Shown piece by piece: positions 1-64,000 of a stretch of DNA of 64,000 bases. This stretch comes from Bacteroidia bacterium (GTDB lineage Bacteria; Bacteroidota; Bacteroidia; B-17B0; Aurantibacillaceae). The number at the start of each line of letters is the position of its first letter. Within the stretch, counting starts at the first letter, position 1. A program made the position numbers and the translations under genes. Under the pieces are notes generated by a model that made no database searches, was not told the DNA's origin, and saw nothing but the letters and a program-made list of their open reading frames with translations. The stretch lies in assembly GCA_016787445.1 (NCBI GenBank), contig JAEUTQ010000076.1:1-64000 (forward strand). Direction: 5' to 3'.

Positions 1-1677
1 ATTAACAGTAACGGCTAATGTTTGTTGCGGACTTGCACCACAGGCATTATTAGCAGTTACAGAAAAAACACCAGATGTTCCGGGAGTAGCAGAAATTGTA
101 TTGGTTGAACTTGTGCCGCTCCATCCGCCGGGTAAATTCCAAGAATATGATGTAGCACTTGATACTGTTGCAATGCTATAACTAGTTGCACCCGAACCTG
201 CACACATTGTACTTAAACCTGCTATTGCGCCCGGAAGTGTAGGAGCTGAAGAACAGTTGTTGTACTTAGAAATAAAGCCTCCGGTACTAATGTTATTAGT
301 GGACGGAGAAAAATTCATATCAAGGCTGCCCACATTGAAGCCTGTAAGAAATAAATTATCAAGCTTCGATGTGTAAATTTCCCATATGGTTGTAGCATTG
401 GGCATTGTAGTTGACCAAATATGATTTCTGTTTACATCGTATTTTACTAAGTTCGTAATAACAGCGCTTGCAGTTAAGGTAGCAACACTTGCATTGAAAT
501 CGACATCAATAGAACCTGTAAAATCTCCGGTTAAGTAAATATTTCCGCTACCTTTAAAAATATCCATCGATTTTGGCGTTTCAGGTTGGTTACTGCCGAA
601 AGTCCCCACCCACATGTAATTGCCGCTATTAGAATATTCCAGAAGAAACGCGTCATAGGAATTAGTGTTAGAAGTAACTAATGTATTACTGGCTGAGGCA
701 TCGAAATCCATAGTTCCACTGAAGCGGCCATAAACATAAACATTGTTGCTAGGGTCGAGAGCAATATCTGCAGGTTGAATATTATTTGATGATCCATTTG
801 AAATGCTACGCGACCATACAACGGTTCCTGTAGGAGATGTTTTAATGATTTGTAAGGTCTGTGGCGTAGAACTGTACCATCCTGCCGTATAGTAATTGCC
901 CAAATTATCAATATCAAGGTAAGGAGGCTGATTGCCATAATTAAGCGAAGATTCATTACCCGGTGCAATTCCCGCGCCATTGCTGGCACTGTATGTTAAT
1001 ACTGCTCCATAAGTAATAAATGATAGATTTCCGGGCACACTAAAAAAACATGGCGCATCGGTAGCGTATCGGATAGTATTACCACCGGAGGTTGTGGTGG
1101 TTTGCGATGAAACACGAACTTTATTATTTGTCTCATCAATTACTATATCGATCGCAATTTCAGTTGTGTTTGCTGCCGATGTGTTATAGATGGTTTGCGC
1201 CCATTGATAATTTCCATTCGCGTCGTATTTGGCAACAAAGGCATCCGAATTGGATAAGCCGGCGGTTGGACATGGTAAGTTGGCAGTACCTGCTCCAGGA
1301 TCAAAATCTACACCACTTGTATATAAATCACCAACCACATAGATGTTGTTATTACTGTCTGTTTTTATTTTTCGTATCCAAACTTGTCCTGAAGTGTTGG
1401 AGTGAGAAATGGTTTTTACCCAAATAAAGCTGCCTGTTGAACTAAACTTCGCAATATAGCCCCATTGACCAATAGAAGTTACTGTTGTAGTTCCGGGTCC
1501 CGGATCAAAATCAATGGTCCCGGCAAACCTTCCAACAACATACACATTCCCGTTTGAATCTTCTGCACTTGACATAACATAATTAGTAGTAAGGTTATGC
1601 GCCCATTGATAATTGGGAAATTGAGCATTCATGTTACATAGCAACGAAAACAAAAAAAGCGTAATTAGTTTTTTCAT
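1..1677 (-). CDS. SBBP (beta-propeller) repeat secreted protein, 3' end outside window
   Basis: The frame is open from an ATG at 1677 to the window edge, giving 559 codons with no stop. The protein begins with a signal peptide ending near CNMNAQ. It then has spaced repeats of the form NVYVVGRFAGTIDFDPG, which is the SBBP beta-propeller signature; later copies (MDFDAS, DVDFNAS, LDMNFSPS) are looser. The last visible ~70 residues look like an Ig/PKD-type domain (SYSWNLPGGWSG). Family knowledge: such proteins are exported and usually end in a T9SS sorting domain, but that end lies outside the window, so the secretion route is inferred. Function is unknown; a surface or adhesive role is plausible. 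Confidence 0.85.
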   Translation of the reverse strand, partial: MKKLITLFLFSLLCNMNAQFPNYQWAHNLTTNYVMSSAEDSNGNVYVVGRFAGTIDFDPGPGTTTVTSIGQWGYIAKFSSTGSFIWVKTISHSNTSGQVWIRKIKTDSNNNIYVVGDLYTSGVDFDPGAGTANLPCPTAGLSNSDAFVAKYDANGNYQWAQTIYNTSAANTTEIAIDIVIDETNNKVRVSSQTTTTSGGNTIRYATDAPCFFSVPGNLSFITYGAVLTYSASNGAGIAPGNESSLNYGNQPPYLDIDNLGNYYTAGWYSSTPQTLQIIKTSPTGTVVWSRSISNGSSNNIQPADIALDPSNNVYVYGRFSGTMDFDASASNTLVTSNTNSYDAFLLEYSNSGNYMWVGTFGSNQPETPKSMDIFKGSGNIYLTGDFTGSIDVDFNASVATLTASAVITNLVKYDVNRNHIWSTTMPNATTIWEIYTSKLDNLFLTGFNVGSLDMNFSPSTNNISTGGFISKYNNCSSAPTLPGAIAGLSTMCAGSGATSYSIATVSSATSYSWNLPGGWSGTSSTNTISATPGTSGVFSVTANNACGASPQQTLAVTVN

Positions 1678-1885
1678 GGTGTTTTATTTAATTATCTGCA
1701 CTAAAGTTATTAAAAATTAAATTCGATTTGCAAAACGAAATTTATTGTAGTTAAAATTACCAAAGCATTAAAAATAGGGCTAACCATTCACAAAGTTTTA
1801 AGCACGCAACCATTTCTTTTACCTATATTGATTATTTTTGATAGATGGATAATTGAATGAAATGATTCGATGCCTAATTGCATAA
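1678..1885. other. Divergent intergenic region between SBBP gene and histidine kinase gene
   Basis: AT-rich 208-bp gap between divergent starts. It must hold the promoters of both genes, but no convincing TTTG/TAnnTTTG pair was found for either. No RNA gene or ORF is supported. Confidence 0.5.
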
Positions 1886-3817
1886 ATGAAAAAACGCGCT
1901 TTTATAATATTACTTTCTCTTTGCTTTCTTTTATTTAATAGCAATGGTATTGCCATGAATGTTGCTGACACAACTTTGATAAAAGAGTATATAGCAATTG
2001 GACAGAAATTAAGAAAGAGTGGAAAACTCGATTCGGCATTAGTTTATCTGGAAAAGGCGAATGAACTATCAAAAAAAACAAATTTTTCAGAGGGAAGGGG
2101 AGAAGCACTTTATCATTTAGGATTGACTAATCGTGATATTGGAAATTACAAAGCTGCTCTCAACTATATCGACCTTGCAATAGACATTGCTCAAAAAATA
2201 GGTAATAAAAAGAAAATAGCACTGTATAATAATGGGAAAGGACAAATTTTCAGGAAACAAGGACTTTATACCGAAGCTTTATCTTGTCTTTATAATTCGT
2301 TAAAAATAAGAGAAAGTATTCATGACTCTATGGGTATAGCGAGTTCATTGACCAACATTGGCAGCGTTTATGACGAGCAGCGTAATTTCGAAAAAGCAAT
2401 AGAAAAGCACCTTCAGGCAATAGCCATCCGAAAAGCCATTCGCGACGAAGAAGGCTTGGCGCCATGTTATGGAAATTTAGCGGGTGTTTATTTGGAACAA
2501 AAAAAATATAGCGAAGCTTTACATTATCAAAGCTTGGGATTGGAGATTGAAAAAAAATTCAATAATAAGCAAGATATGGCATCTTCCATTTCCAATATCG
2601 GACTTATTTATGCCACTCAATCCGATTATGATAATGCTTTAAGATATCAATTGGAAGCATTAAAGTTAAAGGAAAAAATCGGCAACCAAAGCGCGATTTT
2701 AGCTTCATTAATAAACATAGGCGCATTGTATTTAAGCACTAACAATTTAAAACAATCTGAAACCTATTTAATGAATGCGTTTAATTTATCCGGTAAAATT
2801 GATGATTTGGATAGCAAAATGGAAGCAGCTAAAAACCTTCATGAATTATTTGAAAAGAAAAAACAAGTTGAAAAAGCATTGTTTTACTATAAGGAATTCA
2901 TTTCTGCTAAAGAAAAATTAATAAATATCGATAACATAAAAGAAACGGAGCGTATAGTTTTAAACTATGAGTTTGAGAAAAGAGAATTGCAGCAAAAGGC
3001 TCAACAAGAAAAAAGAGAAGCTGTTATTTTAGGTCAATTACAATTAAAGGAAATGCAAGTAAGTAGGAACAGAATCATATTAGCTTCTCTTATTGCTCTA
3101 TTTATTGTTACAATCATAATTGCGTATTTGTTGTTTAAGCAAAATAAAATTAAAGTAAAACAAAATTATCTGCAATTGGAGCAGCAGCTTTTACGTTCTC
3201 AAATGAATCCGCATTTTATATTTAATTCTATCAATAGCATTCAGCGGTATATTCTACAAAAGGATCAACAAACCGCTTACGATTATTTAGCTAAGTTTAG
3301 TAAACTAATCCGCTTGGTTTTAAATAATAGTCAAGAAAAAATATTGACAATAAAACAAGAATTGGATCTTATTCGGCTGTATGTTGAATTAGAACAACTG
3401 CGTTTTGACAATAAATTTGAGTTTACAATAAAAATGCCTGATGATCTTGATGAAGAAACACTTCGTGTACCGTGTTTATTAATCCAGCCATATGTTGAAA
3501 ATGCTATTTGGCATGGACTCATGAACCTTGATAAAAGTAAAAGGGGTAAATTAATTATCGATTTACAGGCAAAAGATGAAAATTTATTAATTGCAATAGA
3601 GGATAATGGTATTGGGAGAAAACTTGCACAAAGCTATAAAGCAGTGGATGGTGAAAAGTCAATGGGCATGAAGCTCAGTGAGCAACGTATTCAAATGATA
3701 AATAAAATGCAAAATTATGAGAACGCAAAAGTAAAAGTTATTGATTTGCACGATGAGAAGGGTATAGCCATAGGAACAAGAGTGGAAATAGTATTACCTT
3801 TAAATATATTGGATTAA
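1886..3817 (+). CDS. LytS-type sensor histidine kinase with TPR sensor domain
   Basis: A 643-residue sensor kinase of the His_kinase (LytS/YehU) family. A signal peptide (to about residue 24) leads into tetratricopeptide repeats filling roughly residues 30-350 (repeated YxNLAxVYxEQKxYxEAL pattern). A coiled coil follows, then one membrane helix near 396-417 (IILASLIALFIVTIIIAYLLF region). The kinase core has the family motif MNPHFIFNSINS, with His443 as likely phosphorylation site, then the N box (YVENAIWHGL) and G box (DNGIGRK). The TPR part should lie in the periplasm and the kinase in the cytoplasm. Its partner is the LytTR regulator 15 bp downstream. The stimulus is unknown. Confidence 0.93.
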   Translation: MKKRAFIILLSLCFLLFNSNGIAMNVADTTLIKEYIAIGQKLRKSGKLDSALVYLEKANELSKKTNFSEGRGEALYHLGLTNRDIGNYKAALNYIDLAIDIAQKIGNKKKIALYNNGKGQIFRKQGLYTEALSCLYNSLKIRESIHDSMGIASSLTNIGSVYDEQRNFEKAIEKHLQAIAIRKAIRDEEGLAPCYGNLAGVYLEQKKYSEALHYQSLGLEIEKKFNNKQDMASSISNIGLIYATQSDYDNALRYQLEALKLKEKIGNQSAILASLINIGALYLSTNNLKQSETYLMNAFNLSGKIDDLDSKMEAAKNLHELFEKKKQVEKALFYYKEFISAKEKLINIDNIKETERIVLNYEFEKRELQQKAQQEKREAVILGQLQLKEMQVSRNRIILASLIALFIVTIIIAYLLFKQNKIKVKQNYLQLEQQLLRSQMNPHFIFNSINSIQRYILQKDQQTAYDYLAKFSKLIRLVLNNSQEKILTIKQELDLIRLYVELEQLRFDNKFEFTIKMPDDLDEETLRVPCLLIQPYVENAIWHGLMNLDKSKRGKLIIDLQAKDENLLIAIEDNGIGRKLAQSYKAVDGEKSMGMKLSEQRIQMINKMQNYENAKVKVIDLHDEKGIAIGTRVEIVLPLNILD

Positions 3818-3832
3818 AAATAAAAATCACAA

Positions 3833-4594
3833 ATGCCCAATTTAATTACTGCCATAGTAGTCGATGATGAGAGCAATAGCCGTTTCGTTTTGAAAAATCT
3901 ACTTGAGAAATTCACGGATGAAATTGAAGTTATTGGTGAAGCCGGTAATGTGGAGGATGCTTTTACCTTGGTTAAAGAGAAAAAGCCACTTCTTGTTTTT
4001 CTGGATATCCAAATGCCTAAAGCCAATGGATTTGCTCTCTTAAAGAAATTCGATATTTTACCGTTTGAAGTAATTTTTGTAACCAGTTATGATAAATACG
4101 CGTTAAATGCCATTAAGTTTAGCGCGCTCGATTATTTATTAAAACCAATTGAAACCGAAGATTTGACAAGAGCAATTGGTAAAGCAGTGAAAAGAATCAC
4201 AGATAAAAGTAATAATGGAACTCAAGTAATTAATTTGCTCCACAATTTAAATGCCGGTAACAACGATCATAAAGTTGCGGTGCATAACGGTGATTTGGTA
4301 AAGTTCATTAACGAGAAGGATATTCTGTACATTGAAGCCGATGGCAGTTATTGTATTATAAATACCGAACAAAAAGAAAGGTTTGTAACAGCACGCAATC
4401 TGAAAGACTTTGAAGAGTATTTTGGCGACAGCTCAAGTTTTGTAAGATTGAGCAGAAGTTGTTTGATAAATACCAATCACGTAAAGCAGTACAGTAAAGG
4501 AGAGCCCTGCATTATTGATATGGCAGACGGTAAATGTTTTGAAATTCCACGTCGTAAAAAGGCCGAAATATTAGAGAGATTGAAAGCGTATTAA
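3833..4594 (+). CDS. LytTR-family response regulator
   Basis: A 253-residue two-domain regulator. Residues 5-120 form a receiver domain with the acidic pair Asp11/Asp12, phospho-acceptor Asp58 (LVFLDIQMP), Thr84 and Lys104 (YLLKP). Residues ~150-250 form a LytTR DNA-binding domain (DILYIEADGSYCII, then FVRLSRSCLINTNHVKQY). It starts 15 bp after the histidine kinase stop, so the two genes form an operon and most likely a phosphorelay pair. Its targets are unknown; the neighbouring exported hydrolase is on the opposite strand. Confidence 0.95.
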   Translation: MPNLITAIVVDDESNSRFVLKNLLEKFTDEIEVIGEAGNVEDAFTLVKEKKPLLVFLDIQMPKANGFALLKKFDILPFEVIFVTSYDKYALNAIKFSALDYLLKPIETEDLTRAIGKAVKRITDKSNNGTQVINLLHNLNAGNNDHKVAVHNGDLVKFINEKDILYIEADGSYCIINTEQKERFVTARNLKDFEEYFGDSSSFVRLSRSCLINTNHVKQYSKGEPCIIDMADGKCFEIPRRKKAEILERLKAY

Positions 4595-4626
4595 AAATCC
4601 AATTCGTGCCAATATCTTCTTACAAT

Positions 4627-5886
4627 CTACTCCTTCACCAATTTAAAATAACTTCTTCCACCTTCAGCTTCTAATTCAACGAAGTAAATACCTGCGTTCA
4701 TTTCTTGTAAGTTTATTTCAACTGTATTCGCGTCTGCATATACTTTTTCTACAATCAATTTACCATAGGCATCGTATAATTTTAAATTGAAATTTTTGAT
4801 GGCTGTTTCAATGAAAAAGCTAGAATGCGCCGGATTCGGATAAAGACGGGCATCTATAGTTTCATTAAATTCATTAACCGATGCCGCCGTGCAAGCAATA
4901 CTTCCCAGTTTTTTTAATCCAGAGCGCAAAGATGAATTGGTATTCACCGAATCCATGAAGCGTTGTCCCGCCGCGCAATCGTTTTTTAATTGGTTATCTA
5001 AAAAGTTTTGTACGTAATTCATATAACGCGGAAAGGCTAAAGCGTTTGATACAACATTACCGCAGCCTGTTGTACTCTGTCCAAAGGTGCAATTAAAATT
5101 GGTGCCGTTTCCAAAATCGCAATGGGTTAATTGCTTTAATATCACATGAAACTTTTTTGTGGAGGCTAAAGCGGCGTAATGACTGTTCTGAACCGTGGTA
5201 TCAGCCACACAATCTATCGCGCCTGAAATCACTAAAGCCGGTACATTAATTAAAGAAGCCGAGGCAATGGAAGATGGATTGGTAGTTGCGGCCGCGAAAT
5301 TAAACAAACAGGTCACCGATGTGTTGCTTGCTGAAGCTAAAAATGAACTGCCGCCTCCCATCGAATGTCCGCCAATGGCGGCTTTGGGCGATACTTTTCC
5401 GTTAAACGTAACTAATGCACTTGGTGTGCTAATGGTATTTAAACTCTGCGCGGCATTCACCAAAAATTTTAAATCGTTTCCAAAGTCGCCGTGTGAAGGC
5501 GAAAAACTTCCTTCGGTTCTTGGTAATAAAACAATATAACCTGTTGAGGCTAATTTGTTATAAATATTATCGTAGGAACTCCAGTCCATCACAAAACCAT
5601 GGCCAATAACCACTACCGGAAAAACACCGTTGGCAACAGGTTGATTGTTTCCTGCCACTGTTGCCGGATAATAGACTTCGGCTCCTACATCTCTTCCCGA
5701 ACCGGTAACATTAATGCCGCCGGAAATAGCATACCCTCCGGTTCTTGAGGCATCTTTAAAATTGATGCTCATATGACCAATCGGAAATGTTTGCGCTTTT
5801 AAAAGGCTAACAATTAAAAGGGCAAGCGACAAAAAGAAAAACTGCGCTACTTTTTTAGAGTGTGATATCATGGTGTTTGTTTTCAT
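4627..5886 (-). CDS. T9SS-exported alpha/beta hydrolase, PETase/cutinase-chlorophyllase-like
   Basis: A 419-residue exported serine hydrolase. A signal peptide (to about LLKAQ, 32) precedes an alpha/beta-hydrolase domain at ~35-305. Visible features: an oxyanion-side loop GHGF (96-99), nucleophile elbow GHSMGGG with Ser175, candidate acid Asp225 (SGAIDCVAD) and candidate His255 (LTHCDFG). Order and spacing resemble the dienelactone hydrolase/chlorophyllase/PET-hydrolase superfamily. The last ~75 residues, from LYPNPAHSSFFIE, are a T9SS type A sorting domain, so the enzyme should be released or anchored at the surface. Substrate is not determinable: polyester, lipid ester or another ester are all possible. 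Met6 is an alternative start. The AraC-type gene lies 158 bp upstream on the same strand. Confidence 0.85.
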   Translation of the reverse strand: MKTNTMISHSKKVAQFFFLSLALLIVSLLKAQTFPIGHMSINFKDASRTGGYAISGGINVTGSGRDVGAEVYYPATVAGNNQPVANGVFPVVVIGHGFVMDWSSYDNIYNKLASTGYIVLLPRTEGSFSPSHGDFGNDLKFLVNAAQSLNTISTPSALVTFNGKVSPKAAIGGHSMGGGSSFLASASNTSVTCLFNFAAATTNPSSIASASLINVPALVISGAIDCVADTTVQNSHYAALASTKKFHVILKQLTHCDFGNGTNFNCTFGQSTTGCGNVVSNALAFPRYMNYVQNFLDNQLKNDCAAGQRFMDSVNTNSSLRSGLKKLGSIACTAASVNEFNETIDARLYPNPAHSSFFIETAIKNFNLKLYDAYGKLIVEKVYADANTVEINLQEMNAGIYFVELEAEGGRSYFKLVKE

Positions 5887-6044
5887 GGTTTAAAAATTAT
5901 GCCGACAAGATAGACCACGATAAAATAAATTTATGGTAGAAAATAGCTAATCTAATCGGTGCAAAATTTCTAAAGCGTTACAGATGTTAAACAAACCAAA
6001 CCTTTAAAAGTTTAAACGGTGTTTTTTAACAGATAATGAATAAA

Positions 6045-6791
6045 TTATTTGTTGAGCAATCGTTTGGGTGTTTCCCCAAAAAAGGATTTGAAGGACTTAA
6101 TAAAATGCGAGAGGTCAGTGAAGTTGGTAATATCAATTAAGGCGTTTAATTTAAACTCACTCTTAAAATAACGCTCAAAAATAGTTTTTAACCGCAGCCA
6201 TAATACATAGCGACTCACATTCACGCCGGTTTGTTCTTTAAAGAAATGGTAAAAGCGACTTTCACTCAAATGAATGTGTTCGGCCAGCTCGCGGTTGGTG
6301 AATTTTTCGCGGATGTTTTTACGAATGTATTCATCTACCTGCGTAATGCGATTATCAAACTCATGTGAGATGTTTTTTCTTTCTACGTTAAAGAGCGTTT
6401 GAAACACCGTATCTAAAAATGCATCGCTTTCCGCTTCATTTAGTTTTGAAAATGTTTTTTGGAGTATAGCTTCATCTCCGCGCCACTCTAGTTTTAAAAT
6501 GTTGGAAGCGCCGTAAGTAGAGTGCAGGAAATAATGTTCAGGACTCACCGCGTCAAAAAATAAAATCACATAGCCATTGCAGGTGAGCGGCATGACTTTA
6601 TAGGTAACATCCGACGCAATAAAAAAACAATGTCCTTCTTCGCTTTTTCCCTTCTCTGTGTTGATGTAAAAAGTACCGCCCAAACCAAAGATTATACAGC
6701 TTACCGGCAGAGAAACAGCCGCATCAGTGGGTAAATCACCCAGAATGGAACTGATGACACTTTGTTTTCGTATTTGATAAAGATTTCCCAT
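6045..6791 (-). CDS. AraC-family transcriptional regulator
   Basis: A 248-residue regulator. The C-terminal ~100 residues form an AraC double helix-turn-helix (FTNRELAEHIHLSESRFYHFFKEQ, then FTDLSHFIKSFKSFFGETPKR), ending almost at the C terminus as usual. The N-terminal ~140 residues look like the cupin-type sensor of this family (CIIFGLGGTFYINTEKG). It is transcribed toward the exported hydrolase, 158 bp away on the same strand, so regulation of that gene is plausible but unproven. Ligand unknown. Confidence 0.9.
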   Translation of the reverse strand: MGNLYQIRKQSVISSILGDLPTDAAVSLPVSCIIFGLGGTFYINTEKGKSEEGHCFFIASDVTYKVMPLTCNGYVILFFDAVSPEHYFLHSTYGASNILKLEWRGDEAILQKTFSKLNEAESDAFLDTVFQTLFNVERKNISHEFDNRITQVDEYIRKNIREKFTNRELAEHIHLSESRFYHFFKEQTGVNVSRYVLWLRLKTIFERYFKSEFKLNALIDITNFTDLSHFIKSFKSFFGETPKRLLNK

Positions 6792-6875
6792 CCGGAAAAT
6801 GATGCTTGCCTTGAACGAATTTAAGGAAATAAAATGGGGTTTGGAGACTAAGCCGTTTTTGAAATGGTAAAGTAT

Positions 6876-7619
6876 TTACCAATCATTATTTGTTTTAACT
6901 CTGCTTACTGAATTTTTTATGGTGCTAATGCTTGAATTTATATTATCCAAGTTAGTGTTCCAGAATTCAGTAAATCTTTTACGATGTGAACGAGTATAAT
7001 ATTTTTCTAAAGGGTCATTTTTAATATTTGTTGCATTCGACGAGTAATTGGTGTTACCAAGCATGTTAATTTTTTTATCCTCAGAAAAGAACAACCTAAA
7101 GTCGCTCATTTCATATTTTATTTTTTCATCTTTAAACCAAAGCTTTATCGTCCAGAACATAGTATATAAATCTCCTGCGAACTTTACATTTGAAACTGCT
7201 CTATATGTAAGGCTTGATTTTTCCAATTCATCTGTAGCAAGCGGAACGAATGTAACATTTGAGTTAGGCAAGCCTTTTAAAGCATTATACAAATCTGCCT
7301 TTTTTACACCTTTTGCTTCAATCACTTCTGTATAGTACATTTTTCCAGATACAATCTCAGTAGGAACAACTAAAAGGCCACTGCTTTTGTAATTTGGATT
7401 ATTATATTTAACAGTATTATTCTTTATTTGAATAATTTCATCTTGATCTATAATTATTTCAATATCGCCTTTTTTTAATGTAATTTTCTTATCAAGAATG
7501 TCAAGTAAATTTAAAACTCTATCACTCTGAACACCCTTTGGATAGGCATCGCAGTAAATTGTGTCCTGAGCATGTAGATAAAACGGTATAATGAATATTA
7601 AGAATAGTAATCTTTTCAT
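6876..7619 (-). CDS. Exported DUF4468-like protein
   Basis: A 247-residue protein with a clear signal peptide (MKRLLFLIFIIPFYLHAQ). Residues ~110-180 (YYTEVIEAKGVKKADLYNALK, then a FWTIKLWFKDEKIKYEMSDF strand pattern) fit the DUF4468 'TBP-like fold' family common in Bacteroidota, though the match is by eye. No catalytic motif is visible. The C-terminal quarter is polar and probably helical. It is an isolated gene with 144 bp before the alarmone synthetase gene on the same strand. Function unknown. Confidence 0.6.
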   Translation of the reverse strand: MKRLLFLIFIIPFYLHAQDTIYCDAYPKGVQSDRVLNLLDILDKKITLKKGDIEIIIDQDEIIQIKNNTVKYNNPNYKSSGLLVVPTEIVSGKMYYTEVIEAKGVKKADLYNALKGLPNSNVTFVPLATDELEKSSLTYRAVSNVKFAGDLYTMFWTIKLWFKDEKIKYEMSDFRLFFSEDKKINMLGNTNYSSNATNIKNDPLEKYYTRSHRKRFTEFWNTNLDNINSSISTIKNSVSRVKTNNDW

Positions 7620-7763
7620 TTTAGATATTAAGTAAAGATAGAAAAAATAAAAATACCCTGATCAATAGCTCACTTCAAAAACTAACTTTTACATTGTTTA
7701 CAGGCTGAAAAAGTAAGCATATGTGAAGAGATAATTAACTAAGCGATTGGTTTAAAATGTTTA

Positions 7764-9044
7764 TTATGCTTTATGTTTAAACTTGTTTAGAATATTGGTG
7801 ACCCAAAGTATAATGGTTTCTGGGAAAGATAAGTTGATCTCAATATCTCCATTTGTAAAAGTAGACGCTCGTTCAGACATCCTTTCAGAAAGATCTGAAA
7901 CCCACTCTTCAATTTTAGCACTCTGTTTGTCACCATTTTTTATTTCATTTTTAAATTCCTCAACTTCGTCATTAAATGTGTGAATCTCTTCATTAATATA
8001 ATTTTTGTATACTGATTTTATTTCGGCAGCTTTAGTTTTATTTTTTAGTAAAATCAATTCTTCAATTGCTTTAACAGCAATGTTACATAGATCTTCTTGA
8101 AACTTATGCATACTTAATATATAATTTGAGTATGCAATGCTTATTAGTTTATATGAAGGGGATTCTAAATGGGTCAGTACAATATTTGTCTTGTCATTGT
8201 TGAATCTTTTCAGGTAGGCATCTTCTGCGGTATCAAATTCTAGAAAGGACTCTATATTGGTTCTTTTCTGTTCGTTTACCTCTATTATGAAAAATTTATG
8301 ATTGGTTTCTTCAACTTTAATCCATTGTTTTCGTGTTTGAATATTGTTCTGATTAAAAATAGCACTTAATTTTCTATATATATTATAGTCTCTTTCAATT
8401 GTTAAAATCTCCATTTTGGCGTCATGATTCAAATTGGATGTATCAGATAGTAAATAACAAAATCTTTGTAGTTCGGGGTTTTTTTGCCCTTCTTTAATTT
8501 TTGTATTGTATACTACATCTATGATTTCAACAAATGTAGCCCAGTTATGTTGGTCCTTTGTTCTTAACTGTATTTCAATTGGCTTTTGATCTCCTTCTTT
8601 ACATTTTACATATAGATGTAGTGCAGAGTATCCATCGTCGTCAAGAGGCTTGTTATTAATATAATCTTGACGTTTTGTAATGTTTAATTTTTTCTCTAAT
8701 AGATCAGCAATTTGAAAAATATCTTGAACGGAATCTACTATACACCTACATCCACCTATATCAATCATTTTACCAAGTTCCATATTTGGAAAACGATTTA
8801 GCTTAGAAATAATTGACTCAATTCGCTTTATTCTATAGGTTATAACCCTTGATTTTCTAATTTTTTTGCTTTCTTCTGATAAAATATTAAATACTTCAGA
8901 AAGTACTTTTTTATATGATAACCTAAGGTCATGGATTTGTTTTAATGAGTCATCACTAATGGAATTAGATTTTGATTCAAGCCGTAATTTATCTCCTAAG
9001 CGAATTAATTCGTTTTTTGAATACAATTTAGTTTGCGCCTCCAT
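7764..9044 (-). CDS. RelA/SpoT-domain small alarmone synthetase with long C-terminal extension
   Basis: A 426-residue protein with an intact (p)ppGpp synthetase-type domain at ~45-200. Motifs visible: SRVITYRIKRIESIISKLNR, the metal-site Asp95 in MIDIGGCRCIV, the DDGYSALHLYV motif (Tyr139, His143), and EIQLRT (Glu158). There is no HD hydrolase domain and no TGS or ACT domain, so it is not a housekeeping Rel. The ~220-residue C-terminal part is polar and mostly helical, with no recognised fold. Stand-alone synthetases act in stress signalling or as toxSAS toxins that make ppApp or pyrophosphorylate tRNA. No antitoxin-like gene is adjacent, so which role applies is open. The locus is AT-rich. 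Confidence 0.85.
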   Translation of the reverse strand: MEAQTKLYSKNELIRLGDKLRLESKSNSISDDSLKQIHDLRLSYKKVLSEVFNILSEESKKIRKSRVITYRIKRIESIISKLNRFPNMELGKMIDIGGCRCIVDSVQDIFQIADLLEKKLNITKRQDYINNKPLDDDGYSALHLYVKCKEGDQKPIEIQLRTKDQHNWATFVEIIDVVYNTKIKEGQKNPELQRFCYLLSDTSNLNHDAKMEILTIERDYNIYRKLSAIFNQNNIQTRKQWIKVEETNHKFFIIEVNEQKRTNIESFLEFDTAEDAYLKRFNNDKTNIVLTHLESPSYKLISIAYSNYILSMHKFQEDLCNIAVKAIEELILLKNKTKAAEIKSVYKNYINEEIHTFNDEVEEFKNEIKNGDKQSAKIEEWVSDLSERMSERASTFTNGDIEINLSFPETIILWVTNILNKFKHKA

Positions 9045-9166
9045 TAGCTATAATGATACGAGTGGTTTTGTTTACTTCAATCTGTATCAAAAATACAGAA
9101 TTCTTCCTTTTTTAGATTCAATTAATGTGAATTGGGGTTTGAAACTTAAATAATTATATAGTTTCC

Positions 9167-9397
9167 TCACTTCGTCCCCCTCATCTGCATATACATTTCA
9201 TTAAAACGTTTTCTAACGGTTTCAATGAAGTCGGGGTTAATGATGGCTTTTACACCTTCTAAGCTTTTAACATCGGCGGAATCAAATTTAAAAGCCTGCT
9301 CCATGGGGCCGGCTTCAAATTTTACAATAAACTTATCGTTCATTTGAAAGATGCTAATCGTTATGCTGGGGTGCGGGATGGTATCGATGATTCTCAT
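9167..9397 (-). CDS. Conserved-looking small protein of unknown function
   Basis: A 76-residue soluble protein with no signal peptide or membrane segment. Its ATG overlaps the stop codon of the upstream 25-residue-repeat gene by one base (TAATG), a strong sign of translational coupling and of a shared task. The composition suggests a small beta-rich domain followed by a helix (FIETVRKRFNEMYMQM). No known family was recognised. Confidence 0.7.
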   Translation of the reverse strand: MRIIDTIPHPSITISIFQMNDKFIVKFEAGPMEQAFKFDSADVKSLEGVKAIINPDFIETVRKRFNEMYMQMRGTK

Positions 9398-9861
9398 TAC
9401 TTTTTCTTTTTGTCTTCAGGGTCTTTTTCAAAGGCCTTTTTAAAGTTCAACATGTTTTGCATTACACCCCACGGGCTCACGTTTCTGTCGCCGTCTTCGC
9501 GTATGCGTCCTTGTATGGCGTGCGCTAATTGCACAAAATGTTTTTTGTTGTATTTCAATAAAGCTTGTTCGGCTTTTTCATCACCGTTAATGATATTGGC
9601 ACAAGCGGCCCAATCAAAATATTTATTGTCTATTAAAAATTTAAAGGCTTTGCTGTCTTCCCAAATGGTATTCACAAAAGCGGCGAGTTCAAAAAATTTG
9701 CCGTCAATTAAATATTTAAAGGCATGCTTATCGTCGCGCACCGCGTCTAAGGTAGCGATGAGTTCTTTGTAATTGTTTTCAATGAGCCAATTGCTGGCAG
9801 CAGTATCATTCAATACATGCTTGGTAAACTGATTAATAACAAATGGGCTGTACTCTTTCAT
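9397..9861 (-). CDS. Protein of four tandem 25-residue helical repeats, unknown function
   Basis: From the ATG at 9861 the protein has 154 residues. A longer reading to 9918 starts with TTG inside the likely promoter, so it was rejected. Residues ~15-115 are four back-to-back 25-residue units: NDTAASNWLIENNYKELIATL, DDKHAFKYLIDGKFFELAAFV, EDSKAFKFLIDNKYFDWAACA and GDEKAEQALLKYNKKHFVQLA (each followed by about four more residues). Each looks like a short helix pair, suggesting an alpha-solenoid protein-binding scaffold. The tail is lysine-rich (DPEDKKKK). The downstream 76-residue gene is coupled by TAATG overlap. No known family recognised. Confidence 0.75.
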   Translation of the reverse strand: MKEYSPFVINQFTKHVLNDTAASNWLIENNYKELIATLDAVRDDKHAFKYLIDGKFFELAAFVNTIWEDSKAFKFLIDNKYFDWAACANIINGDEKAEQALLKYNKKHFVQLAHAIQGRIREDGDRNVSPWGVMQNMLNFKKAFEKDPEDKKKK

Positions 9862-9915
9862 GGCTTTTATATCTGTAAATTTAAGATATTTTGAATTGAG
9901 ATGAATAGTATTAGG

Positions 9916-9923
9916 CAAAATTA
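9916..9923 (-). promoter_or_regulatory. Candidate -7 element (TAATTTTG) for the 25-residue-repeat gene
   Basis: On the minus strand TAATTTTG fits the Bacteroidota -7 consensus TAnnTTTG. It lies about 55 bp before the ATG at 9861, leaving a 5' leader of roughly 45 nt. No clear -33 element was found. Confidence 0.45.
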
Positions 9924-9963
9924 CCCTTATAATTCGATCTGAAATGAAAAAACCACATGCTAA

Positions 9964-10044
9964 TTCCGGCCACTTATAAAGCCGGAACTGTAATTTGTAA
10001 GGCTATTACTACCGGCAGCCTTTTTAAAGCTAAAAGATTAGCTT
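9964..10044. other. Three consecutive stem-loops in a divergent intergenic region
   Basis: TTCCGGC/GCCGGAA (9964-9970 with 9981-9987), AAGGCT/AGCCTT followed by five T (9999-10004 with 10017-10022), and AAGCTAA/TTAGCTT (10027-10033 with 10038-10044). All three stems are perfect. The second has the shape of a weak plus-strand terminator. They sit between divergent promoters, so they could be a small RNA, a terminator for readthrough, or protein-binding sites. Confidence 0.5.
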
Positions 10045-10052
10045 AATTTTTA

Positions 10053-10060
10053 TATTTTTG
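10053..10060 (+). promoter_or_regulatory. Candidate -7 element (TATTTTTG) for the T9SS protein gene
   Basis: TATTTTTG fits TAnnTTTG and lies 36 bp before the preferred ATG at 10097. It overlaps the TTG at 10058 that would otherwise open the frame, which argues against that upstream start. Confidence 0.45.
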
Positions 10061-10096
10061 GTTAAGCCGCTAATGTTAAGATTAAAAATTAAAAAC

Positions 10097-12163
10097 ATGG
10101 ATAAAAGAATTGCTTTCATAATCGTCTTAGGTGTATTTAATTCACTTTTTTCTCAAACTGATTTGCCTTCGGTTCGTGGATTCAGAAAGAACAATAATAT
10201 CCATCGAAATATAAACGAGTCAGGAACGCAAGTTTCAACTATTAAAAAGGACATTTATACAGTTGCCAATACCAATAAAACCTCGGCTGTTTCCGCTCTA
10301 AGATTTACAGGTTCAATGAATGCTTTTGGAGTTTTAGTTTCTGAATCAAAGCCTTTAAATTATTATCCGGCATTAAACGCGGTTACATTTATTCATCGTA
10401 AAAGTCTTACCTATACGCCAACTTCGAATGGTAATTCAGGCAGCATCGTAGGTATGTATACTACAAATAATGGTACTACGTGGGATTCAACCTGTATTTG
10501 GGCGAGTGGTTCTGATTTAGCACGCTATCCGCAGGGAGGTTTGTACAATCCGCTTGGAAATACAAATGTCAATAATGCCTATATGTTAGGAATGGGGCCT
10601 GTTACCAATGGTACTACCTGGACAGGTAATTGGTATGCGAGTAAGCATTTATTTGTTGGTGGAACAGCTACACCCGGGATGGACCAGCAAGTCTTTTTGA
10701 ATGGGAGTTCATCCATTAAAAAACATCATTTTTCCAGATATTCATTTACGAGTATCGAGGGTGGTTTGGTTCGTTCAATGGCTACCATACTGAATGATCC
10801 GGATGCGACAACATTATCAGCTTACGGTGTGCGGGGTGCGGCAATGGTGAAGGGGCAGTTTAATGCAGGTGCTTTTGTTTGGAGTGTTGATAGTTTTATT
10901 CCGCCTGTTGAAACAAACATACCGGGTAATTATAAATATTTGAATGAAACTGCACTTCAGGCTTGGAATACCAGCGGAACAGTTGGTTATGTGGTAATGT
11001 TGGGGGTTAGAACAGGTGGTACAATTGGCATGAGAAGTTATCAGCCTATTGTGTATAAAACTACTAATAGCGGTGCAAGTTGGACTTTGTTGCCGGCGAA
11101 TGATTTCACTACCGGATGGTATACTCAATTAATGAATAGAATATGGCCTATTACAACTTCTTCTACCACTAAAATTCCCTATTTTTCTACAAATGAAGGT
11201 TGGGATGTAACGGTAGATTTTAGTGATAATTTGCATATCGCTTGTACAGTTTTAGGAGCCTATAGTTCTCATATGGATTCCTTGGATTATAATTACGCTT
11301 TTGGTACGCAACAATATGATTATCCATATACAGGTTCATTCCGTTACCCAACTATTTATGATTTTCGTACAGGATCTTCCGGTGGTTGGCAATATGTTAT
11401 AGTGGATTCAATGGGAACAGAAGGACCCTCAGGAATATCAGGCAATCCGGGATATAATTCAAATGTATGGATTGATGGAAGTGGGGGAAAATTAGATTTA
11501 TCTGCCCGCATTCAAATGAGTAAAAGCTCAGATGGTAAAAAAATTATTTATACCTGGACAGAATCAGACAGTACAATTGTTGGATTGAAATGGAATATTT
11601 ATCCGGATATTCAAATGAAGGGAATTGATTTTTCAATTGGTTTTCTGACACCAAGAATTAATGTAAGCTCCGGTGTTGCGAAAGCTGATTATCAATCTTA
11701 TTTTCATTATACCAGTCCTGTCGCCATTGGTAATTCTTCAGTTTCACTAGAGGTGCCACTTACAATTTCCCATAATTTTGTTAATGACGGGGGCATACCG
11801 GTTGATCATTATTATCTAAAGGGCGCTTCGATAGCAGCGGGTAGTTTTAGTGTCTATGCTTGTCCATTCATAGGTACTTGTGCGGGAATTAAAGAAGACA
11901 GTAATAATTTATTATCTGACTTGTTAACCGCACCTAATCCAACGAATGATTTGATGATGATTAAATTCAATTCAGCTTCAAGTGAAATGATCACGATTAA
12001 TGTAATGGATATATCCGGCAGAATTATTAAAGAAATAAATTTTAGTCCGGTAATAGGTGAAAACGAAATTAAAATTCAAACAGAGGAATTATCTCAAGGA
12101 ATGTATCTACTGAATGTTAGCTCATCCAAAGAAAACCGTACCGTAAGAATAATTAAGAATTAA
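10097..12163 (+). CDS. T9SS type A sorting-domain secreted protein with BNR-like repeats
   Basis: A 688-residue secreted protein when started at MDKRIAFIIVLGVFNSLFSQ, a good signal peptide; an in-frame TTG at 10058 lies in the promoter. The body has sialidase/BNR-like Asp-box turns (TTNNGTTWDST near 135, TTNSGASWTLLP near 320) consistent with a beta-propeller, but no glycosidase active site is evident. The last ~75 residues (TAPNPTNDLMMIKF to the LSQGMYLLNVSS tail) are a T9SS type A sorting domain, so it should be exported and surface-attached. It converges on the TonB receptor gene, the stops overlapping by four bases. Function unknown. Confidence 0.8.
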   Translation: MDKRIAFIIVLGVFNSLFSQTDLPSVRGFRKNNNIHRNINESGTQVSTIKKDIYTVANTNKTSAVSALRFTGSMNAFGVLVSESKPLNYYPALNAVTFIHRKSLTYTPTSNGNSGSIVGMYTTNNGTTWDSTCIWASGSDLARYPQGGLYNPLGNTNVNNAYMLGMGPVTNGTTWTGNWYASKHLFVGGTATPGMDQQVFLNGSSSIKKHHFSRYSFTSIEGGLVRSMATILNDPDATTLSAYGVRGAAMVKGQFNAGAFVWSVDSFIPPVETNIPGNYKYLNETALQAWNTSGTVGYVVMLGVRTGGTIGMRSYQPIVYKTTNSGASWTLLPANDFTTGWYTQLMNRIWPITTSSTTKIPYFSTNEGWDVTVDFSDNLHIACTVLGAYSSHMDSLDYNYAFGTQQYDYPYTGSFRYPTIYDFRTGSSGGWQYVIVDSMGTEGPSGISGNPGYNSNVWIDGSGGKLDLSARIQMSKSSDGKKIIYTWTESDSTIVGLKWNIYPDIQMKGIDFSIGFLTPRINVSSGVAKADYQSYFHYTSPVAIGNSSVSLEVPLTISHNFVNDGGIPVDHYYLKGASIAAGSFSVYACPFIGTCAGIKEDSNNLLSDLLTAPNPTNDLMMIKFNSASSEMITINVMDISGRIIKEINFSPVIGENEIKIQTEELSQGMYLLNVSSSKENRTVRIIKN

Positions 12164-14667
12164 AATCTCACCTGTAATTTCACATTGAGCATTCGGTTGG
12201 TGAGGTAATTTGGCACAGCATACTGGCGCGCGGTTACGTCTTTCACCCAGGTATAAGAAACGGTGTTGTTTACACCTAATAAGTTCAATACTTCTACATT
12301 CAACCACATGGATTTTACGTGGTTCATGAAGTTCTTGGATTTAAATTCCCTATCTTCTTTTAAAATGTTGTAAGCAAAACCTACGTCTACACGTCGGTAA
12401 GGCGGCATTCTGAAAATTTGCTGGTAACGTAAGTGGTTAGGCGGACCAAAAGGTAAACCACTACCGAAAATTAAATTCAAATTCATTTTTAATGCGGGAT
12501 ACTTTGGTAAATAATCCTGGAAGAATAAACTGAAAGTAGCTAATTGGTCTGTCGGGCGCGGTATAAATCCCGGATCAATTTTAGTACTGTCAACCGCCAC
12601 CTGATCGAAGCTGTAGCCTTTTACAATTTCTTCTCCCTCTTTGTTGTAATACTTGTAATGAATGTTGTCTTTGGAGTATTCATAGGTTCTTAATAATCCT
12701 AAGGAAGCCCAGCTTTCTACGCCTTTCACAAATTCACCGTTCACACGGAAGTCGATACCTGTTGCGTAACCTCTGGTGTTGTTATTGGCGAAATAACGTA
12801 CGCGCACGTTGTCGATTTCATACGTCACTAAATTCCGCAAATCTTTAAAATACGCGGCTACCATGAATTTAAACGGACGACGCCACGCCGAGAAATTGTA
12901 ATCGCTGCTTAGCACCACGTGAATGGATTGCTGTGCTTTTAAATTGGTATTGAGTGTTCCGTCGAGTCCACGCAACTCACGGTAAAACGGCGGCTGATAA
13001 TAATAACCTCCAGATAACTTGAAAATGAAATCACGTTTCCAATTCGGTTTGTAAGCTAAGGTTACGCGAGGTGAAACCACAAATTGATTATTAAGTGTCC
13101 AGTAATTTCCGCGCACACCGCCGGTGAAAGTGAGGGTAGAGGAATCGCGGAATGTTTTATTGTGAATGTACTCGATGTATTCCATCACACGGCTGCTGTT
13201 GATATTGATTTTGCTTTTGTATACATCTGTTAAATTAATTTCGGTTGGACTATACGGATTCACATAATCTGCCGAGTCAATCATTTTCCATTCGCTGAGT
13301 TTATCCTGAATGAATTCCTGCTGATAACGTACGCCCCACAAAAATTCGTTATTCTTTTTTAAATATTTGGTGCCTTTGTGCTCGATGGTGTACACTTGCG
13401 CTTCCAGTGTATTACGACCGTTATTAATAAATGTTCCAATCCCGCGGTTAAAAGCTACCTGCCCGAAATCATCCTGCCCGAAATCCGCTTCCAATTGATC
13501 AATGTAATATTGTCCTTGCACCGTGTACAATTCCTCTTCTTTGGTTCTGTAACCCGAAGCAATGAGTTTTAATTTGAGGGTTTTATTAGGAAGGTAGGTG
13601 GTAGAAACACCGGTCATATAGGTGTTGTATTGCATCACTTCACGTCCGTCAAAAAACACTTTAAAGCTTACGGCGTTGTTCACGGTTCCAAAAGTAGTTT
13701 CGCGGTTAGCAGGTATCACTAAGTATTGATTGTTGGCGACATTGGTAAGCCACTCGACCGTTAGTTTGGGATTGATGTTAAAAGTGAAGAACGATTGTAT
13801 ATCGTAAAAACGCGGACGGTATTCACCTTTAGTGTCGATGCTTTTTAAAATGTAAGCATTGCTGCGGTAACGCGAACCAATTGACCAAGCCACTAATCTG
13901 TTTTTGGAAATTCCTTCGAGGTGTAAGCCTCCACCCAATAAACTTCCGGAAACTGAGCCACCGAATTTCGTAGGTTTGCGGTACGTTATATCCAGCACCG
14001 ACGACATTTTATCGCCGTACTTCGCTTCAAATCCACCTGCCGAGAAATTAATATTGCTCACCATATCCGGATTCGCAAAACTCAATCCTTCCTGTTGTCC
14101 GCTGCGCACCAAAAACGGACGGTACACTTCAATATCGTTAACGTAAACAAGGTTCTCATCGAAATTTCCGCCGCGCACCGAGTAGCTGCTGCTTAATTCG
14201 TTATTGCTGCTCACACCCATTTGGGTTTTAATTAAATCTTCGATGCTACCGCCTGCTGTAGGTAATTGATAAAATAATTTCGGGTCGATGCGTGTAATTT
14301 CCTGCACACGGTTTTCTCCAACTACGGTTACAGTGGTCATTTCGTTTTTAAACTGCAGTGTAGGGGAGTAAGTGAGATTTTCGCCGGGCTTTACATTAAT
14401 CTTATGATTGATTTGTTTGAAATTGATGTTATAGAAAGCGATGGTTAAATCGGTATTGCTTGCTACCTCCAGTTTATAAAAACCCTTCGCATCAGAGATG
14501 GTGGTGTTTTTACCGTCTTCTAAAATGGCAATGGTGATGCCTTCAACAGGTTCGCCATCGTTGGTTTTAACGATACCGCTTACCGTTCCGTTTTGTGCTT
14601 TCAAAAAGCCCATGAGGCCAATCAGAAACAGACAGAAAAGGGCTTTATTTATACGGAGCAATATCAC
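12160..14667 (-). CDS. TonB-dependent outer-membrane receptor with carboxypeptidase-like N domain
   Basis: An 835-residue outer-membrane transporter. After the signal peptide (to LKAQ, ~25) comes a carboxypeptidase regulatory-like domain (~27-110, GTVSGIVKTNDGEPVEGITIAI). A plug domain follows (~120-235; SSSYSVRGGNFDENLVYVNDI, then GGFEAKYGDKMSSVLDI), then a ~600-residue barrel ending in the aromatic strand LNVKLQVRF. No SusD-like partner or substrate-processing gene is next to it, so the substrate is unknown. No ATG exists upstream of the signal peptide in frame; GTG at 14667 is the likely start, with TTG at 14661 as alternative. Confidence 0.9.
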   Translation of the reverse strand: MILLRINKALFCLFLIGLMGFLKAQNGTVSGIVKTNDGEPVEGITIAILEDGKNTTISDAKGFYKLEVASNTDLTIAFYNINFKQINHKINVKPGENLTYSPTLQFKNEMTTVTVVGENRVQEITRIDPKLFYQLPTAGGSIEDLIKTQMGVSSNNELSSSYSVRGGNFDENLVYVNDIEVYRPFLVRSGQQEGLSFANPDMVSNINFSAGGFEAKYGDKMSSVLDITYRKPTKFGGSVSGSLLGGGLHLEGISKNRLVAWSIGSRYRSNAYILKSIDTKGEYRPRFYDIQSFFTFNINPKLTVEWLTNVANNQYLVIPANRETTFGTVNNAVSFKVFFDGREVMQYNTYMTGVSTTYLPNKTLKLKLIASGYRTKEEELYTVQGQYYIDQLEADFGQDDFGQVAFNRGIGTFINNGRNTLEAQVYTIEHKGTKYLKKNNEFLWGVRYQQEFIQDKLSEWKMIDSADYVNPYSPTEINLTDVYKSKININSSRVMEYIEYIHNKTFRDSSTLTFTGGVRGNYWTLNNQFVVSPRVTLAYKPNWKRDFIFKLSGGYYYQPPFYRELRGLDGTLNTNLKAQQSIHVVLSSDYNFSAWRRPFKFMVAAYFKDLRNLVTYEIDNVRVRYFANNNTRGYATGIDFRVNGEFVKGVESWASLGLLRTYEYSKDNIHYKYYNKEGEEIVKGYSFDQVAVDSTKIDPGFIPRPTDQLATFSLFFQDYLPKYPALKMNLNLIFGSGLPFGPPNHLRYQQIFRMPPYRRVDVGFAYNILKEDREFKSKNFMNHVKSMWLNVEVLNLLGVNNTVSYTWVKDVTARQYAVPNYLTNRMLNVKLQVRF

Positions 14668-14756
14668 AGTTTTTGGAATTAACGAAAATAAGGAGATATT
14701 ATTATTTAAACCATTGTTTTTTTATTTTACTTACTGCCTTGGTATCAATTTTAGCG

Positions 14757-15184
14757 TTTTCTTTTCTTTGCCTGCCACGCAAAGAAAAGAAACAAAAGAA
14801 AAGTCACTGCTTCGCCTCCTCGTTTACCCATAACGCATTTTTCTGCTGAAAGCTAAGAACTCGCTACGCTCAAACAGCTTAGCTTTCTACGCAGATAAAA
14901 TGCTATGGGTCCCAAACTGCGGAGGCTGATGCGGTGGATTACGTTAATATCGTCTTTGAGGGTGTCTCCGAACGGAATATGGTAGAATATTGGGAGCGTA
15001 CTATTAAAACGGAGTAAAGTGCTAATCGGAGGGTTGATGCCGGGCAGCGATAGCGGGAAAATTGCCTTCAACGAGGCCTAAGCCGACGGCAATTTTAACC
15101 GTGGTTTGCGCCTGCCTCTTGCGCAAAATCGCCTTTCGGCATCAAGAGTTTTTTGGTTACTTTTTGGCGAACCAAAAAGTAACA
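14757..15184. repeat. Hairpin-rich, probably non-coding interspersed repeat element
   Basis: About 430 bp of GC-richer sequence made of nested and serial inverted repeats. A 14-bp stem TTTCTTTTCTTTGC/GCAAAGAAAAGAAA stands near the left end. A long imperfect inverted repeat runs about 14826-14860 against 14877-14911 (ACCCATA..GCATTTT..GAAAGCTAAG arms). Shorter stems are AAAATTGCC/GGCAATTTT and TTTGCGC/GCGCAAA. The right end is a 12-bp stem GTTACTTTTTGG/CCAAAAAGTAAC. It sits between a TonB receptor gene and recQ and encodes nothing convincing. I recall similar end motifs in intergenic repeats of other Bacteroidota genomes, but cannot verify this here. Confidence 0.6.
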
Positions 15185-15196
15185 TGAATAAATTCT

Positions 15197-15204
15197 TAGC
15201 TTTG
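15197..15204 (+). promoter_or_regulatory. Candidate -7 promoter element (TAGCTTTG) for recQ
   Basis: TAGCTTTG matches TAnnTTTG just right of the repeat element and would start transcription near 15210, about 20 nt before the proposed ATT start. No matching -33 element was seen. The TA of this element is also part of the in-frame stop TAG that limits the recQ frame. Confidence 0.45.
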
Positions 15205-15229
15205 TTACATCGAAGATTTAAGAGCAAAT

Positions 15230-17113
15230 ATTCACACCTTATTAAAAAAATACTGGGGCTTCGACTCTTTTCGTCCCTTACAGGAAGAAATTGTAAGCTC
15301 GGTGGTTAAAAAGCAAAACACCTTGGCTTTATTGCCAACCGGTGGAGGAAAATCATTGTGCTATCAGTTACCCGGTTTAGTTATGGGCGGCACAACATTA
15401 GTGATTTCGCCGCTCATTGCTTTAATGAATGATCAGGTGAGAGGCTTGAAGAAAAAAGGTATCTCCGCCGTGGCGATTAGTTCAGCTATGAATTACAAGG
15501 AAATTGAAATTGCTTTAACCAACGCCGCATTAGGACATGTACAGTTTTTGTATGTATCACCCGAGCGATTGGAAAATGAAGATTTCCGCATGAAGCTTTC
15601 GTATTTACCCATTACTTTAATTGCGGTAGATGAAGCGCATTGTATTTCTCAATGGGGTTATGATTTCCGTCCGAGTTACATGCAAATTGCTAAAGTAAAA
15701 GATTATTTCAGGGATATAAATATCATAGCGGTAACAGCGAGTGCTACGAAAGAAGTGCAGGAAGATATTTTGCAGAAGTTGGAAATTCCTAATGCCAAAG
15801 TGTTTCGTCAGTCGTTTGCGCGACCTAATTTGCGTTACATTGTGCAGTTGGAAGAAAATAAAACAGAGCGTCTCTTAAAAATCATACATAATGTGGGTGG
15901 CAGTGGCATTGTGTATGTAAAAAACAGAAAACGTACCGAGCAAATAGCCGCCGTATTAAATAAATTTAATGTTAAAGCCGATTTCTATCACGCGGGAATT
16001 AAAAATTCGGTTCGCTCCGAAAAGCAGGAAGCATGGATTAATAATAAGTTTCAAGTGATGGTTGCTACGAATGCATTCGGAATGGGTATCGATAAACCGG
16101 ATGTGCGTTTTGTGGTGAACTTAGATTTAACAGATAGTTTGGAATCGTATTTTCAGGAAGCGGGAAGAGGTGGACGTGACGGAAAAACGGCCTATGCCGT
16201 ATTGTTGTACACGAAGCGCGATGAAGAACAATTAAAAGAACACATGGAATTGTCGTTTCCAGAGCAGGAAATGATTCGAAATTGTTACAATGCCGTTTGT
16301 AATTATTATCAGATTGCGGTAGGAACAGGTTCAGGTTTAAGTGTGGATTTTAACATTGATGAAATTTGTAAACTCTATAACTTAAATGCGGTTACTTTAT
16401 ATAACAGTTTAAAATTTTTAGAGAAGGAAAATTATGTTTCTTTAATTGACGCGGGTTACGAACCGGGAAAAGTACACATCACTGCAGGCAAGGAAGATTT
16501 GTATAATTATCAGGTAAAATTCCCTAAGTATGAACCTGTACTCAAAGCTTTGATGCGCGGGTATGGCGGAATTTTAGAGCAGTATACCTACATCAACGAA
16601 AAGGACATTGCGTACCGAATCAAGAACACTATTCAATTTGTTACAGAGCAACTCGAGTTTTTGCATAGTCAGGAAATACTCTCGTACATCAAGCAAAGTG
16701 AATTGCCGAAATTAATTTTCCTGCAAAACCGGATTAATGCTAAGCATGTTGAATTTAATTTAAGTCATTATGCGTTTTTGAAAGAACGATTCCTTGAGAA
16801 AATGAATAAAGTCATTGAATACGCGAATCAAAAAGAAATTTGTCGCCAAACATTTTTGCTTAATTATTTTAATGAGCTAAGCGGAGATGCTTGCGGTTAT
16901 TGTGATGTGTGTTTAGCGCAAAAGAAAAATCCACCGTCAAAAGCCATTGAGACAGAAATTCTACATCATTTATCGGAGCAGACTTTACACATCGATCAGC
17001 TCAAAGAAAAATTAACGAAATACAATGATGAAGTGTGGGTAATGGCACTCAATAAGTTGTTGGAAGACGGTAAAGTGAAAATGAATGAGCAACGCCATTT
17101 GCGTTTAGCTTAA
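15230..17113 (+). CDS. recQ: RecQ-family ATP-dependent DNA helicase
   Basis: A 3'-5' DNA helicase for recombinational repair. The frame encodes motif 0 (YWGFDSFRPLQEEI), Walker A (LPTGGGKS), the DEAH box (AVDEAHCISQWG), motif VI (QEAGRGGRDG), the RecQ-Ct zinc cluster (CRQTF..CGYCDVC) and a winged-helix region. There is no HRDC domain, as in short Bacteroidota RecQs. The first GTG (15302) would cut off motif 0, yet the frame from the stop at 15197-15199 to motif 0 has no ATG, GTG or TTG. ATT at 15230 is chosen because it gives ~627 residues, about the expected length and N terminus; ATC at 15209 is the alternative. Confidence 0.85.
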   Translation: MHTLLKKYWGFDSFRPLQEEIVSSVVKKQNTLALLPTGGGKSLCYQLPGLVMGGTTLVISPLIALMNDQVRGLKKKGISAVAISSAMNYKEIEIALTNAALGHVQFLYVSPERLENEDFRMKLSYLPITLIAVDEAHCISQWGYDFRPSYMQIAKVKDYFRDINIIAVTASATKEVQEDILQKLEIPNAKVFRQSFARPNLRYIVQLEENKTERLLKIIHNVGGSGIVYVKNRKRTEQIAAVLNKFNVKADFYHAGIKNSVRSEKQEAWINNKFQVMVATNAFGMGIDKPDVRFVVNLDLTDSLESYFQEAGRGGRDGKTAYAVLLYTKRDEEQLKEHMELSFPEQEMIRNCYNAVCNYYQIAVGTGSGLSVDFNIDEICKLYNLNAVTLYNSLKFLEKENYVSLIDAGYEPGKVHITAGKEDLYNYQVKFPKYEPVLKALMRGYGGILEQYTYINEKDIAYRIKNTIQFVTEQLEFLHSQEILSYIKQSELPKLIFLQNRINAKHVEFNLSHYAFLKERFLEKMNKVIEYANQKEICRQTFLLNYFNELSGDACGYCDVCLAQKKNPPSKAIETEILHHLSEQTLHIDQLKEKLTKYNDEVWVMALNKLLEDGKVKMNEQRHLRLA

Positions 17114-17121
17114 TTTTAACA

Positions 17122-17154
17122 TTTGATTTATTTAGCACTAATTTTCTATCTTTG
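17122..17154 (+). promoter_or_regulatory. Bacteroidota-type promoter of the DUF2911 gene
   Basis: TTTG at 17122-17125, a 21-bp spacer, then TATCTTTG at 17147-17154. Both boxes and the spacing fit the Bacteroidota primary sigma consensus. The 5' leader would be about 45 nt. Confidence 0.75.
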
Positions 17155-17204
17155 AAAACAATCAATTCATTTAATTGTTATAAACAAAACCTAAAAAATA
17201 AATT

Positions 17205-18059
17205 ATGCTATTCAACAAATTCAAAACATTAACAGGAGCATTGGCCATCGCGGTAATGACTACAACATCAGTAAACGCGCAATTAAAAACACCGGCTCCA
17301 AGTCCTTTACAAACATTAAAGCAAGCTTTTGCATTATCGGATATTACGATTGAGTATTCTCGTCCGAGTGCAAAAGGTCGTGTGGTTTACGGTGATGTAG
17401 TGCCATTCGGAAAAGTATGGCGCACCGGTGCTAATTCATCTACAAAAATTACATTTGGCGAAGATGTAAAAGTAGAAGGTATGGATTTAAAAGCCGGAAC
17501 TTACGCGTTATATTCTGTTCCTAACAAAGACAGCTGGGATTTAATGTTCTATAAAGATTTAACCTTAGGTGGTGATGTGGCGAATTACAAAAAAGAAAAT
17601 GAAGTTTTAAAAATCACAGTGAAGCCAAGCGCTTTAACCGAGAAGGTTGAGACTTTCGCCATCAATGTAGCCGAAATGACTGCAAATACTGCTGCCATCG
17701 AATTAGTGTGGGAAAAAACACGCGTAGCATTTAAGGTAACTGCTGAAATCGACAGCAAAATCATGAAGACGATTGAGAACACGATCATTAAGGATAATCG
17801 TCCGTACTTTGCTGCCGCTTCATATTACTATGAAAACGATAAAGATTTAAAATTAGCTGGGGAGTGGGTTGATAAAGCGATTGCTAACAATCCTAAAGCA
17901 TATTGGGTAGTTTTATTGAAAGCAAAAATCCAGTACAAAGCAAAAGATTTAAAAGGTGCAGCAGTAACTGCAGAGCAAGCTAAAACATTAGCAGCTGCTG
18001 ATCAGGATGACGCTTATGTAAAGCAAGCCGAAAAAATCATTGCAGATTGTAAAAAATAA
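17205..18059 (+). CDS. Exported DUF2911 domain protein
   Basis: A 284-residue exported protein. The signal peptide ends near VNAQ. Residues ~35-175 form the DUF2911 domain (ITIEYSRPSAKGRVVYGDVVPFGKVWRTGANSS-type start, then LKAGTYALYSVP). The C-terminal ~100 residues look like TPR-type helices (AASYYYENDKDLKLAGEWVDKAI). DUF2911 is widespread in Bacteroidota but has no defined function. It has its own promoter and terminator, so it is monocistronic. Confidence 0.88.
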   Translation: MLFNKFKTLTGALAIAVMTTTSVNAQLKTPAPSPLQTLKQAFALSDITIEYSRPSAKGRVVYGDVVPFGKVWRTGANSSTKITFGEDVKVEGMDLKAGTYALYSVPNKDSWDLMFYKDLTLGGDVANYKKENEVLKITVKPSALTEKVETFAINVAEMTANTAAIELVWEKTRVAFKVTAEIDSKIMKTIENTIIKDNRPYFAAASYYYENDKDLKLAGEWVDKAIANNPKAYWVVLLKAKIQYKAKDLKGAAVTAEQAKTLAAADQDDAYVKQAEKIIADCKK

Positions 18060-18080
18060 TCTCAAACAATTCAAAAAAGA

Positions 18081-18105
18081 ATCCCGCCTTTAAGCGGGAT
18101 TTTTT
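18081..18105. terminator. Bidirectional rho-independent terminator
   Basis: ATCCCGC / GCGGGAT (18081-18087 with 18094-18100) and a six-base loop, followed by T5 on the plus strand and preceded by an A-run that supplies T on the minus strand. It separates the convergent DUF2911 and symporter genes. The symporter stop codon (18090-18092) lies inside the hairpin loop region. Confidence 0.85.
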
Positions 18106-19796
18106 ATTTGTGTTCGTTTATTGAGAATGATCTGAAGTATGAATGCAATGCCCATCACCAAGGCACAACCAATTACGTTGAGCCATAAGAAAGCGGTTAA
18201 ATCCATAAGCCAGGCGTAAATGATAAATGCTTCGGCCAACAGCGCGGCATAAAACACCGCGATACCCTTAATGTTTTTCATGTAAAATGCTACAAGAAAA
18301 ATACCAAGTATGGTACCGTAAAACAAGGATCCTAAAATATTCACGGCTTCAATTAAATTTCCCAGTTTACTGGCGTAAATCGCAACAATTACGCAAAATA
18401 CGCCCCATAAAATTGTGGCGATGCGTGAGGCGGATAAATACAAATGTTCACTGCCTTCTTTTTTATAGAGACGTTTGTAAAAATCAACCACAGTGGTGGA
18501 AGCAAGTGAATTTAAGCCGCTGGCAGTTGATCCCATGGAGGCTAAAAAAATAATGGCGATGAGTAAACCTACAATACCTACTGGTAACTGCTGCGTTACA
18601 AAGGTGAGAAAGATGTAATTCGTATCGTTGGTATCTGCTTTCGGATTGTTTTTTTCCATCAGCTTAGTGACTTCATTCCGAAGGGCAATTGTTTTTCGAT
18701 CGGCTTCTTTTACTTTTAATCCCGCGGCATTTATAGCGTTTTCATCTTTGCTGTGAATGGCTTCAACCAATACATGTAACTCTTTTTGTTTTTCCTGATG
18801 CGCGTTGGCATATTGTTGTGTTAATTCATGATATTCGTTTTTGTATGCGCTGTTTTCAATGCGGTTGGCTTCCACTTTATTGAAGAAAACCGGCGCGTCA
18901 TTAAATTGATAGAAAGCAAATACTAATACGCCAATGAGCAAAATAAAAAACTGCATCGGGATTTTAATCAGTCCGTTCATTACTAATCCCAAACGACTTT
19001 GTGTAATGGAACTTCCGGTTAAATAGCGACCCACTTGCGATTGATCGGTACCGAAATAAGAAAGCTGAAGAAAGAATCCACCAATAATTCCCGACCAAAT
19101 ATTATAACGGTTGTTTAAATCAAAGGTGGTATCAATAGCGTTTAACTTTCCCATTTTTCCGCTAATCGTTAAGGCATCGCTAAAGCTTACGTTATCCGGC
19201 AATAAATGTACGACCATGAATGCGGCTAAAAATAATCCCGCAAAAATGATGCTCATTTGCAAAAACTGTGTGTAGGAAACCGCTTTTGTTCCGCCATAAA
19301 CGGTATAGGTGATTACTAAAAATCCATTGGCGATAATGGTGTAAGTTATGTCGATGTTTAAAATGGTCGATAAAATAATGGCCGGCGCGTAAATGGTAAT
19401 TCCCGTTGATAATCCGCGCTGCAATAAAAATAAAAAGGCGGTGAGTGTACGTGTTTTATTATCGAAACGTTTTTCTAAATATTCGTAAGCCGTAAAAACA
19501 TTGAGTTTATGAAAAATGGGAATAAACGTAATGCATAACACCACCATGGCTAAAGGCAAACCAAAATAGAATTGCACAAATCGTAAGCCATCGCTGTAGC
19601 CTTGTCCGGGTGCTGATAAAAATGTAATGGCGCTGGCTTGCGTGGCCATTACCGATAATCCCACATGGTACCAGGGAAGTTGTCTGTCTGCCAGTAAATA
19701 CCCATCGATGTTTTTTGCCCCACGACTTTTCCATACACCATAAATTATGATAGATAAAAGTGTGATGCTTAAAACTAACCAATCGATTAAACTCAT
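18090..19796 (-). CDS. Sodium:solute symporter (SSS family)
   Basis: A 568-residue integral membrane transporter with about 13 hydrophobic helices. The N-terminal signature is typical (IDGYLLADRQLPWYHVGLSVMATQASAITFLSAPG). A long charged loop at ~305-400 (helical, Glu/Lys-rich) between helices is unusual in size. It should couple substrate uptake across the inner membrane to sodium. The gene is translationally coupled (ATGA) to a 40-residue membrane protein and lies below a PIG-L deacetylase gene, suggesting uptake of a product of that enzyme, perhaps a sugar; the substrate is inferred only. Confidence 0.9.
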   Translation of the reverse strand: MSLIDWLVLSITLLSIIIYGVWKSRGAKNIDGYLLADRQLPWYHVGLSVMATQASAITFLSAPGQGYSDGLRFVQFYFGLPLAMVVLCITFIPIFHKLNVFTAYEYLEKRFDNKTRTLTAFLFLLQRGLSTGITIYAPAIILSTILNIDITYTIIANGFLVITYTVYGGTKAVSYTQFLQMSIIFAGLFLAAFMVVHLLPDNVSFSDALTISGKMGKLNAIDTTFDLNNRYNIWSGIIGGFFLQLSYFGTDQSQVGRYLTGSSITQSRLGLVMNGLIKIPMQFFILLIGVLVFAFYQFNDAPVFFNKVEANRIENSAYKNEYHELTQQYANAHQEKQKELHVLVEAIHSKDENAINAAGLKVKEADRKTIALRNEVTKLMEKNNPKADTNDTNYIFLTFVTQQLPVGIVGLLIAIIFLASMGSTASGLNSLASTTVVDFYKRLYKKEGSEHLYLSASRIATILWGVFCVIVAIYASKLGNLIEAVNILGSLFYGTILGIFLVAFYMKNIKGIAVFYAALLAEAFIIYAWLMDLTAFLWLNVIGCALVMGIAFILQIILNKRTQIKNPA

Positions 19797-19915
19797 TTAT
19801 AAGATTGTGTAAAGAGGTAGAGTAAAAAAATAATTAGTACTAAAGAACCAATCACTAATGTATAAACATTGGTCCAGGTTTTTAAAATAGGTGGTTTCTC
19901 TTCTTGCTCGTTCAT
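19793..19915 (-). CDS. 40-residue single-pass membrane protein in the symporter operon
   Basis: A 40-residue ORF with one strong membrane helix (TLVIGSLVLIIFLLYLFTQ), preceded by a short acidic/polar N terminus (MNEQEEKPPILKTWTN). Its stop overlaps the symporter start as ATGA, and its ATG lies one base after the stop of the upstream deacetylase gene. Such tight packing on both sides argues that it is a real gene, probably an accessory subunit of the symporter. No named family recognised. Confidence 0.8.
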   Translation of the reverse strand: MNEQEEKPPILKTWTNVYTLVIGSLVLIIFLLYLFTQSYK

Positions 19916-19916
19916 G

Positions 19917-22412
19917 TTATTTGTTTTGAGGTAAGCTCAATAAATTCACAAACAATCGGTAAGCGCCCGGTATGCCCGCAGGTAATTCACGGAAGAAAGC
20001 CAAGCCTGTATACACAAAATTTCCTTTGCCATGTTTTGCAATGATTAAACTACCGTCGCTCGGTTTTTCATTGGCATCGTTCATGGCCAAAATAGTTTCA
20101 TACTGCTTATCAAGTTCGGTTGCGAAATAAATGCCGCGTTCCTGAATCCAGTTTTCAAAATCTTTGGCAGTAATTTTATTGGGTGTATTTAAAACACTGT
20201 GTTTTTCATTGATGAATTTTACTTCAGCTTTTTCATCCGTTACACGGTCGCGGGAAATGGTAAAAGGGTAGGGACCAATTTTCGCTTTTACAGGTCCGAT
20301 TCGGTTATTGGTGTTGTATTGAACAATCAGATTTCCGCCATTCTTAACGTAATCCATAAGTTTGTTGTAATGAACCTGTAATCGCTCACTTGTGTTATAC
20401 GCTCTTACGCCCGTTACAATCGCGCTGTACTTCGAAAGATTTTCATTCGTTAAAAGTTCATCGGATAACACTGTTACATTATACCCAATTTGTTTTAAGC
20501 AAGCGGTTACATCATCTCCCGCACCGGGAATGTAAGCAATGTTAGCGTCGGTCTTTTTTAAATCAATATAAATTAATCCGGCTTTGGCATTACTTAAAGC
20601 AAATTGATAAGGAATATGATCGTATTCGATACGTTTGATGCTTTTTGAATAGCTTTGGTTATTCACCTTTAAAGCCGCTGTTAAATAACCGTTAGTTACG
20701 TTCTTTGTAGCCGAAACAGTAGCTTCAATAATGGCTTCATCGCCTTTATTGAGTAATTTGAATTCCGGATTAGCAATAGAAATACTCCAGCCTTCCGAAC
20801 CTTTTAATTCCAGTTTACCATTTACATTTGCAGTGTTAGCTTTGATTGTCAGAGAAATGTTTTTTGGTTTTGTATCAGTAAACACAAATACTTTCTCCTG
20901 AATATTTACGGTAACCGGTGGTAATATTTCAAAGGGACGGTAAATTTCTCCTTTTACAGGATCGGTGTATTTGTGAACTAAATTTCTTTCTATCGTTAAT
21001 GCTAAATCTTCAATCGTAATGCCAAAAGTTACTTTGGTTAAGGATTCGTTTTCCGGCTTGCCGATTAAATTTTCGTTTTTTACCGTATAAAATCCGATGC
21101 TGTGATCTTCATTCAGCCAATAAGGATTAGAGTAGGGAAGTGATTCAGGAAGTTTTTCTTTTCGTTTGAATGTATAGAGGTCGTTTGTTTTTAAAGTTAA
21201 CTGACAGGTTGTATCGCTTTGGTTTAAATAAGAAATTTTAGTGAGCTTCACATTGCTTTTATTTCGGTTGAGCACTTGAACTGTAAGATTTACTTCTTGT
21301 CCCGGAATTCCGATATATTCCGGTGAAAAAGCTTCCAACCACAAACCTGAGCAAGCCAATAAGAGCGTTTCAGTTTCCTTTAGTTTTTGTTTTTTCCAAT
21401 ACGAAATTTCGGTATTGCTTTCCGGTAAGGATGAAATTTGTTTGTAAATAGCAATAAGCGCATTAAGGCTGTTCTCCGGATTTTGCGGATTAAACTTCGT
21501 GATGCAATCATTGATGAGTGATTCAATTTTTTCGAGGCCTTTAAAGCGGCCCCAGCTTAAGGATATGCCTTCCAGTACATCCGACTTCACACTATCACCT
21601 TTTAATAGTTTAAAATATTCAATATTAGTGCCGCGTTGTTTGGCAGAGCCAAATCCCTGACTTTTGTGACAAGAGCGACTTTCGGCAGAAATTTCACCGT
21701 AACTTTTTCCCAGAAGCGGATTAAATAATCCAACATCCACTTTTAATTGATCGGGGGAAGTCGTGTTAGTGCTTCCGAAATTAAATGTATTCCAGAAAAT
21801 GCGTTTTGCTTGCCAGGTTTGTACTTGTGTTAGTTGTTCGGGAAAACGTTTTGGGTCGGCAGCCGCATCAAATGCTTCCAAAGCGAGTATAGCAGAAGCG
21901 GTATGGTGACCGTGACCGCCTTCACCTGTGGAAGGAAAACGACAAATGATAACATCCGGTTTAAAACGGCGAATGGTTAACACCACATCTGCGAGGATGC
22001 TGTCTTTACTCCAGAAAGAAAATGTTTCTTCCGGTGTTTTTGAATAACCGAAATCATTAGCACGTGTAAAAAATTGTTCGGCGCCATCTACTCTTCGTGC
22101 CGCGAGTAATTCCTGTGTTCTAATTAATCCTAGTAATTCACCTTGTTCTTTCCCGATTAAATTTTGACCGCCATCACCGCGTGTAAGCGATAAATAACCT
22201 GTTCTTACTTTTTTCTCATTCGCCAGATAACCTAATAAACGTGTGTTCTCATCATCGGGATGCGCGGCAATATACAATACACTGCCTATGGTATTTAATT
22301 TTTTTAAACCTTGAATGATTTCAGAAGAGTTTAACGTGTTGTTTTGGGAAAGAATGGGTTGAATGCTAAAAACAAGCAGGTGCAGAACAAGTATAATGGA
22401 GTTTAACTTCAT
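19917..22412 (-). CDS. Exported PIG-L family deacetylase with C-terminal GATase-like domain
   Basis: An 831-residue exported enzyme from MKLNSIILVLHLLVFSIQPILSQ; an ATG at 22460 would add a poor N terminus. Residues ~35-200 are a PIG-L/LmbE deacetylase domain with zinc motif AHPDDE and HGHHTAS, suited to removing acetyl from GlcNAc-type substrates. The middle is beta-rich. Residues ~620-830 resemble a class I glutamine-amidotransferase-like or ThuA-type fold (GVRAYNT, GGNLIVQYNT, HPKGNFVY-like tail) without a clear catalytic Cys. It heads a three-gene operon with a tiny membrane protein and a sodium symporter. Role in glycan scavenging is inferred. Confidence 0.88.
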   Translation of the reverse strand: MKLNSIILVLHLLVFSIQPILSQNNTLNSSEIIQGLKKLNTIGSVLYIAAHPDDENTRLLGYLANEKKVRTGYLSLTRGDGGQNLIGKEQGELLGLIRTQELLAARRVDGAEQFFTRANDFGYSKTPEETFSFWSKDSILADVVLTIRRFKPDVIICRFPSTGEGGHGHHTASAILALEAFDAAADPKRFPEQLTQVQTWQAKRIFWNTFNFGSTNTTSPDQLKVDVGLFNPLLGKSYGEISAESRSCHKSQGFGSAKQRGTNIEYFKLLKGDSVKSDVLEGISLSWGRFKGLEKIESLINDCITKFNPQNPENSLNALIAIYKQISSLPESNTEISYWKKQKLKETETLLLACSGLWLEAFSPEYIGIPGQEVNLTVQVLNRNKSNVKLTKISYLNQSDTTCQLTLKTNDLYTFKRKEKLPESLPYSNPYWLNEDHSIGFYTVKNENLIGKPENESLTKVTFGITIEDLALTIERNLVHKYTDPVKGEIYRPFEILPPVTVNIQEKVFVFTDTKPKNISLTIKANTANVNGKLELKGSEGWSISIANPEFKLLNKGDEAIIEATVSATKNVTNGYLTAALKVNNQSYSKSIKRIEYDHIPYQFALSNAKAGLIYIDLKKTDANIAYIPGAGDDVTACLKQIGYNVTVLSDELLTNENLSKYSAIVTGVRAYNTSERLQVHYNKLMDYVKNGGNLIVQYNTNNRIGPVKAKIGPYPFTISRDRVTDEKAEVKFINEKHSVLNTPNKITAKDFENWIQERGIYFATELDKQYETILAMNDANEKPSDGSLIIAKHGKGNFVYTGLAFFRELPAGIPGAYRLFVNLLSLPQNK

Positions 22413-22669
22413 AGTTTTAACAAGATTTTTGAAATGGATAAAAGCGGATGCCAAGCTCATGTGAAACGGTTTATACCTTTATTTTTAATTGTTTAACAAG
22501 GTTTCAAATGAATTGTTTGCTTATTAACGACATTGCTAAAAGTAAAAATAAACAATATAGTGAAATCCTACAATCCCGAAAAATTTCGTCATGTTTTCAT
22601 TTCACATAGATTGTTAATTATTGGGGTATTATTTCGGTAACTTTATATTACCTTTGCATTATTGTAAGT

Positions 22670-23437
22670 ATGAAAAAACTACTCACCTTAACACTGTTAA
22701 TTTTTGTCGGCTCGCTAGTGGCACAAACCACCGATGCGCAAGGCCGTAAACAAGGCTATTGGAAAAAAATGGATGAGAAAACGCAGAAGTTGATTTATGA
22801 AGGGATGTTTAAGGATGATAAGCCGCAAGGTGTATTTAAATACTATTACCCTTTAGTGGATAGCGTTCGTGCTTTGGTGGATTATAAGAAAGATGGGAAA
22901 TACGCGTATGCTAAATTATTTCACCCTAACGGAAAATTAATGGCCAAGGGAAAATATTTAGGCGAAAGCATTAAGGATTCTGTTTGGACATATTATGATG
23001 ATTTGGGCGTCATGATGTCGAAAGAGAATTATAAGAATGGAAAGAAAGAGGGAAAGCAATTTGTGTATTTACCTAACGGAAAAACAGCAGAGGAAAGAAA
23101 TTTTAAGGATGGAGTGGAGCATGGTGCATTCAAACAATTTTATGATGGTGTTAAATTAAAAGCTGATGGAAATTTCATAAACGGCAAGCAGGAAGGAAAG
23201 ATGACGTATTTCTATCCTAACGGCATAGCGGCAGCTACCGGATTTTACAAGAACGGAATGCGTAATGGTCCGTGGATTTATAAGGACAAAGAAGGAAAAG
23301 TGACAGAGAAGGAATTGTATGAATATGGTCAGATAGCGGATAAGAAAACTACAGATGCTTTTTTTGATAAGAACAAAGTAAAGGATACTCCCGCTCCTAA
23401 ATCTGGCGAACAAAAACCGGCAAACAAGAAGAAATAA
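22670..23437 (+). CDS. Exported MORN-repeat protein (YwqK-like)
   Basis: A 255-residue protein with signal peptide MKKLLTLTLLIFVGSLVAQ. At least six MORN-type units of ~23 residues follow (GxWxYYxxxGxxxxKxNYKxGKKEGKxxxYxPNG), forming a beta-hairpin ribbon. The C terminus is lysine-rich and disordered. Such proteins are often auto-annotated as YwqK-family antitoxins, but no toxin gene is nearby and a structural or surface role fits better. A TACCTTTG -7 box lies at 22649-22656. mnmA follows after 22 bp and is probably co-transcribed. Confidence 0.82.
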   Translation: MKKLLTLTLLIFVGSLVAQTTDAQGRKQGYWKKMDEKTQKLIYEGMFKDDKPQGVFKYYYPLVDSVRALVDYKKDGKYAYAKLFHPNGKLMAKGKYLGESIKDSVWTYYDDLGVMMSKENYKNGKKEGKQFVYLPNGKTAEERNFKDGVEHGAFKQFYDGVKLKADGNFINGKQEGKMTYFYPNGIAAATGFYKNGMRNGPWIYKDKEGKVTEKELYEYGQIADKKTTDAFFDKNKVKDTPAPKSGEQKPANKKK

Positions 23438-23459
23438 TTTTATTTCTTAAAAATTAATC

Positions 23460-24557
23460 ATGAGCAAACACGGAAAAGTATTGGTGGCGATGAGCGGTGG
23501 AATTGACAGTTCCGTTGCGGCTATGATGTTGCATGAACAAGGTTATGAAGTGGTAGGTATTACCATGAAAACCTGGGATTATGAAACATCGGGAGGCAGT
23601 AAGCGTGAAACCGGTTGTTGTAGTTTAGACAGTATCAACGACGCGCGTGCTATTGCCGTAAATTTTGGCTTTCCGCATTATATTTTAGATATCAGAGGAG
23701 AATTTGGTGATCACATCATCAATAATTTTGTGGAGGAATATTTAGCGGGACGAACACCTAATCCTTGTGTTTTATGTAACACCCATATTAAGTGGGAAGC
23801 ATTGCTCAAGCGTGCCGATATGTTAGATTGTGAATTTATCGCTACCGGACATTACGCGCAATTGCGTGATGAAAATGAACGTCGCGTTATTTTTAAAGGT
23901 GTGGATGAAAACAAAGATCAAACCTATGTGTTGTGGGGATTGTCACAAGAGAGTTTAAAACGCACTTTTTTTCCTTTAGGAGGGTATAAAAAGCCGGAGA
24001 TAAAACAAATGGCGAAAGACGCGGGTTTTATCGACTTAGCGAATAAAAGCGAGAGCTACGATATTTGTTTTGTACCTAATAACGATTATCGTTCTTTCTT
24101 AAAACATCGTTTACCGGATTTAGAAGCCAAAGTGGAAGGCGGTAACTATGTGTACAAGGGGAAGACCGTTGGAAAGCATAGAGGTTATCCTTTTTATACC
24201 ATTGGTCAGCGTAAAGGATTAGACATTGCTTTGGGTGATCCTGTTTTTGTAAAGGAAATTATTCCGGAAACAAACACGATTGTGTTAGGCGATAAAAATG
24301 ATTTGGAAGAAATGCAACTTATGGTGCGCGACTTTAATTTAATTAAGTATGCTTCCTTGCCGGATGATTTTGTGGGATTAACAAAGATCCGTTATAAAGA
24401 CGCGGGCACATTAGCTACCATTAATACAAGTGGCGATAAATTAGATGTGGTGTTTCATGCGCCGGTTACAGGTGTAGCACCCGGACAAAGCGCGGTGATT
24501 TACGAAGGAAATGATTTAGTGGGTGGTGGATTTATAGATAGGAAGAAATACATTTAA
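23460..24557 (+). CDS. mnmA: tRNA-specific 2-thiouridylase MnmA
   Basis: A 365-residue enzyme that puts sulfur on U34 of tRNA-Lys, -Glu and -Gln. The PP-loop (MSGGIDSS, 11-18) binds ATP for adenylation. Cys103 (NPCVLCN) and Cys203 (SYDICFVP) are the expected catalytic cysteine pair that carries and transfers persulfide sulfur. The tRNA-binding loop motif NKDQTYVLWGL is present. Length and ends are normal. It follows the MORN gene by 22 bp and ends at a strong terminator. Confidence 0.97.
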   Translation: MSKHGKVLVAMSGGIDSSVAAMMLHEQGYEVVGITMKTWDYETSGGSKRETGCCSLDSINDARAIAVNFGFPHYILDIRGEFGDHIINNFVEEYLAGRTPNPCVLCNTHIKWEALLKRADMLDCEFIATGHYAQLRDENERRVIFKGVDENKDQTYVLWGLSQESLKRTFFPLGGYKKPEIKQMAKDAGFIDLANKSESYDICFVPNNDYRSFLKHRLPDLEAKVEGGNYVYKGKTVGKHRGYPFYTIGQRKGLDIALGDPVFVKEIIPETNTIVLGDKNDLEEMQLMVRDFNLIKYASLPDDFVGLTKIRYKDAGTLATINTSGDKLDVVFHAPVTGVAPGQSAVIYEGNDLVGGGFIDRKKYI

Positions 24558-24560
24558 ATA

Positions 24561-24588
24561 AAAAGCCCCGGTAATCCGGGGCTTTTTA
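24561..24588. terminator. Rho-independent terminator after mnmA
   Basis: An 11-bp stem AAAAGCCCCGG / CCGGGGCTTTT with a TAAT loop and a T-run. The flanking A-run lets it work on both strands, serving also the convergent lipoprotein gene. Confidence 0.92.
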
Positions 24589-24614
24589 TTAATTATCGGA
24601 TCAATGAGAAAAAA

Positions 24615-25328
24615 TTAATTTTTCACATAAATCACCTTAGAATAATTTGCGCTGACGGCAAATTTCATTAATTTAAAATTAACCGTGGTGTCACGATATT
24701 TTCTATAAGTAACACTCAATGTTGCATTGGCATTCGCAACTAAAACGGTTGGTGTGTTAACGGTATATAATGAGCTGTCTGCCGATATGATACCAAAATA
24801 CGCATTAGTACTATTGGATTTAATAAAAATAATTGCTTCGTCGGCGTTTTTTCCACCCAGTTGAATTGATGTTGTACCGCTTTTAGAAATCGTGTCGGGC
24901 AGTAGGTTGTATTTATAAAATTGTGGAATGGAATCGTATATGGCTTTTGTAAAACTTGGAAAATCAGAAGTACCATTAATTTGCCAAATAAAAGGTGGGT
25001 GTTGAAATTGATTAAGCGTGTCGCCATAGGATAATGTATACCAATTGCAATAGGTGAATAACTTAGTTCCGTTAACCCAAATCGAATTTACGTTAACACA
25101 ACTTGGAGCTTTTGAACAAGTACTCCATTTGCTTAAATCAATGAAAGGACTTCTTCCATTTGGGATAGCCATATTGTTTGTGACAAGATAGGATTGTGTA
25201 ATGCTAAACCATGTATCGTATTCTGTCGTACATTTGAGCATTGGTTCCGGTTCTTTCTTCTTGCAAAATGAAAAGATTGCAAGAATGAAGAATAAAAAAA
25301 ATGAAAAGTATTTGTTTTTTAATCTCAT
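24615..25328 (-). CDS. Putative lipoprotein of unknown function
   Basis: A 237-residue protein from MRLKNKYFSF. The N terminus is a lipoprotein signal (FFLFFILAIFSFC, lipid-bearing Cys followed by KKKEPEP). The mature part has several cysteines (KCTTEYD, SKAPSCVNVN) and is beta-rich. No family recognised. It lies on the same strand as the T9SS gene that ends 18 bp upstream of its start, so the two may be co-transcribed. Confidence 0.7.
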   Translation of the reverse strand: MRLKNKYFSFFLFFILAIFSFCKKKEPEPMLKCTTEYDTWFSITQSYLVTNNMAIPNGRSPFIDLSKWSTCSKAPSCVNVNSIWVNGTKLFTYCNWYTLSYGDTLNQFQHPPFIWQINGTSDFPSFTKAIYDSIPQFYKYNLLPDTISKSGTTSIQLGGKNADEAIIFIKSNSTNAYFGIISADSSLYTVNTPTVLVANANATLSVTYRKYRDTTVNFKLMKFAVSANYSKVIYVKN

Positions 25329-25346
25329 TAATATCTTCAAGTCAAT

Positions 25347-26540
25347 TTACTTTATCACAATCACTTTTTCTCTGAAAGTTCTTCCGGTTAAGAAATAAAT
25401 TCCGTTTTCCAATCCGCTAATTTCAACTCGGTAATCATTACTCTTATCCAATTGTATAATGCGTGCTTGTTGTCCGATATCATTATATAAAAACAATGTT
25501 TCCTCTTTCTCTCCGAAAATAATGAAATGCCCGTTGCTTGGGTTCGGAAAATATTTTACCGTGCCTTTGGTTGGTGTTAATTCATCTACACCGCTAGTAG
25601 TGCACCATGTTATATTTACAGAAACAACACCTGAGTTCAGATCAATATAAGGCGAAGAAGCCGGTGGTGTTAAATCACAGAATTTAAAATTACCTTTCAT
25701 ATGTCCGCTGTTTGCTGAAGTATCGCTTACGGTAAATGTTCCGGTATTGGTGCCTCTTACTGTATCTGTATTGTACCAGCTGTCTAAAACCACAACATTG
25801 CCCATATTTATAAAACTTGCCGTGTTGCCCGGAGTGTAATTATGAAAGTTTTTTGTAATTCGAATATGCGCTCCAGGTATATTCGTGAATATTTTTTTAT
25901 TCCATATGCTTCCAGATAAAATTAACGAGTCATTATTATCGTAATCACCATCATTGGTTAATGCATATCCACTATGGTAGTTACTGTTGAGGAATATGCT
26001 TTTATTTGTGCACCACGTCGTAAAAACTCGACCATAATTATACAGAATTGATGCATTAGTTAGACTATCACCAATAATTCTTCCATTTGCAGTATTTGTA
26101 AATTGGCTAGCAATATACATACTATCCATCGTAATCGTTCCGTTGTTGTTGAAGCCTACAGAATTGGTCATCGCACTTACAGTAAAAGTTCCATTATTGG
26201 TATTATTTGTGCCACCGGTCACCAATAAATATCTGAAGTTTGCTTTTCCATTATTTACAAAAGTACCACCGTTAAACCATAAGTCACGGTTATTGCTCGC
26301 ATCTTGCATTAATGCGCCATTGTTATTGATAGTAATTCCGCCGGCCGTAAAACTCATACTGGTATTTAAAGTTACCGTGTGATTAATAGTAACCGAATGT
26401 CCCATTAAAGGTACACAGGTACAATTCCAGGTCAAAGGGTTTGTCCAGTTACCGTTGGTAATACTCGTAGCCGTTTGAGATTTAAAAGAAGCTGATAAAA
26501 AAATCAGAACGAAGGATAGAGAAAAGTAAAGCTGTTTCAT
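25347..26540 (-). CDS. T9SS type A sorting-domain secreted protein (beta-helix-like)
   Basis: A 397-residue protein from MKQLYFSLSFVLIFLSASFKSQ (signal peptide). It opens with the NGNWTNPLTWNCTCVPLMGHSVTI motif common at the start of Bacteroidota beta-helix surface proteins, and continues with short Asn/Thr/Gly-rich rungs (NNNGTITMDS, FTNTANGRIIGDS) consistent with a parallel beta-helix. The last ~75 residues (KYFPNPSNGHFIIFG to GLENGIYFLTG) are a T9SS type A sorting domain. A surface adhesive or matrix role is likely but not shown. Confidence 0.82.
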   Translation of the reverse strand: MKQLYFSLSFVLIFLSASFKSQTATSITNGNWTNPLTWNCTCVPLMGHSVTINHTVTLNTSMSFTAGGITINNNGALMQDASNNRDLWFNGGTFVNNGKANFRYLLVTGGTNNTNNGTFTVSAMTNSVGFNNNGTITMDSMYIASQFTNTANGRIIGDSLTNASILYNYGRVFTTWCTNKSIFLNSNYHSGYALTNDGDYDNNDSLILSGSIWNKKIFTNIPGAHIRITKNFHNYTPGNTASFINMGNVVVLDSWYNTDTVRGTNTGTFTVSDTSANSGHMKGNFKFCDLTPPASSPYIDLNSGVVSVNITWCTTSGVDELTPTKGTVKYFPNPSNGHFIIFGEKEETLFLYNDIGQQARIIQLDKSNDYRVEISGLENGIYFLTGRTFREKVIVIK

Positions 26541-26663
26541 GATTTGAATTTTGTTAAACAAATATAAGATAATAAGTGTTAATGCCAAATGTGATATAAA
26601 TCAAATGATTAGTATTCATATTTAATTCACTGTTAAGAAAGATATAATCCATAAATTTGTCCT

Positions 26664-27821
26664 ATGATTAATACAGAATCACCAAAGGAGATCATTCATC
26701 ATTCGTCGGTATCGCCTGCTTTAAAAAGCATTGCCGATAAAGTTTTTAATGGCGAGCGCATTACTTTTGATGAAGGCGTTACATTGTATAAAGAAGGCAG
26801 CTTGAGTTTTTTAGGAACTCTAGCCAATTTTGTGAGGGAGAAAAAAAGCGGCGATAAGGTTTTTTTTAATCGCAATTTTCACGTAGAGCCAACCAACATT
26901 TGTGTCTATTCCTGCGCGTTTTGTTCTTACTCGCGTTTAATTAAGCAGCGCGAGCAAGGTTGGGAACTAAGCATAGATCAAATCTTGGATATCATAAAAA
27001 AATACGACGGACAACCGGTGACTGAGGTACATATTACAGGTGGTGTTGTGCCTAAGCAAGATTTCGCTTATTACACTGAGTTATTCAGAAGAATAAAACA
27101 ACACCGTCCGGATTTACACATTAAAGCTTTAACACCGGTAGAGTATCATTACATCTTCAAAAAGGCGAAAATGACGTATGAAGAGGGAATGAAAGCTATG
27201 ATGGAAGCAGGGTTAGATAGTATGCCGGGTGGTGGTGCCGAAATATTTGATAAAGACATTCGCGATAAAATTGCCGGAGGAAAATGTAGTGCCGAAGAAT
27301 GGTTAGAAATTCATGAAGTGTGGCATAAATTAGGAAGACATTCTAATGCAACGATGTTGTATGGCCATATTGAAACTTTTGAGCACAGAATTGATCATAT
27401 GGAACGTTTACGTCAATTACAGGATAAAACCAATGGCTTTAATGCATTTATTCCGCTTAAATTCCGTAATAAGGAAAATCAAATGAGCGATGTTCCGGAA
27501 GTATCGGTAATAGAAGATTTACGTAATTACGCCGTAGCGAGAATATATTTGGATAATTTTCCGCATATCAAAGCTTATTGGGCCATGATTGGAAGAAATA
27601 CAGCGCAATTGGCGTTAAACTTTGGTGCGGATGATTTGGATGGTACAATTGATGATACCACTAAAATTTATAGCATGGCCGGAGCCGAAGAACAATCTCC
27701 AAAACTTACGACTCAACAATTAGTAGAATTAATCAAAGGAGTAGGGAAGCGTCCGGTTGAACGTGATACTTTATATGGAATTGTTAAAGATTATTCGGAA
27801 ACAACTTTCACAAACAAATAA
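26664..27821 (+). CDS. mqnE: Aminofutalosine synthase MqnE (radical SAM)
   Basis: A 385-residue radical SAM enzyme of the futalosine menaquinone pathway; it joins the chorismate-derived enolpyruvyl ether to adenosine to give aminofutalosine. The iron-sulfur motif CxxxCxxC is at Cys80, Cys84, Cys87. MPGGGAEIF and the following ATMLYGHIET block separate MqnE from the cyclase MqnC. A TAAATTTG -7 box at 26652-26659, only five bases before the ATG, suggests a leaderless or nearly leaderless transcript. DUF3078 follows 29 bp downstream. Confidence 0.92.
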   Translation: MINTESPKEIIHHSSVSPALKSIADKVFNGERITFDEGVTLYKEGSLSFLGTLANFVREKKSGDKVFFNRNFHVEPTNICVYSCAFCSYSRLIKQREQGWELSIDQILDIIKKYDGQPVTEVHITGGVVPKQDFAYYTELFRRIKQHRPDLHIKALTPVEYHYIFKKAKMTYEEGMKAMMEAGLDSMPGGGAEIFDKDIRDKIAGGKCSAEEWLEIHEVWHKLGRHSNATMLYGHIETFEHRIDHMERLRQLQDKTNGFNAFIPLKFRNKENQMSDVPEVSVIEDLRNYAVARIYLDNFPHIKAYWAMIGRNTAQLALNFGADDLDGTIDDTTKIYSMAGAEEQSPKLTTQQLVELIKGVGKRPVERDTLYGIVKDYSETTFTNK

Positions 27822-27850
27822 ATATTACTTTTGTCGACTTTAAAATTTAT

Positions 27851-28798
27851 ATGAAAAAAATAGTAGTATTATTTTTATTTGTGAGCCTTGGAATGCAAGC
27901 TCAAACAGAAGCAAAAAAGGATACTTCCTATTGGAAGAAAACCGGATTCTTTGGATTGAATTTAGCGCAAACATCAGTGAGTAACTGGACCGGTGGCGGA
28001 GAAAACAATATTGCATTTTCAGGTTTATTGAACTTGGAAGCTAATTATAAAAAGGATAAGCACGAATGGGTAAACCGATTCGATGGTCAGTATGGTATCG
28101 TGAAAATGGGTAATGCAAAAATTTGGCAAAAGAACGTTGACCAAATGTTTGCGATGAGCAAGTATAGCTTATATGCGTTTAAAAAATATTGGTTTTATAC
28201 TTTAATGGCCGATTTCCGTTCACAATTTTCGGATGGTTATAAGTATTTTGATGATACATTAAAAGTGGCCGTATCGCGTTTTGCATCGCCTGCATATATT
28301 CAGTTAGCATTAGGTCTAGACTTTAAACCGGCTGAATACTTTGTAGCAACGATTTCACCGGTAGCGGGTAAGGTTACAATGGTAACTGACCAGAATTTAG
28401 CAAATGCAGGTGAATTTGGTGTAGAGAAGGCTAAATACGATACAGCAGGCGTATTGGTAACACCTGGACATAAATTCCGCTATGAGTTTGGGGGAAGATT
28501 TACTTTAAAGTTTAAGAAGGATTTAACGAAGCAATTGAGTTTAGATACCTACGCCGATTTTTTCTCTAATTACATGAAGGATCCACAAAACATAGATGTA
28601 GTTTGGAATACTTTAGTAACATTGAAAATCACTAAATTTTTTACAGCTACTTTATCTACCAAGTTTTTATATGATCACGACGTAACCATTAAATACGATT
28701 GGAATAACGACGGAAAATTCGATCACAAAAACGATATTTTTGGTCCGCGTGCGCAAGTAATGAGTGTTTACGGAATCGGATTTGGATACAAGTTTTAA
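27851..28798 (+). CDS. DUF3078 outer-membrane-like protein
   Basis: A 315-residue exported protein. After the signal peptide (MKKIVVLFLFVSLGMQAQ) it shows the DUF3078 pattern (GFFGLNLAQTSVSNWTGGGENN, then alternating strands). It ends in an aromatic residue (YGIGFGYKF), as outer-membrane barrels do. Function of the family is unknown. A TACTTTTG box at 27826-27833 suggests its own promoter within the short gap after mqnE. Confidence 0.88.
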   Translation: MKKIVVLFLFVSLGMQAQTEAKKDTSYWKKTGFFGLNLAQTSVSNWTGGGENNIAFSGLLNLEANYKKDKHEWVNRFDGQYGIVKMGNAKIWQKNVDQMFAMSKYSLYAFKKYWFYTLMADFRSQFSDGYKYFDDTLKVAVSRFASPAYIQLALGLDFKPAEYFVATISPVAGKVTMVTDQNLANAGEFGVEKAKYDTAGVLVTPGHKFRYEFGGRFTLKFKKDLTKQLSLDTYADFFSNYMKDPQNIDVVWNTLVTLKITKFFTATLSTKFLYDHDVTIKYDWNNDGKFDHKNDIFGPRAQVMSVYGIGFGYKF

Positions 28799-28808
28799 GA
28801 GGTTGGAT

Positions 28809-31800
28809 TTATTGCTTAATCAATTTTGAATAATTAAGGGTATTACAATTTTCTATTATCCTTATAAAATATATACCGCTCGCCTGTTCATTTAGGTCTA
28901 TTTTAAATTTAGTCTCTGTTATTTTTTCTTTGAAAATAAGTTCCCCTACAGCATTATAGACTTCAGCAGAAATGTTTTCTGAAGCTACATTTAATGAAAT
29001 ATAAAACTGCCCATTCGATGGGTTTGGATAAATAGTATTTTCAAAAATATTTGATACTTTTTCATCTAGATTTGTACATGTATTAACTAAAAGCATATAA
29101 TTATAACTATTTATACACCCATTCAAATCTTTCCCTGTTACACCGTAATTGGTAGAAGAAATAGGAGAAACAATAATACTTGAGCTTAAGGCTCCGCTTG
29201 GTAACCATGTGTACGAGTTTGCCCCACTTACCGTTAATGTAACTGTTTGTCCAGCGCATATTAAGGAGGGAGACGCAACGACATTTATTGTTGGCTTTGG
29301 GTTTACATTAATTAAAATAGTTTGTGTTCCAGTACAATTTAGAGAATTCGTACCCCATACAGTATATGTCGTAGTAATGGTAGGTGTAACAATTTTTGGA
29401 TTTGAATACGGTGAGACGCTCCATGAATATGTATTTGCTCCTGTAGCTGTAAGTGTTGAATTACTGCCGGAACAAACAGTGTAATTATTGGCAACTAAGG
29501 TTATCGTGGGCAAGGCATTTACATTAACTGTAATGGTATTCGATGAGGAACATCCTAGTGAATTTGTTCCAATGACAGTATAAGTTGTAGCTACAACAGG
29601 ACTTACATTGACACTACTTGTATTAGGTCCGATATTCCAGGTAAAAGTAGAGGCACCGGTTGCTGTTAAAGTGACAGTATTTCCAGAGCAAACAGAGAAT
29701 GATGTTGAACTAACGTTTAATAGCGGCAAGGGTTTGACATTAACCATAAATGTATCTTTTATTTGGCAACCATTTGAATCAACTAAATTCACTTGGTATA
29801 TCACATTACCATAAGGAAATTTGACAATATTAATTGTTGTGTCACCTGTATTCCATTTGGGTTTTAAAGTGGTATTTACATTTAATATCACAGAATCACC
29901 ACCGCAAATTGTTCGCGGACCGCCGTTAATTATAATATTGGATGGTGTAACAGAGATAGTATTAACAGAAACAGTATTTGATTTTACAGTGCAACCCAGA
30001 TTGCTATTTGAATAATTAAGATAAAAACTTCCTGAACTGCTAATGGAAATGGTGTTACTGGTAATGTTACCCGGCATCCAAGTATACGAGGTACCAGATC
30101 CTAACGAAGGTGACGTTAAGATTAAGCTTTGACCCGAACATAATGTATAGGGTGATTTGTAACTATAAAAGGCTCCATTTGTATTGTAAATAGAAGCTCC
30201 CCAGTGTCCGACAAAAACAATCTGTTGTGATCCGTTATTATCAAGGTCACTCACTTCAACACCCCATATAGGCTCAGGATGATAAAAACTTTGGGCAGGC
30301 CAGTATGAATTTGAACCTTGCCCGAATAGAATGGAAAATTTGTTGGAGTTATTTCCAGTTACAATATCTACCAAACCATCAGAATTTAGGTCAGCATGCG
30401 CACTCCAAAACGGGAGTCCAGAAACAAATGAGGAAAGAGATGTGAATGAGCCCGCTCCGTTACCAAAATAAGTTTTAATTATATTGTTGAAAGTGGCACA
30501 CACAACAAGATCTTTGTTGTTATCGCTGTTAAGGTCAGTAGCCCTTAAGCGGTATAATCCTTCTGCAGAAGGGTATGAATTGGTTAACGTAAAATTCCCG
30601 GTACCATTACCTATATAAATTCTTAAATTGAAATCTTCGATAAGCGCAATATCTGCAAAACCATCATTGTTCAGGTCTGATGCTGCAATTCCATTGTTTT
30701 TTGAAGCCATTGAAGTAGTATTTAAATTGGTAAACGACAATCCTCCATTATTAAGCATAGCAGTAAAAACACTTGAATTAGTATAACACACTGCAATATC
30801 CATTCTTGAATCAGAGTTAAAATCACCAGTTGTAATAGCAATAGGCCTTGCAGATAAATAAAAGTAAACAGGCTGATGAAATTTTAAATTGCCTTTATTT
30901 ATTAATATTCCAACTCTGTTTTTTAGTGGTGAGGTATAAACTATGTCCAAAAGCCCATCGTTATTAAAATCTCCTTTTTCAAGATGGTATCCATAAATAT
31001 TGGAGGAGTCAGTAATTGAAATATCAAAATATGAAGTATCGTAAGATGCGTTGTTATCATCAATAATAAAAGGAAAACATCCTCCTGTTTTTAGAGAGAA
31101 CATTATTGCCTCGTTATCAAGATCATTGTCAAAATCACCTGTTAGAACATTTTCGCTGCCGTGACCACTGTATGAATAATTTTTTGGAAAATTCAAATTT
31201 GCATTACCGTAATTTAAACAAACATTAACATTATAATTAGGATTGTTCGCTTGACATAATATCACCTCAGGCTGCAAATCGTTGTTTGTGTCAAAAGCAT
31301 CAATATTTACTGCTTCATCAAAACCTTTATAGTCACCCATTAGACTAAAGGTTCCGTTCCCATTGTTTTTTGCCATTACAAATTCCATGGAACTTTGATT
31401 CGACCAACCAATGTGCGCAATTACATCAATAAAACTATCACCATTCAATTCAGCTAAAGCTATCATAGTATTTGAACCTCCACCCGGTGAGTTATTTCTT
31501 AAACTAAAGATGTTTTTGGTAAAACTAGTTCCATTACTCATGAAATAGACTAAATCTTTCGTTGAATAAGTGGACATAATCATATCTTCATACCCATCAT
31601 TATTAAAATCTGCCAAATTAACTTTTGAAGCAGATGCAGTAGAAACCGCAACAAAGGCATTGAAAGAAGTTGGTCCTGTTCGTTTTAAAAAACCAATGTT
31701 CGGTACTCCGCTTAAAATAATATCTTTCATTCCGTCTTTATCAAAGTCGCTTACCTTAAGGTCTAATACATTATAGAATAGGGGTGCGCCAGAAATTGTG

Positions 31801-32318
31801 GTTGTTATTGGCGAAGTAAAACCACCGATTTGATTGTTCAAACAAATATTAAGAATGGTATTTTGCCTCACGGCGGCAATATCATTATAACCATCATTAT
31901 TAAAATCATAAACATCAGAAAATGTTGTTGCGATAGAGCCTAAAAAATTGACAGGAATGGAGAATTTGAAATTTCCAAGATTGATAGAGTAAAAATCGTC
32001 AAACACAATATCTGGCAACCCGTCGTTAGTTAAGTCTTTTAATTTTGTATTACCCGCAAGCCCCAAGTTTATAGAATCTTTTTTTGTGAAGGTGCCATTT
32101 CCATTTCCTTGATATATGTACCAAATATTAGATTTGATTATTATATCCATATTCCCATCATTGTTAAAATCCGCATGGTTAATATGACCTGCTGGATAAT
32201 TGTTAAGAGAAAATGAGGTGATGGGTTTTATTTTTTCTATGCAAATATTTGGAATTTGCGAAAAAAAAGTGCCCACAAAATTTAAATAAAAGGTCAACAG
32301 GAATATTGTTTTTCTCAT
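28809..32318 (-). CDS. Large FG-GAP/VCBS and Ig-like repeat T9SS surface protein
   Basis: A 1169-residue secreted protein. The first ~740 residues hold about 14 FG-GAP/VCBS calcium-binding loops of the form DFNNDGxxDI, which should fold as beta-propellers. From ~740 to 1080 there are three to four Ig/PKD-like repeats of ~75 residues (VCSGNTVTLTATGASTFTW and its near copies). The last ~75 residues (TIYPNPSNGQFYISL to EQASGIYFIRI) are a T9SS type A sorting domain. A calcium-stabilised adhesin is the likely role. It converges with DUF3078, ten bases apart. Confidence 0.87.
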   Translation of the reverse strand: MRKTIFLLTFYLNFVGTFFSQIPNICIEKIKPITSFSLNNYPAGHINHADFNNDGNMDIIIKSNIWYIYQGNGNGTFTKKDSINLGLAGNTKLKDLTNDGLPDIVFDDFYSINLGNFKFSIPVNFLGSIATTFSDVYDFNNDGYNDIAAVRQNTILNICLNNQIGGFTSPITTTISGAPLFYNVLDLKVSDFDKDGMKDIILSGVPNIGFLKRTGPTSFNAFVAVSTASASKVNLADFNNDGYEDMIMSTYSTKDLVYFMSNGTSFTKNIFSLRNNSPGGGSNTMIALAELNGDSFIDVIAHIGWSNQSSMEFVMAKNNGNGTFSLMGDYKGFDEAVNIDAFDTNNDLQPEVILCQANNPNYNVNVCLNYGNANLNFPKNYSYSGHGSENVLTGDFDNDLDNEAIMFSLKTGGCFPFIIDDNNASYDTSYFDISITDSSNIYGYHLEKGDFNNDGLLDIVYTSPLKNRVGILINKGNLKFHQPVYFYLSARPIAITTGDFNSDSRMDIAVCYTNSSVFTAMLNNGGLSFTNLNTTSMASKNNGIAASDLNNDGFADIALIEDFNLRIYIGNGTGNFTLTNSYPSAEGLYRLRATDLNSDNNKDLVVCATFNNIIKTYFGNGAGSFTSLSSFVSGLPFWSAHADLNSDGLVDIVTGNNSNKFSILFGQGSNSYWPAQSFYHPEPIWGVEVSDLDNNGSQQIVFVGHWGASIYNTNGAFYSYKSPYTLCSGQSLILTSPSLGSGTSYTWMPGNITSNTISISSSGSFYLNYSNSNLGCTVKSNTVSVNTISVTPSNIIINGGPRTICGGDSVILNVNTTLKPKWNTGDTTINIVKFPYGNVIYQVNLVDSNGCQIKDTFMVNVKPLPLLNVSSTSFSVCSGNTVTLTATGASTFTWNIGPNTSSVNVSPVVATTYTVIGTNSLGCSSSNTITVNVNALPTITLVANNYTVCSGSNSTLTATGANTYSWSVSPYSNPKIVTPTITTTYTVWGTNSLNCTGTQTILINVNPKPTINVVASPSLICAGQTVTLTVSGANSYTWLPSGALSSSIIVSPISSTNYGVTGKDLNGCINSYNYMLLVNTCTNLDEKVSNIFENTIYPNPSNGQFYISLNVASENISAEVYNAVGELIFKEKITETKFKIDLNEQASGIYFIRIIENCNTLNYSKLIKQ

Positions 32319-32372
32319 AGCTTACCAAAGGTATAATAATCTTATTTAAAACAAAGAAAATTAGAGTAAATA

Positions 32373-33422
32373 TCAATCAATACCCTCCAGCCATCTGCTC
32401 AAAAAGCAATCTTGCACCTGATAATAACGGCCTTTTTCATCGCGGGAAGCGGTTACCATTTCTTTTTGTATAAGTGCATCAAGCGCGCGTTGAACGTTAG
32501 CAGGTGTTCCGATTTTATGTTCGCTTAGAAACTGCTTGGCGGTAGGGTGATAAACTTTTTCTTCCTTGGCGATAGCCTTCAATAAAATCCATTGCACCGG
32601 CGACAGAAGATTACGGTAGATGTAAAAGGAGCTTTCATTTTCTGAAAGAATTTGTCCACATTCATCATGTACGTTTTCCAATTCAATTTCTTTATGTGCA
32701 TTAAAATAAATGCGTTTGCACAAAGATTGTGTGTAATGCGTGTGGCAACGTGTCCAATCCAAAATAAAATCAATAGCCTCTTCGCTGATGGATTGTCCGT
32801 TGTTGTTAAATAACCACCCAATGAACATATTGTAATTCGCAGTTTTGATTGGGTTTAGTTGGATAAGATCGGAGTTCGCGAAAAAAGTTTGGGTTTCGTT
32901 ACCGGCAAGTTCGTTGAGGGCAAACTCATTACTGCAGCAAAAAATGAAATTGATGCGTTTGAGTTTTTGAATGCTGTTTTGAAATAGTTGTAAAAAATTT
33001 TTATCGGGGTAATTAATGATTTGTTGAAAATCATCAATCACAATAAGTATTTTTTTATTTAGTTTATCGACTGATTCGAGAACGGTGAGGAGTAATTGAG
33101 GACTTGAGCGATTAATGAGTAAATCAATGTTGTTAGATTTAATTTCTCTGAATTCTTTAACGATTTCCTGTAAAAGCAATTCGCTAAACTCGTCTATAGT
33201 AGAAGAAGCGTTTATATTAACATATATACAATGGCGGTTGTTTTCGTTTTCGATGTGGCGTATAAACTGTTTAACCAAAGTGGTTTTACCAATTTGCCGC
33301 ATGCCCAGTAAAATTGTATTGAGGTCCATTTGGGTATTATTAAGGAGTTGTTTAAACTCTTCATCCCTCGGACAGAATTCGGCAGCGGGATTAAAATCGC
33401 CGGTATGGAAAGGATTTGGCAT
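32373..33422 (-). CDS. Stand-alone AAA/STAND-type ATPase with winged helix
   Basis: A 349-residue cytoplasmic ATPase of the archaeal-ATPase/ORC-like group. Walker A is GMRQIGKTT (40-48); Walker B is ILIVIDDF (125-132). A sensor-like FIFCCSNE segment follows. The last ~80 residues look like a winged helix (AKQFLSEHKIGTPANVQRALDALIQKEMV). There is no nuclease domain and no partner gene next to it. Members of this group turn up in mobile or defence settings, but nothing else here supports that. Function unknown. Confidence 0.75.
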   Translation of the reverse strand: MPNPFHTGDFNPAAEFCPRDEEFKQLLNNTQMDLNTILLGMRQIGKTTLVKQFIRHIENENNRHCIYVNINASSTIDEFSELLLQEIVKEFREIKSNNIDLLINRSSPQLLLTVLESVDKLNKKILIVIDDFQQIINYPDKNFLQLFQNSIQKLKRINFIFCCSNEFALNELAGNETQTFFANSDLIQLNPIKTANYNMFIGWLFNNNGQSISEEAIDFILDWTRCHTHYTQSLCKRIYFNAHKEIELENVHDECGQILSENESSFYIYRNLLSPVQWILLKAIAKEEKVYHPTAKQFLSEHKIGTPANVQRALDALIQKEMVTASRDEKGRYYQVQDCFLSRWLEGID

Positions 33423-33726
33423 TATGTTGTGTTAAGAATCACAAATATAAACATATTATATTATACATTATGTATAAATATAACACTAAATCGGTTTAAT
33501 TAAAAGTTCTTATTTCAAGCAATTACAAATCTTGCTTGCATTTTTTATAACTGTAAATCAAGTATATATAAAATAAAAGTCGATTTCTAAAATTATTTCA
33601 GATTTTTAGGTAAAATATTCTTGAAATTCTATTGTCACATTCAATTAATTATCTATCTTTGCCGTCCCTAATTTTAGGGAGGGGTATTTTCCCCAATGAA
33701 ATTAAGAAGTAATTAAAGGTTTTAAA
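33423..33726 (+). promoter_or_regulatory. str operon promoter and structured leader
   Basis: TTG at 33632-33634, a 19-bp spacer and TATCTTTG at 33654-33661 form a good Bacteroidota promoter with a start near 33666. The transcript would open with hairpin TCCCTAA/TTAGGGA (33665-33680), then GGGG/CCCC (33681-33694). A six-codon upstream ORF (33696-33716, MKLRSN) follows, ending ten bases before the rpsL ATG. Purine-rich AGGGAGGGG lies before that small ORF. The AT-rich left part of this gap shows nothing else. Confidence 0.7.
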
Positions 33727-34134
33727 ATGCCAACAATACAACAATTAGTAAGAAAAGGTCGCCATAAGGCACCTAACAAGAGCAAGTCGGCTGCATTGGA
33801 TTCTTGTCCGCAGCGTCGTGGAGTTTGTACTCGTGTGTACACAACTACTCCTAAGAAGCCAAACTCAGCTATGCGTAAGGTAGCTAAGGTTCGTTTAACC
33901 AATAAGCAAGAGGTGATTGCTTACATTCCGGGAGAAGGTCACAATTTACAAGAGCACAGTATCGTATTAGTACGTGGTGGTCGTGTGAAGGATTTACCGG
34001 GTGTACGTTACCATATTGTACGTGGTACATTAGATACTGCAGGTGTAGAAGGCCGTAAACAACAACGTTCTAAATACGGAACTAAGCGTCCTAAAGCGGG
34101 TGCTGCTGCTCCGGCTGCAAAAGGAAAAAAATAA
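33727..34134 (+). CDS. rpsL: 30S ribosomal protein uS12
   Basis: 135 residues; decoding-centre protein of the small subunit. [10 protein letters not shown] and [13 protein letters not shown] keep the lysines whose change gives streptomycin resistance in other bacteria, so the wild-type form is expected. The C-terminal tail is Lys/Ala-rich (PAAKGKK). First gene of the ribosomal cluster, behind its own promoter. Confidence 0.98.
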
Positions 34135-34159
34135 TATTTAAGTAAAAGACTATAATAAA

Positions 34160-34627
34160 ATGAGAAAGTCAAAAGCTAAAAAAAGAGTATTGTTACCGGA
34201 TCCAATTTTTAATGATGTAATGGTAACCCGCTTTTTAAATAACTTAATGTACGATGGTAAAAAGAATACCGCTTCTAAAATTTTCCACGAAGCTATTGGT
34301 ATCGTTGCTAAACGTACAAGCGAAGATGGTTTAGAGGTTTGGAAAAAGGCAATCGCTAACGTAACGCCTCAAGTTGAAGTTCGTTCACGTCGTGTGGGTG
34401 GTGCAACTTTCCAGATTCCTTCTGAAATCCGTCCTGACCGCAAAATTTCTATGGCTATGAAATGGTTAATCTCTTACTCTCGTAAGCGTAACGAAAAATC
34501 AATGGCTCAGAAATTAGCTGGTGAAATCGTTGCAGCTTCTAAAGAAGAAGGTGCAGCTTTCAAAAAGAAAGAAGATACTCACAAAATGGCAGAAGCCAAC
34601 AAAGCATTCTCACACTTCAGATTCTAA
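34160..34627 (+). CDS. rpsG: 30S ribosomal protein uS7
   Basis: 155 residues; nucleates assembly of the 30S head on 16S rRNA. Typical N terminus ([15 protein letters not shown]) and [18 protein letters not shown] block. In E. coli S7 represses the str operon by binding between rpsL and rpsG; here that gap is only 25 nt, too short for an obvious comparable site. Confidence 0.98.
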
Positions 34628-34633
34628 TATAAA

Positions 34634-36748
34634 ATGAGCGATTTAAAATATACAAGAAATATTGGTATTGCAGCCCACATTGATGCGGGTAAAACTACAA
34701 CTACCGAGCGTATCCTTTACTATACTGGTGTAAACCATAAAATAGGTGAGGTACACGATGGTGCTGCTACTATGGACTGGATGGTTCAGGAGCAAGAGCG
34801 CGGTATTACCATTACTTCTGCTGCTACAACTTGTTTCTGGAATTACAGAGACAATAAATACAAAATCAACATTATCGATACTCCGGGTCACGTTGACTTT
34901 ACAGTTGAGGTGAACCGTTCTTTACGTATCCTAGACGGATTAGTTTTCTTATTCTCTGCGGTTGATGGTGTAGAACCTCAATCAGAAACTAACTGGCGTT
35001 TAGCTGACGGTTACAATGTAACTCGTATCGGTTTCGTAAATAAAATGGACCGCCAGGGTGCTGACTTCTTAAACGTTGTTAAGCAAACAAAAGAAATTTT
35101 AGGTGGTAACGCGGTTCCTTTACAATTGCCAATCGGTTCTGAAGATAACTTCAAAGGTGTAGTTGACTTAATCAACAACCGTGGAATGGTGTGGAATGAG
35201 CATGATAAAGGTATGACTTATGAAGTTGTTCCAATTCCTGCTGATATGGTGGATGAAGTAAATCATTGGAGAGAGAAAATGCTTGAAGCAGTTTCTGAAT
35301 TCGATGATAAAATCATGGAGAAGTTTTTCGATGCTCCGGATACTATCACTGAGCGTGAAGTATTAGATGCATTACGTAAAGCTTGCGTAGCTAACAAAAT
35401 CGTTCCAATGGTTTGTGGTTCATCTTTCAAAAACAAAGGAGTTCAAACCATGTTAGACTTAGTAATGGAATTAATGCCTTCTCCATTAGATAAGGAAAAT
35501 ATTAAAGGTACAAATCCTGATACAGGTGAAGAGGTAATCCGTAAACCGGATGCAAAAGATCCTTTCACTGCTTTAGCATTTAAAATTGCAACTGACCCAT
35601 TCGTAGGTCGTCTTTGTTTCTTCCGTGCTTATTCCGGACGCTTAGATGCAGGTTCTTATGTGTTAAATACTCGTTCAGGTAATAAAGAGCGTATTTCTCG
35701 TATCTTCCAAATGCATGCTAACAAACAAAACCCAATCGAGTTTATCGAGGCTGGTGATATTGGTGCAGCAGTTGGTTTCAAGGATATTAAAACAGGTGAT
35801 ACTTTATGCGATGAGAAGAATCCAATCGTGTTAGAAGCGATGAACTTCCCAGAGCCGGTAATTGGTGTTGCTATTGAGCCAAAAACTCAAGGTGACTTAG
35901 ACCGTTTAGGTGTTGCATTGAATAAATTAGCTGAAGAGGATCCAACTTTCCGCGTTAAAACGGATGAAGATTCAGGACAAACTATCATCAGCGGTATGGG
36001 TGAACTTCACTTAGAAATTATCGTTGACCGTTTACGTCGCGAGTTTAAAGTAGAAGTTAACCAAGGTGCTCCTCAAGTAGCATACAAAGAGGCAGTAACA
36101 GGTACAGTTGAACACCGTGAGGTTTATAAGAAACAAACCGGTGGTCGTGGTAAATTCGCTGATATTAAAGTTGAATTAGGTCCTGTTGATGCAGACTTCG
36201 ATAACTCTAAATCTGATTTACAATTCGTAAATGAAATTACAGGTGGTAACATTCCTCGCGAATTTATTCCTGCAGTTGAAAAAGGATTTAAAGCTTCATT
36301 AAACAATGGTGTATTAGCAGGATATCCGTTAGTAGGATTGAAAGTTGTTTTAACTGACGGTTCTTACCACGCGGTTGACTCTGATGCATTATCATTTGAG
36401 ATTTGTGCTCGTAACGCTTTCCGTGAAGCATTAGGAAAATGTAAGCCGGTGTTATTAGAGCCAATCATGAAGATTGAAGTAATTACTCCTGAGCAAAACA
36501 TGGGTGATGTGGTAGGTGACTTAAACCGTCGTCGTGGCCAAATCGAAGGTATGGATAGCAAAGGAACTTCACAGGTAGTAAAAGCAAAAGTTCCATTATC
36601 TGAAATGTTTGGTTACGTAACTCAATTACGTACGTTAACTTCAGGTCGTGCATCTTCAACAATGGAGTTTTCTCACTACGCAGAAACACCAAACAATATC
36701 GCAGCTGATGTAATTGCAAAAGCTAAAGGAAAAGCAGAAAAAGTTTAA
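34634..36748 (+). CDS. fusA: Elongation factor G
   Basis: 704-residue translocation GTPase. G1 [10 protein letters not shown]3 DTPGH and G4 NKMD are intact, and domain IV/V sequences ([25 protein letters not shown]) are normal. It starts six bases after rpsG. tuf, which follows fusA in many bacteria, is absent; rpsJ comes next, as is usual in Bacteroidota. Confidence 0.98.
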
Positions 36749-36769
36749 TAATTAGGATTTTGATATAAA

Positions 36770-37075
36770 ATGAGCCAAAGAATCAGAATAAAACTAAAAT
36801 CATACGATTTCAACTTAGTTGATAAATCAGCAGAGAAAATCGTTAAGACTGTAAAATCTACAGGTGCTGTAGTAAATGGTCCAATTCCATTACCTACTCA
36901 CAAGCGTATTTTCACAGTATTAAAATCGCCACACGTTAACAAGAAAGCACGTGATCAGTTCGAATTATGCTCTTACAAGCGTTTATTAGACATCTACAGC
37001 TCTTCTTCTAAAACTGTTGATGCGTTAATGAAACTTGAATTACCTAGCGGTGTTGAGGTTGAAATTAAGGTTTAA
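36770..37075 (+). CDS. rpsJ: 30S ribosomal protein uS10
   Basis: 101 residues; 30S head protein, also the NusE antitermination factor. Ends match the family ([43 protein letters not shown]). A 60-nt gap follows, large for this cluster, but no stable hairpin was seen in it. Confidence 0.98.
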
Positions 37076-37135
37076 CAGAGGTAGGCGAATAAAGATTATA
37101 TAATAATTAAGAATAATAAATAAAAACAAAATAAA

Positions 37136-37753
37136 ATGTCTGGAATAATTGGTAAAAAAATCGGAATGACCAGTTTCTTCGATGCCAATGGTAAGTATGT
37201 ACCATGCACAGTAATTGAAGCGGGTCCTTGCGTTGTGACGCAAGTAAAAACCAATGAGAAAGACGGATATTCAGCTTTACAATTATCATTCGACGAGAAG
37301 AAAGAAAAAAACACATCGTCAGCAATGAAGGGGCACTTTGCATTAGCAAAAACAACTCCAAAGCGTAAAGTAGTTGAGTTCCGTTCTTTCGAGGAAGCAA
37401 AAAATTTAGGTGATGTTATCACTGTTGACTTATTCGTTGAAGGCGATTTCGTTGATGTGGTTGGTACATCAAAAGGTAAAGGTTTTCAAGGTGTAGTAAA
37501 GCGTCATGGCTTTAGCGGTGTTGGTGGAAGTTCACACGGTCAGCACGATCGTCAAAGAGCTCCTGGTTCATTAGGTGCATCATCAGATCCTTCACGCGTA
37601 TTACCTGGTAAACGCATGGGTGGTAGAACAGGTGGTAACCGTAAGAAAGTTCAAAACCTTGAAGTAGTAAAAATAATGGCAGACAAGAATGTAATCTTGA
37701 TAAAAGGTTCTGTTCCTGGTGCTAAGGGGTCTTACGTTTTAATTGAGAAGTAA
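37136..37753 (+). CDS. rplC: 50S ribosomal protein uL3
   Basis: 205 residues; one of the first proteins to assemble the 50S subunit, reaching the peptidyl-transferase centre. The loop [20 protein letters not shown], which carries the methylated Gln in other bacteria, is present. rplD starts two bases after its stop. Confidence 0.98.
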
Positions 37754-37755
37754 TC

Positions 37756-38385
37756 ATGCAAGTAGAAGTATTAAACATAAGCGGCAAAAAGACAGCTAAG
37801 AAAGTTGAATTAACTGATTCAATCTTCGGTGCTGAGCCAAATGATCATAGTATTTATCTTGATGTTAAGCATTATTTAGCTAACCAACGTCAGGGTACAC
37901 ATAAATCAAAAGAGCGTGCTGAAATCGCTCGTACAACTAAAAAGTTGAAGCGTCAAAAAGGTACCGGTGGTGCTCGTGCAGGTTCTATGAAATCGCCATT
38001 ATTTATTGGTGGTGGCCGCGCATTTGGTCCACGTCCTCGCGATTACTCTTTCAAATTAAATAAAAAGGTAAAAGCTTTAGCACGTATCTCTGCTTTAACT
38101 TATAAAGCAAAAGATAATGCTATCACAGTGTTAGAAGATTTCTCTTTCGAGGCTCCAAAAACTAAGAGCTACATCGATTTGATGAAAAACTTAAACATGA
38201 CTGATAAGAAGACTTTATTAGTATTAGGTACTGCAAATAGTAACGTGTATTTATCATCTCGTAATCTTCCAAAAGCGAAGGTTGTTAACGCAGCTGATTT
38301 GAACACTTACGATATTTTAAATGCCGAGAACGTAATCTTATCTGAGAGCTCAGTAAAAGTTATTGAAACAATTTTAAATAAGTAA
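37756..38385 (+). CDS. rplD: 50S ribosomal protein uL4
   Basis: 209 residues; lines the exit tunnel with an extended loop ([19 protein letters not shown]). In E. coli L4 represses the S10 operon; no leader equivalent to that site is seen ahead of rpsJ. Coupled to rplC (2 nt) and rplW (1 nt). Confidence 0.98.
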
Positions 38386-38386
38386 A

Positions 38387-38677
38387 ATGGGAATTTTAGT
38401 TAAGCCTATCATCACTGAAAAAATGACTGCACAAGCCGAAAAATTAAATCGCTATGGCTTTGTTGTGGATAAAACGGCTAATAAATTAGAGATTAAAGAT
38501 GCGGTAGAAAAAATGTACAATGTTAAAGTTGCTTCAGTAAACACTCAGCAATACATTGGAAAAGTGAAAGTGCGTAACACTACACGTGGTATGGCTGTCG
38601 GTCGCGTAAGCCGTCACAAAAAAGCTATCGTTACTTTAAAACAAGGCGAGGTAATTGATTTTTACGCTAGTATTTAA
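38387..38677 (+). CDS. rplW: 50S ribosomal protein uL23
   Basis: 96 residues; sits at the tunnel exit and docks trigger factor and SRP. Family start ILVKPIITEKMT is clear. Begins one base after the rplD stop. Confidence 0.97.
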   Translation: MGILVKPIITEKMTAQAEKLNRYGFVVDKTANKLEIKDAVEKMYNVKVASVNTQQYIGKVKVRNTTRGMAVGRVSRHKKAIVTLKQGEVIDFYASI

Positions 38678-38696
38678 TTAAGAAAAACGAATTACA

Positions 38697-39521
38697 ATGG
38701 GATTAAAAAAATTCAGACCGCTAACTCCTAGCTTACGCTTCAAAATAGCGTCAGACAACTCTGATATTACTACTGATAAACCTGAAAAGAGTTTAGTTAC
38801 CAGTACAAAATCGAGTGGAGGCCGTAACAATTCAGGTAAGATGACTATGCGCTATATTGGCGGTGGTCACAAAAAACAATACCGTATCATTGATTTCAAA
38901 CGTGAAAAGGACGGAATCGAAGGAACAGTTAAAACTGTTGAGTACGATCCAAACCGTACTGCACGTATTGCATTAGTTGTATACAAAGACGGAGAGAAGC
39001 GTTACATCATCGCTCCTCAAGGCTTAAAAGTTGGACAAAAAGTTATGTCCGGTTCAAAAGCTACTCCGGAAGTTGGAAACACTTTGTTTTTATCAGATGT
39101 TCCATTAGGTACAATCATCCATAACATTGAGTTACGTCCGGGTCAAGGTGCAGCATTAGCTCGCAGCGCTGGTTCGTATGCTCAGTTAACTGCTCGTGAA
39201 GGAAAATACGCAGTATTACGTATGCCTTCAGGTGAGTTACGTATGATTTTGATTACTTGCAAAGCTACTGTTGGCGCTGTATCTAATCCTGATCATAACT
39301 TAGAAGTTCATGGTAAAGCAGGTCGTAAACGTTGGTTAGGTGTACGTCCGCGTACAAGGCCAGTGGCAATGAACCCGGTTGATCATCCAATGGGTGGTGG
39401 TGAAGGTCGTGCTTCAGGTGGTCACCCACGTTCACGTAAGGGCTTACCAGCAAAAGGCTTTAAGACTCGTTACAAGTCAAAAGCTTCTAACAAACACATT
39501 ATTGAAAGAAGAAAAAAATAA
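38697..39521 (+). CDS. rplB: 50S ribosomal protein uL2
   Basis: 274 residues; needed for subunit joining and peptidyl transfer. The conserved C-terminal segment with the key His ([19 protein letters not shown]) is intact. The 59-nt gap that follows contains a small GC-rich stem (CGAG/CTCG near 39543-39555) before rpsS. Confidence 0.98.
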
Positions 39522-39580
39522 TTAAATAACGTTTAATGGTGGCGAGCTAGCCTCGACATTCAAAACAAAAAAAAATAACA

Positions 39581-39868
39581 ATGGCAAGATCATTAAAAAA
39601 AGGACCCTTTATCGACCACAATTTGGCTGGTAAAGTTGACAAAATGAACGCTGGCGGAAAGAAGTCGGTTATTAAAACCTGGGCTCGTCGCTCAACTATT
39701 CCACCAGAATTTGTAGGACATACATTTGCAGTACATAACGGTGCAAAATTTATTCCGGTTTATGTAACTGAAAACATGGTAGGACATAAATTAGGAGAAT
39801 TTGCTCCAACGCGTGTGTTTAAAGGACATGCCGGTCACAATAAAGGAGCTGCAGCTGCAAAAAAATAA
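39581..39868 (+). CDS. rpsS: 30S ribosomal protein uS19
   Basis: 95 residues; 30S head protein partnering uS13. Typical [15 protein letters not shown] start and [11 protein letters not shown] motif. The leader just before it is A-rich with no Shine-Dalgarno sequence. Confidence 0.98.
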
Positions 39869-39893
39869 TTATTAAGTATTAAGATAAATTTCC

Positions 39894-40286
39894 ATGGGAA
39901 AAAGAAAAAGATTAGTAGCGGACAAGCGTAAAGAGGCGAACAAAACAACTTATTTCGCCAAATTAAACAATTGTCCAACATCACCTCGTAAAATGCGCCA
40001 AGTGGCCGATTTAGTAAGAGGTATGGATGTATACAAAGCTTTAAGCGTATTAAAATTCAATACCCGCGAAGCATCAGGTCGTTTAGAAAAATTATTGAAG
40101 TCTGCCATTGCTAATTATGAAGCAAAAACAGGTCAGCGTCCTGACGATGATACATTGTTTGTAAAAGAAATTATGGTTGACAGCGCTATGGCTGTGAAAC
40201 GTTTACGCACAGCGCCTCAAGGCCGCGGATATCGTATCAGAAAGCGTTCTAATCACGTAACTTTAGTAATTGACACAAAAAATTAA
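39894..40286 (+). CDS. rplV: 50S ribosomal protein uL22
   Basis: 130 residues; its beta-hairpin lines the exit tunnel near the macrolide site ([20 protein letters not shown]-like end is seen as [19 protein letters not shown]). The N-terminal extension before [19 protein letters not shown] is ~25 residues. Normal otherwise. Confidence 0.98.
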
Positions 40287-40296
40287 AAAATAAGAA

Positions 40297-41025
40297 ATGG
40301 GACAAAAAGTTAATCCGATAGGTATTCGTTTAGGCATCGTTAAGGGCTGGGATTCTAACTGGTTTGGAGGTAAAGATTACTCTGACAAATTAGTTGAAGA
40401 CGAAAAAATCAGAACCTATTTAAAAGCTCGTTTAGCAAAAGGAAGTATTTCTAAAATTGTTATCGAGAGAACATTAAAGTTAGTTACTGTAACTATCAAT
40501 ACAGCTCGTCCGGGTATCATCATCGGTAAGGGCGGTAAAGAAGTTGATAAGTTGAAAGAAGAGTTAAAGAAATTAACTAAGAAAGAAGTTCAAATCAACA
40601 TCTTCGAAATTAAGCGTCCTGAATTAGATGCACGCTTAGTTGCTGATAGCATTGCTCGCCAGATTGAAGGACGTATCTCTTTCCGTCGTGCCGCTAAAAT
40701 GGCAATGGCTTCTACAATGCGTATGGGTGCCGAAGGTATCAAGATAAAAGTTTCCGGCCGTTTGGGCGGTGCCGAGATGGCTCGTACAGAAGGTTACAAA
40801 GAAGGGCGTACTCCGTTACATACGCTTCGTGCCGATATCGACTATGCAGTTGCTGAAGCACATACTTCTTATGGCCGTATTGGTGTAAAAGTTTGGATTT
40901 GCAATGGTGAGGTTTATGGTAAGCGCGATTTATCGCCTAACATCGGTCTTGCAAAAGAGAAAAAAGGTCCGGCTACTCCAAAATTCGGTGGTGGAAAGAA
41001 AAAGGGTAAGAGAGAAGACAAGTAA
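40297..41025 (+). CDS. rpsC: 30S ribosomal protein uS3
   Basis: 242 residues; mRNA-entry protein with a KH domain ([15 protein letters not shown]) and C-terminal domain ([17 protein letters not shown]). The lysine-rich tail ([14 protein letters not shown]) extends past the core. A 57-nt AT-rich gap follows. Confidence 0.98.
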
Positions 41026-41082
41026 TAGAGCAAAGCTTTATTAAAAAATTAAAAAAGGTTTAATAAATAAAGAGTTTATAAA

Positions 41083-41511
41083 ATGTTACAACCAAAAAGA
41101 ACGAAGTTCAGGAAATCGCAAAAAATGAAAATGAAAGGCAACGCCAAGCGTGGCGATCAATTAGCCTTTGGTTCATTTGGTATTAAAGCTCAAGAAGGCT
41201 GCTGGGTAACAGCTCGTCAAATTGAAGCTGCTCGTATCGCCATCACACGTTTTATGAAACGTGAAGGTCAGGTATGGATTCGCGTGTTCCCTGATAAACC
41301 AATCACTCGCAAACCGGCTGAGGTACGTATGGGTAAAGGTAAAGGTGCTCCAGAATATTGGGTAGCTCCTGTTAAACCGGGCCGTATTTTATTTGAGGCA
41401 GAAGGTGTACCAATGGATGTTGCTAAGGAAGCATTACGTTTGGCAGCACAAAAGTTACCGGTAGTTACCAAATTTGTAGTAAGAAGAGATTACACTGCTA
41501 ACGAAGCATAA
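41083..41511 (+). CDS. rplP: 50S ribosomal protein uL16
   Basis: 142 residues; positions tRNA in the A and P sites. Core block [20 protein letters not shown] is intact, including the Arg hydroxylated in other bacteria. Operon order uS3-uL16-uL29 is standard. Confidence 0.98.
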
Positions 41512-41522
41512 AACGAAGCAAA

Positions 41523-41720
41523 ATGAAAAACAAAGACATTATGGCTTTATCCGATGCAGAATTATTGGATAAAATTAAAGAAGAAAAAGCCGCATTAGGC
41601 AAATTAAAAGTGAATCACAATGTTTCTCCAATCGAGAATCCAATTACGATTCGTAATGCGCGCAAAACAATTGCCCGTTTGGCAACTGAAGCAACAAAAC
41701 GTAAAAAAGCATCAAAATAA
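41523..41720 (+). CDS. rpmC: 50S ribosomal protein uL29
   Basis: 65 residues; two-helix protein at the tunnel exit. Family pattern ALSDAELLDKIKEEKAAL and the ENPITIRNARKTIARLAT helix are clear. Confidence 0.97.
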   Translation: MKNKDIMALSDAELLDKIKEEKAALGKLKVNHNVSPIENPITIRNARKTIARLATEATKRKKASK

Positions 41721-41736
41721 TTAAGCTTTACCTAAA

Positions 41737-41991
41737 ATGGAAAGAAATTTAAGAAAAGAAAAAACCGGTGTTGTTACCAGCAATAAAATGAATAAATCTA
41801 TTGTTGTGGCAGTAATGCGTAAAGTAAAACACCCGAAGTACGGTAAATTCGTAAACAAAACTTCTAAGTTCGTTGCACACGACGAGAAAAACGAATGCAG
41901 CATTGGCGATACCGTTCGTATTATGGAAACACGTCCGTTAAGCAAAACCAAAAACTGGCGCTTAGTTGAAATAATTGAAAAAGTAAAATAA
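41737..41991 (+). CDS. rpsQ: 30S ribosomal protein uS17
   Basis: 84 residues; OB-fold 16S rRNA-binding protein. [24 protein letters not shown] and the [20 protein letters not shown] end match the family. Confidence 0.98.
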
Positions 41992-42023
41992 TTTATTGGT
42001 TATATCTTAAAAATTAAAGTAAA

Positions 42024-42392
42024 ATGATACAAAACGAATCAAGATTAACCGTAGCCGATAACAGTGGTGCTAAAGAGGTACTGGTTATTCGTGTATTAGG
42101 CGGTACTCGTAAGCGTTACGCTTCAATTGGCGATAAAGTGGTAGTTACCGTTAAGCATGCTTTACCTTCAGGAAACGTAAAAAAAGGTACAGTTAGTAAA
42201 GCTGTAATCGTTAGAACAAGAAAAGAAATCCGTCGTAATGATGGTTCTTATATCCGTTTCGATGATAACGCAGTTGTGTTGTTAAACAACACCGATGAAA
42301 TTCGCGGTACCCGTATTTTCGGTCCGGTAGCTCGTGAATTACGCGATAAACAATTTATGAAAATTATATCATTAGCACCAGAAGTGCTTTAA
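42024..42392 (+). CDS. rplN: 50S ribosomal protein uL14
   Basis: 122 residues; forms an intersubunit bridge. [27 protein letters not shown] start and [15 protein letters not shown] end are typical. Confidence 0.98.
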
Positions 42393-42407
42393 ACAATAGT
42401 TGAGGTC

Positions 42408-42731
42408 ATGTCAAAATTAAAATTAAAATTAAAAAAAGGTGATACTGTAAGAGTGATTTCCGGAGAGGCGAGAGGCCAGGAAGGTAAAATCATTTCTATC
42501 GACACGAAAAAATCACGTGTATTGGTAGAAGGTGTTAATATGATTAGCAAGCACAGTAAACCAAACGCTAAAAATCCTAATGGTGGTATCACTAAGCAGG
42601 AAGGTTCAATCCACATTTCAAACGTTATGTTTGTTGAAGGTGGTAAAACAACCCGTATTGGTCGTCAGGTTGACGAAAAAACAAAGAAAATAGTACGTAT
42701 CTCTAAAAAAACTAAGGAGGTAATTAAATAA
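42408..42731 (+). CDS. rplX: 50S ribosomal protein uL24
   Basis: 107 residues; early 50S assembly protein with a KOW motif ([20 protein letters not shown]). Its last codons (Thr-Lys-Glu-Val) also spell AAGGAGGT at 42714-42721, a perfect Shine-Dalgarno sequence for rplE. Its TAA overlaps the rplE ATG by one base. Confidence 0.98.
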
Positions 42732-43288
42732 TGGCAACAAAAACGTATCAACCAAGATTAAAGAGCAAATACAGCTCTGAAATTGTAAATAATTTAAAAA
42801 ATCAATTTCAGTATAAAACTGTAATGCAAGTTCCGAAATTGGAAAAAATCTGTATTAACCAAGGTATTGGTGATGCAGTATCGGATAAAAAAATGATTGA
42901 AGCTGCATTGAAAGAAATGACCACAATTACCGGTCAAAAAGCAGTGCCTACTCACTCTACAAAAGATATCTCAAACTTTAAATTACGTAAGGGTGTTGCC
43001 ATTGGTGTACGCGTTACATTACGTGGCGATAAAATGTATGAGTTCTTAGATAGATTAGTAGCTTCAGCATTACCTCGTATCCGTGATTTTAAAGGTATCA
43101 ACAATAAAGGTTTTGATGGCCGTGGTAACTATACATTAGGTATCACTGAGCAAATTATCTTCCCTGAAATTGATATCGATAAAGTAACAAAAATCAATGG
43201 TATGGATATTACTTTCGTTACATCAGCTCCAACTGATAAGGAAGCTATGGCATTGTTAACTGAATTTGGATTACCATTTAAAAAATAA
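42731..43288 (+). CDS. rplE: 50S ribosomal protein uL5
   Basis: 185 residues; binds 5S rRNA and contacts P-site tRNA. The family core ([23 protein letters not shown]) is clear. It overlaps rplX by one base and is one of only two genes in this cluster with a strong Shine-Dalgarno sequence (AAGGAGGT, 9 nt spacing). Confidence 0.98.
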
Positions 43289-43301
43289 TATAAGCTAAAA
43301 G

Positions 43302-43571
43302 ATGGCAAAAGAATCAATGAAGGCCCGTGAGGCCAAACGTAAAAAGTTAGCGGAAAAATACGCAGCTAAACGTGAAGAACTAAAAAAGGCTGGAAACTAC
43401 GATGCTTTACAAAAGCTTCCTAAAAATTCATGTCCGGTTAGAGGTCGTAACCGTTGTAAATTAACGGGCCGTCCGCGCGGTTATATGCGTCAATTCGGTG
43501 TAAGCCGTGTTACATTCCGCGAAATGGTTTTATTTGGTTTAATCCCTGGTTTAACCAAATCTAGCTGGTAA
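43302..43571 (+). CDS. rpsN: 30S ribosomal protein uS14, zinc-free form
   Basis: 89 residues; long type without the CxxC...CxxC zinc knuckle ([20 protein letters not shown] keeps only two Cys). 30S head assembly protein. A 58-nt gap with a hairpin separates it from rpsH. Confidence 0.97.
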
Positions 43572-43591
43572 TAAAAAGAGTATTAATATAA

Positions 43592-43611
43592 TTATCCTGC
43601 GTGCGGGATAA
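43592..43611 (+). promoter_or_regulatory. Hairpin in rpsN-rpsH gap, candidate uS8 operator
   Basis: TTATCCTG / CGGGATAA (one G-U pair, loop CGTG), eight base pairs, ending 18 nt before the rpsH ATG. No T-run follows, so it is not a terminator. uS8 autoregulates the spc operon in E. coli; a similar role here is inference only. Confidence 0.45.
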
Positions 43612-43629
43612 CATATAAAACAAATAAAA

Positions 43630-44028
43630 ATGACAGATTCAATATCAGATTACCTAACACGCGTAAGAAACGCGATTAAGGCCAACCACAGAATTGTAGA
43701 AGTTCCTGCTTCTAATTTGAAAAAAGAAATTACAAAAATTCTTTTCGAAAAAGGTTATATCCTAAACTATAAGTTTGAGGAAAACGATAAAAAACAGGGT
43801 ACAATTAAAATCGCATTAAAATACCATCCGGTAACTAAGATTTCAGCGATCCGTTCATTAGATCGTATCTCTTCTCCGGGTTTACGTAAGTATACAGGTG
43901 CTGCATCAATGCCACGTGTATTAAACGGAATGGGTATCGCTATCATTTCTACTTCTAAAGGTGTAATGACTGATAAAGAAGCTAAGAATCAAAATGTGGG
44001 CGGCGAAGTTTTATGTTATGTTTCTTAA
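43630..44028 (+). CDS. rpsH: 30S ribosomal protein uS8
   Basis: 132 residues; central-domain 16S rRNA binder. TDSISDYLTRVRNAIKA start and STSKGVMTDKEAKNQNVGGEVLCYV end are standard. A stable hairpin sits in its leader. Confidence 0.98.
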   Translation: MTDSISDYLTRVRNAIKANHRIVEVPASNLKKEITKILFEKGYILNYKFEENDKKQGTIKIALKYHPVTKISAIRSLDRISSPGLRKYTGAASMPRVLNGMGIAIISTSKGVMTDKEAKNQNVGGEVLCYVS

Positions 44029-44037
44029 TCTAAAATA

Positions 44038-44044
44038 AGGAGGA
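44038..44044 (+). promoter_or_regulatory. Strong Shine-Dalgarno sequence before rplF
   Basis: AGGAGGA (preceded by TA, giving TAAGGAGGA) lies eight bases before the rplF ATG. Together with the rplE site it is exceptional, since the other ribosomal genes here have A/T-rich leaders only. Confidence 0.7.
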
Positions 44045-44052
44045 AATTAGTC

Positions 44053-44607
44053 ATGTCACGTATAGGAAAAGCACCGATAACAATACCACAAGGAGTGGAA
44101 GTAAGTGTTGCCAATGGATTGGTAACCGTTAAAGGTAAAAAAGGAACATTAACTCAAAAGGTTGATTCGGATATTGATGTTAAAGTTGACAATGGTACAA
44201 TCACTGTATCTCGTCCAACTGATCACAAACGTCACCGTTCATTACATGGTTTATACCGCGCATTAATCGCTAATATGATTAAGGGTGTAAACGAAGGATA
44301 TAAAACAGAGCAAGAATTAGTAGGTGTAGGTTACCGTGCATCAAACAAGGGTCAATTATTAGAATTGTCTTTAGGTTATTCACATAACATCACTTTCGAT
44401 TTACCGGTAGAGGTAAAGGTTACCACTACAGCTGAAAAAGGTGCAAACCCAAAAATTATTTTGGAATCTGCAGACAAACAGTTAATCGGATTAGTAGCTG
44501 CAAAAATTCGTTCGTTACGTAAACCTGAACCTTACAAAGGAAAAGGTATCAAGTTTACTGGTGAGATTTTACGTCGTAAGGCAGGTAAATCAGCAGCTAA
44601 AAAATAA
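44053..44607 (+). CDS. rplF: 50S ribosomal protein uL6
   Basis: 184 residues; two-domain protein near the factor-binding site. SRIGKAPITIPQGVEV start and KPEPYKGKGIKF end are typical. Preceded by a strong Shine-Dalgarno sequence, unusual for this phylum. Confidence 0.98.
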   Translation: MSRIGKAPITIPQGVEVSVANGLVTVKGKKGTLTQKVDSDIDVKVDNGTITVSRPTDHKRHRSLHGLYRALIANMIKGVNEGYKTEQELVGVGYRASNKGQLLELSLGYSHNITFDLPVEVKVTTTAEKGANPKIILESADKQLIGLVAAKIRSLRKPEPYKGKGIKFTGEILRRKAGKSAAKK

Positions 44608-44644
44608 TTAAATTAATGTTAATCATCTTAAAAAAACTGAAAAG

Positions 44645-45001
44645 ATGGCACTGAATAAAGAACAAAGAAGACAAAGAATTAAATACAGAATTCGTAAAAC
44701 CGTAAAAGGTTCAAACGAGTCTCCACGCTTGTGTGTATTTCGTAGTAACGCTGAAATTTATGCTCAGTTAATCGACGATAAAGCCGGCAAAACTTTAATT
44801 TCTGCAGGTACCAATGATAAATCAATTAAGTCGGCTAAAGTAAGCAAGTCTGAACAAGCTAAATTAGTTGGTAAGTTAATCGCCGAGAAAGCAATTTCTG
44901 GCGGAATCAGTGAAGTGAAATTTGACCGTAATGGTTTCTTATACCATGGCCGTGTTAAATCATTAGCAGAAGGCGCACGCGAAGGCGGACTTAAATTTTA
45001 A
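44645..45001 (+). CDS. rplR: 50S ribosomal protein uL18
   Basis: 118 residues; 5S rRNA-binding protein. [18 protein letters not shown] core and [24 protein letters not shown] end match the family. Confidence 0.98.
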
Positions 45002-45029
45002 TTAGTAATAAAAACTTTAAACGAATAAA

Positions 45030-45548
45030 ATGTCAACAGAAGTTGTTAAAAGAGTAAAATCAAGCGACATCGAACTAAAAGATAAATTAGTTGCTGTACA
45101 GCGTGTAACCAAGGTTACCAAAGGTGGTCGCCACTTTAGTTTTGCTGCTATCGTTGTAGTAGGAAACGAAAAAGGTGTAGTAGGCCAGGGCTTAGGTAAA
45201 GCTAACGAGGTAACTGATGCTATCACTAAAGGTATCGAAGATGCTAAAAAGAGCTTGGTAAAAGTACCGGTATTAAACGGAACTGTGCCTCATGCACAGG
45301 AAGGTAAATTTGGCGGTGCTCGCGTGTTCTTAAAGCCTGCTGCTCACGGTACCGGAGTAATTGCCGGTGGTGCGATGCGTGCTGTATTAGAAAGCGTTGG
45401 TATTACCGATGTATTAGCAAAATCTAAAGGTTCATCTAACCCTCACAACGTGGTTAAAGCAACTTTAGATGCGTTAGTGAAAATGCGTGATCCTATTACA
45501 GTGGCTCACCAAAGAGGTATTTCTTTAGATAAAGTGTTTAACGGATAA
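45030..45548 (+). CDS. rpsE: 30S ribosomal protein uS5
   Basis: 172 residues; decoding-fidelity protein. The S5 RNA-binding domain ([19 protein letters not shown]) and the [19 protein letters not shown] segment are intact. Ten bases before rpmD. Confidence 0.98.
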
Positions 45549-45558
45549 TAGTATTGTT

Positions 45559-45738
45559 ATGGCTAAAGTAAAAATTACATTGGTAAAAGGTACATCTAAG
45601 CGTTCACCTGCTCAAAGAGCAACGTTGGTGGCTTTAGGTTTTAAAAAATCGTACCAGACCCTTGAAAAGGAATTAAATCCTGCGGTTCAAGGTCAGATTA
45701 ATGCTGTAAAGCACATGTTAAAAATTGAAACTATTTAA
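45559..45738 (+). CDS. rpmD: 50S ribosomal protein uL30
   Basis: 59 residues starting MAKVKITLVKGTSKRS; ends AVKHMLKIETI. uL30 folds as a small ferredoxin-like domain on the 50S surface. Position between uS5 and uL15 is standard, and the length is normal for this protein. Confidence 0.96.
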   Translation: MAKVKITLVKGTSKRSPAQRATLVALGFKKSYQTLEKELNPAVQGQINAVKHMLKIETI

Positions 45739-45749
45739 TATATTTTAAA

Positions 45750-46199
45750 ATGAAATTAAGCGGATTAAAACCAGCAAATGGTTCTGTAAAAAATAACTAC
45801 CGTCGCGGTCGCGGACAAGGTTCTGGTGGTGGTGGAACTGCTACTCGCGGTCATAAAGGTGCTCAGTCACGTTCAGGTTACTCTTCAAAGCGTGGTTTTG
45901 AAGGTGGTCAGATGCCTTTACAACGTCGTATTCCAAAATTCGGTTTCAAAAACATTAACCGTATTGACTACAACGGAATTAATTTAGATAGCATCCAAAA
46001 ATTAGTTGACAAAACTAAAGTAAGTGAAATTAATTTGGATGTTTTAATTAAAAACGGAATGGCTTCTAAGAATGATTTAGTAAAAATCTTAGGCCGTGGC
46101 GAATTAAAATCTAAAGTAACTATTTCAGCTCATGCTTTTACTGCAACTGCAAAAAAAGCAATTGAAGAAAAAGGTGGTTCAGTAACAACTTTAAAATAA
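45750..46199 (+). CDS. rplO: 50S ribosomal protein uL15
   Basis: 149 residues; late 50S assembly protein. The glycine-rich N-terminal arm (RRGRGQGSGGGGTATRGHKGAQ) and GFEGGQMPLQRRIPKFGF motif are clear. secY starts three bases after the stop. Confidence 0.97.
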   Translation: MKLSGLKPANGSVKNNYRRGRGQGSGGGGTATRGHKGAQSRSGYSSKRGFEGGQMPLQRRIPKFGFKNINRIDYNGINLDSIQKLVDKTKVSEINLDVLIKNGMASKNDLVKILGRGELKSKVTISAHAFTATAKKAIEEKGGSVTTLK

Positions 46200-46202
46200 T
46201 TT

Positions 46203-47537
46203 ATGAAGCGTTTTATAGATACACTTCAAAACATCTGGAAAATAGAGGAGCTAAGAGCTAGAATTCTTACCACCCTTGGGTTGGTATTAATTTATCGCCT
46301 TGGTTCTTATGTTGTGCTTCCTGGTGTAAACTCAGCTGTTCTTAACGAGGCTCAAGAGTCGGGGTCGCAAGACGGAATTATTGGTTTAATCAATATTTTC
46401 GCGGGCGGCGCTTTCTCACGTGCTTCTGTATTCGGTTTGGGTATTATGCCTTATATCACAGCATCCATTATTATCCAGTTGTTAGGTATGGCTGTGCCAT
46501 ATTTTCAAAAATTACAACGTGATGGCGAAAGCGGTCGTAAAAAAATCAATCAGTATACACGTTTCTTAACCATCGCCGTAACTGCGGTTCAATGTCCGGG
46601 TTACTTAGCTACTCAGGTATACAACATCCCTGGTGCGGTTGTATTAGACGGAACTTGGTTCATGATTCAGTCTACAATGATTCTCGTAACCGGTACCATG
46701 TTTGTTATGTGGTTAGGAGAGCGTATCACTGATAAAGGTATCGGAAACGGTATTTCCTTAATCATTATGATTGGTATTATCTCCCGCTTACCATTCGCAA
46801 TCACTTCTGAATTTGGTTCTCGTTTACAAAGTTCAGGTGGTGGATTGATCATGTTCTTATTAGAAATCGTTTTCTTATTATTCATTATCATCGGAAGCAT
46901 TATGTTAGTTCAGGGTACTCGTCGTATTCCGGTTCAGTTTGCTAAGAAGATCGTTGGAAATAAGCAATACGGTGGTGTTCGTCAGTACATTCCTTTAAAA
47001 GTGAATGCTGCAGGTGTAATGCCAATCATCTTTGCTCAAGCTATCATGTTCATTCCAGCGGCTATTACAGGTTTCGCCGGTAATGCAGGAGGCGTATTCA
47101 CTGAGCGTTATGGTTTCTGGTATAACCTTGTATTCGCGGTATTAATTATCCTCTTTACCTATTTCTACACAGCAATTATGGTTAACCCTAATCAGTTGGC
47201 TGATGATATGAAGAAAAACGGTGGTTTTATTCCGGGTGTTAAACCTGGTAAGAAAACAGCTGAGTTCATTGATCAGGTAATGAGCCGTATTACACTTCCA
47301 GGGTCTATTTTCCTTGCGGCAGTGGCTATTTTACCTGCTATTGCTATGCAATTAGGTATTAACAGTGCTTTTGCTGATTTCTACGGAGGAACTTCATTAT
47401 TGATCTTAGTAGGGGTAGTATTAGATACATTACAGCAAATTGAGACCTATTTATTGAACCGTCATTATGATGGATTAATGAAGTCTGGTCGAATTAAAGG
47501 ACGTGGCGCTAATGCCATGATGGTACAACAAGGCTAA
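46203..47537 (+). CDS. secY: Protein translocase subunit SecY
   Basis: 444-residue channel protein of the Sec translocon with ten membrane helices. Visible landmarks: plug-side NIFAGGAFSRASVFGLGIMPYI, the GIGNGISLIIM helix and cytosolic loop GTRRIPVQFAKK. All Sec-dependent exports in this window, including the T9SS cargoes, would pass it. infA follows after three bases, without map or adk between. Confidence 0.98.
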   Translation: MKRFIDTLQNIWKIEELRARILTTLGLVLIYRLGSYVVLPGVNSAVLNEAQESGSQDGIIGLINIFAGGAFSRASVFGLGIMPYITASIIIQLLGMAVPYFQKLQRDGESGRKKINQYTRFLTIAVTAVQCPGYLATQVYNIPGAVVLDGTWFMIQSTMILVTGTMFVMWLGERITDKGIGNGISLIIMIGIISRLPFAITSEFGSRLQSSGGGLIMFLLEIVFLLFIIIGSIMLVQGTRRIPVQFAKKIVGNKQYGGVRQYIPLKVNAAGVMPIIFAQAIMFIPAAITGFAGNAGGVFTERYGFWYNLVFAVLIILFTYFYTAIMVNPNQLADDMKKNGGFIPGVKPGKKTAEFIDQVMSRITLPGSIFLAAVAILPAIAMQLGINSAFADFYGGTSLLILVGVVLDTLQQIETYLLNRHYDGLMKSGRIKGRGANAMMVQQG

Positions 47538-47540
47538 GAT

Positions 47541-47759
47541 ATGGCGAAACAGGCAAACATAGAGGTTGACGGAACCATTATCGAATCTTTGAGTAACGCC
47601 ATGTTCAGGGTAGAGTTAGAGAATGGGCACGTAGTAATTGCGCATATTTCCGGTAAAATGCGTATGCACTATATTAAAATTTTAACCGGGGATAAGGTAA
47701 GATTGGAAATGAGTCCATACGACCTTACAAAAGCAAGAATTACATTCAGATATAAATAA
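47541..47759 (+). CDS. infA: Translation initiation factor IF-1
   Basis: 72-residue OB-fold protein that blocks the A site during initiation. [22 protein letters not shown] and the [15 protein letters not shown] end are textbook. Confidence 0.98.
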
Positions 47760-47774
47760 TTAAACTAATAACTG

Positions 47775-47891
47775 ATGAAAGTTAGAGCATCCATAAAGAA
47801 AAGAAGCAGCGAATGCAAAATTGTTCGCCGTAAAGGAAAATTGTACGTAATCAACAAGAAAAACCCAAAATTCAAACAAAGACAAAGATAA
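47775..47891 (+). CDS. rpmJ: 50S ribosomal protein bL36, zinc-free form
   Basis: 38 residues, [20 protein letters not shown] start and KFKQRQR end. Of the usual Cys3-His zinc site only one Cys remains, so this is the zinc-independent form. It lies 15 bases after infA. Confidence 0.95.
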
Positions 47892-47897
47892 TTTTTG

Positions 47898-47905
47898 TAC
47901 CTTTG
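47898..47905 (+). promoter_or_regulatory. Candidate internal promoter -7 box before rpsM
   Basis: TACCTTTG fits TAnnTTTG and lies 28 bp before the rpsM ATG, in the 42-nt gap after rpmJ. A clear -33 element is missing, so this is tentative. It would separate an alpha-type unit (rpsM to rplQ) from the upstream genes. Confidence 0.4.
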
Positions 47906-47933
47906 CAAACCTTTTTAAAAAATTAAGATAAAA

Positions 47934-48311
47934 ATGGCACGTATTTCAGGTATTGACTTACCAAAAAACAAAAGAGGAGTGATAGGATTAACCTACATTT
48001 TCGGTATTGGCCCAAGCACCGCTAAAAAAATATTGGACAATGCAGGTATCTCACACGATAAAAAAGTGAGCGAATGGACTGACGATGAGCAAAATGCGAT
48101 TCGTAACTTCATTAACTCTAACTTTAAAGTAGAGGGTGCTTTGCGCTCTGAAGTTCAGTTAAACATTAAGCGTTTAGTGGATATCGGAACTTTCCGTGGA
48201 ATCCGTCACCGTAACGGTTTACCGGTTCGTGGTCAGCGTACTAAAACAAACGCTCGTACCCGTAAAGGTCGTCGTAAGACAATTGCCAACAAGAAAATGG
48301 CTACTAAATAA
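47934..48311 (+). CDS. rpsM: 30S ribosomal protein uS13
   Basis: 125 residues; head protein contacting tRNA and the 50[23 protein letters not shown] start, helix-two-turns-helix, and basic tail ([20 protein letters not shown]) are typical. Confidence 0.98.
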
Positions 48312-48339
48312 TAATTAAAATTTAAGAAAAAGATATAAA

Positions 48340-48750
48340 ATGGCAAAACAACAAGCTACCGCCGCCACAGGAAAAGCAGCCGCACGTAAACGTGTTGTAA
48401 AAGTTGACGCTGCAGGCGAAGCACATATCAATGCTACATTCAATAACATTATCATCTCTTTAACCAACGTTGCTGGTCAAGTTATTTCTTGGTCATCTGC
48501 AGGTAAAATGGGTTTCAGAGGTTCTAAGAAAAACACACCTTATGCTGCGCAAATGGCAGCACAAGATTGTTCTAAAGTTGCTTTTGATGCAGGTTTACGT
48601 AAAGTAAAAGTGTATGTAAAAGGTCCGGGCGCAGGACGTGAGTCAGCAATCCGTTCTATTGCAGCTGCAGGAATCGAAGTATCTGAAATTGTAGATATCA
48701 CTCCAATTCCTCACAACGGTTGTCGCCCTCCAAAGCGTCGCCGCGTTTAA
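48340..48750 (+). CDS. rpsK: 30S ribosomal protein uS11
   Basis: 136 residues; platform protein near the E site. [16 protein letters not shown] and [18 protein letters not shown] are intact. A 139-nt gap, the longest inside the cluster, follows. Confidence 0.98.
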
Positions 48751-48763
48751 TAGTAAATAACAG

Positions 48764-48820
48764 CCAGCCCGGAAGATTTCCTTCGGGGTTTGGAGCTGGT
48801 AATCTACAGGGTTATCAGCT
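48764..48820 (+). promoter_or_regulatory. Structured leader of rpsD with two mutually exclusive hairpins
   Basis: Hairpin A pairs CCAGC (48764-48768) with GCTGG (48795-48799), enclosing a second stem CCCGGAAG/CTTCGGGG with one mismatch. Hairpin B pairs AGCTGGTAA (48794-48802) with TTATCAGCT (48812-48820), one G-U. Both need AGCTGG, so only one can form. It lies 70 nt before the rpsD ATG in an otherwise featureless 139-nt gap. uS4 autoregulates its own operon in E. coli and B. subtilis, so a uS4 operator is the best guess. Confidence 0.55.
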
Positions 48821-48889
48821 TAAATAATAAAAACAACAGATGGAGTAGAAACAATTCACTTCATCACAAACAAAAAACAATTATTTAAA

Positions 48890-49495
48890 ATGGCAAGGTA
48901 CACAGGTCCCAAATCCAAAATCGCCCGTAAATTCAAGGAGCCAATCTTCGGTCCTGATAAGGCGTTAGAAAAAAAGAATTACCCTCCGGGGCAACATGGT
49001 TTAGCAAAAAAACGTGCTAAACAATCAGAGTATGCTATCCAGTTAATGGAGAAGCAAAAAGCAAAATACACTTACGGTATTTTAGAGCGTCAGTTTGCGA
49101 AAATTTTCGATAAGGCTGCACGTTCACATGGAATTACCGGTGAGGTATTATTGCAATTAATCGAATCTCGTATTGATAACGTTGTTTACCGTTTAGGAAT
49201 TGCTCCTAGCCGTCGTGCAGCGCGTCAATTAGTTTCTCATGCTCATATCACGGTAAATGGAAGCGTTGTAAACGTTCCTTCTTACACTTTAAAGCCAGGT
49301 GATGTTGTAGGTGTTCGCGAGAAATCTCAATCATTAGAAGCTATCGTAAATTCATTAGCCGGCCAGGTTAACAAATACCCATGGTTGGATTTTGATAAGA
49401 ATACAATGAGCGGCAAATTCATCAGCCGTCCTGAGCGTTCACAGATTCCTGAAAACATTAAGGAACAGTTGATCGTCGAATTGTACTCTAAATAA
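48890..49495 (+). CDS. rpsD: 30S ribosomal protein uS4
   Basis: 201 residues; first-binding 16S protein and fidelity factor. [21 protein letters not shown] start lacks the N-terminal zinc cysteines; the S4 RNA-binding domain ([22 protein letters not shown]) is intact. Its leader carries the alternative hairpins described at 48764-48820. Confidence 0.98.
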
Positions 49496-49536
49496 TCTTT
49501 TTGAACTTATTTAATAACCTTAAATATATTGTATAA

Positions 49537-50529
49537 ATGGCAATTTTAAATTTCGTAAAGCCCGATAAAGTAATAATGATTAACTCTACTGAGACAGAAG
49601 GTCAGTTTGAATTCCGTCCGTTAGAGCCAGGTTTCGGTATTACCATCGGTAACGCGTTACGCCGTATCTTATTATCATCACTCGAAGGTTATGCTATTAC
49701 CAGCATTCGCGTAGAAGGTGTTGATCATGAATTTTCAACCATTAAAGGTGTGGCTGAAGATGTAACTGAAATCATCCTGAACTTAAAGCAAGTTCGCTTC
49801 AAAAAACAATTAGACAACCACGATAACGAAAAGATTGTTGTACATTTTGCAGGTGCCGATAAATTTACTGCCGGTGATATCGCAAAATATGTAAACGGTT
49901 TCCAAATTTTAAATCCTGATTTAGTAATTTTCAATTGCGATCCTTCAGTACGTTTAAAAATTGAATTAACTGTTGAAAAAGGCCGTGGTTATGTTCCTGC
50001 TGAAGAAAACAGAACTAACAGCGCACCTAACGGAACTATCTTTATCGATTCTATTTACACTCCAATTAAGAATGTAAAGTATACTATCGAGAACTATCGT
50101 GTGGAGCAAAAAACTGACTACGAGCGTTTAATTTTAGACATCGTATCTGACGGTTCAATTCACCCGAAAGAAGCATTAAAAGAAGCGGCTAAAATCTTAA
50201 TCTTCCACTTCATGTTATTCTCTGACGAGAAAATCACTTTAGATACTGAAGATAAGAAGAGCGAAGAAGAATTTGATGAAACATCATTACACATGCGTCA
50301 GTTATTAAAAACTAAGCTTGTTGATATGGATTTATCAGTTCGTGCTTTGAACTGCTTAAAGGCTGCTGATGTTGAAACATTAGGTGAACTAGTAGCATTC
50401 AACAAAAATGACCTCTTAAAGTTCCGCAACTTTGGTAAAAAATCATTAACTGAATTAGAAGACTTAGTTTCTGCTAAAGGCTTACAATTCGGAATGAATG
50501 TTGCAAAATATAAATTGGATAAAGACTAA
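49537..50529 (+). CDS. rpoA: RNA polymerase alpha subunit
   Basis: 330 residues. N-terminal dimerisation domain ([23 protein letters not shown]) and the C-terminal HhH domain that contacts UP elements and activators ([34 protein letters not shown]) are complete. Gene order rpsD-rpoA-rplQ is conserved across bacteria. Confidence 0.98.
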
Positions 50530-50571
50530 TAATTTGATTAAAGATTTCTTTAATCGCAAATAGAATTCAAA

Positions 50572-51051
50572 ATGAGACACGGAGATAAAATAAATAACTT
50601 AGGCCGCACCAGCTCTCACCGTAAGGCGTTATTAAGCAATTTAGCTTGCGCATTAATTGAGAACAAGCGTATTTTTACAACATTAGCGAAAGCAAAAGCT
50701 TTACGTTTATTTGTTGAGCCTATCATTACAAAAAGTAAGAGCGACACGACTCACAGTCGTCGTATGGCTTTCGCAAGCTTAAAAAATAAGGAAGCTGTTT
50801 CTGCATTGTTTAAGGATATCGCAGGAAAAGTAGCAGACCGTAAAGGTGGTTACACACGTATCATCAAAACCGGAAACCGTCAGGGTGATGCTGCTGAAAT
50901 GGCAATGATTGAATTAGTAGACTTCAACGAACTTTACACTAGTGGTAAAGGATCAGCAGTTAAAGCTGAGAAGAAAACTACACGTCGTAGCCGCAGCACT
51001 TCTAAAAAGAAAGCAGAAGGCGGAGCTGAAGAAACAAAATCAGAAGAATAA
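50572..51051 (+). CDS. rplQ: 50S ribosomal protein bL17
   Basis: 159 residues. The core ([28 protein letters not shown]) is followed by a ~45-residue charged tail ([20 protein letters not shown]) longer than in E. coli but common in this phylum. Last gene of the cluster, ended by a strong terminator. Confidence 0.97.
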
Positions 51052-51071
51052 TAATTCTTTTAAGCAATATA

Positions 51072-51102
51072 AAAAGCCGTGGGTATTACTCACGGCTTTT
51101 TT
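51072..51102 (+). terminator. Rho-independent terminator of the ribosomal cluster
   Basis: AAAAGCCGTGGGT / ACTCACGGCTTTT with one G-U pair, a three-base loop and a following T-run, 21 bp after rplQ. It separates rplQ from the exported cassette. Confidence 0.92.
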
Positions 51103-51181
51103 GTTTTAGAGAACAATTTGTACCTGAAACTAAATTTTTTTAGTATTCGATTTTTTTTATTTTAGCTCTCTTTTTCGAGCT

Positions 51182-52915
51182 ATGCGGATTGCACTTTACA
51201 TATGTGTTCTCTTCACTGTTTTAATTGGGAATTCCTTTTCCCAAAATCTGGATAAGCTCGGAAGTAAGGATATGGTAAAAGTAGGAGGTGGATTAAATTA
51301 CTCTTCTGTATTTTATAACGCTGATGGCATACCTAACCGTCGACAGCCCTTCACCTGGTTCTTAAATGGCAATTTAAATGTAAGTATACTCGATTTTAGT
51401 TTGCCTTTTACGTTTAATTACAGCAATAATCAAATCGCTTACACGCAGCCCTTCAATATACAAAGCTTTAATCCTACTTATAAATGGATTAAAGGCTATG
51501 CAGGAATCACTGCCATGAACTTCTCACAATATACTTTAGCCGGACATATATTCGCCGGTGGAGGGGTTGAGTTAAGTCCGAAGAATTTCAAATTCGCTGC
51601 TATGTATGGTCGATTAAAAAAGGCAGTTGAGTTTGATGCAGAAGCGAACTCCGATATTAATATGAGTTATAAACGGATGGGATGGGGTGCAAGTGCGGGT
51701 TATGAGAAGAACGGACATGGAATCAAATTAATTTATTTCGCAGCGAAAGATGACCCTAATTCTCTACAGTTCGTGCCCATTAATACCAACGTTACACCAA
51801 TGGAGAATACTGTAATCAGTATTGCAGGTAAAACGTCTTTGTATAAAAATATAAAACTGGAAGCCGAATATGCTATATCAGGTTTAACACGAAACGTTAC
51901 ATCGCCGCAGGATTTAAACACACCGCCTAAAAATCAAATTCCTTTATTGTTCCAACCCAATGCAACCTCTCAGTTTTTTTCTGCTTTTAAATCAAGTATT
52001 GGCTATGGAATTAAAACCTTTGCTATTAACTTGAATTACGAACGAATCGAACCCGATTATAAAACGTTGGGTGCTTACTTCTTTAATAATGATTTAGAAA
52101 ACATAACCCTTGCACCATCTATAAGTGTTTTAAAAGGTAAGTTGAATTTATCCTTCAATACAGGTCTTCAGCGCGACAATCTTGACAATAGCAAACTCAA
52201 CACCACAAAGCGATGGGTGGGGTCATTTAATGCCAATTATGCGCCTAATCAGCATTGGAACGTTATGGGTTCCTACAGTAACTTCAGCACCTTTACAAAA
52301 CAACGTCCTCAAGAAGATCCTTTTTATAAAAACACCTTAGATACTTTAAACTTTTATCAATTATCCCAAAATGCCATGTTCAGTGCCGGTTATAATTTTG
52401 GTAAAACGAAGACACGTCAAAATATTTTAGTTACTGCCAATTATCTGGTAACCGGACAAAACCAAGGTGCGATTCAGGACCCCGGACTTTTTGGAACAAC
52501 TTCGCAAATTAAATTGCCTTCACGTGTTATTAACGGAAACATCTCTCACAATATATCTGTAATAAAAACAAAAACAGCGTTCAGCATTGCTTTAAACTGT
52601 AATTACAGTGAGATGATAAATACATTCACGATGTATTACGGGCCAAACTTAAACATTAGTCAGGCTTTCTATAATAATACATTGCGTGCAACAATCGGCA
52701 CATCTTATAATCAGGTTTTGAGTAATGATATTAAAACAAACGAATTATTTAACCATCGTTTAACACTTAGTTACTCGCCTAAATTTAAAAATCAGAAGTT
52801 TGGAAAAATTGGAGTTAATGTCAGTGCCATTTACTTACAAAAATTAAAAACGGCTGTTGGCGCAGGAGAGTTTACAGAGTTCACAGGTAACGTTGGGTTA
52901 AATTATAGTTTTTAG
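51182..52915 (+). CDS. Predicted outer-membrane beta-barrel protein, first gene of exported cassette
   Basis: A 577-residue protein with signal peptide MRIALYICVLFTVLIGNSFSQ. The whole mature part alternates short amphipathic strands and turns, and ends in an aromatic residue (GNVGLNYSF), as BAM-inserted barrels do. No known family was recognised. AGCTC/GAGCT flanks a poly-T just before the ATG. The next gene starts within five bases of its stop, so these form an operon. Confidence 0.8.
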   Translation: MRIALYICVLFTVLIGNSFSQNLDKLGSKDMVKVGGGLNYSSVFYNADGIPNRRQPFTWFLNGNLNVSILDFSLPFTFNYSNNQIAYTQPFNIQSFNPTYKWIKGYAGITAMNFSQYTLAGHIFAGGGVELSPKNFKFAAMYGRLKKAVEFDAEANSDINMSYKRMGWGASAGYEKNGHGIKLIYFAAKDDPNSLQFVPINTNVTPMENTVISIAGKTSLYKNIKLEAEYAISGLTRNVTSPQDLNTPPKNQIPLLFQPNATSQFFSAFKSSIGYGIKTFAINLNYERIEPDYKTLGAYFFNNDLENITLAPSISVLKGKLNLSFNTGLQRDNLDNSKLNTTKRWVGSFNANYAPNQHWNVMGSYSNFSTFTKQRPQEDPFYKNTLDTLNFYQLSQNAMFSAGYNFGKTKTRQNILVTANYLVTGQNQGAIQDPGLFGTTSQIKLPSRVINGNISHNISVIKTKTAFSIALNCNYSEMINTFTMYYGPNLNISQAFYNNTLRATIGTSYNQVLSNDIKTNELFNHRLTLSYSPKFKNQKFGKIGVNVSAIYLQKLKTAVGAGEFTEFTGNVGLNYSF

Positions 52916-52940
52916 TGAGATGAAAATTGAAAAGGGAATA

Positions 52941-55856
52941 ATGAAAAAAATAGTTTTTGTATTAACTATATTGTTATTCGGTTTCTCTGTATCGAATGCG
53001 CAAGAAGATTCTATTACCGATCCCGCCATCAATCGTGTTATTTCTTTAGTAAATACGGTTGAGGAAGGAAATAACTTTATTGAGGAACTCTCTCCGGATA
53101 GTATTGCATCACTACCATTCGGAATGATTAAGCAAATCGGACAAGCACGTTACATTATTGCTGTTGATTCAATTAAGTTTCGTCCAACAGGTGCGTTTTT
53201 TAGCGCGTATGCTGCCATTGATTTTCCGGGTTCAGAAAAAAAGCTGGCGTTTGAAGCAGTAAACATTAAGTTCAATCCTAAAGGCGTAGTTGGAGGAAGT
53301 CAAGCGCGATTGATGTTAGTGAGTGAGCATACCATTAAAATCAATAATAATCTTAAACTCAAATTAAAACCGGATGGAAATAACTTTGTTGAATGGGATT
53401 GCACCGGCTTTAAAGGAATCAGTTTAAAAGGATATTTTATTTTCTCAAAAGGAAAACTAAGACCTGATTCCACACAAACTCAAGAGGAGGAAGTCACCGC
53501 TTCTTTTCAAATCTACACTACCGATATTCACAATTTTATAGCGCAGGTCAATATTACGCCATTCACCATGGAAGGCCTTAAAGGATGGTCGTTTCGTGTA
53601 GATAATGCTACCGTTGATATGAGTGAATTGGTTAACGCCCCGGGAATGATTTTTCCGGCAGGATACACCAATCCGAATATGGTGACTTCTCAAATGTGGA
53701 CAGGCTTTTATTTACAATCATTAAAAGTAAAATTACCAACCGAAATTTCTAAAACAGGAAAACGAACGGAGATTCAAGTAAACAATCTGCTTATCGATAA
53801 CATGGGTGTAACCGGATTGTTTCAGGTGAATAATGTTTTAAGTACAGGCGAAGGAAGTATGAGCGGTTGGGGATTTTCAATTGATGAATTAGGTGCAGGA
53901 TTTATTTGTAATCAATTAAGCAGCGGCCATGTTAAAGGAAAAGTTAACATTCCTATTATGGATAGTGCTCAGGCTCTTGTTTTCACGGCCAACTTAAACT
54001 ATAATCCTAATTATAAGGAGGTAGATTATAATTTTGTCATCAGTCCGGCCAATAATTTAAAATTTAATGTGGTTTCCGCGGAAGTTAATTTGCTTAATAC
54101 ATCTGCTATCAGTATTGCAAAACAAAATGGATTGTTCAAACCGAGCGCTGTGTTAAATGGCTATATCAGTTTCAATAATGCAAAGTTTAATACCAATGGC
54201 GGACAATTGCTGTTCCAGAATTTAACGATTACAACAGTGTCACCATACTTAACTAACGGTGTGTTCACACTGCATAACATCGGAAGTCAAACCAAAGCAG
54301 CGAAATATCCGGTAAGTATTGGTGATATTACATTTGGTTTGGATATGGGCGCGCCAATTATGGGATTCAGTATTACTTTAAATGTAGCGGATAATCCAAA
54401 TTCAGGATTTAGTATTGGAACGAAACTTAGAGTAAAAGGTAAGTTAGAAGAATATCAGCAAAGTTACACGGGTGAAGCTCCCGTTACATTAACAAAAACA
54501 AAATATAAATTCGATAAAGTTGTAATTGATGGCGTTTCCTTAGGAATTAAAACCAGTGCATTTGAATTGAACGGTTTAATTATTTTCAGGAACGATGATC
54601 CTGTTTACGGAGATGGATTCTTTGGTGAAATTTCTTTCTCCATTCCGAGTGTTTTGCCTTCACCTGCCGGAGTGTCTGTTTGCTTCGGTTCTAAAGATAA
54701 TTATCGTTATTTCTATTACAGTGCAACAATTCCTACTAATATACCTTTAGGAAATATTCCGATTACCTTAAATAAAATGGTTGGCGGTGTTTATTATCAC
54801 ATGACGCCGATGCTTAATTCACAGAGTCAACTCATCAATGCGTCAAAAACTCTAACGGTAACCGGCAATAATAACGCACTGGCATATACACCTGATCCTA
54901 ATATGGGATTAGGCTTTAAAGGCGGAGTAGGTTTTGAATATACGCCCAGCGAAAAAACCGCAAATGGTGATGTTATGTTAGAGATTGCATTTACAAGTTC
55001 AGGAGGATTAAGTTTTGTAAAATTAACTGGAGATATTTATTGTATGGCAACAGTTGCTGAACGGCCAACTGCTCCTGTGAAAGGAAATGTGACCATTCAG
55101 TTTGATGCAGAAAACAAAGTGTTTGATGCGAATGCAACTATTTGGATAAATGCTTATAGTGCTATTACCGGAACAGGAAATACAAAATTCCATATTGAAC
55201 CCGGCATTTGGTATGTTTCGGTTGGTAAACCAAGCAGCCCGAACAACATTAATATTCTAAACTTAGTTAATGCTACTTCTTACTTCATGGTAGGAAATAG
55301 TATTGAACCTGCACAAGCTCCTCCGCCTGAAGTTTCAAATATTATTAGTCAGAGTGGATTACAAGCCAATCGTAATCAAAGTCAGTTGCAAAGCGGACAA
55401 GGTTTCTGCACGGGAGCGAAGATTTACTCACATATCAATAAAACATTTGGCATGAGTTTCTTTCAGGTATACAGCGCATTTAATTTCGGATTGGGCTTTG
55501 ATATGATGATGATGAATTATGGTCAGACCGCACATTGTTCAGGTTCCGGACAAAAAGTGGGATTGAATGGATGGTTAGCCAGCGGAAATATGTATTTCTA
55601 TATGCAAGGAAATGTAGGAATAAAGGGAGATTTAAAATGGCAACCGGGATGCGATTGCGAAAAAGAAACGTGTCTGTGTAAAAATTTTGACTTTAATATT
55701 TTTAATGGAGGTGTAGCGGCTATTGTGAGTGGTAAGATGCCAAAGCCTTTGTATCTGTCTGGAACATTTGGATGTTACTATGAAATATTTGGAAAAGTAT
55801 CGGGCAGTTTTAATTACGATTATACATACGGAGAGGATTGTAATATTATAAACTAA
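52941..55856 (+). CDS. Large exported beta-rich protein of unknown function, second gene of cassette
   Basis: 971 residues from MKKIVFVLTILLFGFSVSNAQ, a clear signal peptide; ATG at 52920 adds seven residues and is less likely. The body is repetitive in style, with long beta segments (LFQVNNVLSTGEGSMSGWGF, KLRVKGKLEEYQQ, GFFGEISFSIPSVLPSP) but no recognised domain. A cysteine cluster (CDCEKETCLCKN) lies near residue 915. There is no T9SS sorting domain, so it may be periplasmic or surface-retained by its neighbours. It overlaps the next gene by one base. Confidence 0.8.
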   Translation: MKKIVFVLTILLFGFSVSNAQEDSITDPAINRVISLVNTVEEGNNFIEELSPDSIASLPFGMIKQIGQARYIIAVDSIKFRPTGAFFSAYAAIDFPGSEKKLAFEAVNIKFNPKGVVGGSQARLMLVSEHTIKINNNLKLKLKPDGNNFVEWDCTGFKGISLKGYFIFSKGKLRPDSTQTQEEEVTASFQIYTTDIHNFIAQVNITPFTMEGLKGWSFRVDNATVDMSELVNAPGMIFPAGYTNPNMVTSQMWTGFYLQSLKVKLPTEISKTGKRTEIQVNNLLIDNMGVTGLFQVNNVLSTGEGSMSGWGFSIDELGAGFICNQLSSGHVKGKVNIPIMDSAQALVFTANLNYNPNYKEVDYNFVISPANNLKFNVVSAEVNLLNTSAISIAKQNGLFKPSAVLNGYISFNNAKFNTNGGQLLFQNLTITTVSPYLTNGVFTLHNIGSQTKAAKYPVSIGDITFGLDMGAPIMGFSITLNVADNPNSGFSIGTKLRVKGKLEEYQQSYTGEAPVTLTKTKYKFDKVVIDGVSLGIKTSAFELNGLIIFRNDDPVYGDGFFGEISFSIPSVLPSPAGVSVCFGSKDNYRYFYYSATIPTNIPLGNIPITLNKMVGGVYYHMTPMLNSQSQLINASKTLTVTGNNNALAYTPDPNMGLGFKGGVGFEYTPSEKTANGDVMLEIAFTSSGGLSFVKLTGDIYCMATVAERPTAPVKGNVTIQFDAENKVFDANATIWINAYSAITGTGNTKFHIEPGIWYVSVGKPSSPNNINILNLVNATSYFMVGNSIEPAQAPPPEVSNIISQSGLQANRNQSQLQSGQGFCTGAKIYSHINKTFGMSFFQVYSAFNFGLGFDMMMMNYGQTAHCSGSGQKVGLNGWLASGNMYFYMQGNVGIKGDLKWQPGCDCEKETCLCKNFDFNIFNGGVAAIVSGKMPKPLYLSGTFGCYYEIFGKVSGSFNYDYTYGEDCNIIN

Positions 55857-57865
55857 TGAAATTACGCGGCACATATTTGTTGTTTTTAATTTTCATTGGA
55901 TTTCTGGTGAAATCACAAACTCAATCTGTATACGCGAAGTTTTGGGTAAAAGAAAAAGAGATTTTATTGCGCTGGGCACCATCTTCAAAAGCTGTGTTTG
56001 ATGCCGGAGTTAAGAACGGTTATAAAATCACACGAACAGATAACACAGGAAACACGGTTGTTGTAGCAGAAGCGATTAAACCCTATGAGAAAAATAATGA
56101 AGCCTGGAATTCAATATTGAAAGCTAAAGATGGAGCTGTATTAGCTGTGAGCGTGCTTTACGATATGGTTAGTCTTGCATCTGATCCAAAGAAGAAACAA
56201 GAACAACAAATGATGGTTTATAATATGATGTTGTTGAGTTGCAATTTTGATTCGGAGATTGCTAAAGCTTGTGGTTTATTCTTTTCTGATAAGAATATTG
56301 ATAATTCTAAAACCTACACCTATAAAATTTCGATTAATACAATGCCACAAAGTAGTTTATCAATTCAAGTGAATGCAAATGTTTTGTCGAAGCATCCGGT
56401 AATAAATAATTTACAAGCTTGGCTTAGGAACAAAAATGTTAAGCTTCGTTGGAAAGCAGCAACATATAAGCAAGATTTCACAGCGTATAATATTGAAAGG
56501 AGTGAGGACAGTATAAATTATACTATTATAAATAAATCGCCAATTATTTTAATGGCATCGGAGTTTGAAAAGAAGAAAGAAGATATTTATTACCTGGATA
56601 CTTTTCCTAAAACCAAACAAAAATATTACTACCGTATAAGAGGTTTGAATCATTTTGGGGAATTATCCGAACCATCGAACGTTGTAGCAGGCATTGGCTA
56701 TGAACCACTCAGATCCTTTCCCGTATTCGATACAATTCATACAGTAAAAAACCTAACGGTGTACATGCGTTGGCGTATGGCAGATAAATCGGAGAATGCT
56801 TACCCAAAGAGTTATTTTATCAGTCGAGCAATGAAAGATGCAGGTCCCTATGAAATCATTCACCAATCTAATACATCATATGAATTTACCGATGTGAATC
56901 CTAAACCCGTTAATTTTTATAAAGTAGGAGTTATATCGTATGGTGGCGATACATTACAATCCTATTCTTATATGGCATTAATTAATGACACCATTCCTCC
57001 TTTACCGCCTACAGGATTAAAAGCAAAAGTAGATGCAAAAGGTAATGTCACGTTAACTTGGGATAAAAACGCCGAGCCGGATGTTCAAGGATACAAAATT
57101 TTCAGGTCAAATGCCTTGCACGAGGAGTTTGTTCAAATCAATAATGAATTTGCACGAGAGCCAAAATATCAGGATAAATTAAATTTAAAAACACTGAGTA
57201 AAAAAGTGTATTACTGTGTAAACGCTACCGACAAACGTTTTAATAACTCCGAACTTTCAAAACCGGTCGAAGTGAAACGTCCGGATACCATTGCACCGGA
57301 GAAACCCATTATTAATAATTTACAACTCAAACCAAATGGAATTTTAATTGAATGGATTAACAGCAACAGTGAAGACGTGAAATATTACGTGTTGTACCGT
57401 CAGCCTGAGAATTCACAAACAGAGGAAAAGCTCAAAGAGTGGCAAGCTAAGGATACACTTAAATTCTATCTCGATACGAATTTAATGATGGGAGCCGGTT
57501 ACCGTTATAAATTAGTGGTAAGTGATGAAGATGACAATATTAGTATTTCAAACAATCCATACATACGTTATGAAACCGGATATAGAAAAAAATTAACCAC
57601 TGTAAAATATAGTGTCGATCGTACAGCAAAGACCGTAACTTTAAATTGGGAGTATAATTATCCCAAATCAGAAATAGAGAAATACATTATATATCGTTGT
57701 AAAAAAGGCGGCGCTTTAACTATCATTAAAACCTTACCGGGCACAGCCAATTCATTTGTAGATAAAACTCTGTTTATGGGAAATATTTACGAATACCGTA
57801 TTAAACCCGTTTTCACCAACGGCGCTGAGGGCATTATTAGTGATGGGGTGGAAGTGGAGTATTAG
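55856..57865 (+). CDS. Exported fibronectin type III repeat protein, third gene of cassette
   Basis: 669 residues with signal peptide (MKLRGTYLLFLIFIGFLVKSQ). After a unique ~140-residue N-terminal part come about five fibronectin type III-like domains to the C terminus, each with the WxxxxxxDVxGYxIxR pattern (WDKNAEPDVQGYKIFRSN, WINSNSEDVKYYVLYRQP, WEYNYPKSEIEKYIIYRC). It ends VEVEY without a T9SS domain. Coupled to the upstream gene by a one-base TAATG overlap. Probably a surface or periplasmic scaffold acting with the two preceding products. A decayed copy of its 3' end lies at 61152-61205. Confidence 0.85.
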   Translation: MKLRGTYLLFLIFIGFLVKSQTQSVYAKFWVKEKEILLRWAPSSKAVFDAGVKNGYKITRTDNTGNTVVVAEAIKPYEKNNEAWNSILKAKDGAVLAVSVLYDMVSLASDPKKKQEQQMMVYNMMLLSCNFDSEIAKACGLFFSDKNIDNSKTYTYKISINTMPQSSLSIQVNANVLSKHPVINNLQAWLRNKNVKLRWKAATYKQDFTAYNIERSEDSINYTIINKSPIILMASEFEKKKEDIYYLDTFPKTKQKYYYRIRGLNHFGELSEPSNVVAGIGYEPLRSFPVFDTIHTVKNLTVYMRWRMADKSENAYPKSYFISRAMKDAGPYEIIHQSNTSYEFTDVNPKPVNFYKVGVISYGGDTLQSYSYMALINDTIPPLPPTGLKAKVDAKGNVTLTWDKNAEPDVQGYKIFRSNALHEEFVQINNEFAREPKYQDKLNLKTLSKKVYYCVNATDKRFNNSELSKPVEVKRPDTIAPEKPIINNLQLKPNGILIEWINSNSEDVKYYVLYRQPENSQTEEKLKEWQAKDTLKFYLDTNLMMGAGYRYKLVVSDEDDNISISNNPYIRYETGYRKKLTTVKYSVDRTAKTVTLNWEYNYPKSEIEKYIIYRCKKGGALTIIKTLPGTANSFVDKTLFMGNIYEYRIKPVFTNGAEGIISDGVEVEY

Positions 57866-57875
57866 TTGTTTTTTT

Positions 57876-58031
57876 TTAATCTTTAACTAATAAGTTATTT
57901 ATTAAAGAACCATCATTAAATAAAATAGTAATTTGATAAACTCCAGATGCAATGAAGTTAGGAATTTCTAAATTAATGTTTGAAGAATTAATATTTTTAA
58001 ATTCTAAAACAATGGCAGCAAAATTATTTAT
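57876..58031 (-). pseudogene. Severed T9SS sorting-domain tail
   Basis: On the minus strand a ~50-codon open stretch without start codon encodes the tail half of a T9SS type A sorting domain (INLEIPNFIASGVYQITI, then GSLINNLLVKD and stop). It opens just after a stop at 58032 and overlaps the end of the TonB receptor gene in another frame, so it is not part of that protein. It is best read as the 3' remnant of a T9SS cargo gene whose body was lost when the receptor cassette arrived. Confidence 0.65.
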
Positions 58032-60588
58032 TTATTTCCCATGTCAGCGAAAAATAATATAATCCGCCTACTGAAGAGCCTCCAAGTATGGTATAGTATG
58101 GCTTATTAAGAAAATTTGTTGCACCCAACTTCGCAGATAATCCTGCCTTTTCAAATTTGTAGTTTATTTGAGCGTCTATTGTCCAGTAGGAAGGAACTTC
58201 GCCACTTACAAGAAAAGAAACATAATCATATTTTGTTTGGTAGCGCCCTGTTATACTTGCTCCTAATTTTTTCCAAATATTTTCCGTAAGAATAATTCCA
58301 TTCAAATTTATAAGTGGGGTGTTAAAGCCATCTTCAAGCCCATCTTTATCATCTGTTCGGTCAAGTTTGGAATATGTTATGTTGCCGATGAAAGAAAAGT
58401 TGTCGTTGTACCGATATTTTAGCCCCAAACTTGCTCCATAATTATAAATTTTGCTTTTAGAATTAGTCCATAGTCGGTAACGACTTTGTTTTAATTTTGA
58501 ATATAAGTAAGTTGGAATTGAATCTGAATTTGTTGTATTCGGTATACTTGATTCAACTTGTGCTATAAAATTATCGTAAGAATTATAGTAAAAATCAACA
58601 TCAATTAACAAACTCTTTTTTATTGCAAGACCCCTAAATCCGAATTCAAATGAACGTACAAATTCTGGTTGCAAATAGGTATAGGGGTTTTTTTTGAGCA
58701 TGCCCTTATTGTTTTCAATTGCCTGCGCTTGTGTTAAGCCAATCGTATTCATGTCTTTTGTAACCTGTGCCTGAAATGCGTCAATAGACGCTTTAGTATA
58801 TGAGTTTTCAAAAACTCCAACCGACATTATTTTTAATCCACCAACCCGTTTTACTCCACCACTATTTACATTTGAGAAGCCTTCAAAAATACTTGGGAAA
58901 CGATAACCACTTTGATATGATGCTCTGAAATTAATTGCTTCTTCTGGAGAATATATCGCTGTAACTCTTGGATTAAATTTCCAATTAAAATAGTCTGCTT
59001 TGTCCGCACGAATTGTAGCGCTGATGCGTAATTTCTTGTTGAACAGATCTTTGTTTAATTGAATAAATCCTCCTGATTTGGCATATGTTAGATTTTTTGC
59101 AGAATCAACAGGGTTAATAAAATAGTTGCCGTCAGGAATAATAATATAGGTTCTATAATCAAATCCACTTAAAAGTTGTGTACCAATTTTATTAAAAAAT
59201 TCAGGAAACAATTTACCCCAATTTAATAAGCCTTCTGAATGAATTAAACTCGATTTAACTCTGAGGGCAGCACCATAATCCCAATTATTAATATTGGTCA
59301 ATTTATCTTTTTTTTGATTGTAAGCATCTGTACCAGGTTCAAATCTGCCATTATCCGAATTTTCTCTTGCTATTTTATGTGCACCCGCAACACTTGCGCC
59401 ACCAGCTATTGCATTATTATATGCGGTTGTATAGTCAGCAAACCATTGATTGTCCGATTTAAATGAGCGATCCATGTTTTCCGCAAGAGAACGTAAATTG
59501 TACGATTTTCCAGTGTTTTCTTGAGTGAGATAAGCACGTACCTGAAAAATATTTGTATTATAATCAAGCGCGTATTGATGCAGTGTATAATCCTCCAATC
59601 TGAAACGGTTTGAACGTTGGTAAATATTGTTTATTAATGCGCCCTTATATGTTAAAGATAATTCGCGACCTTCCTTCGGCCGATAAACTAAACCAAAGTC
59701 TCCTTTATAATTTTGAATGTTGTATTCAGTAATATCAATTTCCCTATAACCAGTTCTTGCAACAACATATTTTTTTCCGTTTAATGTCAATGTCTTTCTG
59801 TTGGAAGATTCATTTCCGTAACTATTTACTTCATCAAAAGCAGGATTGTCTACGCCAAATAAATTTGTGGATGAGTTTAGTGTGGGTGCAAGGTCAGTTC
59901 TATTATCGGAAATCCAATCATTGCCGTTTGTATAGGAAGCATTGATTTTAAAAGCAAATTTAGAATTCAATACTTTTGCGTATCGTAAATTAGTTGTACT
60001 GTATAATTGAGGAGAAACATTGTCAATATTTCCAACATGATTTACTCCTGTCAATTGTTGAAAGCTTAAACCTTGGTAGGTAAATGGGTTTTTAGTACGG
60101 ATGTTTGCCAAGCCGTTAATTGCATTTAAACCATATAAAGCAGAAGCGGTCCCCGGAATTATTTCAATTTTATCAATATCAAGGTCGTTCGCACCTAGTA
60201 CATTCGCAATCGGTGCGCCAATATGAGGAGCCTGATTATCTATTCCATCAATTAATTGTGTAAAGCGAACATTGGTTGTATTAGAAAAACCTCTCGTGTT
60301 TATTACTTTAAATCCTAAACTGGGCGTAATCATTTGAACTCCTTTTGTATTCTCAATTGCATCAAAGCAAGTTGGTGCCCCCATGTTTTTAGCATCGGTA
60401 TATTTTAGTTGTTCAATGCTAACAGGAGAACGTAGAATTGATTCGGGTATGCGTGAAGAAGAAATAACTACTTCATTTAGTATAAGATGTTTGGTACTGT
60501 CTGGAAGTAAAGATAAACTATCAGTTTTTGTCTGCCCCAAACTGCTAATTGAAATCAGTGCCGAACTTATAAGAATTAATATCTTCAT
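58024..60588 (-). CDS. TonB-dependent outer-membrane receptor, ModE-linked
   Basis: An 854-residue receptor. The signal peptide (to ISSLGQ, ~19) is followed directly by the plug domain (~35-165: LNEVVISSSRIPESILRSPVSI, INTRGFSNTTNVRFTQLIDG, IEIIPGTASALYGLNAING) and a ~680-residue barrel ending in YYFSLTWEINK. It lacks the carboxypeptidase-like N domain of the other receptor in this window. A ModE-box-like 24-bp site lies 14 bp before its ATG, and a ModE-like regulator gene lies just upstream. Uptake of molybdate/tungstate or a metal chelate is a fair inference, not shown. Confidence 0.9.
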   Translation of the reverse strand: MKILILISSALISISSLGQTKTDSLSLLPDSTKHLILNEVVISSSRIPESILRSPVSIEQLKYTDAKNMGAPTCFDAIENTKGVQMITPSLGFKVINTRGFSNTTNVRFTQLIDGIDNQAPHIGAPIANVLGANDLDIDKIEIIPGTASALYGLNAINGLANIRTKNPFTYQGLSFQQLTGVNHVGNIDNVSPQLYSTTNLRYAKVLNSKFAFKINASYTNGNDWISDNRTDLAPTLNSSTNLFGVDNPAFDEVNSYGNESSNRKTLTLNGKKYVVARTGYREIDITEYNIQNYKGDFGLVYRPKEGRELSLTYKGALINNIYQRSNRFRLEDYTLHQYALDYNTNIFQVRAYLTQENTGKSYNLRSLAENMDRSFKSDNQWFADYTTAYNNAIAGGASVAGAHKIARENSDNGRFEPGTDAYNQKKDKLTNINNWDYGAALRVKSSLIHSEGLLNWGKLFPEFFNKIGTQLLSGFDYRTYIIIPDGNYFINPVDSAKNLTYAKSGGFIQLNKDLFNKKLRISATIRADKADYFNWKFNPRVTAIYSPEEAINFRASYQSGYRFPSIFEGFSNVNSGGVKRVGGLKIMSVGVFENSYTKASIDAFQAQVTKDMNTIGLTQAQAIENNKGMLKKNPYTYLQPEFVRSFEFGFRGLAIKKSLLIDVDFYYNSYDNFIAQVESSIPNTTNSDSIPTYLYSKLKQSRYRLWTNSKSKIYNYGASLGLKYRYNDNFSFIGNITYSKLDRTDDKDGLEDGFNTPLINLNGIILTENIWKKLGASITGRYQTKYDYVSFLVSGEVPSYWTIDAQINYKFEKAGLSAKLGATNFLNKPYYTILGGSSVGGLYYFSLTWEINK

Positions 60589-60602
60589 GTTATTTTATTT
60601 AA

Positions 60603-60626
60603 CGATATGTTTGTAAATGAATAACG
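60603..60626. promoter_or_regulatory. ModE-box-like operator of the TonB receptor gene
   Basis: A 24-bp site opening CGATAT and closing ATAACG, so the outer six bases of each arm match with one mismatch. As recalled, the E. coli ModE operator is also 24 bp with CGTTAT and ATAACG arms. It lies between the regulator gene and the receptor gene, 15 bp before the receptor ATG. Confidence 0.5.
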
Positions 60627-60641
60627 ACAATTAAAAAAATA

Positions 60642-60989
60642 TTACATCGTCAATTTATTTGTTTCATTTTCTATGAATATCCTTACTTTATTTTCCAATG
60701 TTTGAAATGTTTCTATTGCTTGAAAACCTGCTTTAGTAACGATTGCTCCACCACCACTTTTTCCTCCAAGTTGTTTCTCAACTAAAGGAGAATTTGATCG
60801 CGCATTCATTTCGGCAACCATTTGCCAAGCTTGTCGATAAGACATTTTCATTTCTTTGGCTGCATTTGCTATTGAACCAGTTTTTATTATTCTTTCAAGC
60901 AATTCCACACGACCAATACCAAGAAATTTATTTTCTCCTGCATAGAACCATATTCTGAAACTAACATTGTATTTAATTTTCTTTTTCAT
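60642..60989 (-). CDS. ModE-like winged-helix regulator without molybdate domain
   Basis: 115 residues from the ATG at 60989 (TTG at 60992 is less likely). It matches the LysR-type N-terminal domain of ModE: LGIGRVELLERIIKTGSIANAAKEM, SYRQAWQMVAEMN, and the wing LGGKSGGGAIVTKAG. The C-terminal TOBE/Mop molybdate-binding domains of E. coli ModE are missing, a form common in Bacteroidota, so the ligand must bind elsewhere or be different. Its gene abuts one 24-bp ModE-like site and precedes another before the TonB receptor, suggesting autoregulation and receptor control. Confidence 0.85.
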   Translation of the reverse strand: MKKKIKYNVSFRIWFYAGENKFLGIGRVELLERIIKTGSIANAAKEMKMSYRQAWQMVAEMNARSNSPLVEKQLGGKSGGGAIVTKAGFQAIETFQTLENKVRIFIENETNKLTM

Positions 60990-61013
60990 CAATATGTTTT
61001 ATAAAGCATATCG
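60990..61013. promoter_or_regulatory. 24-bp palindrome upstream of the ModE-like gene
   Basis: Arms CAATATGTTTTA and TAAAGCATATCG are reverse complements at 10 of 12 positions. Same 24-bp length and CGATAT/ATATTG-type arms as the site before the receptor. It directly abuts the regulator ATG, so binding there would block its expression. Confidence 0.55.
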
Positions 61014-61297
61014 CAAAATAAGGTATTCTATTCACGACAATTTATGATATAAATCATCGTTTCAAAAGTAAAGTGCAGGAAGGTGAATTTTTTGGCGCGA
61101 GTTATGGTTATAAATGAGTGTTGTTAATAATAAAAAATGGCACTAAGCGGTTTTCCCACCGGCGTCGATGGTATCTTTAGCGTTGGGGCAGATGTGGAGT
61201 ATTGATAGCGTTTTGTTAAAGAATAAATTTAGGTAGTACTATAAAGGATCATTTAGTATTGAACAGGTTTATGACCTAGCTATTAGCCGTGTTTACA
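61014..61297. other. Intergenic region with FNR-like palindrome
   Basis: 284 bp without a supported gene. ATGAT-ATAA-ATCAT at 61044-61057 has the half-site spacing of FNR/CRP-type operators and lies about 60 bp before the ModE-like gene start. The right half contains the FN3 remnant annotated separately. Confidence 0.4.
61137..61205 (+). pseudogene. Decayed copy of the fibronectin-gene 3' end
   Basis: The 54 bases at 61152-61205 align without gaps to the last 54 bases of the fibronectin gene (57812-57865): 38 of 54 identical. The reading frame gives FPTGVDGIFSVGADVEY against FTNGAEGIISDGVEVEY, 9 of 17 identical, both ending at a stop. Upstream the match continues only with indels. A 22-codon ATG frame covers it, but it is more likely debris than a gene. 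Confidence 0.55.
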
Positions 61298-61564
61298 TTA
61301 CTTTTTCCATCTTTCTAACTTAGGAATTGGTCTGGTTGCCAACCACGCAAATAATCCATTAATTCCATCTTTTTTCATTTCCTGGATACAGAATTTTTGC
61401 ATCTTTTCAGCCGTGTCAATATCAGGAGGGGTTAAAAAATTTCCATTTTCGTAACACATAGAGCAGTACTTCTTACTAATTGAACCATCTTTTTCTGATC
61501 CCCCACCTTTTTTGTCTTTCTTAAGAGGGAAACCACAACTTTGACAAAATTTATAATCTTTCAT
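61298..61564 (-). CDS. Zinc-ribbon domain small protein
   Basis: 88 residues matching the 'putative zinc ribbon' (zinc_ribbon_2) family. An N-terminal CQSCGFPL and a following YCSMCYENG give a Cys4 zinc site, then a helix and the typical LFAWLATRPIPKLERWKK end. Cytoplasmic, function unknown; members are widespread and usually single genes. Confidence 0.85.
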   Translation of the reverse strand: MKDYKFCQSCGFPLKKDKKGGGSEKDGSISKKYCSMCYENGNFLTPPDIDTAEKMQKFCIQEMKKDGINGLFAWLATRPIPKLERWKK

Positions 61565-62028
61565 TGGCGTTGTTGTTATTGAAGGTTAATATTTTAATTG
61601 TAATTACTGTATAAGCACCACAAATTAATTTGTAAACGTTTACGATTATCTAAAATAGTAATTTTCTTCTAACTCTATGTAAGTGTTGATTTGTTTTGTT
61701 CCAACACTATTTGTCTGCAATTTTATATTGCGCTATTCCTTATTTTATGAAGCAAAATTCTCTTTCTGTTCATGATTTTCTGTTATATGTTAGCCAAGTG
61801 AGCGCTCTATATGTATAAGAGCCTATTTCTGTATACAAAAACTAAATTAGGTTTACCGAACTATTTGTCGTATCTTTGAATCCTTCATTAGAAGATTGGG
61901 TCTCAATCTATTTGTAACATCAACACAAAACGATTTCATTTCACAATTTTTTCTTCAAGCGCCCGTACATCGTGTATTGGTGAATTATTAATAATTAGCC
62001 TGTTTTAACGGGTAAAAAACAAAACAAA
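61565..62028 (+). promoter_or_regulatory. Long regulatory region and leader of the cold-shock genes
   Basis: 464 bp with no gene. TATCTTTG at 61871-61878 is a -7 box; a weak TTTA at 61852 is a possible -33. The 5' leader would then be about 140 nt, long as in cold-shock genes, and includes perfect palindrome AATTATTAATAATT (61983-61996) and hairpin CCTGTT/AACGGG just after. Further upstream GTAAACGTTTAC (61632-61643) is a perfect 12-bp palindrome of LacI-family operator type, and GAGCGCTC (61801-61808) another short one. Confidence 0.5.
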
Positions 62029-62217
62029 ATGAATAAAGGAACAGTAAAATTTTTTGACAGCGCAAAAGGATTCGGATTTATTAAAGGTGAAGACGGACAA
62101 GAGATATTTGTGCACGTATCAGGATTAATAGATGATATTAACGATAATGATGAAGTTACATACGACACGCAAGAAGGCAGAAGAGGCTTGAATGCAATCA
62201 ATGTGAGCATAGCTTAA
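62029..62217 (+). CDS. Cold-shock domain protein, first of tandem pair
   Basis: 62-residue CspA-type nucleic-acid chaperone. RNP1 (KGFGFI) and RNP2 (EIFVHVSG) are intact on the usual five-strand barrel. It shares 43 of 62 residues with the next protein. A long structured leader suggests cold or growth-phase control of translation. The C-terminal end is RRGLNAINVSIA. Confidence 0.93.
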   Translation: MNKGTVKFFDSAKGFGFIKGEDGQEIFVHVSGLIDDINDNDEVTYDTQEGRRGLNAINVSIA

Positions 62218-62283
62218 TCAAACAGGAGAATAATTAAAATAATTAATAAGTAAAAACGCCACCGGTAGGTGAGTACACAACAA

Positions 62284-62472
62284 ATGAATAAAGGAACAGT
62301 AAAATTTTTTAACGAAACAAAAGGTTTCGGATTTATCAAAGGTGAAGATGGGGAAGAAATCTTCGTTCACGCAACAGGACTTATACACGAGATTCGTGAA
62401 AATGACGAAGTAACGTATGATCGAGAAAGAGGCAAAAAAGGCTTTAACGCGATAAACGTAACAAGAGTTTAA
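62284..62472 (+). CDS. Cold-shock domain protein, second of tandem pair
   Basis: 62 residues from ATG at 62284, aligning exactly with its twin; an in-frame GTG at 62269 would add five residues. RNP1 KGFGFI and RNP2 EIFVHATG are present. It differs mainly in charged surface positions (YDRERGKKG against YDTQEGRRG). It lies 66 bp after the first csp gene, likely co-transcribed, and ends at a terminator. Confidence 0.93.
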   Translation: MNKGTVKFFNETKGFGFIKGEDGEEIFVHATGLIHEIRENDEVTYDRERGKKGFNAINVTRV

Positions 62473-62477
62473 ATAAT

Positions 62478-62507
62478 AAAAAAGCAAACGAAAAGGTTTG
62501 CTTTTTT
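62478..62507 (+). terminator. Rho-independent terminator after the csp pair
   Basis: AAAAAAGCAAAC / GTTTGCTTTTTT, 12 bp with six-base loop, five bases after the csp stop; U-tract included in the stem. Confidence 0.88.
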
Positions 62508-62634
62508 TCATCCAATAAGTTGTATTTGATACTTTGAATTAATTACGTGTGGTTTTATATCATAAAGTTTGTTTTTTATCATTATTTGTTTTCTTGGCTA
62601 AATGCTTTTGAATTATAAGTGATAATTTTGTTCA

Positions 62635-63060
62635 ATGGAATTACAAACTGAAATTAAAAATTTTATTACCGAAAATAGGGTGGCAACAGTTTGTTTTATA
62701 AATAAAGACAAAACGCCGCATTGCATCAGTGCTCTCTATGCATTCGATAAGGAGAATATAATTATTTGGATAAAATCGTCGGCAAAAACGGAGCATGATG
62801 AATTAATAAATCCGGGTGATAAAGTATCGGGAACCATTCTTCCCGAGAAATTTAATATAATGCATATTCAAGGTGTACAATTTAAAGGCGAACTTGTAAA
62901 AACGTCTATTAGCGATTTTAAAGTTAGTCAATTGTATTACTTAAAGTATCCCGTTGGTTTAGCAATGCCCGGTTATATTTGGGGCGTAGTAATTAAGGAG
63001 GTTAAATTCTCTGATACAGTAAATGGTTTCCCGAATAAATTAAAATGGAAAGCGGAATAG
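62635..63060 (+). CDS. Split-barrel (pyridoxamine 5'-phosphate oxidase-like) protein
   Basis: 141 residues with the split beta-barrel pattern of the PNPOx/YhbP group (FITENRVATVCFINKDKTPHCISALYAFDKEN, then VSGTILPEKFNIMHIQGVQFKGE). Such proteins often bind FMN or F420 or haem. No family-specific active site is certain. Isolated gene; convergent with DUF2200. Confidence 0.8.
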   Translation: MELQTEIKNFITENRVATVCFINKDKTPHCISALYAFDKENIIIWIKSSAKTEHDELINPGDKVSGTILPEKFNIMHIQGVQFKGELVKTSISDFKVSQLYYLKYPVGLAMPGYIWGVVIKEVKFSDTVNGFPNKLKWKAE

Positions 63061-63085
63061 AATAAGCGTAGCCGCTTTAAAGTAA

Positions 63086-63433
63086 TTACTCCCTTAAAAT
63101 CTTCTCCATGGCTTTGCCCTTCGCTAATTCATCTATCAGTTTATCTAAATAGCGAATTTGCTGCATTAAGGGCTCTTTAATTTCTTCTACGCGATACCCG
63201 CAGATAACGCCGGTGATTTTATGGACGTTTTTGTTCAGTTTAGCTTGTGCAAAGAAGGTTTCAAAATCAGTTTTGTTATCCAGATGTTTTTTTAGGGTTT
63301 TTGCATCATAACCCGTAAGCCAGAATATTATTTCATCTACTTCGGATTTTGTTCTACCTTTTTTTTCTGCTTTTGCAATATAGTGCGGATACACACTCGC
63401 AAAAGACATGGCATATACTTTGTGATTCTGCAT
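63086..63433 (-). CDS. DUF2200 domain protein
   Basis: 115-residue cytoplasmic protein filling the DUF2200 family from end to end ([63 protein letters not shown]). Function unknown. It starts 12 bp after the stop of the DUF1801 gene, so the two are probably one operon. Confidence 0.9.
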
Positions 63434-63445
63434 TGGAGTATATTC

Positions 63446-64000
63446 TTACATTTTAAATTTTAGTTTTTCCTTTTTTAATTCTTTTTTCAATATAGGAATA
63501 GCTGTTTTGCCAATACCATGTAATTTTAAAATTTCCTTTTCACTGTATAAAGATAATTGCTTGATGGTTTTTATGCCTTCGTTTTTGAGTGCTCTTTGTG
63601 CCGGAGCGGATAAACCGGACATAAATCCTGAAGTGTCTTTTTTAAGCTTTTCACAAATAGGACAAGTTGGACAAGAACTCGATTTGTAATATTGATGACC
63701 CTTCTTGCATGTTTTTAAAATGCCCTTTGTTTTTTTAGTAGCGTTCTTTTCCAAAATTTCTTTCGCCCTGAACTTAACCATTTTGGTAATTAAGTCGAGA
63801 GGCAGCTCTTTATCTAAAGGAAACTGAACAGCGCCTTTAGAATGTTTATATGGAGTCAATTCTTTTTTAAAATAAAGAAGCGGAGAGGTACTTGGGTAAA
63901 AGCCAATGTGGTTTTTATAAGCAGCAAAATAGGCAAGCACACCATCTAATTTGTAAGCCGGCATATTATAACCAATGTGTTCAAGTGCTCCGGGAGCTGC
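63446..64000 (-). CDS. DUF1801-zinc ribbon-HhH protein, 5' end outside window
   Basis: The frame stays open past the Met at 63964 to the window edge, so the gene is N-terminally cut here; at least 184 residues. Residues before and after that Met (GALEHIGYNMPAYKLDG, HIGFYPSTSP) are typical of DUF1801. A Cys/His cluster (CKKGHQY..CPTCPIC) suggests a zinc ribbon, and the C-terminal ~60 residues form a helix-hairpin-helix like the RNA polymerase alpha C-terminal domain (QRALKNEGIKTIKQLSLY, ILKLHGIGKTAIPIL). DNA or nucleotide-related role is possible. Confidence 0.82.
   Translation of the reverse strand, partial: AAPGALEHIGYNMPAYKLDGVLAYFAAYKNHIGFYPSTSPLLYFKKELTPYKHSKGAVQFPLDKELPLDLITKMVKFRAKEILEKNATKKTKGILKTCKKGHQYYKSSSCPTCPICEKLKKDTSGFMSGLSAPAQRALKNEGIKTIKQLSLYSEKEILKLHGIGKTAIPILKKELKKEKLKFKM

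Follow-up and report, generated by a model that had tools for sequence, protein, structure and literature searches.

A TonB-dependent receptor paired with a single-domain ModE regulator in Bacteroidota is a candidate outer-membrane molybdenum importer

We analysed a receptor-regulator pair on the minus strand of a 64-kb stretch of DNA (the whole of which is called the window below). Read along this strand, an FNR-type palindrome is followed by a 24-bp palindrome (site B), a gene for a small ModE protein, a second 24-bp site (site A) and a gene for a TonB-dependent receptor (TBDT):

61044..61057, no strand: FNR-type palindrome TGAT-N4-ATCA, at -68 from the regulator ATG, a possible activator site
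60990..61013, no strand: site B, a ModE-box-like palindrome of 24 bp (10/12) that abuts the regulator ATG and may serve autoregulation
60642..60989, minus strand: small ModE of 115 aa with an ATG start, consisting of the DNA-binding domain only (profile and PDB matches)
60603..60626, no strand: site A, a ModE box of 24 bp, exact to CGWTAT-N12-ATAWCG and 14 bp ahead of the receptor ATG
58024..60588, minus strand: TBDT of 854 aa, the candidate outer-membrane molybdenum importer

The first-pass annotation of this DNA had described a ModE DNA-binding domain that lacks the molybdate-binding part, encoded upstream of a TonB receptor, and domain searches agreed with it. The regulator has the winged-helix DNA-binding domain of the ModE family, although its score against TIGR00637 (ModE_repress; E 1.6e-24, residues 24-103) is 85.8 bits and lies below the cut-off of 98.5; it also matches PDB 2ijl and 1b9m (E. 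coli ModE). Only the HTH was found in the 115-aa protein by domain searches, with no Mop/TOBE molybdate-binding part, and judged by its sequence it is a single-domain and not a full-length ModE. A separate Mop sensor was also sought genome-wide, and no TOBE domain was found anywhere. In the receptor, both PF07715 (Plug) and PF00593 (barrel) scored above cut-off, and all matches in a fold search with its structure model were TBDTs.

The structure model is of moderate quality (mean pLDDT 65.4, residues 1-133 below 50), too weak to reveal a binding site, and its PDB matches are TBDTs in general; assigning the cargo from structure was given up. A haem receptor was also rejected: TIGR01785 (TonB-hemin) was the best named relative, yet it scored 80.7 bits where the cut-off is 316.85, and there is no haem context. 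By profile, the nearest solved relatives are Cir, PhuR and a pyochelin receptor, in each case over the plug only.

Both 24-bp sites of the earlier reading, one ahead of the receptor and one abutting the regulator ATG, were recovered at these positions. Site A (CGATATGTTTGTAAATGAATAACG) has a palindrome score of only 7/12, and site B has one mismatch to CGWTAT-N12-ATAWCG. In the 64-kb window, the two box matches found with at most one mismatch are not significant (shuffle mean 0.83, two or more in 24/100 shuffles). The strict pattern occurs at three places in the whole 3.77-Mb genome, and the reversed control pattern at none. All three precede genes of the ModE-regulon type, namely the receptor or Moco genes. 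One is site A. Another lies directly ahead of the mobA/moaD ATG, with the gene for a second small ModE on its other side; this Moco cluster (locus L007) comprises moeA, modE, mobA/moaD, moeB, moaE, moaC-moaB and mog. The last stands 2 bp ahead of the ATG of the first gene, coding for hemerythrin, in an operon that includes moaA (L008). Boxes with one mismatch show no genome-wide excess (32 versus 35 for the control), so a site of this kind is accepted only where its position or conservation backs it; both back site B, and no regulon member is claimed here from one-mismatch boxes alone. One such box (L007, 3330-3353) precedes a TauE/SafE permease gene of the L007 Moco locus, and the sister genome G052 has it unchanged (L061).

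The modE-receptor pair was found in several relatives, with receptor identities of 82% in a Kiruna MAG (L043), 70-73% in Flavobacterium and its family (L044-L047, L050-L052) and 51-57% in three other families of the class (L057, L058, L059, L066). F. ajazii also has the pair, and in Flavobacterium species like G107, G308 and G402 it occurs without ModA. The neighbours of the pair in L043 differ from those in the window. The receptor box reads CGTTATTCATTTACAAACATATCG in the window, CGGTATTCATAATAATACATATCG in L043 and CAGTATTCATTTTAAAACATACTG in L044, L046, L051 and L052, with L045 differing by one base; elsewhere it takes E. coli-like CGTTAT...ATAACG forms, and the orthologous receptors of five further lineages retain a box at their start. 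For site B, a counterpart abutting the modE ATG (CGGTATGCTTTCGATTGCATATCG) is present in L043. Thus, of the two sites proposed earlier, the receptor site is kept in homologues, whereas conservation of site B is confined to this closest relative.

To survey these features, we examined 395 Bacteroidota genomes, in which receptors of at least 1180 bits stand clear of the paralogues, which reached at most 878 bits. The ortholog group comprises 14 copies in 13 genomes, 12 of which contain a small ModE, compared with about 25 of the 395 genomes overall. In ModE-bearing genomes, 17 orthologues were tested for a widened box (C[AG][AGT]TAT-N12-ATA[ACT][CT]G, at most one mismatch): 12 from the survey, four from fetched loci and the second copy of G457. 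The box was present at the start of 16, the sole miss being that second G457 copy. The box is kept in G473, G276 and G335, where modE and receptor are not neighbours; in G335 it sits past the first ATG, ahead of a later possible start. It is absent ahead of the orthologue in the ModE-less G386 and ahead of all 17 paralogues examined (orthologues versus paralogues, Fisher p 1.5e-8, not corrected for shared descent). Because the box was widened after the Flavobacterium sites had been seen, the cleanest evidence is provided by the strict-pattern matches, in the window, G252 (L058), G300 (L059), G473 and G276. A tree with four sampled paralogues sets the orthologues apart (94/93, an open fork). 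The receptor gene has the conserved box of a ModE-regulon target ahead of it, and by sequence it belongs to a Mo regulon.

Molybdenum genes were looked for around the homologues, as the first-pass annotation had suggested, and were found: modE and Moco genes lie beside orthologous receptors, and modABC beside a related regulator. In G386, the receptor gene is part of an operon, moaA-receptor-moeA-tauE-moeB-moaE-moaC (L123); upstream of this operon are encoded a molybdoenzyme of the xanthine-dehydrogenase type, XdhC proteins and a MobA-like protein. A small ModE of G256, which shares 58% identity with the window regulator, adjoins modABC, and a Mop-like protein takes the place of the receptor (L049). 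G043 and G046, which belong to the same family as the window genome, have a box and a small ModE ahead of modA-like, permease and ABC genes (L062, L060), and the ATPase beside the G046 ModE is nearest to WtpC. The window genome itself makes Moco and nitrate reductase, with MoeA and NarG both present, and narG and narH lie downstream on the same contig as the L007 Moco cluster. These links, to modE and Moco genes and not to haem or cobalamin genes, support the earlier proposal that the pair may form an oxyanion or metallophore uptake module.

Additional genes were observed near the small ModE in some genomes. The operon extends further in several Flavobacterium loci, where it also encodes a di-haem peroxidase-like protein, a small Oxidored_molyb protein or a TBDT of a second type. 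The second TBDT type is shorter (about 665-686 aa; L044:12653-14650, L047:3147-5141, L053:134-2182, L055:8313-10373) and has the same box in L044 and L053. The Oxidored_molyb proteins (PF00174) are small, secreted or lipoprotein-like, and follow modE or the receptor (L044:15882-16397, L046:7079-7672, L048:8343-8813, L055:10396-11052); that of L048 stands alone behind a ModE-box-like site, and in G429 such a protein alone follows modE, behind CAGTATTCCTTTAAAAACATATTG.

Although MoeA is present in all 21 genomes tested, including that of the window, no modABC was found in the window genome. A direct search of it for the ModA/WtpA type of binding protein (SBP_bac_11/PF13531) gave no match, with controls matched in 14/14 genomes. 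Only two ABC-importer-type permeases were found in it, and the one examined has a BPD_transp_1_N domain, as peptide-type permeases do. The permease of the Moco locus (L007:3330-4151, G000:C62) has a PF01925 TauE/SafE domain in a Moco/ModE context. TauE lies inside moeA clusters of seven genomes (G402, G308, G107, G429, G174, G254 and G145), and boxes ahead of tauE are exact in G276 and have one mismatch in G335. The TauE group occurs in 11/14 ModA-less and 1/7 ModA-bearing genomes (Fisher p 0.016, uncorrected, in genomes chosen by ModE). The ModA-less G473, G158 and G252 lack the TauE group, and another inner-membrane route must therefore exist there. TauE/SafE permeases thus recur in Moco-biosynthesis clusters (L007:3330-4151 and L123, L128-L131, L135-L137), mostly of ModA-less genomes and in some cases with ModE-box-like sites, and are candidates for an inner-membrane molybdate permease.

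An FNR-type palindrome lies ahead of modE in the window (-68), L043 (-68) and L055 (-70). Elsewhere in the window genome, TGAT-N4-ATCA sites are located ahead of the narG operon, narK, tauE and hemerythrin-moaA, and between divergent moeA and crp-type genes. The count in the window alone is not significant, whereas on L007 and L008 the sites are enriched (0/200 simulations reach the counts). It is likely that they mark an anaerobic regulon, and they would fit induction in nitrate-respiring cells. The positions noted were 9999, 11240, 12054 and 3314 on L007 and 3361, 3461, 10115 and 17909 on L008, and the genes preceded by such sites are those of nitrate respiration, Moco and nor type as well as modE.

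Considering the regulon and operon context together, we infer that the receptor is a TonB-dependent molybdenum transporter, and the pair is quite probably a Mo-responsive unit for outer-membrane uptake in which a ModE-repressed TBDT imports molybdate or its chelate, with TauE/SafE as the probable inner-membrane step. E. coli ModE represses at modABC, and boxes at start codons would suit a repressor that blocks transcription. With sufficient cytoplasmic Mo, both modE and the receptor gene would be repressed by the small ModE, bound to the 24-bp boxes at their start codons. When Mo is scarce, perhaps together with an FNR-type signal of nitrate-respiring conditions, modE and the receptor would be expressed, and active transport by the TBDT would then bring molybdate, free or chelated, through the outer membrane. 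The inner-membrane step would probably be taken by the TauE/SafE permease of the Moco locus, whose gene has a separate ModE-box-like site ahead of it, since no ModA/WtpA-type ABC importer was found. A wider proposal, that Bacteroidota have a complete ABC-free Mo route with a TBDT in the outer and TauE/SafE in the inner membrane, both under Mo-sensing Mop-less small ModEs, is more tentative, and we give it slightly less than an even chance.

Several points were weighed against this explanation. Molybdate is small enough for porins, and the need for a TBDT is thus not obvious. ModA and the receptor co-occur in G288, G300 and G457, the second receptor copy of G457 has no box, and the three genomes named above lack both ModA and the TauE group.

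One variant of the uptake explanation is that the cargo is not the free oxyanion but chelated Mo, bound to a catecholate or other 'molybdophore' that is either the cell's own or scavenged. TBDTs mostly carry chelates, and Cir, PhuR and the pyochelin receptor are the nearest profile relatives, if by the plug only; against this, neither the window nor the related loci read show metallophore synthesis genes next to the pair. We regard this variant as a serious contender that nevertheless falls somewhat short of even chances. That the receptor imports some other compound needed or used by molybdoenzymes (an organic substrate, haem or iron chelates), with ModE doing no more than co-regulate it, is unlikely: E. 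coli ModE also acts on molybdoenzyme genes and the best, weak family match is TonB-hemin, but orthologues retain the ModE box despite differing neighbours, no haem or iron genes are linked, and the G386 copy is flanked by moaA and moeA, near tauE. Tungstate as the cargo, with the regulator in effect a tungstate or Mo/W regulator, seems less probable still; discrimination between Mo and W is often lacking in ModE-type proteins and oxyanion transporters, and the WtpC-like ATPase beside the G046 ModE would fit, but the linked enzymes, NarG and the xanthine-dehydrogenase-type protein of G386, are normally Mo enzymes. Finally, the idea that the 24-bp sites look like ModE boxes by chance, and that the pairing is functionless, is rejected as extremely improbable: the window count and the genome-wide one-mismatch count are indeed not significant, but the strict pattern is specific (3 versus 0) and the box is kept ahead of linked and unlinked orthologues and absent ahead of paralogues.

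Compared with known systems, the Mo-responsive uptake unit proposed here combines familiar parts. E. coli-type ModE controls modABC through the box consensus ATCGNTATATA-[N6]-TATATANCGAT (PMC545781). The window regulator resembles it in its homologous DNA-binding domain, in box ends CGnTAT...ATAnCG within the same 24-bp frame and in Mo-gene targets; it differs in that the two molybdate-binding domains are missing, a principal conserved target is a TBDT and the genome has no modABC that we could find. A DNA-binding domain alone is also seen in PDB 2ijl and in the single-domain ModE of Desulfovibrio, whose sites ahead of modABC are of the form CGGTCACG-[N14]-CGTGACCG and whose mode of Mo sensing was left open (PMC545781), whereas the boxes here are E. 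coli-like and precede a TBDT and Moco genes. With copper OprC, catecholate Cir and PfeA and cobalamin BtuB the receptor shares a Plug, a 22-strand-type barrel fold and a TonB-box-like start, but identities in the fold search are 9-14%, and it differs from them in its ModE regulation and its predicted oxyanion or oxyanion-chelate cargo. Mo supply is placed under ModE in the related G256, G043 and G046, like that by ModABC/WtpABC/TupABC importers, whereas a ModA/WtpA-type protein is absent from the window genome.

The only outer-membrane path for molybdate met in our search of the open-access literature is T6SS-ModA-IcmP of P. aeruginosa. It is described (PMC8602904, citing Wang et al. 2021) as an anaerobic molybdate uptake system with an outer-membrane protein, IcmP being an insulin-cleaving metalloproteinase that works with secreted ModA. 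The two cases share an outer-membrane protein in molybdate uptake (here a proposed one), but a TBDT would take that part here, in a genome where no ModA was found. The same open-access search returned no TBDT for molybdenum and none as a conserved partner or target of ModE. ModE boxes, single-domain ModE proteins and TBDTs are already known; new in the literature searched is a TBDT as a conserved ModE target. A previous survey reported 278 Mo-using bacteria without ModABC, WtpABC or TupABC and suggested further uptake systems (PMC6147048), and the locus offers two candidates for such organisms, the TBDT and the TauE/SafE permease, with relatives in culturable Flavobacterium. If the reading is true, molybdenum would join the known cargo of TonB-dependent receptors; the locus also prompts one to ask how Mo is sensed by a ModE that has no molybdate-binding domain.

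Some minor observations were made around the cassette. No Rfam RNA, including the Moco riboswitch, was found in the window, L007 or L008, and no close receptor orthologue in the plasmid and phage collections searched. To the right of the cassette, 61145-61206 resembles 57812-57865, the 3' end of the left-hand gene (FTNGAEGIISDGVEVEY* and SGFPTGVDGIFSVGADVEY*), a hint that the cassette was inserted or that a paralogue is decaying. Further on, at 62030-62475, the window contains two small cold-shock-like genes in tandem with near-identical starts (MNKGTVKFF...).
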